Below, piece by piece: positions 1 to 33,506 of a stretch of DNA of 33,506 nt. Numbering within the stretch: the stretch's first letter is position 1; the number at the start of each line of letters is the position of its first letter. The notes beneath the pieces were generated by a model. That model was not told the origin of the DNA, did no database searches, and was given only the letters and a program-made list of their open reading frames with translations. The position numbers and the translations under genes are program-made. The stretch is taken from positions 1 to 33,506 of the forward strand of contig CALPNL020000002.1 in assembly GCA_943324925.2 (NCBI GenBank). Direction: 5' to 3'. This DNA comes from Chitinophaga pinensis (GTDB taxonomy: Bacteria; Bacteroidota; Bacteroidia; Flavobacteriales; Flavobacteriaceae).

Positions 1-1471
1 AAAGGAAGGTCGAGATATCTTATCATTAGATTTAAATACATTAGAATATAGAGCAGCTAAAAAAGCGTCTTTTGGAACATTAGAATTAACCAAAACAATC
101 TCTAAACCAATTGATCGCTTCAAAATATTGGTAACTGGAAAAGACAAAGCGGGAGAATTTTACCGAAAGAGTTTTGCATCTATGTTTGCCTATGTTTCGA
201 ATAGAATTCCTGAAATAGCAGATGAATTGTACAAAATTGACGATGCCATGAAAGCAGGTTTTGGTTGGGAAAATGGTCCTTTCGAAATTTGGGATGCCAT
301 TGGAGTAACCAAAGGAATTGAAATAATGAAAGCTGAAGGTTTAGAACCCAATTCTTGGGTGAATGATATGTTAGATTCTGGAAATTCGAGTTTCTATTCA
401 GTAAAAGATGGCGCAACCTATTATTATTCTATTCCAAATAAAGTACAAACTAAAGTCCCTGGCCAAGATGCTTTTATCATCTTAAATAACATTCGCGAAA
501 GTAAAAAAGTATGGAGTAATAGCGGGGCGATTATTCAAGATTTAGGTGATGGGATTTTAAATTTAGAATTCCAATCAAAAATGAATACTATTGGTGGCGA
601 CGTCTTACAGGCAATCAACAAAGCCATTGATTTATCTGAAAAGGATTATCAAGGTTTGGTTATTGGAAATCAAGCAGCAAATTTTACTGTGGGAGCCAAT
701 ATCGGAATGATATTTATGATGGCTGTTGAACAAGAATATGACGAATTAAATATGGCCATTAAAATGTTCCAAGATACCATGATGCGAGTTAGATACTCTG
801 GTATTCCAGTAATTGTAGCGCCCCACGGAATGACTTTAGGAGGTGGATGCGAGATGAGCATGCATGCCGATAAAGTGGTGGCTGCTGCTGAATCTTATAT
901 CGGACTCGTGGAATTTGGAGTTGGTGTAATTCCCGGTGGAGGTGGCTCTAAAGAAATGACATTGAGAGCTTCTGATTTATTCCGAAAAAATGATGTTGAA
1001 TTAAATGTGCTACAAGAATATTTCTTAACTGTAGCCATGGCAAAAGTTTCAACTTCTGCCTATGAAGCTTTTGATTTAGGCATCTTACAACACGGAAAAG
1101 ACATTGTTGTAGTCAATAAAGACCGACAAATTGCTGAAGCTAAAAAGCACGCTTTATTAATGGCAGAAGCTGGTTATACCCAACCTATTCGCCGTAATGA
1201 CGTTAAAGTTTTAGGAAAACAAGCCTTGGGAATGTTCTTAGTTGGAACTGATCAAATGGAGGCTGGAAAATACATTTCAGAGCACGACAAGAAAATCGCA
1301 AATAAACTGGCTTATGTTATGGCAGGAGGAGATTTATCAGAACCTACTTTGGTATCAGAACAATATTTATTAGACATAGAAAGAGAAGCCTTTTTGAGTT
1401 TGTGTACCGAAAGAAAAACACTGGAGAGAATTCAGTTTATGTTAACTAAGGGAAAACCGTTGAGAAATTAA
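1..1471 (+). CDS. 3-hydroxyacyl-CoA dehydrogenase / enoyl-CoA hydratase (FadB/FadJ-like), 5' end cut by window edge
   Basis: The frame stays open from base 2 (KEGRDILSLDLNTLEYRAAKK...) into the 128..1471 ORF; crotonase segment 'VAPHGMTLGGGCEMSMHADKVVAAAESYIGLVEFGVGVIPGGGGS'. The TTG at 128 is not the true start. Confidence 0.93.
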   Translation, partial: KEGRDILSLDLNTLEYRAAKKASFGTLELTKTISKPIDRFKILVTGKDKAGEFYRKSFASMFAYVSNRIPEIADELYKIDDAMKAGFGWENGPFEIWDAIGVTKGIEIMKAEGLEPNSWVNDMLDSGNSSFYSVKDGATYYYSIPNKVQTKVPGQDAFIILNNIRESKKVWSNSGAIIQDLGDGILNLEFQSKMNTIGGDVLQAINKAIDLSEKDYQGLVIGNQAANFTVGANIGMIFMMAVEQEYDELNMAIKMFQDTMMRVRYSGIPVIVAPHGMTLGGGCEMSMHADKVVAAAESYIGLVEFGVGVIPGGGGSKEMTLRASDLFRKNDVELNVLQEYFLTVAMAKVSTSAYEAFDLGILQHGKDIVVVNKDRQIAEAKKHALLMAEAGYTQPIRRNDVKVLGKQALGMFLVGTDQMEAGKYISEHDKKIANKLAYVMAGGDLSEPTLVSEQYLLDIEREAFLSLCTERKTLERIQFMLTKGKPLRN

Positions 1472-1472
1472 A

Positions 1473-1560
1473 AATAGATAAAAGATTATAGACAGATAGA
1501 TGAAAGATAAATTCTGTTATTGAAAAAAACTATCAATCTATTATCTCATTGTCTATCATC
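1473..1560. repeat. Intergenic imperfect inverted repeat built of degenerate NNNAGAY heptads
   Basis: Left arm AATAGAT-AAAAGAT-TATAGAC-AGATAGAT-GAAAGAT (1473-1508). Reverse complement of the right arm (about 1530-1560) reads GATGATAGAC-AATGAGAT-AATAGAT-TGATAG. Confidence 0.5.
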
Positions 1561-1575
1561 AAAAAAATAGAAAAA

Positions 1576-2757
1576 ATGAAAACAGCCTATATCGTTAAAG
1601 CATACAGAACAGCCGTTGGAAAAGCACCTAAAGGCTTATTTAGATTTAAGCGCCCGGATGAATTAGCAGCGGAAACCATCCAATTTATGATGAATGAATT
1701 ACCAGAATTCGACAAAAAACGCATCGATGACGTAATGGTTGGAAATGCCATGCCAGAGGCTGAACAAGGTTTGAATATGGGACGATTGATTTCCTTAATG
1801 GGATTAAAAATCGAAGATGTCCCTGGGGTAACTGTCAATAGATATTGTGCCTCGGGACTTGAAACTATTGGAATGGCAACAGCTAAAATCCAATCAGGAA
1901 TGGCAGATTGTATAATTGCAGGAGGTGCGGAAAGTATGAGTTTTATTCCAATGGGAGGTTATAAACCAACACCAGATTATGCTGCTGCAAAAGCAGGGAA
2001 TGAAGATTACTATTGGGGAATGGGATTAACTGCAGAAGCGGTTGCTCAACAATACAATATTTCTAGAACAGACCAAGATGAATTTGCTTTTAACTCGCAT
2101 ATGAAGGCATTGAAAGCACAATCGGAAGGTAAATTTGACAAACAAATTGTTCCTATAACTATTGAGCAAACTTTCATCAATGAAAATGGAAAAAAAGAAA
2201 CCAAATCATATGTTGTGAATAAAGATGAAGGTCCTAGAGCAGCAACTTCGTTAGAAGCTTTGGCTGGACTACGTCCTGTCTTTGCTGCAGACGGAAGTGT
2301 AACAGCAGGAAATTCTTCCCAAATGAGTGACGGCGCGGCATTTGTTTTAATTATGAGTGAAGAAATGGTTAAAGAATTCAACCTCACTCCTATTGCAAGA
2401 TTAGTAAATTTTGCATCTGCAGGTGTTGAACCAAGAATTATGGGAATTGGCCCTGTGAAAGCAATACCAAAAGCATTAAAACAAGCAGGATTACAATTAA
2501 AAGATATTGATTTAATTGAACTAAATGAAGCTTTCGCCTCTCAATCATTAGCAGTAATTAGAGAATTGGGGTTAAATCCTGACATTGTAAATGTAAATGG
2601 AGGAGCCATTGCTTTAGGCCATCCACTTGGTTGCACTGGAGCTAAATTATCGGTTCAATTGTTCGATGAAATGAAATTACGAGGTAGTAAATACGGCATA
2701 GTAAGTATGTGTGTAGGAACAGGACAAGGTAGCGCAGGAATATTTGAATTATTTTAA
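1576..2757 (+). CDS. fadA: Acetyl-CoA C-acyltransferase (thiolase)
   Basis: [20 protein letters not shown]..., thiolase motifs [36 protein letters not shown]. Start trimmed from 1549 (TTG) to the ATG at 1576. Confidence 0.95.
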
Positions 2758-2785
2758 TTAGATAATTAGAATCAAAAACATAGTC

Positions 2786-4576
2786 ATGATAGAAAAAACA
2801 AGAGGAGGTCAATTCCTAGTAAAAGAAACAAAATGTGAAGCTATTTTCACACCTGAAGACTTCAATGAGGAGCAATTAATGATGCGAGATTCAGTAAAAG
2901 AATTTGTAGACAAAGAGATTTGGCCCTACAAAAACCGATTTGAAAATAAAGATTTCGCCCTAACTGTGGAAACAATGAAAAAGGCAGGAGATCTCGGATT
3001 TTTGAGTGTTGCAGTGCCAGAATCTTATGGCGGAATGGGAATGGGATTTGTAAATACCGTGCTGGTTTGCGATTATATTTCAGGCGCCACTGGTTCGTTT
3101 TCAACTGCATTTGGTGCACATACAGGAATTGGTACTATGCCAATAACATTGTATGGAACTGAAGAACAAAAGCAAAAGTATGTTCCAAAACTAGCATCTG
3201 GCGAATGGTTTGGTGCTTATTGCTTGACAGAACCAGGAGCTGGATCGGATGCAAATTCTGGAAAGACAAAAGCAGTTTTATCAGATGACGGAACACATTA
3301 CAAAATTACAGGACAAAAAATGTGGATTTCAAATGCTGGATTTTGTTCTTTATTTATAGTATTTGCAAGAATTGAAGATGACAAAAACATTACTGGTTTT
3401 ATTGTTGAAAATGATTCTAGTAATGGAATTTCAATGGGCGAAGAAGAACATAAATTAGGAATTCGTGCTTCTTCAACTCGTCAAGTTTTCTTTAATGAAA
3501 CTAAAGTACCTGTTGGAAATATGCTGTCTGAAAGAGGAAATGGATTCAAAATAGCCATGAATGCTTTGAATGTTGGAAGAATAAAATTGGCAGCAGCTTG
3601 TTTAGACGCTCAACGTAGAGTAACTACAGGAGCTATAAATTATGCTGTAGATAGAGTTCAATTCAATACTTCTATTTCTCAATTTGGTGCTGTTAGACAA
3701 AAAATAGCGGAAATGGCAACCTCTTGTTATGCTGGTGAAAGCGCAACTTACAGAGCCGCAAAAGATATTGAAGATCGAATAATTGCAAGAGAATCAGAAG
3801 GTGCATCACATCAAGAAGCAGAATTAAAAGGTGTTGAAGAGTATGCTATTGAGTGTTCGATTCTGAAAGTAGCCGTTTCTGAAGACGTACAAAAATGCGC
3901 TGATGAGGGAATTCAGATTTTTGGAGGAATGGGTTTTTCAGAAGATACTCCAATGGAAAGTGCCTGGCGTGACGCTAGAATAGCCCGCATTTATGAAGGT
4001 ACGAATGAAATTAACCGAATGCTTTCCGTTGGAATGTTAATAAAAAAAGCAATGAAAGGTCATGTTGACTTGTTGGGGCCTGCATCACAAGTTCAAGAAG
4101 AATTAATGGGGATTCCGTCATTTGATGTGCCAGATTATTCAGAACTATTTGCGGAAGAAAAAGAAATGATAGGTAAAATTAAAAAGGCGTTTTTAATGGT
4201 TGCTGGTGGAGCTGTTCAAAAATATGGTCCTGATTTAGAAGGTCACCAACAATTATTAATGGCAGCTGCCGATATGTTAATTGAAATTTATATGGCAGAA
4301 AGCACTATTCTTAGAACAGAAAAAATTGCTAAAAATAATGGCGTAGAAAAAGTTCAGGAACAAATTGCAATGGCTAGATTGTATCTTTATAATGCAGTTG
4401 ATATTATTAATTTAAAAGGTAAAGAAAGTATTATTTCATTTGCTGAAGGCGACGAGCAAAGGATGATGTTAATGGGATTACGTAGATTTACAAAATACAC
4501 TAATATGCCAAATATAGTTGCACTAAGGGAAATAATCACTACAAAATTAGTTGACAAAAATGAATATTGCTTTTAA
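2786..4576 (+). CDS. Acyl-CoA dehydrogenase family protein
   Basis: 'CLTEPGAGSDANSGKTKAVLSDDGTHYKITGQKMWISNAG', 'IFGGMGFSEDTPMESAWRDARIARIYEGTNEINRML'. Confidence 0.95.
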   Translation: MIEKTRGGQFLVKETKCEAIFTPEDFNEEQLMMRDSVKEFVDKEIWPYKNRFENKDFALTVETMKKAGDLGFLSVAVPESYGGMGMGFVNTVLVCDYISGATGSFSTAFGAHTGIGTMPITLYGTEEQKQKYVPKLASGEWFGAYCLTEPGAGSDANSGKTKAVLSDDGTHYKITGQKMWISNAGFCSLFIVFARIEDDKNITGFIVENDSSNGISMGEEEHKLGIRASSTRQVFFNETKVPVGNMLSERGNGFKIAMNALNVGRIKLAAACLDAQRRVTTGAINYAVDRVQFNTSISQFGAVRQKIAEMATSCYAGESATYRAAKDIEDRIIARESEGASHQEAELKGVEEYAIECSILKVAVSEDVQKCADEGIQIFGGMGFSEDTPMESAWRDARIARIYEGTNEINRMLSVGMLIKKAMKGHVDLLGPASQVQEELMGIPSFDVPDYSELFAEEKEMIGKIKKAFLMVAGGAVQKYGPDLEGHQQLLMAAADMLIEIYMAESTILRTEKIAKNNGVEKVQEQIAMARLYLYNAVDIINLKGKESIISFAEGDEQRMMLMGLRRFTKYTNMPNIVALREIITTKLVDKNEYCF

Positions 4577-4607
4577 ATCTCGGCACTAGAAATGTTGGTT
4601 TTGGTAT

Positions 4608-4649
4608 AAAGGTCACTTTGTAATTATTTACAAAATGACCTTTTTTTTT
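4608..4649 (+). terminator. Intrinsic terminator after the beta-oxidation operon
   Basis: AAAGGTCACTTTGTAA-TTAT-TTACAAAATGACCTTT (about 16-bp stem, one mismatch) followed by a T run. Confidence 0.85.
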
Positions 4650-4738
4650 GATGTTTATATTTTAATATAAAATTAAATAAAAGAAGCTTTTTTATAATTT
4701 TTAAATAGTTAATTTTATGAAAAATTAAATCTCTAATT

Positions 4739-5266
4739 ATGAAAAAAATAATAGTTTTATTCGCTCTCTTAATTTCAGTTATTATTGGCTGTAAATCAAA
4801 TTCTTCAAACGGGGTTACCTCAAAAATAAACGTAATTTTTGAACCAAAAAGTAACAGTAATGTTAATGGAACTGGATTTTTCAGTGAAAAAAATGGTCAA
4901 GTTACTTTTACCGCAAAATTCACAGGATTAAAACCAGGAATTCACGCCATCCATATACATGAAAAATCAGATTGTAGTGCCGCAGATGGAAGTTCTGCCG
5001 GAGGCCATTGGAATCCAACTTTCAAAAAACATGGTAAATTGGGAGAAGGTGAAGCTCACAAGGGAGATATTGGTAATTTTACTGCTGATGAATTTGGAAA
5101 TGGCAGCATTACTTTTACTACCTCAGAATGGAGTATCGGAGGTGATGATACAACTAAAGATATCTTAGGTAAAAGCTTAATCGTTCATCAAGGACCTGAC
5201 GATTACATCTCTCAACCTTCAGGGAATTCAGGAGCTAGAGTAGCATGTTCAGCAATTATCAAATAA
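4739..5266 (+). CDS. Superoxide dismutase family protein (Cu/Zn), lipoprotein
   Basis: Lipobox 'LISVIIGCKS'; 'HAIHIHEKSDCSAADGSSAGGHWNPTFKKHG' and 'IVHQGPDDYISQPSGNSGARVACSAI'. Confidence 0.93.
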   Translation: MKKIIVLFALLISVIIGCKSNSSNGVTSKINVIFEPKSNSNVNGTGFFSEKNGQVTFTAKFTGLKPGIHAIHIHEKSDCSAADGSSAGGHWNPTFKKHGKLGEGEAHKGDIGNFTADEFGNGSITFTTSEWSIGGDDTTKDILGKSLIVHQGPDDYISQPSGNSGARVACSAIIK

Positions 5267-5335
5267 AAATTAAATTAGCGTAAAACTCATTTTTAATATT
5301 ATAAATTATATAAATTTGTCGGTATAATTTATGAA

Positions 5336-6535
5336 ATGATAAACCCATCTGCTTCCGGCTGGATAGATAAATTTTTCTCTGATCAAAAGTCGATAACAAA
5401 CCTTGTTATTGAAAGTACTGACGTTTTTTATTCAAATATCAGAAAGACTGGGTTTATTTACGGATATATAGTTAATTTAGACACTAAATTTACTATTGAT
5501 ACCCTGGGATGGACAGAAGATGAAATGTCTAAGGTTGCTTTATTAAATTCCTTATTTAGGATTTATCAAATAAATACCAACGACTCAAATTCTGAAGATT
5601 TTATTTCTAAAACAGTTTTGTTTTATAATGAAATGCATCCTCAAGGGTTTAATTTATTAAAGAAAATTCTTCCTAACAATTCCGCTTCAACTAATCTAGA
5701 GAAAATTATTGATGGGAGAATTCAAACTAATATTGATATTATCAATAAACAGTTTTCCCATGTCCTAACCAACGCCCTTCTTTTTATCGATTTACTAGCC
5801 TTCAATTACTATCTTATAAATGAAACTATTCCTGAAAAATATATTAAAAAAATTGAGGAAACGATCATAGGTATAGTTTCTTTGGCACTTAAAATTAAAT
5901 CCAATAAAACGAACTATGATGATTTACTAATCAAATTATTAGAGGCATCTGTTCGTTATAGTAAGTTTTCTAAAATCAGTATTCAAAATCTCGAGGAATT
6001 AAATTTGGATTATTTTACTATGGATATAGAAAAATATTACTTAATTGATTTGGCTGGGATGGCATTATGGAGTGACGAAAAAATAGAAAAAAACGAAGCC
6101 TTTTTCCTTCATCATTTAGCTGAAATAATGTCGATTTCAGATCAATTTGTTGAAAAGAGTATTCATAATACAAATGAATTTATTAACAAATACAAAGAGG
6201 AAATCCCCTATTTTAAATATTCAAATCCCGTAAAACATTTCTTTGATCATACTACCCAAAATGTGGAAGTATTAATTAGCAGAAATAAAAATCGACTATT
6301 AAAAGAAATAACCGAAAGCAAAGAACTAATGTTACTACTTGCTAAATCTACCCGTAGAGATTTGGATGAAAAGGAAAAGAAAAAAGTAAAAAAACAATTA
6401 TTAGATATTTGTAAAACAATTCCTTCACTTACCATTTTCTTGTTACCAGGCGGTTCATTATTACTTCCTATATTAATAAAATTTATTCCTAAATTATTAC
6501 CTTCCGCTTTTAATGAAAACTTAGAAGAGGGATAA
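5336..6535 (+). CDS. LETM1-related protein
   Basis: C-terminal 'DEKEKKKVKKQLLDICKTIPSLTIFLLPGGSLLLPILIKFIPKLLPSAF' resembles the LETM1 core; central 'LAGMALWSDEKIEKNEAFFLHHLAEIM' is TerB/DjlA-like. Confidence 0.75.
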   Translation: MINPSASGWIDKFFSDQKSITNLVIESTDVFYSNIRKTGFIYGYIVNLDTKFTIDTLGWTEDEMSKVALLNSLFRIYQINTNDSNSEDFISKTVLFYNEMHPQGFNLLKKILPNNSASTNLEKIIDGRIQTNIDIINKQFSHVLTNALLFIDLLAFNYYLINETIPEKYIKKIEETIIGIVSLALKIKSNKTNYDDLLIKLLEASVRYSKFSKISIQNLEELNLDYFTMDIEKYYLIDLAGMALWSDEKIEKNEAFFLHHLAEIMSISDQFVEKSIHNTNEFINKYKEEIPYFKYSNPVKHFFDHTTQNVEVLISRNKNRLLKEITESKELMLLLAKSTRRDLDEKEKKKVKKQLLDICKTIPSLTIFLLPGGSLLLPILIKFIPKLLPSAFNENLEEG

Positions 6536-6537
6536 AA

Positions 6538-6557
6538 AAACCACTCGAAAGTGGTTA
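6538..6557 (-). terminator. Intrinsic terminator of the carbonic anhydrase gene
   Basis: AACCACT-CGAA-AGTGGTT hairpin; followed on the minus strand by T7. Overlaps the stop codon region of the minus-strand gene. Confidence 0.7.
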
Positions 6558-7190
6558 AAATTTTAATTGGTATACGTCATCTAAATCTTTATCAGAACTA
6601 AAATTAACTTTTAAATCGGTTACAAAACCGGAATTCAATCCATAAGTCCAACCATGAAGCGTTAAATCCTGACCGTTTTTCCAGGCTGATTGAACAATTG
6701 ATGTTTTAGCTAAATCAAAAACTTGCTCTTTAACGTTTAGTTCTACGAAAGTGTTAAATCGTTCATTTTCATCTGTAATTGAATCTAAATAATCCTGGTG
6801 CAAACGGTAAACATCTTTAATATGTCGGATCCAGTTATCAATAATCCCAATAGAATCATTTCCCATGGCGGCTTTTACACCACCACAACCATAATGACCG
6901 CAAACAATAACATGCTTAACTTTCAATACATTAACTGCATAATCTAAAACACTTAACATGTTCATATCAGAATGCACTACCATATTTGCAATATTTCGAT
7001 GAACAAAAACTTCACCAGGCTTAGCTCCAATAATTTCATTAGCGGGAACGCGACTATCAGAACATCCAATCCACAAAAGTGGCGGAGTTTGACCTTTTGC
7101 CAAGTCCTTAAAATAATTTGGATCTTTTTCTAAAGCGTTTTCAACCCAAATTTTATTATTATCTAATATTTTTTTATAAAAATCACTCAT
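6555..7190 (-). CDS. can: Beta-class carbonic anhydrase
   Basis: 'LLWIGCSDSRVPANEI' and 'HVIVCGHYGCGGVKAAM' zinc ligand motifs. Confidence 0.95.
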   Translation of the reverse strand: MSDFYKKILDNNKIWVENALEKDPNYFKDLAKGQTPPLLWIGCSDSRVPANEIIGAKPGEVFVHRNIANMVVHSDMNMLSVLDYAVNVLKVKHVIVCGHYGCGGVKAAMGNDSIGIIDNWIRHIKDVYRLHQDYLDSITDENERFNTFVELNVKEQVFDLAKTSIVQSAWKNGQDLTLHGWTYGLNSGFVTDLKVNFSSDKDLDDVYQLKF

Positions 7191-7239
7191 CGATTTAATT
7201 TTATTACAATTTATGATGTTAGCACTACCGATAAAAATA

Positions 7240-7247
7240 CAAATGTA
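7240..7247 (-). promoter_or_regulatory. Bacteroidota-type -7 element (TACATTTG) upstream of carbonic anhydrase
   Basis: Reverse complement of CAAATGTA matches TAnnTTTG; no clear -33 element. Confidence 0.45.
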
Positions 7248-7282
7248 TGCAAATACTATTCGAAATTCATAGAATAAAATTC

Positions 7283-8923
7283 TTAATTGTTATTTTCCTT
7301 TTTCACCATTTTTCTTTTTACAAAATCATAATGATGTTCAATAGTCACATGGTTTGGAGATTCAATTGAGTTTTCTAAATTATAAGACTTTTTAAACCCT
7401 TTTAATTTTACTTTTATATTATTGTCATTTGCTCTAGTGGCTTTAAATTCTCTAATTAAATCTAAGATATCATGGGCAATATATATCGTTTCCGAAGCAT
7501 CAATAATTACTTTTGTATTTTCTGGTATTTCATTTAAAGTCGATTTGATGGCTGCTTTATTTAAAAAAGAAACTTCTTGTGCTAAATTAATATGAATAAT
7601 ATCTCCATCTAAATATTCCTCTTTCTTAAAACTATAAGCTCTTTTTAAATTCCCTTTTAATACAAATAGTATACTGATAATCATCCCTAAAGCTACTCCT
7701 TTTAATAAATCAGAAAATACAACGGCTAAAAATGTTGCAATAAAAGGGATGAATTGGTATTTTCCTTTAGCCCAAAAATGTAAAATCGTTTTAGGATTTG
7801 CTAATTTATAACCTACTAAAAGTAAAACAGCAGCTAACGTAGCTAATGGGATTTTATTTAAAATAGTTGGGATTGAAATAACACAAATTGTCAATAATAA
7901 TCCATGTATAATTGCAGATAATTTTGATTTTGCACCTGCAGTATTATTAGCAGATGTTCTTACTACAACTGAAGTCATTGGCAAACCACCAAGTAACGAA
8001 CTTATTACATTTCCAATACCTTGAGCTTTCAATTCAACATTGGTATCGGTAAATCTCTTTTGTTCATCCATTCTATCTGCTGCTTCAATACACAATAAAG
8101 TTTCAATTGAAGCCACAATAGCTATTGTAATTCCAATAATCCAAACCTTAGCATTTGCTAAAGCTGAAAAATTAGGTAAAATAAAAATATTCTTAAATTC
8201 CTCGATAGAGTTTGGAACAGGCAAACTAACTAAATGCTCGCTTTTTATAGAAAAACTACTTCCTGAAAAAATGAAAAACTCATTCAATAAAATACTCATA
8301 ATTACAGCTACTAAAGCTGGTGGAACTAGTTTAATCTTATTTAAAAATTCAAATTTAGTCCAAGTAATTAATATAAAAAGTGATAGTAAGGTAATAAAGA
8401 TAGAACCTAATTGAACATGGCTAATCAAATGGAAAATTTCAGAAAAAGTGTTTTCAGAATCAGGTTGCAAGAAAGCCAAGTCACCTTCGTAATCCTTATC
8501 ATAACCAAAAGCATGTGGAATTTGTTTTAAAAAAATAATAACGCCAATACCTGCTAACATTCCTTCAATTACATTAGTTGGGAAATAATTTGAAATACTT
8601 CCTGCCTTAATAAATCCTAAAATCAACTGAAGAATTCCAGCAATAAAAACGGCTGTTAGGAAGATGTCAAAAGCACCTAAGTCGGTTATTGCTGTTAGGA
8701 CAATTGCTGTCAAACCAGCTGCCGGACCAGAAACACTCAAATGGGAAGTGCTTAAATATCCCACAACTATTCCTCCTATTATTCCTGAAATAATACCCGA
8801 AAATAAAGGGGCGCCAGATGCCATTGCAATACCTAAACACAAGGGTAATGCCACCAAAAAAACCACTAAACCAGAAGAAAAATCAGATTTAAGGTTTGCA
8901 AAAAAATTATTGTTTTTTGTCAT
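7283..8923 (-). CDS. SulP family inorganic anion transporter (probable bicarbonate transporter)
   Basis: Multi-TM protein 'LVALPLCLGIAMASGAPLFSGIISGIIGGIVVGYLSTSHLSVSGPAAGL' with C-terminal STAS-like 'TKVIIDASETIYIAHDILDLI'; adjacent to carbonic anhydrase. Confidence 0.92.
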   Translation of the reverse strand: MTKNNNFFANLKSDFSSGLVVFLVALPLCLGIAMASGAPLFSGIISGIIGGIVVGYLSTSHLSVSGPAAGLTAIVLTAITDLGAFDIFLTAVFIAGILQLILGFIKAGSISNYFPTNVIEGMLAGIGVIIFLKQIPHAFGYDKDYEGDLAFLQPDSENTFSEIFHLISHVQLGSIFITLLSLFILITWTKFEFLNKIKLVPPALVAVIMSILLNEFFIFSGSSFSIKSEHLVSLPVPNSIEEFKNIFILPNFSALANAKVWIIGITIAIVASIETLLCIEAADRMDEQKRFTDTNVELKAQGIGNVISSLLGGLPMTSVVVRTSANNTAGAKSKLSAIIHGLLLTICVISIPTILNKIPLATLAAVLLLVGYKLANPKTILHFWAKGKYQFIPFIATFLAVVFSDLLKGVALGMIISILFVLKGNLKRAYSFKKEEYLDGDIIHINLAQEVSFLNKAAIKSTLNEIPENTKVIIDASETIYIAHDILDLIREFKATRANDNNIKVKLKGFKKSYNLENSIESPNHVTIEHHYDFVKRKMVKKENNN

Positions 8924-8988
8924 AATACCTAATATAATAATTAATACAAAGAGAGTAACGCTAAATAAATGCGTTAATAAATGAGTAA

Positions 8989-9270
8989 TTAAATCGTATC
9001 AGGTGGAGGAATAACTATTTTTTTTGAAACAGCATCGTGTTTATTTAAATTCTCTGAAAGAATAATAAATGACCTTTTTTGAGGATTAAAAAAAATATAA
9101 GTTAAAGATTCAATAATAAAATCAGTTTTGAGTTCTTTTTGAAATTCATCCGATTCGGAACTATCATAAAAAAACGAAACAACTCCTTTCTTTTCTAACA
9201 AGCTTAAAATAGTAGGCGTTGAAAGAAAAAATAGAAAAAAAAAGATCAGTACTTTTACCATTAATTTCAT
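8989..9270 (-). CDS. Hypothetical small membrane-anchored/secreted protein
   Basis: 93-aa ORF with N-terminal hydrophobic segment MKLMVKVLIFFFLFFLSTPTILSLL. Confidence 0.6.
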   Translation of the reverse strand: MKLMVKVLIFFFLFFLSTPTILSLLEKKGVVSFFYDSSESDEFQKELKTDFIIESLTYIFFNPQKRSFIILSENLNKHDAVSKKIVIPPPDTI

Positions 9271-9405
9271 GTAGCAAAACTATATTTATTTATCTAAAAA
9301 AAATAGTAATTTTATTAAAAATTAAAATTAATTTAACAATAGTTTGTTTTAAAAAAATAATTGAATTTGAAATAGATTTGTACTATAAAATAAATTGATT
9401 GTTTT

Positions 9406-9413
9406 TATATTTG
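9406..9413 (+). promoter_or_regulatory. Bacteroidota-type -7 element (TATATTTG) upstream of oxyR
   Basis: TATATTTG 17 nt upstream of the ATG; -33 element poorly spaced. Confidence 0.5.
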
Positions 9414-9430
9414 CATAACAAATTACTATT

Positions 9431-10372
9431 ATGACAATTACCCAACTTCAATATGTTCTAGCTGTAGCAGAACATAAAAATTTTACTCTTGCTGCCGACA
9501 AGTGCTTTGTTACTCAGCCTACATTGAGCATGCAAATACAAAAGGTAGAAGAGGAATTAAATATTCAGATTTTTGACCGTACCAAAAAACCCATTCAATT
9601 AACTGAAATTGGTCAAAAAATAGTAAACCAAGCCAAGAATATTGTCAATGAAGCCGATCGGATGAAAGATATCGTTGAGCAACAAAAAGGTTTTATTGGT
9701 GGTGAATTTAAATTAGGAATTATTCCTACAGTAATGCCTACTTTATTACCCATGTTCCTCAACACATTTGTAAAAAAATATCCTAAAGTTAAACTCATTA
9801 TTGAAGAATTGAACACGGATGATATTATTCTAAAATTGAAAAATGGTAATTTAGATGCTGCAATCGCTGCCACTCCCCTAAACGAAGATAAATTAAAAGA
9901 AATTGTCATTTATTACGAACCATTTGTAGCTTATATACCTGAAAAACATAGAATAGCCGATAAAAATGAAATTGAAGTATCCGATTTAAATTTAGATGAA
10001 ATTTTACTATTACAAGACGGACATTGCTTTAGAGATGGTATTCTTAATTTATGTAAAAACCAAGATGTTGCTCCTGCCAATAATTTTCAAATTCAAAGTG
10101 GAAGTTTCGAAACCTTAATAAAATTAGCGGACGAAGGTTTAGGATTGACGCTACTTCCCTACTTACATACTTTGGATTTAAAAGAAAATGACAAACTAAA
10201 ATTAAAACATTTTAAAGATCCAAAACCAGCTCGAGAAATCAGTTTAATATTTCCAAAAACGGAGTTAAAAATTCAAATTATAGATGCTTTAAGACAATCA
10301 ATATCAGGTGTAATTCGAGGAGCAATTGCTTTTCAAAATGTAGAAATAATTAATCCTCTTCCTAAAAAATAA
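9431..10372 (+). CDS. oxyR: Hydrogen peroxide-inducible genes activator, LysR family
   Basis: LysR HTH 'MTITQLQYVLAVAEHKNFTLAADKCFVTQPTLSMQIQKVEEEL'; redox pair GHC-FRDGILNL-C with the C199/C208-type spacing of OxyR. Confidence 0.93.
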   Translation: MTITQLQYVLAVAEHKNFTLAADKCFVTQPTLSMQIQKVEEELNIQIFDRTKKPIQLTEIGQKIVNQAKNIVNEADRMKDIVEQQKGFIGGEFKLGIIPTVMPTLLPMFLNTFVKKYPKVKLIIEELNTDDIILKLKNGNLDAAIAATPLNEDKLKEIVIYYEPFVAYIPEKHRIADKNEIEVSDLNLDEILLLQDGHCFRDGILNLCKNQDVAPANNFQIQSGSFETLIKLADEGLGLTLLPYLHTLDLKENDKLKLKHFKDPKPAREISLIFPKTELKIQIIDALRQSISGVIRGAIAFQNVEIINPLPKK

Positions 10373-10373
10373 T

Positions 10374-10403
10374 AAAAAAGGAGCTCATATAGCTCCTTTT
10401 TTA
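10374..10403. terminator. Bidirectional intrinsic terminator
   Basis: AAAAAAGGAGCT-CATAT-AGCTCCTTTTTT. Confidence 0.85.
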
Positions 10404-10598
10404 TTATTTTATATAAATTAAACATTGTTTTAATTCTGGTTTTTGTTTGGTATAATTTAACAGCCAATCTGTGAGTTGTTCTATTTCATAGGGTAATAAT
10501 TTTTTTAACGCTTTTTCGAGTTCTTTGCAAAAAAGTTTAGGATCAAAACTAACGCTTTCCAAAACATTCTTGGTGTAGGCAAACATTGATACTTTCAT
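10404..10598 (-). CDS. Hypothetical 64-aa protein
   Basis: ORF MKVSMFAYTKNVLESVSFDPKLFCKELEKALKKLLPYEIEQLTDWLL..., bounded by a bidirectional terminator. Confidence 0.55.
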   Translation of the reverse strand: MKVSMFAYTKNVLESVSFDPKLFCKELEKALKKLLPYEIEQLTDWLLNYTKQKPELKQCLIYIK

Positions 10599-10680
10599 AA
10601 AAAAATAGATTAATTTTATTTTATTTTGATATCAAATATAATAAATCATAAAAATGTTATTGCAAATAATTCGTTAAAAT

Positions 10681-11349
10681 TCACTTTTCAGATTTAGTTG
10701 CTCTAAACATTTCCCTTTTTCCTGGTGGTCCAGGTAGTTTTTCAACTTTAAATCCTACTTCAATCAAACTTCTTTTTACCACTCCCCTTGCTGCATAAGT
10801 AACCAGCGTTCCTTTTGATTTTAGCGACTCATACATTTTTCTAAAAATCTCAGTGCTCCATAATTCTGGTTGAACACGATAACCAAATGCATCAAAATAA
10901 ATTAAATCAAATTTATCCACATCCTTTATTTGTTCGAAAAATTGTTTTCTTTTTGTTAATGTAAAAAAGGCATTTATTTCATTATTTATTTCCCATTCAC
11001 AATCGTGAATTAGTTTAAAAACTTCTCTTTCAGAAGTTGCATTTAACTCAGTTACATAATTCATTTGTAAAATTTCTTCAGATGAAATAGGATAAGCCTC
11101 CACCCCGTAATAATCAATTTTTTGTTTTGATTTCTTGGCTTCTAAATAGGTAATGAAAGCATTTAAACCTGTTCCAAATCCAATTTCTAATAAACAAACT
11201 GGTTGACAATTGAATGTATTCAAACCGTTTTTAATAAAAACATGATAGGCCTCTTGTATAGCGCCATGTTTTGAATGGTAAGATTCATTCCAATCTGGTA
11301 AATGTATGGTTGTGGAGCCATCTAAAGTTTGAAGGATTTCTCTTTTCAA
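10681..11349 (-). CDS. mnmD: tRNA (5-methylaminomethyl-2-thiouridine)(34)-methyltransferase MnmD
   Basis: 'LEIGFGTGLNAFITYLEA' SAM motif, 'FDLIYFDAFGYRVQPELWSTEIF', 'GTLVTYAARGVVKRSL', 'LPGPPGKREMFRA'. Confidence 0.92.
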   Translation of the reverse strand: MKREILQTLDGSTTIHLPDWNESYHSKHGAIQEAYHVFIKNGLNTFNCQPVCLLEIGFGTGLNAFITYLEAKKSKQKIDYYGVEAYPISSEEILQMNYVTELNATSEREVFKLIHDCEWEINNEINAFFTLTKRKQFFEQIKDVDKFDLIYFDAFGYRVQPELWSTEIFRKMYESLKSKGTLVTYAARGVVKRSLIEVGFKVEKLPGPPGKREMFRATKSEK

Positions 11350-11350
11350 A

Positions 11351-11788
11351 TTATTTGATGTATAACTTTTTTATCTTAGGAATAGGGCCGCCACATTTCA
11401 CTTGATGACAGCTAACACAAGCATTTACTCCTTCATTAAAGTGTTGTTTTGCGTTTTTTGGGTCTTTATAAATCATTTCCTGAGACTTGATGAAAAGCGA
11501 AGCTTGTTCCTTAAAAAATTGATCATTATCCGATTCATCGGTCATAATCGCTTTATGAATATTTAGAAAATGACTAGGAAATTGACCAATGGTATCCCCC
11601 TTTTTTATTCTTTCTTTTAGTTTTTCATTTTCAATATACATGCTTTCCATCAAAGCAGCCATTTCTGACATTTGATACATTTCAAACTCTTTACCTGATT
11701 TATTTGATGTTTTACACTCTGCCTTCTCTGTATTTTTATTACATGACAGAAAAAAGAAAATAGATAATAATAAAAGATATTTTTTCAT
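11351..11788 (-). CDS. Lipoprotein with a single CxxCH heme-binding motif (cytochrome c-like)
   Basis: Lipobox 'FFFLSCNK'; C-terminal 'NACVSCHQVKCGGPIPKIKKL'. Confidence 0.7.
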   Translation of the reverse strand: MKKYLLLLSIFFFLSCNKNTEKAECKTSNKSGKEFEMYQMSEMAALMESMYIENEKLKERIKKGDTIGQFPSHFLNIHKAIMTDESDNDQFFKEQASLFIKSQEMIYKDPKNAKQHFNEGVNACVSCHQVKCGGPIPKIKKLYIK

Positions 11789-12274
11789 TTACTTTTTTAT
11801 TAAAACTCCATCCGCCATAAATGAGTAGTTAGTTTTAGGTGCAACAATACTATCAATTGCAGCTTGAGATTTACCCTCATCTTTTGCGTAATGTTTTAAT
11901 TCTTCAACAGATTCAATACTCACAAACGCTTTTCCATTAACTATAACTTCTCCTTTTTGCGCATTTTTAGGAACAAAAAAAGCATAATCTTTAAACTTTA
12001 CAAACGCTTCTTTACCAGAAGGTAATTCAATAGTCATCCAACAACCCTTTTTCTGACAAACATTTTTAATTGTAGATTTGAATTTAATATTTAATGTGTC
12101 TCCAGGTTTTAGTTTATCATATTGAATCAACATGTCTTCGATAGAAATTGCTTTATCTGTAGAGATACTATCTCCGAATATTGCATAATCATTAGAAGAA
12201 TTAGTAGCAATGGTCTCTTTTTTACAACTAGTTAAAGCAAAAAAGCAAATTATTAGGCAGGCGATTTTTTTCAT
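11789..12274 (-). CDS. DUF4920 domain-containing lipoprotein
   Basis: 'MKKIACLIICFFALTSCKK' lipobox; 'FKSTIKNVCQKKGCWMTIELPSGKEAFVKFKDYAFFVPKNAQKGEVIVNGKAFV'. Confidence 0.8.
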   Translation of the reverse strand: MKKIACLIICFFALTSCKKETIATNSSNDYAIFGDSISTDKAISIEDMLIQYDKLKPGDTLNIKFKSTIKNVCQKKGCWMTIELPSGKEAFVKFKDYAFFVPKNAQKGEVIVNGKAFVSIESVEELKHYAKDEGKSQAAIDSIVAPKTNYSFMADGVLIKK

Positions 12275-12454
12275 AATGAAAGATTTAATTAATGAAATTT
12301 ATTACATATGCAAAAATATGAGAATTTTTGAAATAAATTAGTAGAATTATCATAAAAACAGTTAAACCAAATACGGATTTTATGATATTTTTATTTTTTT
12401 TAATAAAAATAGAGTGTATCAACATAAAAGAATGGTTTTTTTATTAATTTAGCC

Positions 12455-12534
12455 GATATTTTTTAATATCATTTATTTAATATTATTAAATCGTAAATTC
12501 TTCATTTAGAAGTGTTTATAATAATTAATTATAA
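12455..12534. repeat. Cluster of short inverted repeats upstream of ilvE
   Basis: GATATT-TTTT-AATATC (12455-12470), ATTTAAT-ATT-ATTAAAT (12475-12491), TTATAAT-AATTA-ATTATAA (12516-12534). Confidence 0.5.
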
Positions 12535-12549
12535 TAATGTTTCATTATC

Positions 12550-13617
12550 ATGAATTCAAATAACGAAAACAAAATTCAAATTTCTAAAATTTCAACCTCA
12601 AAAATTGAATCCATTGATTTTGATCACTTACCATTTGGAGAAGTTTTTACAGATTATATGCTATCCTGTGACTTTGTAAATGGAGAATGGGGAACCCCAA
12701 CTATTGTTCCTTACGCCCCATTTTTAATGGATCCATCAGCTAAGGTTTTTCATTACGGACAAGCTATATTTGAAGGGATGAAAGCCTACAAAGACGAAAA
12801 TGATTCTGTTTGGTTGTTTCGTCCAGAAGAGAATTTTATTCGTTTTAATAAATCAGCGGTAAGAATGGCAATGCCAGAAGTACCAGAGTCTATATTTATG
12901 GATGGGTTAAAACAATTAGTAGATTTAGAAAGAAACTGGGTAAAAAAGGGAATTGGAAGTACCTTATATATTAGACCTTTTATGATTGCTACAGGAACAG
13001 GTGTGATCGCTTCTCCTTCAAATGATTATAGATTTATGATATTACTATCGCCAGCTAAATCTTATTATTCGGGAGAAGTTAAAGTTATTATTGCTGAACA
13101 TTTTAGCCGCGCTGCAAATGGAGGAATTGGAGCTGCAAAAGCTGCTGGTAATTATTCAGCACAATTTTATCCAACTAAATTAGCCAATGAAAAAGGATAC
13201 CAACAAGTAATTTGGACCGATGATGCAACGCACACAAAGTTGGAAGAATCGGGAACTATGAATGTATTTTTCAGAATAAAAAATACTTTGTATACCGCAC
13301 CAACAAGCGAAAGGATTCTAGATGGGGTAACCCGAAAAAGCTTAATTGCAATTGCAGAAAGAGACGGAATTGAATTATCTGTTCGACCGGTTTTTGTTGC
13401 TGAATTGGTAGAGGCTGCAAAAAATGGTACTCTAAAAGAAATTTTTGGAGCTGGAACCGCTGCTGTTGTCACTATAATTAAAGGGTTTTCATACCAAGAC
13501 GTGTATTTTGAATTGCCGCCAGTAGAACATTCATTTGCAATGGACTTAAAAAATAAACTAACAGCTATCCAACACAAACTTGCAGAAGATACTTTTGGTT
13601 GGACTTTAAAAGTTTAA
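12550..13617 (+). CDS. ilvE: Branched-chain amino acid aminotransferase
   Basis: 'FHYGQAIFEGMKAYKDENDSVWLFRPEENFIRFNKSAVRMAMP', 'AAKAAGNYSAQFYPTKLANEKGYQQVIWTD', 'EIFGAGTAAVVTII'. Confidence 0.95.
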   Translation: MNSNNENKIQISKISTSKIESIDFDHLPFGEVFTDYMLSCDFVNGEWGTPTIVPYAPFLMDPSAKVFHYGQAIFEGMKAYKDENDSVWLFRPEENFIRFNKSAVRMAMPEVPESIFMDGLKQLVDLERNWVKKGIGSTLYIRPFMIATGTGVIASPSNDYRFMILLSPAKSYYSGEVKVIIAEHFSRAANGGIGAAKAAGNYSAQFYPTKLANEKGYQQVIWTDDATHTKLEESGTMNVFFRIKNTLYTAPTSERILDGVTRKSLIAIAERDGIELSVRPVFVAELVEAAKNGTLKEIFGAGTAAVVTIIKGFSYQDVYFELPPVEHSFAMDLKNKLTAIQHKLAEDTFGWTLKV

Positions 13618-13621
13618 ACAT

Positions 13622-13652
13622 AAAAAAACCCTTAAAATAAGGGTTTTTTTTA
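13622..13652. terminator. Bidirectional intrinsic terminator
   Basis: AAAAAAACCCTT-AAAAT-AAGGGTTTTTTTT. Confidence 0.85.
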
Positions 13653-13662
13653 TGTTTAAAAG

Positions 13663-14043
13663 TTAAATAATTTTTGTAAAATCAGGTTTAAAATAATTAG
13701 GACCTTTCATTACTTTTCCATCTTCACGATAAATAGGTTTGCCATTACTGTCCAACTTACTCATATTACTTCGTTGAATTTCTTCAAAAACAGCTTCTAT
13801 TTTATCGTGTAATCCATGTTCAATGATTGTCCCGCACAATATATATAGCATATCGCCTAATGCATCAGCAATTTCGATAAGATCATTATTTTGAACAGCT
13901 TCTAAATATTCTTCGTTTTCTTCTTTCATTAAATTATATCTCAAAACATTTTTGGACTCACCCAAATTAGCTTTTGGACTTTCGCTGTAACCTATTTCAA
14001 AGGCAGTATGAAATTCTTTAACGGCATTAAGTTGTTTAATCAT
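13663..14043 (-). CDS. MazG/PRA-PH-like nucleoside triphosphate pyrophosphohydrolase family protein
   Basis: 'LMKEENEEYLEAVQNNDLIEIADALGDMLYILCGTIIEHGL' matches the all-alpha NTP pyrophosphatase EExxE/ExxD pattern. Confidence 0.85.
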   Translation of the reverse strand: MIKQLNAVKEFHTAFEIGYSESPKANLGESKNVLRYNLMKEENEEYLEAVQNNDLIEIADALGDMLYILCGTIIEHGLHDKIEAVFEEIQRSNMSKLDSNGKPIYREDGKVMKGPNYFKPDFTKII

Positions 14044-14118
14044 AGTTTAGTAATTTAATTGATATTGGAAATAGTTACTTTTGAATACAAATTTAGTATT
14101 TTTGTGTAAAATAATAAT

Positions 14119-14307
14119 ATGTTTAGTAAAGGTCAATTAATTTTTGCAGCGATTTTCTTTATTTCATTTGTAATAGCTATTTCCTATTCTTACAGAAAAG
14201 ACATTCTTGTTCATCAAAGAATATATAAGGGGAGCTATAAAATTGTAATTGGATTTATTGTTTTCATACTATTATTATTTGTTATTAAAATTTTCCTCAA
14301 GCATTAA
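14119..14307 (+). CDS. Hypothetical small membrane protein (two predicted TM segments)
   Basis: MFSKGQLIFAAIFFISFVIAISYSYRKDILVHQRIYKGSYKIVIGFIVFILLLFVIKIFLKH; TATTTTTG element at 14097-14104. Confidence 0.6.
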   Translation: MFSKGQLIFAAIFFISFVIAISYSYRKDILVHQRIYKGSYKIVIGFIVFILLLFVIKIFLKH

Positions 14308-14342
14308 TTATATTTCAAGCCATAAAATTAAATTCAAAACTT

Positions 14343-15425
14343 ATGAAAATATTAAAATATTTATTATTACTACTAATATTACTTTCTGTTGGAGGTAGCG
14401 TTTTTATTGCTACCCAAAAAAGTGATTTCATCACCGTTAAATCTGTTGTAATTAGAACTCCAAAAACAGCTGTTTACAATTATTTAAATGACAATAAAAA
14501 TTATAAAGATTGGTATGTTTTCGATAGTAAATCCATTGAATTAAAGTATTCTAAAAATACTTCGGGCGCTGGCAGTTATTTTTCTTGGTCAGGAACAGAA
14601 GGCGAAGGAAAAACAACTGTTTTTAGTTCAATAGAAAATGACAGTATTGTACAAAAAACAGATTTAGACGGTGCTTTATCAGAAACAATTTGGAAATTGA
14701 AAGACACCATTGGCGGAACAAAAGTTATCTGTATTTCTAAAGGAGAAATGTCTTTTTCAAACAAGCTTAATTCCTTTTTTAATGGCGGTGTAAATAAAGT
14801 AATCGGAAGAAAATCAGAACTTAGTTTGAAAAATTTAAATCGAAGTTTGGATTATGAATTAAATACTTATTCAGTTGCATCAAATGGTGTAGTTTATAAA
14901 AAAGGTTGTTATTTTTTAAAACATACCATAAATACTAAATTGTCACGGTTGAATTACAATGTAAAAATTTTGATTCCCTATTTAATTAATTTTTCAAATC
15001 AGAATCAAATTATAATTTCGGGAAAACCATTTGTAATTTATAATTCAATTGATGAAAATAAAGAAATAACAAATATATCTGTTTGCTTACCAATTAAAAG
15101 AAGGATTTTTACAAGTTCGGGTAGTGATATAATTTGTAACGAATTAGAAGGCTATACTTCCATTAAAACTACTTTGTATGGAGATTACTCCCACAGAAAA
15201 ACAGCTTGGAAAAAAGCAAAAGACTATATAACTAAATATAGAGAAACTGAAGAAAGAGCTATTCCAATGTTAGAAGTTTATAATAAAAGTTCTATTGATG
15301 GTTTAAGCCCTTCGAAATGGCAAACTACTTTATACACGGCGGTTCAGCCTAAATCCAATTCTGTCACTATAACTGCATCAACAACAAATGATAATATAGA
15401 AACTACTGAATTAGGACAGCAATAA
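14343..15425 (+). CDS. SRPBCC family / GyrI-like domain protein
   Basis: N-terminal TM, 'VVIRTPKTAVYNYLNDNKNYKDWYVFDS' polyketide-cyclase-like; C-terminal half GyrI-like. Confidence 0.7.
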   Translation: MKILKYLLLLLILLSVGGSVFIATQKSDFITVKSVVIRTPKTAVYNYLNDNKNYKDWYVFDSKSIELKYSKNTSGAGSYFSWSGTEGEGKTTVFSSIENDSIVQKTDLDGALSETIWKLKDTIGGTKVICISKGEMSFSNKLNSFFNGGVNKVIGRKSELSLKNLNRSLDYELNTYSVASNGVVYKKGCYFLKHTINTKLSRLNYNVKILIPYLINFSNQNQIIISGKPFVIYNSIDENKEITNISVCLPIKRRIFTSSGSDIICNELEGYTSIKTTLYGDYSHRKTAWKKAKDYITKYRETEERAIPMLEVYNKSSIDGLSPSKWQTTLYTAVQPKSNSVTITASTTNDNIETTELGQQ

Positions 15426-15488
15426 CTTATTTTATCTATTTTATTAAACCTTTACTCCTTTTATTAATCTTACAATAAAATTATTTAT

Positions 15489-16028
15489 TTGGAAGAAAAA
15501 GAGTTCATATTACAACTATTAGATTCAAAAACTCAAAACAGTGCGTTTCAAAAACTCATATCCGATTATAAGCGGCCGCTATACAATCATATAAGGAATA
15601 TTGTATTGGATCACGATGACACTAATGATGTATTACAAAATACGTTTATTAAAGTTTATCAGAATTTGAACAAATTTAAAGGGGAAAGTAAATTGTATTC
15701 TTGGATTTACAGAATTGCCACCAACGAATCGATAACTTTTATTAATAAAAAAGCAAAATTACGAGGATCTTCTAGCAGCGAAATAAAATCTAAAATAGTT
15801 GATAATCTTGAGGCTGACTCGCACTTTGATGGGAATGAAATTCAACTTAAATTACAAAAAGCGATACATACTTTGCCAGAAAAGCAACAATTGGTATTTA
15901 AAATGCGCTATTTTGAAGAGATAAAATATGATGAAATGTCTATTATATTAGGGACTTCTGTTGGAGCTCTAAAAGCTTCGTATCACCTTGCTGTAAAAAA
16001 AATTGAAATTTTAATGATTAAGGATTAA
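15489..16028 (+). CDS. ECF RNA polymerase sigma factor (sigma-70 family), probable TTG start
   Basis: 'HDDTNDVLQNTFIKVYQNLNKFKGESKLYSWIYRIATNESITFINKK' region 2; 'LPEKQQLVFKMRYFEEIKYDEMSIILGTSVGALKASYHLAVKKI' region 4. No in-frame ATG between the upstream stop (15465) and 15489. Confidence 0.92.
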   Translation: MEEKEFILQLLDSKTQNSAFQKLISDYKRPLYNHIRNIVLDHDDTNDVLQNTFIKVYQNLNKFKGESKLYSWIYRIATNESITFINKKAKLRGSSSSEIKSKIVDNLEADSHFDGNEIQLKLQKAIHTLPEKQQLVFKMRYFEEIKYDEMSIILGTSVGALKASYHLAVKKIEILMIKD

Positions 16029-16058
16029 ACCATAATAATATTTAATTGTCTAAAAAGC

Positions 16059-16469
16059 ATGAAAGAGTTTAAATTAAATGATTACAATAAAATTACTACC
16101 GGGTTCACAATTCCTGAAGGTTATTTTGACCAATTTACAGTTGAATTAAACAATAAATCAAGTCTCGCTAAAACTGAGGTAAAAGTTGTTTCAATTAAAA
16201 CAAAAAGAGAGTTAACTTTAGTTGCAGCAATAGTAGTGGTAGCTTTATCGGTAAGCGTTTATTCAAAAATAATCATTAGCAATTCTGATGAAAATAATAC
16301 AACTGAAAATTACATTACAAATCATTCGGAAATTAGCCAATACGATTTAATAACATTATTAGATAAAAAAGATATTGAAAATTTAAGTATTGAATTGAAT
16401 AATAATAACTCGAAAAATGATGACGAATTTGTCAACTCTAATGCTATAGATAATTATTTAACGGAATAA
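16059..16469 (+). CDS. Hypothetical single-TM protein, putative anti-sigma factor
   Basis: 136 aa with one central TM 'ELTLVAAIVVVALSVSVYSKIII'; lies between the ECF sigma and sensor genes. Confidence 0.6.
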   Translation: MKEFKLNDYNKITTGFTIPEGYFDQFTVELNNKSSLAKTEVKVVSIKTKRELTLVAAIVVVALSVSVYSKIIISNSDENNTTENYITNHSEISQYDLITLLDKKDIENLSIELNNNNSKNDDEFVNSNAIDNYLTE

Positions 16470-16480
16470 ATTGAAATAAA

Positions 16481-16942
16481 ATGAAAACTAAAAACCACTT
16501 ACTAACCATCTTACTATTATTTTCTTACAGCTTATTTGCACAAGGAAAAAAAATGCTTGAGAAAAAAGAAGAAATATTTGCTTTGAAAGTAGCATTTATA
16601 ACTAATAAACTTCCTTTAACAAGTAGTGAAGCTGAAAAATTTTGGCCAATTTATAATGTATTTGAAGACAAACAATTTGAATTGAAACACGAAAAATCAT
16701 TAGTATTCTTAAAGAGAATGGAAGATGGAGCATTAAGTAAAATGTCTGAAAAAGAGGCCGCAATATTATTAGCCAAAATGGAATCTAATGAAGAAGAAAT
16801 TTTTCAAATGCGAAAAAAACTATTTATCAGTTTAAAACCTATTCTTAGTCAAGTAAAATTGATCAAGCTTAAAAAAGCAGAAGAAGAATTCAATAAAAAA
16901 TTATTACTTCAATACATGAAAAAAGGGCCTAGAAAAAACTAA
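16481..16942 (+). CDS. Periplasmic 'sensor of ECF-type sigma factor'-like protein
   Basis: Signal peptide 'MKTKNHLLTILLLFSYSLFAQG'; helical Spy/CpxP-like layout; third gene of the ECF locus. Confidence 0.65.
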   Translation: MKTKNHLLTILLLFSYSLFAQGKKMLEKKEEIFALKVAFITNKLPLTSSEAEKFWPIYNVFEDKQFELKHEKSLVFLKRMEDGALSKMSEKEAAILLAKMESNEEEIFQMRKKLFISLKPILSQVKLIKLKKAEEEFNKKLLLQYMKKGPRKN

Positions 16943-16953
16943 GCCCTTTTTAA
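16921..16953. terminator. Intrinsic terminator at convergent gene ends
   Basis: AAAAGGGC...GCCCTTTTT hairpin spanning the end of the 16481-16942 CDS. Confidence 0.65.
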
Positions 16954-17565
16954 TTATTCAAATTCAAATAGAAACGGTTCAACCAACATTTTATCAGCAA
17001 TTAAATATATCCTTTCAGAAAGGTGATCAGAGAATATCAAGCGTTGCGTTTTGATAATACTATTAGAAATTCTAACAATTTTAGTATCATGACGTAATTT
17101 TAAAATGGTGTCGGCATCGTCAATAATAAACATTTTCAAACGATTTACGTTATAACCAGCAGTAGAAAACATACTGCTTAATCGGTTTGGAGTCCCAATT
17201 AAAACATCAATGCCAGTAGAAATATAGTTTTTATCATATTCGAGATCTCCTTTATCGTGCACACCATAAACTCTTAAATCGGTTTTACTTCCAAATTTCT
17301 CGAAAAGTTCTTCCATTTCTAGTACTTTCTCTTTATCTTCAACTATAATCAATGCTCTTGGTGATTCCTCCCCTTCACAAACCAATTGCTGAATCACATT
17401 TAATACAATAGTTGCTGATTTGCCTGATCCTTTTGGAGAAATTACAATACAATCAGCACCACTTTTAATGGTTGAAAAAGTTTCACTTTGCATTTCGTTT
17501 GCATCAATTAATCCTTCTTCTACGAGAGCTTCTTGTAACTTTTCGTTTATTTTTTTTAGTTTCAT
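16954..17565 (-). CDS. Single-RecA-domain DEAD-box-like protein (no C-terminal helicase domain)
   Basis: Q-motif-like 'MQSETFSTIKSGAD', motif I 'SPKGSGKSAT', Ib 'GTPNRL', motif II 'DDAD'; stops at 203 aa. Confidence 0.8.
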   Translation of the reverse strand: MKLKKINEKLQEALVEEGLIDANEMQSETFSTIKSGADCIVISPKGSGKSATIVLNVIQQLVCEGEESPRALIIVEDKEKVLEMEELFEKFGSKTDLRVYGVHDKGDLEYDKNYISTGIDVLIGTPNRLSSMFSTAGYNVNRLKMFIIDDADTILKLRHDTKIVRISNSIIKTQRLIFSDHLSERIYLIADKMLVEPFLFEFE

Positions 17566-17595
17566 AAGTAATTTAAGGCGCCATTTTTTTTCTGA

Positions 17596-18759
17596 CTATT
17601 TACTTGCAAATAAATGAATATCTGTTTCGGAAATTTCATTTCCGCTAAGTATTATCAATCTCTCTACAATATTTCTTAATTCTCGAATATTTCCAGTCCA
17701 ATCGTATTCTTGCATCAATTTTATAGCTTCAACAGAAAATGATTTGGGTGCAATTCCTTGTTCAGTAGTAATTTTTTCGGTAAAATGATTTATCAATAGC
17801 GGAATATCATCTCGTCTTTCGTTTAATCCTGGAACTTTAATTAAAATTACTGCCAAACGATGGTATAAATCTTCCCGAAAGCGTCCTTTTTCAATTTCCT
17901 TTTTTAAATCTTTATTTGTTGCAGCAATTACTCGGACATCTACTTTTATGTCTTTATCTGCTCCCACTCGAGTAATAACGTTTTCTTGTAATGCTCTTAA
18001 AACTTTGGCTTGAGCCGATAAACTCATGTCGCCTATTTCATCTAAAAATAAAGTTCCTTTGTCGGCCGCTTCAAATTTTCCTGCTCTGTCTTTTATAGCA
18101 GATGTAAAAGCGCCTTTTACATGTCCAAAAAGTTCACTTTCAATTAATTCAGATGGAATAGCAGCGCAATTAACTTCAATTAAAGGAAAGTTTGCACGCT
18201 CACTTTTTTCATGTAATTGATGGGCAACCAATTCTTTTCCAGTACCATTTGGACCTGTAATTAAAACTCGGGCTTCTGTTTTAGCTACTTTATCAACCAT
18301 TGTTTTGATATGATTGATGGCCTCGCTTTCGCCAATCATCTCATAATTTTTACTTACAATTTTCTTTAGAATTTTATTTTCAACAACCAATTGTTTTTTA
18401 TCCAAAGCATTTCTAACTGTATTCAATAATCGATTAAGATCTGGTGGTTTAGAAATATAATCAAAAGCGCCAAGACGCATAGTTTGAATGGCCGTTTCCA
18501 TATCACCATGACCGGAAATCATTACAATTGGAATTTCGGGTTTAATTTTCTTAACCGCTTGGAGTAGTTCAACTCCATCCATTTTGGGCATTTTAATATC
18601 ACACAAAACCAAATCATAATCGTTTTGTGCTATTTTTTGATATCCTATGCTTCCATCCTCAGCCTCATCTACTTGATAGGTATCGTTTTCTTCAGTTAGA
18701 ATTTTGGTTAGCACCCTTCTAATTGAAGCTTCGTCCTCAATAATTAAAATTTTACTCAT
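17596..18759 (-). CDS. Sigma-54-dependent response regulator (REC-AAA+), no HTH
   Basis: REC 'LVLCDIKMPKMDGVELL'; AAA+ 'VLITGPNGTGKELVAHQLHEKSERANFPLIEVNCAAIPSELIESELFGHVKGAFTSA'; ends 'WTGNIRELRNIVERLIILSGNEISETDIHLFASK'. Confidence 0.93.
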   Translation of the reverse strand: MSKILIIEDEASIRRVLTKILTEENDTYQVDEAEDGSIGYQKIAQNDYDLVLCDIKMPKMDGVELLQAVKKIKPEIPIVMISGHGDMETAIQTMRLGAFDYISKPPDLNRLLNTVRNALDKKQLVVENKILKKIVSKNYEMIGESEAINHIKTMVDKVAKTEARVLITGPNGTGKELVAHQLHEKSERANFPLIEVNCAAIPSELIESELFGHVKGAFTSAIKDRAGKFEAADKGTLFLDEIGDMSLSAQAKVLRALQENVITRVGADKDIKVDVRVIAATNKDLKKEIEKGRFREDLYHRLAVILIKVPGLNERRDDIPLLINHFTEKITTEQGIAPKSFSVEAIKLMQEYDWTGNIRELRNIVERLIILSGNEISETDIHLFASK

Positions 18760-18777
18760 ATGATTTTGGTTAGCAAA

Positions 18778-20082
18778 TTAGTATTTCAACCATTTGTACA
18801 ATTCTCTCCATGTTGGTTTTTTTCCATACATTAAAATTCCAACTCGGTATATTTTTGATGCAAACCAAACCACAAAAAAGAAAGTGCCAAAGAGAATTGT
18901 AATTGAAATTAATAATTGCCACCAAGGTACGCCAAAAGGAATTCTCATTAACATAACTATTGGTGAAGTTAATGGAATCATTGAGAAAACAGTCGCTACC
19001 GTTCCATGAGGGTCGTTCATTACCGTAAAAAATCCTATGTAAACTCCTAAAATCAATGGCAATATTATTGGTAATAAAAATTGTTGAGAATCAGTTTCAT
19101 TGTCAACAGCAGCGCCAATTGCCGCATAGAATGAACTATATAAAAAGTATCCTCCAATAAAATAAATTACAAAACAAATTAACAACGTTGCTATAGGTAA
19201 ATTCAATAATTCATTAAAATACAATTGTGCCATTGAACCAAATTCTTGTTGGGCATTCTGAAGCATTTCGGGTGGAATGTTCGAGGTTGGAGTTGCATTT
19301 ATTCCGAAGAACATAGAAACAGAAAATACTAAAATCAATCCAACAATGGTCCAAATTAAAAATTGTAAAATTCCCGCCAATGAAGTTCCAATGATTTTGC
19401 CCATCATTAATTGAAATGGTTTTACAGAAGAAATGATAATCTCAATAATTCTATTTGTTTTTTCTTCAATTACACTTCGCATAACCATATTGCCATAAAT
19501 AACAATAAACATCATGATTAGATATCCAAAAGCACCACCTATAGCAATTTTAATTTCATTGATCCCCTTTAAACTATCTTCACCAGTAGCTTTCTTAAGT
19601 TCTAAATTGACGTCAGCTTGAGCGTTACTAATTGCCAATGTATCCAGTTTAGCTAATTTAAAATTCTCATTGGTGATTTTATTTGAAATTACTTCTTGAA
19701 CATGATCTACAAAATTAATACTTGGACTTTCATTAGAAATATATTGAATTTTGTTTTCCAAAGTTTTAAAATCACTAGTTTTTGGAATGTAAATTAACCC
19801 TTCATAGCTTTCGCTTTTTACACTGTCTTTAATACTATTTACATTACTATTGGATAGATTAATGTATTTATACTCTTCAGAATTTTTAAATTCAGATACA
19901 AAAATTCCCGTTTCATCGTAGACAGCTATTTGTTTAAGATCTGCTTTTAAAGAGCTCAAATAACTCACAAAAACACCAATTCCAACAAACAATAACGGAC
20001 TCAAAAAAGTCATTACAATAAAAGATTTATTTCGAACTTTGGATATAAATTCTCTCTTAATAATTAATGCTAATATGCTCAT
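18778..20082 (-). CDS. ABC transporter permease (NatB-like)
   Basis: 'MSILALIIKREFISKVRNKSFIVMTFLSPLLFVGIGVFVSYL', 'VMRSVIEEKTNRIIEIIISSVKPFQLMMGKIIG'. Confidence 0.9.
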   Translation of the reverse strand: MSILALIIKREFISKVRNKSFIVMTFLSPLLFVGIGVFVSYLSSLKADLKQIAVYDETGIFVSEFKNSEEYKYINLSNSNVNSIKDSVKSESYEGLIYIPKTSDFKTLENKIQYISNESPSINFVDHVQEVISNKITNENFKLAKLDTLAISNAQADVNLELKKATGEDSLKGINEIKIAIGGAFGYLIMMFIVIYGNMVMRSVIEEKTNRIIEIIISSVKPFQLMMGKIIGTSLAGILQFLIWTIVGLILVFSVSMFFGINATPTSNIPPEMLQNAQQEFGSMAQLYFNELLNLPIATLLICFVIYFIGGYFLYSSFYAAIGAAVDNETDSQQFLLPIILPLILGVYIGFFTVMNDPHGTVATVFSMIPLTSPIVMLMRIPFGVPWWQLLISITILFGTFFFVVWFASKIYRVGILMYGKKPTWRELYKWLKY

Positions 20083-20095
20083 ATTGGATTTTTTT

Positions 20096-21016
20096 TTATT
20101 GACTTACAGTTTGAATAAAAATATCGTTCACAGTTGGTATTTTCTCTACAAAATGGGTAACTTGACCCCTACTAGTTAAAATATTCAAAAGTTCATTTGG
20201 CAACGAATTTCCTAGATTTATTTCTAATTTTAATTCGTTATTTAACGATTTGAAATTGGTAGGCTGAATTGAATAATTCTGAGTGATCGCCAACATTAAT
20301 CCTTCTACATTATCGGTTAAAATTCCTACTTCAAAACTATTGGTTCTAAATTGTTTTTTTACGTCATCTAAACGACCTTCAATAAGTTTGTTGGACTGAT
20401 GAATTAAAGCAATATGATCACAAAGCTCTTCAACGCTTTCCATTCTATGCGTAGAAAATATGATAGTTGATCCTTGTTCTTGAAGTGCAAGAATTTCGTC
20501 TTTTATAATATTAGCATTCACAGGGTCAAAACCTGAAAATGGTTCGTCAAAAATTAATAATTTCGGTTTGTGTAAAACACAAACAACAAATTGAATTTTC
20601 TGAGCCATCCCTTTAGAAAGTTCCTGTATTTTTTTGTTCCACCAACCTTGAATTCCCAACCGATCAAACCAATAGTCCAATTGAATTTTAGCCTCCGATT
20701 TAGATAAACCTTTCATTTGGGCTAAATACAAGCATTGCTCCCCCACTTTCATCGATTTATATAAACCTCGTTCTTCCGGAAGATATCCAATGTGTTGAAT
20801 GTGCTTTGGATTTAGCTTTTCACCATCAAGAATTATTTCGCCGCTATCGGGCATGGTGATTTGATTTATGATACGAATTAATGAAGTTTTTCCTGCGCCA
20901 TTTGGACCTAAAAGGCCATAAATACTTCCTTTTGGCACAGTCAATGAAACTTCATTTAGCGCTGTATAATCACCGTATCTTTTTACAACTTTATTGACTT
21001 CAAGTAGTGTACTCAT
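20096..21016 (-). CDS. ABC transporter ATP-binding protein (NatA-like)
   Basis: Walker A 'GLLGPNGAGKTSLIR', signature 'LSKGMAQKIQFV', Walker B 'LLIFDEPFSGFDP'. Confidence 0.94.
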   Translation of the reverse strand: MSTLLEVNKVVKRYGDYTALNEVSLTVPKGSIYGLLGPNGAGKTSLIRIINQITMPDSGEIILDGEKLNPKHIQHIGYLPEERGLYKSMKVGEQCLYLAQMKGLSKSEAKIQLDYWFDRLGIQGWWNKKIQELSKGMAQKIQFVVCVLHKPKLLIFDEPFSGFDPVNANIIKDEILALQEQGSTIIFSTHRMESVEELCDHIALIHQSNKLIEGRLDDVKKQFRTNSFEVGILTDNVEGLMLAITQNYSIQPTNFKSLNNELKLEINLGNSLPNELLNILTSRGQVTHFVEKIPTVNDIFIQTVSQ

Positions 21017-21075
21017 TTGAAAATTTATTTATGTAAAAGTATTGATTTTGAAATAAAAATGAATTATAATTTATA

Positions 21076-21110
21076 AAAAACCCACCCTTATTTTCACAAG
21101 GATGGGAAAA
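21076..21110 (-). terminator. Intrinsic terminator after dnaJ
   Basis: CCCACCCTT...AAGGATGGG hairpin with flanking A/T runs, downstream of dnaJ on the minus strand. Confidence 0.75.
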
Positions 21111-21136
21111 ATGCTGTAATAAATTACAACAAAAAA

Positions 21137-22258
21137 TTAGGAGAACATGTCCTTTACTTTTTCAAAAAACGACTTATCGCCTTTTTCAGGATTAGGAATA
21201 AAGTTGTCCTCGGTCAACGCTTTTTCAAAAAACTGTTTTTGGTCTTTATTTAATGTTCTAGGAGTCCAAACATTAATATGAATTAACAAATCTCCATTGC
21301 CATAACCATTTATATTAGGAATTCCTTTCCCTTTTAATCTTAATATTTTACCGGATTGAATACCTTCTTCGAGTTTAATTCTAACTTTACCTTTTACCGC
21401 TTCAATATCTTTAGAAACACCAAGAACCGCTTCAGCAAAGCTAATGTATAAGTCTAAATGGAGATTTTCCCCTTCACGCTTTAAAAATTCATGTTCAATT
21501 TCTTCAATTACAACAATCAAATCACCAGGAACACTGTTTCCAGGAGCATCATTACCTTTGTTTGAAACTTTAAGTTGCATTCCATCAACTACACCGCCTG
21601 GAATTTTAATTGAAACTGTTTCGTCATCAACTATCATTCCTTGAGAATCGGCATTGGAAGGTTTGTGATCTAGTAGTTGACCCGAGCCACCACAAGTAGT
21701 ACAAGTTGTAGCTGACTGCATTCTACCCAAAATAGTATTAGTTACTCGCATTACTTGTCCTTGACCATTACAAGAGGAACAAGTTTTGTAGGTTACTCCA
21801 GGGGCTTGAACTTTGCGCTTTACCTTTACTTTTTTCTCTACTCCAAAAGCAATTTCTTCTAAAGTAAGTTTAACTTTTATACGAAGGTTACTTCCTTTTA
21901 CTCTTCTTGGGCCACCGCCACCACCAAATCCAGATCTACCTCCAAAAGCACCACCAAATATATCACCAAATTGGCTAAAGATATCGTCCATGTTCATATG
22001 CCCTCCACCAAAACCGCCACCACCTTGACCACCATTTTCAAACGCTTGATGTCCGAATTGATCGTATTTTGCTTTCTTTTGAGGATCGCTCAAAACTTCA
22101 TAGGCTTCAGCTGCTTTTTTAAAATTATCTTCAGCAACAGCATCACCTGGATTTTTATCAGGGTGAAATTCAATTGCTTTTTTTCGATAGGCTTTTTTTA
22201 TTTCGGCTGCATCAGCATTTCTTGAAATACCTAAAATTTCGTAAAAATCTTTTTTCAT
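21137..22258 (-). CDS. dnaJ: Molecular chaperone DnaJ
   Basis: J domain with HPD ('EFHPDKNPGD'), Gly-rich linker, two CxxCxGxG motifs (CSSCNGQG, CTTCGGSG), C-terminal substrate-binding domain. Confidence 0.96.
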   Translation of the reverse strand: MKKDFYEILGISRNADAAEIKKAYRKKAIEFHPDKNPGDAVAEDNFKKAAEAYEVLSDPQKKAKYDQFGHQAFENGGQGGGGFGGGHMNMDDIFSQFGDIFGGAFGGRSGFGGGGGPRRVKGSNLRIKVKLTLEEIAFGVEKKVKVKRKVQAPGVTYKTCSSCNGQGQVMRVTNTILGRMQSATTCTTCGGSGQLLDHKPSNADSQGMIVDDETVSIKIPGGVVDGMQLKVSNKGNDAPGNSVPGDLIVVIEEIEHEFLKREGENLHLDLYISFAEAVLGVSKDIEAVKGKVRIKLEEGIQSGKILRLKGKGIPNINGYGNGDLLIHINVWTPRTLNKDQKQFFEKALTEDNFIPNPEKGDKSFFEKVKDMFS

Positions 22259-22315
22259 TTTATAATGTCTTAATCAAACTTAAGCCCAGAAGGCAATTAG
22301 TAAGTTTCTTAGAAT

Positions 22316-22891
22316 TTAGTTTCCGATTACTACTTTAGGAAAACGAATAATTTTGTCACCTAATTTGTATCCTTTTTCAAGAACGTCAACAATTTTGCCT
22401 TTCAAATTTGGTGAAGGAGCAGGAATTTGAGTGATTGCTTCAGCAAAATCGGCATCAAATAAATCACCCGCTTTTATAGTCACTTCTTCTAAACCTTTTG
22501 AAAATAAAGTGCTTTTCAACTTATCATGAATCAATTCCACTCCTTTCAATAAAACTTCATCTTCAGATTTTTTAATTTCAATGATAGCCCTGTCGAAATC
22601 GTCTAAAACTGGTAAAATTGCCAATAAAACCTCTTGATTTGCAGTTTTGAATAAATCAATTCTCTCTTTTGAAGTTCTTCTTTTATAGTTTTCAAATTCA
22701 GCAAAAAGTCTTAAATGCTTGTCTTTTTCGTTTGCTAAATCTAGAGTTAATTGTTCTTCAACACTAAGCTCCTCAACGTTTACTTGCTCATCATTTTCAT
22801 TATTTTCCAATGTAGTTGCGTTAAGGTCTTGATCCATTTCCGTATTTTCAGTGGTCATCTTATCTTTATTTTTAAAAATATTTTTAAACAT
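22316..22891 (-). CDS. grpE: Nucleotide exchange factor GrpE
   Basis: 'LRLFAEFENYKRRTSKERIDLFKTANQEVLLAILPVLDDFDRAI', 'GYKLGDKIIRFPKVVIG'. Confidence 0.95.
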   Translation of the reverse strand: MFKNIFKNKDKMTTENTEMDQDLNATTLENNENDEQVNVEELSVEEQLTLDLANEKDKHLRLFAEFENYKRRTSKERIDLFKTANQEVLLAILPVLDDFDRAIIEIKKSEDEVLLKGVELIHDKLKSTLFSKGLEEVTIKAGDLFDADFAEAITQIPAPSPNLKGKIVDVLEKGYKLGDKIIRFPKVVIGN

Positions 22892-22916
22892 TATCTTTTG
22901 TTCTTTTCATTGGATA

Positions 22917-22932
22917 ACAAAATTACTGCCAA
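22917..22932 (-). promoter_or_regulatory. Candidate sigma-54 (-24/-12) promoter for grpE-dnaJ
   Basis: Minus strand TTGGCAGT-AATT-TTGT versus TTGGCACG-N4-TTGC; GG to -12 G spacing correct; expected start about 15 nt before the grpE ATG. Confidence 0.5.
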
Positions 22933-23099
22933 TTCCTTAAAAATGTCAAATTGTCACTATTTATTTTCAATAGTACTTTGTGTAATTCACACTAATTAAA
23001 ATTGAGAAAAAAAATTAACTATAATTGTGTAAAACTTTAATAAAATATTAGGATTATATGAATGGCATTAAAGTAAATTTGTTGATGTAGAAGGTTGAA

Positions 23100-23129
23100 A
23101 TTTATTATTTGCATTAATAAATAATAAAT
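23100..23129. repeat. 11-bp perfect inverted repeat
   Basis: ATTTATTATTT-GCATTAAT-AAATAATAAAT. Confidence 0.7.
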
Positions 23130-23159
23130 GTAATATTGTTAATTCACATTTAAATAGTG

Positions 23160-23193
23160 AAAAAAGCTCCGTTTTTAAAGGAGCTTTTTTTAT
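23160..23193. terminator. Intrinsic terminator of the TIGR01777 gene
   Basis: AAAAAAGCTCC-GTTTTTAA-AGGAGCTTTTTTT. Confidence 0.85.
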
Positions 23194-24095
23194 TTTAAAA
23201 TATTTTTCAATGCTTCATCGATGGTTTTGTATTTAAAGACAAAACCTTTGTCTATTATTTTTTTTGCACTTATGTTTCTATTTTCAAACAGTAATTCGTG
23301 CATTTCACCTAAAAACAAACTCATCATAAACTTTGGAATATTAGGCATAAAAAGTGGTTTTTTTAAAACCTTAGCAATTACAACAGTAAGCTCCTGATTT
23401 GAAACTGGATTTGGAGAAACAGCATTGTAAACTCCTTCTAAATTATTTTTTATAGCAAAATAATAAAGTGCCGCTATATCATGAATGTGAATCCAAGTTT
23501 GAACCTGCTTACCCGATCCGAAAAAGGAGCCCAAACCAAGTTTAATAGTTTTAAGCATTTCTACCAACGCCCCACCTTTTGTTGAAAGGACGATACCTGT
23601 TCGAAGTTTGCAAACTTTTAAACCTAAGGAGGTAAATTTATCTGTACTTTCTTCCCATTTTATAACCACATTTCCTAAAAAACTAGGATTAACTTGAGTT
23701 GATTTTTCATCGTAAATTATCGTATCACTATTTGGGTAAATTGAGGTTCCTGAGGCAGATACAATTTGTTTTACTTGATTGGGATTGTTCTTGATCGCTT
23801 TAAATAATAAGGCTGAGGATAACAAACGACTTTCAATAATTTCTTGTTTATAGGAATTGGTCCATCTTTTAGAAATATTAGCACCTGCTAGATTTATTAT
23901 TGAATCAACCCCCAGTAAACAATTTTCATCGATTATCCCTTTCTCAGGACTCCAATAAAATCCATTGTAGTTTAATTCGTTAACTATTTTATTCTTGGAT
24001 GTAGTAAGGTAATTAACACTAATTCCATTTTGGAGAAGTAACGAAACTAATTCAGTTCCTATCAAACCTGTTGCACCTGTTATTAAGACTTTCAT
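23190..24095 (-). CDS. TIGR01777 family (SDR-like) oxidoreductase
   Basis: 'MKVLITGATGLIGTELVSLLLQNG', 'VDSIINLAGANISKRWTNSYKQEIIESRL', 'VSASGTSIYPNS'. Confidence 0.92.
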   Translation of the reverse strand: MKVLITGATGLIGTELVSLLLQNGISVNYLTTSKNKIVNELNYNGFYWSPEKGIIDENCLLGVDSIINLAGANISKRWTNSYKQEIIESRLLSSALLFKAIKNNPNQVKQIVSASGTSIYPNSDTIIYDEKSTQVNPSFLGNVVIKWEESTDKFTSLGLKVCKLRTGIVLSTKGGALVEMLKTIKLGLGSFFGSGKQVQTWIHIHDIAALYYFAIKNNLEGVYNAVSPNPVSNQELTVVIAKVLKKPLFMPNIPKFMMSLFLGEMHELLFENRNISAKKIIDKGFVFKYKTIDEALKNILK

Positions 24096-24180
24096 TTTAT
24101 TATTTTCTAATGATCAAAATTACATTTATTATAAAATAAAATGATGTATTTAAGTAGTATTTAACTATCGTTAATCGATA

Positions 24181-24657
24181 CTAAGTATTTTTAATTTTAA
24201 TACTCCATTCGAAATCCATTTCTGATACTTGGGCTCCAGTTTCATCAACTCCAATTGATTTCATCCAAAATGTTTGGCCTTCTCCCGAAGCTATGGCTTG
24301 AGTTATTGCCGTTTCAATTTTATCACCGTCAAGGCAGGTGAATGAAATTATACCAGTAGCTTTTTTGGTAAAATTGGCTTTATTATTGGCAACCAACATG
24401 GATATTTTTCTGTTGCTATTTTTGATTTCATACATTACCAAAGCTCCAGTTGACAATTCGGCAGCCATAGCTTGAACCGCAAAATACATCGAATTGAATG
24501 GATTTTGGTTAATCCAACGGTGTTTAACTGTCACCACACAATTAGTTGCTTCTAATTGCTTTACACGAACACCACATATAAATGCAGATGGCAATTTGAA
24601 AAATAGAAAAGTATTTATTTTACTAGGAGTCAGTTCCATATTACGTTGATTTACCAC
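24181..24657 (-). CDS. DUF4442 domain-containing protein (hotdog-fold thioesterase-like)
   Basis: 'NPFNSMYFAVQAMAAELSTGALVMYEI' typical of DUF4442. Confidence 0.8.
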   Translation of the reverse strand: MVNQRNMELTPSKINTFLFFKLPSAFICGVRVKQLEATNCVVTVKHRWINQNPFNSMYFAVQAMAAELSTGALVMYEIKNSNRKISMLVANNKANFTKKATGIISFTCLDGDKIETAITQAIASGEGQTFWMKSIGVDETGAQVSEMDFEWSIKIKNT

Positions 24658-24765
24658 GAATATAGTGATTAAATACTATATTTTAAAAAAAATAAATTCT
24701 AATCTAAAAGTTAAAATAAAGTTAATTTTCAGTACTATGCAAAACAAGATACTATTTAAAAGATA

Positions 24766-24773
24766 TATATTTG
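24766..24773 (+). promoter_or_regulatory. Bacteroidota -7 element (TATATTTG) upstream of the PadR operon
   Basis: TATATTTGC; leaves a leader of about 110 nt before the PadR ATG. Confidence 0.5.
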
Positions 24774-24888
24774 CATAAGAAATTACTAAGTAAAATTAAT
24801 TTCTGTGAAACTAAATAGCTTTGGCATTTTCGACTGGATTGAAATGAAAAGCGGGAAAAGGCTCCAAAAAAAATAAAATGAAAAACAT

Positions 24889-25215
24889 ATGAATATTGAA
24901 AACACGAAAGCACAAATGCGAAAAGGGGTACTCGAATTTTGCATCTTATCGGTATTGAAAGAGAAAGATGCCTACACTTCGGAGATTTTAGACACCTTGA
25001 AAACGGCAAAACTATTGGTTGTTGAAGGGACCGTTTATCCACTATTAACAAGATTAAAAAATGACGGATTGTTGAATTACCGTTGGGAAGAATCAGTTTC
25101 AGGACCTCCAAGAAAATACTATGGATTAACCGACGAAGGACGCGAATTTTTAACAGAATTAAACAGCACTTGGACTGAATTATCAGATGCTGTAAACTTA
25201 ATAACAACCAAATAA
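24889..25215 (+). CDS. PadR family transcriptional regulator
   Basis: 'MRKGVLEFCILSVLKEKDAYTSEILDTLKTAKLLVVEGTVYPLLTRLKNDGLLNYRWEESVSGPPRKYYGLTDEG'. Confidence 0.95.
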   Translation: MNIENTKAQMRKGVLEFCILSVLKEKDAYTSEILDTLKTAKLLVVEGTVYPLLTRLKNDGLLNYRWEESVSGPPRKYYGLTDEGREFLTELNSTWTELSDAVNLITTK

Positions 25216-25222
25216 TAAAAAG

Positions 25223-26905
25223 ATGAACAAGACAGTAAATATAAATTTAGGCGGATTAGTATTTCATATTGATGAAGATGCATTCCAAAAATTGACGAAT
25301 TATTTTGCCGCAATAAAGCGCTCTTTATCCAATACTTCAGGTCAAGAAGAAATAATAAAAGACATCGAAATTAGAATCGGCGAATTGATTTCAGAAAAAC
25401 ACACAAGTGATAAACAAGTAATAAGTCTTCGTGAAGTGGAGGAAATTATTTCAATAATGGGGCAACCTGAAGATTACAGAATTGAAGGTGATGAACCAAT
25501 TGATGCTGAGCCGATTTATACCAATACTAAAATCACAAAAAAACTATATCGCGATGAGGAAAACGCAGCTATTGGTGGTGTTCTTGCTGGTTTGGGACAT
25601 TATTTTGGTATAGATAAAGCCTGGTTAAGAGTTATTTTATTAATTATGGTTTTTGCATGGGGAACTGGATTTGTTGCTTATATAATACTATGGATCGCCA
25701 TGCCTGCAGCTAAAACAACTTCAGAAAAATTAGAAATGCGTGGTGAAGCTGTAACTATTTCAAATATTGAAAAAAAAGTAAGAGAAGAAATAGACACCCT
25801 TTCAGAAAAACTAAAATCTAATGATTTCGAAGGAGTAAAAAAAGGATTAAAGTCAAATGGAAACAAGTTGAAAAATTCATTTGGTGAGATTTTAGGAACA
25901 TTAATAAACCTATTCGCTAAAGTTGTTGGAGCATTTATGATTGTTATAAGTGTCGCTCTATTGGTAGTTTTCTTAATTGGAGTACTGGCGTTTGGAACTA
26001 CCAATTTTCCAGATTTTCCCTTTCATTCTTTTATTGAATTAGGAAATTTTACGGATTATCCTGTTTGGTTTTTTGGTTTGTTATTCTATTTAGCAGTAAG
26101 CATACCGAGTATATTTGTATTATTATTAGGAATAAAAATAATTGCCCCAACCAGTAAATCAATAGGATCAATTGCAAAATATGTACTATTAGCAATATGG
26201 ATTATCGCCATAGGAATTCTAATATCCATTGGAGTAAAACAAGCGTCAGAATATGCCTATGATGGAAGAATTTATGAGAAACAAACTATAAATCTAAATC
26301 CAAAAGATACCTTGTACATTAAATTTAAGAACAACGATTATTATTCCAAAGATATCAATGATTATAAGGAATTTAGTGTGACTAAAGATTCTTTAAATCA
26401 AGATGTGGTTTATTCCAACAGTATTTCGTTCCAAATTGAGAAAACGGATGAGTTATTGCCTTATATTAAAATCAACAAGGAAGCAAAAGGAAATTCATTT
26501 GAAAATGCAAACTTAAGAGCTAGAAAAATTAAATACGGATTCAAAATTATCGGAAATGAATTGGTTTTAGATAATTATTTAATTACCGAATTAAAGGATC
26601 AATATAGAGATCAAAAAGTAGAAATTAAATTATACTTACCAAAGGGAACTTTATTCAAGGTCAATTCGAATGTAAAAAATTATGATTATTCTGATAATTC
26701 TTTTTTTAATTTACATACTAGTTCAGATGAATATATTTATAGCGTAAGGGATTCACAAGTTAAATGCTTAAATTGCCCTGAGGAAGAAAACGAATTTGAT
26801 GATATCGAGAATGATAGTATAGGTAGAATGGAAACTACTACTGTTTTGGTAAAAGTGGGTGGAAAAGAAATGATTAAAAGTGTAACAAAAAAACCAATTA
26901 ATTAG
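25223..26905 (+). CDS. PspC domain-containing membrane protein
   Basis: 'KKLYRDEENAAIGGVLAGLGHYFGIDKAWLRVILLIMVFAWGTGFVAYIILWIAMP'. Confidence 0.92.
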   Translation: MNKTVNINLGGLVFHIDEDAFQKLTNYFAAIKRSLSNTSGQEEIIKDIEIRIGELISEKHTSDKQVISLREVEEIISIMGQPEDYRIEGDEPIDAEPIYTNTKITKKLYRDEENAAIGGVLAGLGHYFGIDKAWLRVILLIMVFAWGTGFVAYIILWIAMPAAKTTSEKLEMRGEAVTISNIEKKVREEIDTLSEKLKSNDFEGVKKGLKSNGNKLKNSFGEILGTLINLFAKVVGAFMIVISVALLVVFLIGVLAFGTTNFPDFPFHSFIELGNFTDYPVWFFGLLFYLAVSIPSIFVLLLGIKIIAPTSKSIGSIAKYVLLAIWIIAIGILISIGVKQASEYAYDGRIYEKQTINLNPKDTLYIKFKNNDYYSKDINDYKEFSVTKDSLNQDVVYSNSISFQIEKTDELLPYIKINKEAKGNSFENANLRARKIKYGFKIIGNELVLDNYLITELKDQYRDQKVEIKLYLPKGTLFKVNSNVKNYDYSDNSFFNLHTSSDEYIYSVRDSQVKCLNCPEEENEFDDIENDSIGRMETTTVLVKVGGKEMIKSVTKKPIN

Positions 26906-26951
26906 AGTTCTTTTACTAAATAAAAAGAGAAATTTTAATACAATTCAAATT

Positions 26952-26992
26952 AAAAAAAGCATTCAAATTCCTATTTGGATGCTTTTTTTTTC
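26952..26992 (+). terminator. Intrinsic terminator
   Basis: AAAAAAAGCATTCAAATTCCTATTTGGATGCTTTTTTTT. Confidence 0.8.
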
Positions 26993-27022
26993 TATTTTTG
27001 GTAAAATTATTATTTGAAAAAA

Positions 27023-27859
27023 ATGAAAAAATTAGCTTTGTTATTTATTGCCGTTCTAATAACTGGATTTTCTTATGGACAAAAAAGAGAAAAAGTAAAA
27101 GGATCAAAAAATGTAACTATTGAGAAAAAAGAAATAGGAAATTTTGAAAATTTAGAAATTGAAGACAATATTGAAATTTTACTTATTAAAGGGGATAAAT
27201 GTTCTTTAGAAATTGAAGCTGATGATAATTTGCACAATGAAATTAACATCAATTCAAATGGTAACACCCTGCGCTTAACAACTTTAAAAGAAGTTGGTGG
27301 ATTTAAAAAATTTCTTGTTAAAGTTTTTTACAATAATGATTTTAAATTATTGCTTACAAAACATGAATCAATAATTACAGCTACTACAGAAGTTGAATTG
27401 GATAACTTCACCATTAAGAGTTTTGATTATTCAAAAATTTTCATGAACGCTAAGATAAAGACGTTTACCATTATGCAAAATGACAAATCCAAATCGGAAT
27501 TGAACTTAAAATCAGAAATGGCAACGATTGAACTAAGTAAAAATGCCCAATTAAAAGCATTAATCGCAGCTACTCAATTAAAGGCTGACTTATATCAAAA
27601 ATCAACTGCTGTAATTGAAGGAGATGTGGTTGAATTAAAATTAAGATTAGATAATAGTTCAGAATTTACGGGAATGAATTTAATATCAAAAACGGCAGAA
27701 CTTATTGCAGAAGCTAATAGTACAACCAAGATAAATGTAGTTACTAATGCCACTATTGAAGCTTCGGGAAAATCAGAAATTCAATTTTATGGAGATGCAA
27801 AAATTGAACTTAAAAAGTTTACCGAGAATACGGTTATTATGAAAAAGACTTTGAAATAA
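27023..27859 (+). CDS. Head GIN domain (DUF2807) family secreted protein
   Basis: Signal peptide MKKLALLFIAVLITGFSYGQ; beta-helical repeats 'GNFENLEIEDNIEILLIKGDKCSLEIEADDNLHNEI'. Start chosen at ATG 27023; TATTTTTG at 26993-27000. Confidence 0.75.
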   Translation: MKKLALLFIAVLITGFSYGQKREKVKGSKNVTIEKKEIGNFENLEIEDNIEILLIKGDKCSLEIEADDNLHNEININSNGNTLRLTTLKEVGGFKKFLVKVFYNNDFKLLLTKHESIITATTEVELDNFTIKSFDYSKIFMNAKIKTFTIMQNDKSKSELNLKSEMATIELSKNAQLKALIAATQLKADLYQKSTAVIEGDVVELKLRLDNSSEFTGMNLISKTAELIAEANSTTKINVVTNATIEASGKSEIQFYGDAKIELKKFTENTVIMKKTLK

Positions 27860-27876
27860 GTTCATTAATATAAAAT

Positions 27877-27910
27877 AAAAAATCCAAACGTGAAGTTTGG
27901 ATTTTTTTTA
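27877..27910. terminator. Intrinsic terminator at convergent gene ends
   Basis: AAAAAATCCAAAC-GTGAA-GTTTGGATTTTTTTT. Confidence 0.85.
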
Positions 27911-27929
27911 GTTACTAAATTAAATAGAC

Positions 27930-28877
27930 CTACTCTTTAGAAGCAATATATCTTTCCGCATCTAAAGCTGCCATACAACCGGTTCCAGCAGCAGTAATCG
28001 CTTGGCGATAAACATGATCTGCAGCATCCCCAGCAACGAATACTCCGTTAATATTTGTTTTAGATGTACCAGGAGTATTTATAATATATCCTGTTTCATC
28101 TAAATTAAGGAAGTCTTTGAATATGTCTGTATTTGGTTTGTGTCCAATAGCGACGAAGAAACCTGTTGCTGGGATATCAAAAATATCTCCTGAAGTTTTA
28201 TTTTTAGCTTTTACAGCGTAAACAACCTGGCCGTCTCCTAAAACTTCTACAGTATCATGATTCATTAATATGGTAATATTTTCCGTTTTACGAACTCTTT
28301 CTTCCATGATTTTGGATGCTCTAAAAGACTCACTTCTAACCAACATAGTCACTTTAGTACAAAGTTTTGACAAATAATGTGCCTCTTCACAGGCTGAATC
28401 CCCTGCTCCAACAATTACTACCTCTTGATTTCTATAGAAAAAACCATCACACACAGCGCATGCAGAAACTCCACCCCCGGTTTGCAAATAATGTTGTTCA
28501 GAAGGTAATCCTAAATATTTGGCTGTGGCTCCAGTTGAAATTATAACCGTTTCACAGTGTAACTCTTTAGTATCATTGATCCATACTTTATGAATATCCC
28601 CAGAAAAATCGACTTTGGTTGCCCAACCATCACGTACATCTGTTCCAAATCTTTGGGCTTGTTGTTGCAATTGAACCATCATTTCAGGTCCTGTAATACC
28701 ATCAACATATCCCGGGAAATTTTCAACTTCATTCGTTGTCGTTAATTGACCTCCTGGTTGTGTTCCTTGATATAAAACTGGTTTCATATTTGCTCTAGCA
28801 GCATAAATAGCAGCTGTATAACCAGCTGGTCCAGAACCTATAATTAGACATTTAATGTTTTCAACCGTATTTGACAT
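27930..28877 (-). CDS. trxB: Thioredoxin-disulfide reductase
   Basis: 'CLIIGSGPAGYTAAIYAARA', redox 'CAVCDGFFYRNQEVVIVGAGDSACEEA', 'VFVAGDAADHVYRQAITAAGTGCMAALDAERY'. Confidence 0.96.
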   Translation of the reverse strand: MSNTVENIKCLIIGSGPAGYTAAIYAARANMKPVLYQGTQPGGQLTTTNEVENFPGYVDGITGPEMMVQLQQQAQRFGTDVRDGWATKVDFSGDIHKVWINDTKELHCETVIISTGATAKYLGLPSEQHYLQTGGGVSACAVCDGFFYRNQEVVIVGAGDSACEEAHYLSKLCTKVTMLVRSESFRASKIMEERVRKTENITILMNHDTVEVLGDGQVVYAVKAKNKTSGDIFDIPATGFFVAIGHKPNTDIFKDFLNLDETGYIINTPGTSKTNINGVFVAGDAADHVYRQAITAAGTGCMAALDAERYIASKE

Positions 28878-28905
28878 TTTGAATTTAATTATATAATTAG
28901 AGGCA

Positions 28906-28913
28906 CAAAGGTA
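28906..28913 (-). promoter_or_regulatory. Bacteroidota -7 element (TACCTTTG) upstream of trxB
   Basis: Minus strand TACCTTTG matches TAnnTTTG. Confidence 0.5.
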
Positions 28914-28993
28914 AGTTTTATTTGAAATATTTTACACATAAAATAGAAGCAAATTATAATTAATAATAATAAATTTCATAATTCAAAATTCTG

Positions 28994-29023
28994 TTGTTTA
29001 AATAAAAAATAGTTCTATATTTG
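28994..29023 (+). promoter_or_regulatory. Bacteroidota primary sigma promoter of tRNA-Pro
   Basis: TTG (28994-28996), 19-nt spacer, TATATTTG (29016-29023), about 12 nt upstream of the mature tRNA 5' end. Confidence 0.75.
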
Positions 29024-29034
29024 CAGTCGGAAAA

Positions 29035-29109
29035 CGGGGTGTAGCGTAGCTCGGTTATCGCGCCTGCTTTGGGAGCAGGAGGCCGCAGGTTCGAATCCTG
29101 CCACCCCGA
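29035..29109 (+). tRNA. tRNA-Pro (anticodon TGG)
   Basis: Acceptor CGGGGTG/CACCCCG, anticodon arm CCTGC-TTTGGGA-GCAGG, T arm GCAGG-TTCGAAT-CCTGC; CCA not encoded. Confidence 0.95.
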
Positions 29110-29150
29110 CAAAAAAAGCTGAACATTATTGTTTGGCTTTTTTTATTTAT
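29080..29150 (+). repeat. Direct repeat copy 1: tRNA-Pro 3' half (variable loop to acceptor) plus terminator
   Basis: 71 bp AGGCCGCAGGTTCGAATCCTGCCACCCCGACAAAAAAAGCTGAACATTATTGTTTGGCTTTTTTTATTTAT; identical to 29442-29513 except for one fewer T. Confidence 0.97.
29110..29147 (+). terminator. tRNA-Pro intrinsic terminator
   Basis: AAGCTGAAC-ATTATT-GTTTGGCTT stem (two G.U pairs) followed by a T run. Confidence 0.85.
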
Positions 29151-29175
29151 ACAAGCCAATAAAAAAAAAAAACCT

Positions 29176-29418
29176 ATGTACTATGTCTATATTATTTACA
29201 GTGAGTCTACTTCAAAATATTACACAGGTCAAACTTACAATTTGAATAACAGGATTAGAAGACATAACTCTGGATTAAGCAAATCAACTAAATCGAGTTT
29301 ACCATGGAAATTAATTCACCAAATTGAATTTAATTCTAGGTCAGAAGCTATGCAATTAGAAATGTATATAAAAAAAAGAGGTGCTAAAAGATACTTAGAG
29401 AATATAAATGAAATCTAG
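29176..29418 (+). CDS. GIY-YIG nuclease family protein (80 aa)
   Basis: 'MYYVYIIYSESTSKYYTGQTYNLNNRIRRHNSGLSKSTKSSLPWKLIHQIEFNSRSEAMQLEMYIKKR': GIY-like YVYII, YIG-like YYTGQT, catalytic Arg (NRIRRH) and Glu (SEAMQLE) positions kept. Confidence 0.95.
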   Translation: MYYVYIIYSESTSKYYTGQTYNLNNRIRRHNSGLSKSTKSSLPWKLIHQIEFNSRSEAMQLEMYIKKRGAKRYLENINEI

Positions 29419-29426
29419 TTAAAGCG

Positions 29427-29441
29427 TCACGCAGGGCGTGA
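29427..29441 (+). other. Perfect hairpin at the anticodon-arm position of the partial tRNA copy
   Basis: TCACGC-AGG-GCGTGA, immediately abutting the repeat at 29442. Confidence 0.85.
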
Positions 29442-29513
29442 AGGCCGCAGGTTCGAATCCTGCCACCCCGACAAAAAAAGCTGAACATTATTGTTTGGCT
29501 TTTTTTTATTTAT
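29442..29513 (+). repeat. Direct repeat copy 2: tRNA-Pro 3' half plus terminator downstream of the GIY-YIG gene
   Basis: Same 71-bp sequence as 29080-29150 with one extra T (72 bp); lacks acceptor 5' strand, D arm and anticodon. Confidence 0.97.
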
Positions 29514-29644
29514 CTTTCAAAGTAAAATAGGACTCTTGCTAATAAATATCATTATTAATTTAATTCACTTCAATAAAACAAAAAAAAAACATCTAAAAAA
29601 AACGTTAAATAATCAAATCCATACGTAAACTAATTATTATAAAA

Positions 29645-29668
29645 AATGTATAAAATATATTATACATT
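29645..29668. promoter_or_regulatory. 9-bp perfect inverted repeat just upstream of the LytTR regulator start
   Basis: AATGTATAA-AATATA-TTATACATT, ending 6 nt before the ATG at 29675. Confidence 0.6.
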
Positions 29669-29674
29669 CGTAAG

Positions 29675-30433
29675 ATGAATAAGATTATTATTGTTGACGA
29701 CTCTCCTACCTCAAGAATAACATTAGAAAAATTTTTAATCAAAAATTTTTCTGATAAATATGAAATTGTTGCCATTTGTGAAGATGCAAATTCTGCTAAG
29801 AAAGCGATTAAAGCAAATAAACCAGACCTCATTTTTCTTGACATCGAAATGCCAAATAAGAATGGATTCGAATTATTAAAAGAGATTAAATCCATTAAAT
29901 TTGAAATCATTTTTATAACCTCTCACACCGATTATGCTATTAAAGCAATTAAGGCAGACGCTTTGGATTATTTGATAAAACCGATTAACTTAAAAGATCT
30001 TACAATTGCAATCAGAAGATTTGAAAACAAAAAAATTACAAAGGACAACACAACAAATAAATCAATAGAAGCAAAATCAAATAATGATTTAATTAAAAAA
30101 ATTGCTTTTTCAACTGATACTGGTTATGAGTTCATTAATATAAACTCTATTTTGTTTTGTGAAGCAAACAGTAATTATTGTAGAATTTTTTGTATTGATG
30201 GTAGAGAAATTCTTTTGGCCAAAACACTTAAAAATATTGAAGAACAACTTGCAGCAACGACACTATTCCATAGAATTCATAAATCCTATTTAGTTAATCT
30301 AAATTACATTCTTAGATTAAATAAATCAGGCTCTTTAGAAGTTGAACTTCATAATGGCATTAAGCTACCGGTTTCATTCAGACAAAAAGAAAATTTCTTA
30401 AATGCCTTCAAAGAGAATGTAGAAAAAAAATAG
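29675..30433 (+). CDS. LytTR family DNA-binding response regulator
   Basis: REC 'PDLIFLDIEMPNKNGFELLKEI', 'DALDYLIKPINLKDL'; LytTR 'TLFHRIHKSYLVNLNYILRLNKSGSLEVELHNGIKLPVSFRQKENFL'. Confidence 0.95.
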   Translation: MNKIIIVDDSPTSRITLEKFLIKNFSDKYEIVAICEDANSAKKAIKANKPDLIFLDIEMPNKNGFELLKEIKSIKFEIIFITSHTDYAIKAIKADALDYLIKPINLKDLTIAIRRFENKKITKDNTTNKSIEAKSNNDLIKKIAFSTDTGYEFININSILFCEANSNYCRIFCIDGREILLAKTLKNIEEQLAATTLFHRIHKSYLVNLNYILRLNKSGSLEVELHNGIKLPVSFRQKENFLNAFKENVEKK

Positions 30434-30447
30434 TAAATTATATATAA

Positions 30448-30483
30448 TAAAAAAGCCTCGCAAATTGCGAGGCTTTTTTATTA
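30448..30483. terminator. Bidirectional intrinsic terminator
   Basis: AAAAAAGCCTCGCAA-ATTGCGAGGCTTTTTT. Confidence 0.88.
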
Positions 30484-30492
30484 TTTAAAGTA

Positions 30493-33462
30493 TTAAGAAT
30501 TGTGTTCTTTTTCAATTCTTTTGTGTTCAGCATCTGAAATGGTATCTACTAATACTGGAGTTGCAATGAATAATGAAGAATAAGTTCCTACAACTATTCC
30601 AATTAACATAGCGAAGATAAATCCTCTAATTGATTCTCCACCAAAAATAAACATAATCAATAATACTAATATCATTGTTAATGACGTATTTATTGTTCTT
30701 GACATTGTTGAATTAATAGACTGATTTACAATAGAATTGAAATTACCTTTGGCTTTACCACCTAGATATTCACGAACTCTATCAAATACAATTACGGTAT
30801 CGTTCATAGAATAACCGATAACTGTTAATATCGCTGCGATAAAATGTTGGTCAATTTCCATTCCAAATGGCATGTATTTCCATAACAATGAGTAAATTCC
30901 TAATACGAAAATAACGTCATGCGCAACGGCTGCAAGAGCCCCAAGAGAATATTGCCATTTTCTAAAACTTACTACAAGATATAACCCTACAATTAACATT
31001 GCACCAATAACAGCCCAATACGAGTTGGTTTTAATGTCGTCAGCAACAGTAGGTCCAACTTTAGAAGCTTGAAGAATCCCTAATTTTTTACCATCATAAC
31101 TATTTACGAATTTTTCGTAAGTCATAGTAGCATCAAAATGTTTCTTTAAGTTATCATAAAGAATTTTGTTAACTGCTTGATCTGCTTCTGTACCTGCTTC
31201 AGCAACTTTATATTTGGTAGTAATTTTTAATTGGTTGTCTTTACCAAAGATTTTTGCTTCGGCACTACCATCAAAAACTTTTACCAAATCTTGTTTTACT
31301 TCTTCAGCAGAAACTGGTTTTTCAAACCTTACTTGGAATGTTCTACCTCCAACGAAATCAACTCCTTGGTTTAAACCATTAGTAGATAAAGAAATAATAC
31401 TTACAATTACTACTAAACTTGAAAAGATATACGTGTATTTTTTTACACCTAAGAAATCAAAGTGGAAATTAGTAAAGAAGTTTTTAGAGAAACCTGTAAC
31501 AAAAGTTAATTTGTTTCCTCTATTAATACTCCAATCTAATAATATTCTAGTAATGAAAATTGAAGTAAACAAAGACGTTGCTATACCTATTAATAATGTG
31601 GTTGCAAATCCTTGGATTGGACCTGTTCCGAAAATTAATAAAACAGCTCCAGTTAAAACGTGCGTTACGTTGGCATCAACAATTGAACGCATCGCTCCTT
31701 TCCAACCAAATGAAGCTTTAACTGCATCATCTATTGTTTTACCAGCGCGAAGTTCTTCTTTGGCACGTTCATAAATAATTATATTGGCATCTACAGCTGT
31801 TCCCATCGTTAAAACGATACCTGCAATACCCGGAAGTGTTAATACAGCTCCTAAACTTGCCAATATACCAAATAAGAACAATAAGTTAATTGCTAAGGCG
31901 ATGTTGGCATAAACTCCAGATTTACCGTAATAAATCATCATCCAAAGTGATACAATTAACAAACCTATAATTGCTGAATTGGTACCATTATCAATCGCTT
32001 CCTGACCCAAAGACGGTCCTACTACTTCTGATTGAACAATTTCTGCAGCAGCTGGTAATTTACCTGCTCTTAATACGTTAGCTAAATCTTTAGTTTCTGT
32101 AATATCGAAGGTTCCTGAAATTTCAGATCTTCCTCCAGAAATTGGACCGCTAGAAACCCCTGGAGCTGAATATACTACATCATCTAATACAATTGCGATG
32201 TTGCTTTTTTGTGTGTAAGCTCTTCCGGTTAATTCTTCCCAAGCTTTGGCTCCTTGGCCACTCATTTGCATGGTAACCGATGGTTTTCCTAATTGATCAA
32301 AAGAATCTTTTGCGTCAGTAACTACTCCACCGCTCATAGCTGCTTGATTGTCTCTGTTTCCTTTTAATGCATACAATTCAACCGTTTCGGTTGCTTTTTT
32401 TGTTTTCTCATCAACGATTGAGGTTGGTTTACCCCAAACAAATTTTGCATAACGTTTATCAGAAGGCAATAATATTCTAATATCTTGACGTTTAAAATAT
32501 CCATTAATTGCAGCGGTATCTTTAGGCTCAACAACTCCTAAAATAGGACCGCCACCACCTGGTAAAAATCTCTTCAATAAAGGACCTAAATCTTTTTTAT
32601 CCGAAACAGTATCTTTTGCTTTATCAGTCAATAAAGTGTCGATTCCTGTTTTATCAGTTTCTTTAACTTGCACAGCACCTTTCTCAGTTAACTTTAAAGT
32701 GTTGTTTGCTGCCATTAAGAAATTCCCTAATTCATCTACTTTATAGGTTTCCCAAAATTGTAATTGTGCCGTACTTGATAATATTTTTTTAATACGATCT
32801 ACATCTTTTGCCCCTGGAAGTTCAACTAAGATTCTTCCTGATTCTCCTAGTTTTTGAATATTAGGTTGAGTAACACCGAATTTATCGATACGCTTTCTTA
32901 ATACTTCGAAAGCACTTTCAATTGACTCGTCAACTTTTCTTCTGATTACTTTCTTAACCTCATCATCTGTTTTTTTGAAGTTCACTTCATCACCTAATAT
33001 TTTGTTAGCAAAAATATCTGGAGAAGAAAGTTTTATTTTTCCATCAGCGGCTTTCTCAAATTCTGCAAAAAAAACATCTAAGTAATCTTGATTACCCTGT
33101 CTGTTTTTTGAAGCCTCAGCTAATGCTTGGTTAAAAATAGGATTTTTAGAATTGTTAGATAATCCTTTGATGATGTCTTTTACTGAAATTTGAAGTTGTA
33201 CGTTAATACCTCCTTCTAAGTCTAATCCTTTATTGATTTTTTTATCTTTTACTTCATTGTAAGTAAAATCTGTAAATCCAAGATTAAATACTTTTTCTTT
33301 TCCAATTGAATCTAAATATTTTAATTCTTTCTCAGAATTACCATTAGCATACGTTTTGGCATCATTTTCTATTTTTTGTGAAACAAAAGTGAATGAAAGT
33401 TGGTAAATACTCACCAATGCAAATAAAATTGCGAAAAATTTAATAAGTCCTCTATTCTGCAT
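30493..33462 (-). CDS. secDF: Protein translocase subunit SecDF (fused)
   Basis: 'DLEGGINVQLQISV', 'VLRKRIDKFGVTQPNIQKLGESGRILVELPG', 'AGIVLTMGTAVDANIIIYERAKEELRAGK', 'IGYSMNDTVIVFDRVREYL'. Confidence 0.96.
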   Translation of the reverse strand: MQNRGLIKFFAILFALVSIYQLSFTFVSQKIENDAKTYANGNSEKELKYLDSIGKEKVFNLGFTDFTYNEVKDKKINKGLDLEGGINVQLQISVKDIIKGLSNNSKNPIFNQALAEASKNRQGNQDYLDVFFAEFEKAADGKIKLSSPDIFANKILGDEVNFKKTDDEVKKVIRRKVDESIESAFEVLRKRIDKFGVTQPNIQKLGESGRILVELPGAKDVDRIKKILSSTAQLQFWETYKVDELGNFLMAANNTLKLTEKGAVQVKETDKTGIDTLLTDKAKDTVSDKKDLGPLLKRFLPGGGGPILGVVEPKDTAAINGYFKRQDIRILLPSDKRYAKFVWGKPTSIVDEKTKKATETVELYALKGNRDNQAAMSGGVVTDAKDSFDQLGKPSVTMQMSGQGAKAWEELTGRAYTQKSNIAIVLDDVVYSAPGVSSGPISGGRSEISGTFDITETKDLANVLRAGKLPAAAEIVQSEVVGPSLGQEAIDNGTNSAIIGLLIVSLWMMIYYGKSGVYANIALAINLLFLFGILASLGAVLTLPGIAGIVLTMGTAVDANIIIYERAKEELRAGKTIDDAVKASFGWKGAMRSIVDANVTHVLTGAVLLIFGTGPIQGFATTLLIGIATSLFTSIFITRILLDWSINRGNKLTFVTGFSKNFFTNFHFDFLGVKKYTYIFSSLVVIVSIISLSTNGLNQGVDFVGGRTFQVRFEKPVSAEEVKQDLVKVFDGSAEAKIFGKDNQLKITTKYKVAEAGTEADQAVNKILYDNLKKHFDATMTYEKFVNSYDGKKLGILQASKVGPTVADDIKTNSYWAVIGAMLIVGLYLVVSFRKWQYSLGALAAVAHDVIFVLGIYSLLWKYMPFGMEIDQHFIAAILTVIGYSMNDTVIVFDRVREYLGGKAKGNFNSIVNQSINSTMSRTINTSLTMILVLLIMFIFGGESIRGFIFAMLIGIVVGTYSSLFIATPVLVDTISDAEHKRIEKEHNS

Positions 33463-33506
33463 TATTACTATAGTTAATTAATTTTTATTCTATTATTATT
33501 TGTAAA

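Follow-up and report, generated by a model that had tools for sequence, protein, structure and literature searches.

Members of the SegB group of GIY-YIG enzymes carry extra DNA-binding domains. In phage T6, the nuclease activity of SegB, a GIY-YIG enzyme encoded in the tRNA cluster, is required for the tandem amplification of tRNA-Tyr together with segB, which runs through recombination between the tRNA sequence and the 3' end of the nuclease gene (PMC13096335), and inheritance of the tRNA region is biased in phage crosses (PMC2988022). tRNA genes are also used by genomic islands with tyrosine integrases, in which a carried duplicate of the 3' end restores the tRNA. Palindromes come into play in other systems. 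The Ssn enzymes, site-specific single-strand endonucleases of Neisseria, are GIY-YIG proteins of the UPF0213/COG2827 type with a palindromic repeat as partner; they are not known for any link to tRNA genes, for tRNA duplication or for arrays. In REP/RAYT and other palindromic repeat systems, small palindromes are likewise linked to a cognate nuclease gene, the enzyme of REP/RAYT being of the HUH type.

The locus compared here with these systems lies in a window (the whole stretch of DNA analysed, 33,506 nucleotides) of a Chitinophaga pinensis assembly, and consists of the following parts:

27930 to 28877, minus strand: trxB, divergent from tRNA-Pro(TGG)
29016 to 29023, plus strand: promoter-like TAnnTTTG motif TATATTTG upstream of tRNA-Pro, read in the sequence
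29035 to 29110, plus strand: intact tRNA-Pro(TGG) gene (ARAGORN; Rfam RF00005, 69.2 bits)
29080 to 29144, plus strand: repeat copy 1, from the tRNA variable loop to the 3' end plus the terminator hairpin (direct repeat, 100% over 65 nt)
29111 to 29144, plus strand: terminator hairpin of the intact tRNA (inverted repeat, then a T run)
29176 to 29418, plus strand: predicted 80-aa GIY-YIG nuclease gene (ORF; PF01541, E=5.5e-17; catalytic columns invariant; dN/dS about 0.12 in the Pro class)
29427 to 29441, plus strand: palindrome TCACGC-AGG-GCGTGA (TCACGCAGGGCGTGA), standing in for the anticodon arm of the truncated tRNA copy (same position in other Pro elements)
29442 to 29472, plus strand: truncated tRNA copy, 3' part, tRNA positions 46-76 (blast to a tRNA library; repeat)
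29442 to 29506, plus strand: repeat copy 2, the tRNA 3' part plus the duplicated terminator (direct repeat)

An earlier note on this DNA had described an intact tRNA-Pro(TGG) followed by an 80-aa GIY-YIG ORF with its catalytic positions, and then a second copy of the tRNA from variable loop to acceptor, with terminator, differing by one T. All of this was borne out: the direct repeat (29080-29144 and 29442-29506, at a spacing of 362 bp) is exact over 65 nt, far beyond chance, and copy 2 has one T more than copy 1. The second copy had been placed directly after the ORF stop, which needs correction, as 23 nt (29419-29441) intervene and hold the palindrome. Aligned to the intact tRNA-Pro, the palindrome occupies the position of the anticodon arm, and it is the most informative feature of the truncated copy. 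An integrase was sought between the repeated tRNA ends and only the 80-aa ORF was found, so that the 362-bp unit indeed holds no integrase or other protein of note; the same applies to the arrays described below. TATATTTG resembles the TAnnTTTG promoters of Bacteroidota, and transcription of the GIY-YIG ORF presumably comes from read-through that starts at this tRNA-Pro promoter. Hereafter, the ORF plus the truncated tRNA copy with its hairpin is called the element, and that hairpin-bearing copy is written tRNA*.

The Pfam GIY-YIG match covers residues 1-71 of 80 and leaves 9 residues after the domain. Residues Y5, Y16, G18, R26, H30 and E62 are invariant over 23 diverse members and all are present in the window protein, which has the fold and the conserved Tyr, Arg, His and Glu catalytic residues that define the GIY-YIG superfamily. 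Together with profile matches to the UPF0213 structures 1zg2 (6.8e-13) and 1ywl (2.8e-11), this identifies it as a GIY-YIG protein of the UPF0213/COG2827 (YhbQ-like) single-domain type. It is thus like Ssn in fold family and in having a single GIY-YIG domain of similar size, and the pairing of element and hairpin recalls that of Ssn and its repeat, but it differs from UPF0213/COG2827 in that an NCBIfam search with the window protein gave no family match. A Pfam search for any domain besides GIY-YIG returned an overlapping T5orf172 alone and no C-terminal DNA-binding domain; the bare 80-aa domain differs in this from the SegB group with its extra domains. The closest solved relatives of known activity are DNA nucleases (SLX1). 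Median dN/dS ranges from 0.08 to 0.16 across all classes, which shows strong purifying selection on the ORF and, by this measure, a functional protein.

With the window protein as query, matches were found in 74 of the 101 genomes of a genus-level set, and a 23-sequence profile matched 190 of 297 Bacteroidota genomes at E<=1e-8, with up to 19 copies each. We surveyed the surroundings in two sets, the first of 144 non-redundant places from the genus-level search and the second of 85 loci from a phylum-wide sample. The association with duplicated tails of the local tRNA, which the earlier note had foreseen for homologues, was found on a large scale: tRNA sequence lies in the flanks, on the same strand, at 127 of the 144 places, and at 77 of the 85 loci an intact same-strand tRNA is no more than 300 bp away from the ORF or array. 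None of the 85 has an opposite-strand tRNA as sole neighbour, and some of the remaining 8 run off contig ends. The phylum-wide set alone represents 22 anticodons. Other GIY-YIG subfamilies, with lower scores in a profile search of 12 genomes, had a tRNA flank at none of about 19 places, whereas high-scoring members do have tRNA. Relatives in Patescibacteria adjoin tRNA-Ser (L034, L038, L041; L039 is from an unclassified bacterium). Plasmid and phage matches to the family were sought and none found, and searches of the literature available retrieved no prior description of these tRNA-linked GIY-YIG elements.

Of the 17 homologues in the first set that are without tRNA, 11 constitute a clade apart, beside palindromic repeats; the rest have decayed or, as in L103, belong to a large protein as one of its domains. 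An Rfam search of the flanks of the homologues without tRNA yielded no partner RNA genes, except for one unrelated Flavo-1. The clade (L079, L085, L097, L104, L105, L110, L114, L115, L122, L123, L124) lies among repeats mostly of the CTGAGCnnAGTCGAAG type, with which it possibly forms a nuclease-repeat pairing of its own. Lone members beside tRNA-His, tRNA-Tyr and tRNA-Leu (L032, L044 and L060) sit on long branches and their class assignment is unsure.

The arrangement of the window had been taken as the layout of the element. It recurs in relatives of form A (intact tRNA, terminator, ORF, hairpin, tRNA 3' half, terminator; the window, L002, L008, L010), but elsewhere the layout is often tandem or mirrored. 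In the mirror form B, the tRNA 5' half is followed by the hairpin, the ORF and the intact tRNA (L003, L005, L026, L043, Patescibacteria), and in L003 and L005 the breakpoint is at the same place in the tRNA as in form A. The ORF stop codon lies inside the D-arm sequence of tRNA* in several classes (L008, L013, L037). Tandem arrays of 2 to 6 units with a 315-370 bp period are common, and the nuclease gene is present in every unit. Decay is also seen: some family copies carry stop codons, and ORF-less tRNA* remnants occur at the same locus as the window element (L143, L144, L148, L150, L154). In some truncated tRNA-Pro copies (L007 of G036, L143, L144, L148, L150) a further palindrome, of the TCCCGA..TCGGGA type, stands in place of the T-loop, so that one copy can hold two palindromes.

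The duplicated tRNA 3' end is the classic footprint of an island, and the locus could be read as what is left of an att site, from a tyrosine-recombinase genomic island at tRNA-Pro. We find this hardly credible and rejected it, as there is no integrase in the unit, tandem units each have a nuclease gene, the 5' half is duplicated in the mirror form, the copy holds a palindrome and the family-wide pattern contradicts it. The unit, of about 350 bp, is also unlike such islands in its size and its tandem arrays.

In its commonest form, the palindrome of the truncated copy is an exact replacement of the anticodon arm (tRNA positions 28 to 45). For tRNA-Pro, in both forms A and B, copies with both sides preserved lose their similarity to the intact gene at position 28 and regain it at 46. 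The 27/28 and 45/46 breakpoints recur in Val, Ala, Pro(TGG), Pro(CGG) and Arg(TCT), with fewer cases in others, and breakpoints lie elsewhere in Met (37/48), Phe (56/62), Asp (mainly 51/60) and Arg(TCG) (22/23). The GIY-YIG enzyme and the location of the palindrome inside tRNA copies distinguish the elements from REP/RAYT.

A swap of hairpin for arm keeps the geometry of the arm, Val-class copies still fold as 'tRNA-Lys' for ARAGORN, and the ORF lies within the tRNA transcript in both forms. These traits would suit a host-serving RNA system, in which the arm-swapped truncated tRNA would be a functional RNA (a decoy, a processing signal or an antitoxin-like partner) of an RNA-acting nuclease. 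We regard such a system as very improbable: the window copy is without the acceptor 5' strand and the D arm, and can thus form no cloverleaf, the mirror form retains the 5' half only, the nearest solved relatives of known activity cut DNA, and presence is patchy. ARAGORN also calls the hairpin-swapped copy, or similarity to it, tRNA-Lys(TTT) at L098, L109, L116, L117 and other Val/Arg-class loci, and calls of this kind in Bacteroidota genomes probably reflect errors of annotation.

The proteins fall into lineages that correspond to tRNA genes. On a tree of 136 proteins, built from 76 columns and hence with few strongly supported forks, tRNA identity changes 17 times (the minimum being 13), against 94 when shuffled, with 0 of 200 shuffles as low. 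There is one change each for Asp, Phe, Arg(TCG) and Arg(TCT), and two each for Ala, Met, Val and Asn. The clustering of proteins by tRNA identity is not in doubt. For SegB, no such clade-by-clade specificity and no duplicated hairpin-swapped tRNA copy have been reported. Two separate lineages of the protein occur at tRNA-Pro. Lineage I, which includes the window, has TCMCGC hairpins; lineage II (L089, L095, L108) is nested with Val/Arg(TCT) and has no TCMCGC but the Val-type TCCCGAT stem, which indicates that the sequence of the hairpin follows the protein and its position the tRNA. Neither the palindrome nor the mirror form, the tandem arrays or this tracking of protein lineage rather than tRNA had been noticed in the earlier note.

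The chief rival to a reading in which the tRNA gene is cleaved is one in which the hairpin is the substrate: an Ssn-like nuclease would recognise the palindrome, probably as single-stranded DNA, with a role in recombination or DNA uptake, and the tRNA fragments would serve only as homology for integration. The Val-type stem of Pro lineage II, where the palindrome tracks the protein clade and not the tRNA, argues for it, and so does the sister GIY-YIG clade among palindromic repeats without tRNA. Stems also change in a paired way, as in the Asn class (TCCCGATAG/CTATCGGGA, CCCCGATAG/CTATCGGGG, GTTCCGATAG/CTATCGGAAC); since the palindrome finder lists perfect stems only, this variation is suggestive and not a formal covariation test. 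Furthermore, TCCGCC..GGCGGA palindromes are commoner elsewhere in the genome when a Met-type element is present (mean 4.9 versus 1.06, p = 2e-5, phylogeny not controlled). Against this, the TCMCGC palindrome occurs just 3 times in the genome of the window, and the TCCCGA palindromes, of which some relatives have 60-138 copies, proved in the cases examined in G013 to be part of a larger repeat, mostly Flavo-1 RNA. The latter result weakens the dispersed palindromes as proof of a mobile repeat family, and because of it the Met/TCCGCC correlation is kept only as support. A hairpin substrate alone would also leave unaccounted for the tie between protein clade and tRNA and the exact replacement of a tRNA segment. 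We think it unlikely that the hairpin is the whole explanation, although the palindrome may be what the nuclease really acts on.

In the Flavo-1 RNA (RF01705) repeats of G013 (L276, L277, L279, L287, L288, L292), the terminal stem is a TCCCGAT-loop-ATCGGGA palindrome, and several of these copies have exactly TCCCGATGAAAAATCGGGA, the anticodon-arm replacement of tRNA-Ala* in the same genome. At L293 (G042:C1:398592), the palindrome TCCGCCGCGGCGGA lies in the loop of a terminator-like hairpin. Taken together, L293, the tRNA arms and Flavo-1 hint that the palindromes settle at hairpin tips.

Empty tRNA-Pro sites, which the earlier note expected in close relatives, exist in the nearest ones, G035 and G086 (trxB 97% and 96% identical, respectively), where trxB, tRNA-Pro, terminator and response regulator follow one another with no element. 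A profile search of both genomes (drafts, 85-88% complete) for any family member found none. In G095, which has two tRNA-Pro(TGG) genes, the one on the trxB side is empty and the element is found at the other, within a Ser-Pro-Arg cluster; its GIY-YIG protein is about 93% identical among G062, G089 and G095, and the elements of G062 and G089 sit by trxB. At the DNA level the ORFs of G062 and G089 are 90% identical, and their trxB genes 80%. Over 11 genomes, protein and trxB distances are uncorrelated (Mantel r = 0.33, p = 0.11, falling to r = 0.03 once the two most distant genomes are left out). Judged by these distances, the divergence of the protein is decoupled from that of the neighbouring gene, and there are signs of horizontal movement. 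The patchy distribution, with intact, decayed and empty alleles besides these signs, is that of SegB-type homing genes.

One may nevertheless ask whether the history was a passive one, in which an old tandem tRNA duplication trapped a GIY-YIG gene, and all that followed was vertical descent with decay and unequal crossing-over, without any mobility driven by the nuclease. In Flavobacterium, most elements of one class share the same chromosomal locus, and ordinary recombination can expand direct repeats of such length; for classes kept at one locus (Ala, Asn), vertical inheritance with loss is possible. As an account of the family, we judge a passive history improbable. More than 20 anticodons and numerous tRNA loci show the same architecture, clades correspond to tRNAs, and the hairpin replacement is precise across different classes. 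The decoupling from the neighbour gene, the other tRNA-Pro locus in G095 and the strong purifying selection on the ORF also argue against it.

We consider it probable, with some reserve, that we are dealing with a selfish, integrase-free, tRNA-specific micro-element, which spreads and expands through recombination that its GIY-YIG nuclease provokes between tRNA copies, in a SegB-like manner. In this explanation, we infer the DNA cleavage of the tRNA gene, the recombination route and the role of the hairpin. The sole gene, read through from the tRNA promoter, would encode a minimal GIY-YIG nuclease that provokes DNA breaks within or beside the tRNA gene, at the anticodon arm for Pro, Ala, Val and several Arg classes. 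Repair would proceed by homologous recombination with an element copy, whose flanking tRNA fragments, two parts of one and the same tRNA, act as homology arms. It would leave an intact tRNA gene and an added unit, in which the ORF is accompanied by a truncated tRNA whose broken arm has become a palindromic hairpin. Recurrent events between tRNA copies would build tandem arrays, and loss would produce remnants and empty sites. The hairpin would most likely be the structure that the nuclease recognises or cleaves, or else a cleavage-proof replacement of the target. Nuclease-provoked recombination would account for the tie of lineage to tRNA, the fixed break with its hairpin, the retention of an intact tRNA and the arrays.

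The likeness to SegB of T4 and T6 lies in a GIY-YIG gene embedded among tRNA genes, although SegB is phage-borne and the element here chromosomal. In its presumed working, the element may be likened to a free-standing homing endonuclease, yet we do not class it as one, as the extra DNA-binding domain is missing and cleavage is a presumption. The earlier note had proposed a minimal element whose nuclease homes into tRNA-Pro while the carried tail preserves the tRNA. The minimal element stands, with its tRNA association, its empty sites, the signs of horizontal movement and of more than one lineage on the same tRNA species, and no copies found on plasmids or phages. Simple homing with self-immunity is incomplete as an explanation, as an intact tRNA is always beside the element: the arm is replaced in the element's own tRNA copy, yet the adjacent tRNA gene retains the presumed target, and self-cutting must then be weak, single-strand-specific or regulated. 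An activity that is weak, restricted to single strands or limited by read-through would resolve this immunity problem. A bare catalytic domain without a C-terminal DNA-binding domain of the Seg/I-Tev type leaves sequence-specific recognition unexplained, which counts against nuclease homing, and the single-locus classes in Flavobacterium and the breaks outside the anticodon arm in Met, Asp, Phe and Arg(TCG) are further points against recombination provoked by tRNA cleavage. One might combine the two substrates, as the tRNA arm, a hairpin when single-stranded, could be the ancestral target.

The arrangements across Bacteroidota have the look of a hitherto undescribed family of selfish parasites of tRNA genes, and there is a substantial chance that their mode of propagation is new in kind. 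More tentatively, and with rather more doubt than conviction, we suggest phylum-wide integrase-free mobile elements, one lineage per tRNA gene, which would propagate by swapping arm for hairpin while one working tRNA is kept, a mode of mobility (a structure-directed nuclease plus host recombination between tRNA copies) without a described bacterial equivalent. The family is common in Bacteroidota and sited in essential genes, and it accounts for spurious tRNA calls and unusual tandem repeats of tRNA in their genomes. As a natural set of minimal nucleases that are closely related and have at least 12 different DNA partners, it is also useful for studying the specificity of a bare GIY-YIG domain. 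If the mechanism holds, a very small selfish element (about 350 bp and one 80-aa protein) would be exploiting conserved tRNA genes as universal homology arms.

Follow-up and report, generated by a model that had tools for sequence, protein, structure and literature searches.

Short dispersed DNA palindromes of bacterial genomes include the CGTC-type REPs, among them dRS3 and RPE-4/-6, which are defined by a CGTC, TGTC or CCTC tag, A-T first pairs and a CCA tail, and for which no dedicated enzyme has been reported (Di Nocera et al., 2013; PMC3733652). In the REPtron, which joins REPs to a RAYT, one small nuclease gene lies between dispersed palindromes, the enzyme being an HUH tyrosine transposase. 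Homing and group I intron endonucleases comprise enzymes with a GIY-YIG core and lineages specialised to one gene site, and homing insertion destroys the target site. Integrative elements of tRNA sites are bounded by an intact tRNA on one side and a tRNA tail on the other. Finally, COG2827 proteins in Caulobacter are encoded by small UvrC-like genes whose role is unknown (PMC1839093).

The locus described here, in a DNA stretch of 33,506 nt (the window), resembles several of these systems, but in its defining features it agrees fully with no known family. Its palindrome is comparable to the CGTC REPs, and the dRS3 core TCCCGC..GCGGGA is common to several tRNA-Pro tails, but the window palindrome lacks the tag, the first pairs and the CCA tail and is situated inside a tRNA copy; the CG preceding it belongs to the tRNA, and other tRNAs give GCATC or ATATC. 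The arrangement of a REPtron is reproduced by sister GIY-YIG genes, whereas the window enzyme is a GIY-YIG protein from a putative tRNA-targeting branch that carries a replacement half; from its sequence, the window element may operate in the manner of a REPtron that uses another enzyme. It shares with the homing endonucleases the GIY-YIG core and the specialised lineages, but has no intron, consists of only the 80-aa catalytic domain and leaves alongside an intact tRNA-Pro that is identical to element-free copies. Unlike elements with a tyrosine integrase, the cassette is of ca. 360 bp, contains no integrase and bears a palindrome at the junction.

Organization of the tRNA-Pro locus

The order of features in the window is summarized in Table 1. 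The preliminary description had placed a perfect 6-bp hairpin exactly where the partial tRNA copy should have its anticodon arm, 8 nt after the nuclease stop codon, and both statements were verified. It had also noted a weak D-arm likeness just upstream, whose G is the final base of that stop codon; homologous loci show that this is a real remnant, because L067 keeps CGGTTATCGCG and L160 keeps CAGCCCGGTTAGCGCG, and L090 retains nearly the whole 5′ half of a tRNA-Val.

Table 1. Features of the tRNA-Pro locus, with positions in the window.
Feature	Coordinates	Strand	Evidence or remarks
Intact tRNA-Pro(TGG)	29035..29110	+	ARAGORN; Rfam RF00005, 69.2 bits
Anticodon arm CCTGCTTTGGGAGCAGG (CCTGC-TTTGGGA-GCAGG), 17 nt	29063..29079	+	Replaced in the partial copy
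Terminator 3′ of the intact tRNA	29111..29144	+	Second copy behind the tail, 0.95 identity
GIY-YIG nuclease gene, 80 aa	29176..29418	+	Pfam PF01541, 5.5e-17; stop codon TAG ends at 29418
D-arm remnant GTTAAAGCG	29418..29426	+	7/9 vs. tRNA GTTATCGCG at 29054-29062
Palindrome TCACGC-AGG-GCGTGA in place of the anticodon arm; inferred element end signal	29427..29441	+	TCACGC 29427-29432, AGG 29433-29435, GCGTGA 29436-29441
Displaced tRNA-Pro 3′ tail AGGCCGCAGGTTCGAATCCTGCCACCCCGA: variable loop, T arm, 3′ acceptor strand	29442..29471	+	30 nt, perfect match to 29080-29109 of tRNA-Pro(TGG)
Terminator, second copy	29472..29507	+	0.95 identity to 29111-29144

ARAGORN and Rfam identified only the upstream tRNA-Pro and did not call the partial copy, which lacks the 5′ acceptor strand and in which no closed acceptor stem was found. 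An Rfam scan of positions 28800-29700 did not reveal a group I intron, with nothing but tRNA above threshold. In the interval separating the two tRNA copies, the 80-aa GIY-YIG gene is the sole ORF, and no tyrosine or serine integrase gene occurs there. Shuffles of the same 34 nt yielded the window hairpin by chance in about 0.6 % of cases, so the window locus by itself is only suggestive and its relatives are decisive.

The element-linked tRNA-Pro is identical to element-free tRNA-Pro genes, including the second tRNA-Pro of the window genome. This second gene (G000:C134:5450-5525, L138) stops exactly at a contig end, and the element contigs L002, L156 and others likewise end at a contig edge; assembly breaks at such repeats may hide further copies of the element.

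Recurrence and covariation of the junction palindrome

We searched 100 relatives as well as 297 genomes from the phylum, and the regions fetched from them showed that the succession of a tRNA, a GIY-YIG gene and a tRNA piece interrupted by a palindrome is recurrent across Bacteroidota, affecting tRNAs for Pro, Ala, Val, Met, Asp, Asn, Phe, Arg, Gly and others. Tandem arrays reach six copies in G007 (L056), five in G022 (L057) and four in G282 (L159). There is also a mirrored form, in which the gene follows a broken 5′ half and precedes the intact tRNA (L156, L164, L004, and L009, L010, L012, L014 and L015 from Patescibacteria). The patescibacterial loci L009, L010, L012 and L015 are at tRNA-Ser/Tyr genes and contain one or two adjacent 15-bp palindromes (e.g., TCCGCC-NNN-GGCGGA). 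The short hairpin is conserved in relatives from different bacterial phyla. At G014, the orthologous tRNA-Pro lies beside trxB without the element, with synteny held on the trxB side only.

The position of the palindrome depends on the tRNA. It replaces the anticodon arm at Pro, Ala, Val, Arg(TCT) and elongator Met genes, and the 3′ side of this arm plus the variable loop at initiator Met genes and in one Asp lineage; the site is the T loop in Phe, the D loop in Arg(TCG) and several places in Asn. In the tRNA copy, the outer part, distal to the gene, is perfect, whereas the part facing the gene is decayed. Both this asymmetry and the mirrored form are expected of an element that is lodged within a tRNA gene and supplies it with a replacement half. 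In the pseudo-tRNA tails from L067, L068, L069, L155 and L172, the T arm contains an additional palindrome. Over the pseudo-tails of L082 and L083 ARAGORN calls a tRNA-SeC, which is probably false, and annotation pipelines may repeat this error. The flanking terminators are near-identical at many loci and different at others; near identity suggests local duplication or conversion.

The preliminary description had proposed a search for hairpins next to the tRNA tails of relatives. With the tail counted from the first position homologous to the intact tRNA, a perfect 6-bp stem ending no more than 3 nt from the tail was present in 45 of 56 distinct junctions, compared to 0.85 % in shuffles; these junctions are not fully independent, although they represent many families and about ten tRNA identities. 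A palindrome occurs at the junction in all 75 located tails (52 loci), a lenient count in that arms of 5 were allowed and the best nearby palindrome was chosen. A number of tRNA labels and palindromes that escaped the automatic search were instead identified visually.

In the Pro group, the stem contains three constant pairs, T-A, C-G and G-C at positions 1, 4 and 5, and three variable ones. Fourteen cells changed on both sides and none on one side only while remaining paired, with 99 % of the cells paired, and the covariation score exceeded those of all 500 shuffles and of all slid versions. Since the 5′ arms were set at the homologue of the anticodon-arm start, with loops as a fixed spacer, this count is biased towards structure, and the shuffle test of the junction stems is the less biased of the two. 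The hairpin is not, then, unique to this locus, but conserved across relatives with compensatory changes in the stem. Among 102 stem cells there is no G-U pair, which suggests a structure of DNA and not of RNA. When folded as single-stranded DNA, the tail forms the same two neighbouring hairpins as the 3′ half of the tRNA, in keeping with a structure-specific enzyme.

The nuclease, its sister genes and dispersed palindromes

The window protein matches PF01541 with 62.3 bits, above the cut-off of 22.6, and its score with TIGR01453 is far below the cut-off. The catalytic residues Y5, Y16, R26, H30 and E62 are present and invariant in 29 sequences. Values of dN/dS were mostly 0.04-0.3, and 0.10 between the window and its nearest relatives, where dS is near saturation. 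The nearest solved structures are UPF0213 and SLX1 proteins (1zg2, 1ywl, 7cq2); SLX1 is a structure-specific nuclease, but the window protein has no extra domain and is encoded in a cassette embedded in a tRNA gene. A search of phages, plasmids and viral contigs gave no match to it, which speaks against carriage of the element by phage or plasmid and counts against the mobile-element reading given below.

The nuclease phylogeny, inferred from 89 columns and with many open forks, was used only for its starred groups and for change counts. The tRNA identity changed 27 times on this tree vs. 94.5 times after shuffling, and initiator Met, Phe and genes not associated with tRNAs each formed a single supported group. 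The stem class follows the tree even within one tRNA isotype (11 vs. 21.0 changes; 0 of 300 shuffles), and in L022 the tail resembles another tRNA, yet both its nuclease and its stem, TCACGC, are of the Pro type. Part of this agreement between stem and nuclease could result simply from the linkage of adjacent DNA.

Related GIY-YIG genes situated away from tRNAs, of which 21 were compared, are also associated with repeats: 17 share a strong repeat between the upstream and downstream 300 nt, as opposed to four of 155 control ORFs (Fisher, 1.7e-16), which were taken from ten 20-kb stretches in seven genomes of the same genus and supplement the repeat-poor window genes. Two of the four control hits are transposase-like, and one control hit is a RAYT-like transposase gene between repeats (L205:16281-16832). 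Many of the sister-gene repeats have CGTC or TGTC at the foot. For one GIY type, each of the six intact genes has the 13-mer GTCACTTCGAGTG on either side, and the 13-mer and the gene tend to occur in the same genomes (6/7 vs. 9/53, P = 6e-4).

Plasmid and chromid records from Sphingobium, Rhizobium, Sinorhizobium and Neorhizobium contain GIY-YIG genes between inverted canonical CGTC REPs, as in the alphaproteobacterial loci L219, L220, L222 and L223. Of the ten records examined, two have no such repeat (L218, L221), one has it on one side only (L215) and two have other inverted repeats (L216, L217). One Neisseria GIY-YIG gene lies among dRS3 repeats, a weak case given that dRS3 is abundant. 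No link of GIY-YIG proteins to REPs or tRNA tails was found in open PMC articles. Nucleases of this family that lie between dispersed REPs probably move those repeats much as proposed below for the tRNA element, and we regard as an evenly balanced proposition that COG2827-like GIY-YIG proteins are the missing mobilising enzymes of CGTC-type REPs across bacteria, with one branch that parasitises tRNA genes, opening them at an arm hairpin, inserting with its own replacement half and leaving a REP-like hairpin instead of the arm.

Genome-wide pattern searches with reversed-pattern controls place the window hairpin in a broader class of palindromes. TCCCGAT..ATCGGGA has 53 copies in G006, where the reversed control has one; for a shorter form, the corresponding counts in G015 are 107 and one. 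The inspected copies of these dispersed palindromes were mostly outside long frames. In G006 (L096-L115) an 18-bp perfect palindrome, TCCCGATAGCTATCGGGA, is repeated about 50 times, often within other repeats, and this genome has no GIY gene closely related to that of the window; another agent may therefore move palindromes in genomes of this kind. Additionally, G013 (L116-L135) contains a dispersed repeat of ca. 60 bp (tagccctgatt ... gcagga) with the TCCCGAT palindrome as hairpin tip. In the window genome, TCMCGC-type palindromes number three vs. none for the control: the window gene has one, on one side only, and two further copies are elsewhere in the genome. The window-type nuclease may move such dispersed palindromes.

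Origin and role of the palindrome

On balance, the window probably contains a nuclease-only mobile element in a tRNA-Pro gene, with the hairpin as its DNA end signal, and the palindrome would most likely serve for nuclease recognition or insertion. The 3′ part of the intact tRNA-Pro, from the anticodon arm on, would be borne by the element, which brings the missing half so that one tRNA remains intact. The element's own GIY-YIG nuclease would recognise the palindrome at the DNA level and nick or cut hairpin or cruciform DNA; since tRNA arms are hairpins of the same size and in the same place, it would open the tRNA gene there. Host recombination would then copy in the tRNA half, the terminator, the nuclease gene and the palindrome, and recombination between the repeated tails would generate arrays. 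We infer recognition and cutting of both the palindrome and the arm hairpins, followed by copying-in, from sequence comparisons. The identity of the restored tRNA to the element-free gene counts against this reading, because the gene should then stay a target.

The palindrome could instead be an independent REP-like sequence that landed in a dead tRNA copy and is unrelated to the nuclease. The over-representation of TCCCGAT..ATCGGGA in many genomes of the genus, including G006, would agree with this, and pseudo-tails often acquire second palindromes (L067, L068, L069, L172); nevertheless, an insertion would add to the arm and not replace it, only three palindromes of the type exist in the window genome, every located tail carries one at its junction, and the tRNA position is the same within each nuclease clade (Pro, Phe, initiator Met), making this origin unlikely, if still of some weight. 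We also consider it quite unlikely that the palindrome is an immunity scar which, following the logic of homing, destroys the cut site in the displaced half and prevents re-cutting. It does lie where the identity of the two copies stops, in a position that differs by tRNA type, but the adjacent restored tRNA has the element-free sequence, so that the site would be present anyway, and such a scar has no need for a covarying palindrome with fixed T, C and G positions.

A function as RNA, either stabilising the 3′ end of the nuclease mRNA or as a tRNA-like molecule processed or bound by the tRNA machinery, is very unlikely despite the short distance to the stop codon, the retention of the T arm and the compensatory changes. 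The palindrome precedes the gene in the mirrored elements L156, L164 and L004, the stem cells contain no G-U, the 5′ acceptor strand is missing, and a terminator-like hairpin with a T run exists downstream anyway. The preliminary description had viewed the hairpin and T arm as the conserved terminus of a GIY-YIG element or, alternatively, as an RNA imitating a tRNA core; the first part is supported, whereas the structure of the partial copy and the mirrored elements lend no support to a tRNA mimic, with tails often broken by further palindromes (L067, L068, L069). A cleave-and-rescue system, in which the nuclease is paired with a recoded, cleavage-resistant tRNA half as antidote, would account for the replacement half and the conserved catalytic nuclease, but we find it scarcely credible: a recoded antidote is contradicted for Pro at the sequence level, as tRNA-Pro is the same with and without the element, also in the second copy of the window genome.

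Many bacterial genomes are rich in CGTC REPs and dRS3-like repeats. The GIY-YIG proteins provide a concrete candidate for the enzyme of these repeats, and with it a possible role for genes annotated merely as UvrC-like or GIY-YIG family. The tRNA-associated branch would persist in tRNA genes while keeping them intact, a lifestyle that has apparently not been described before.
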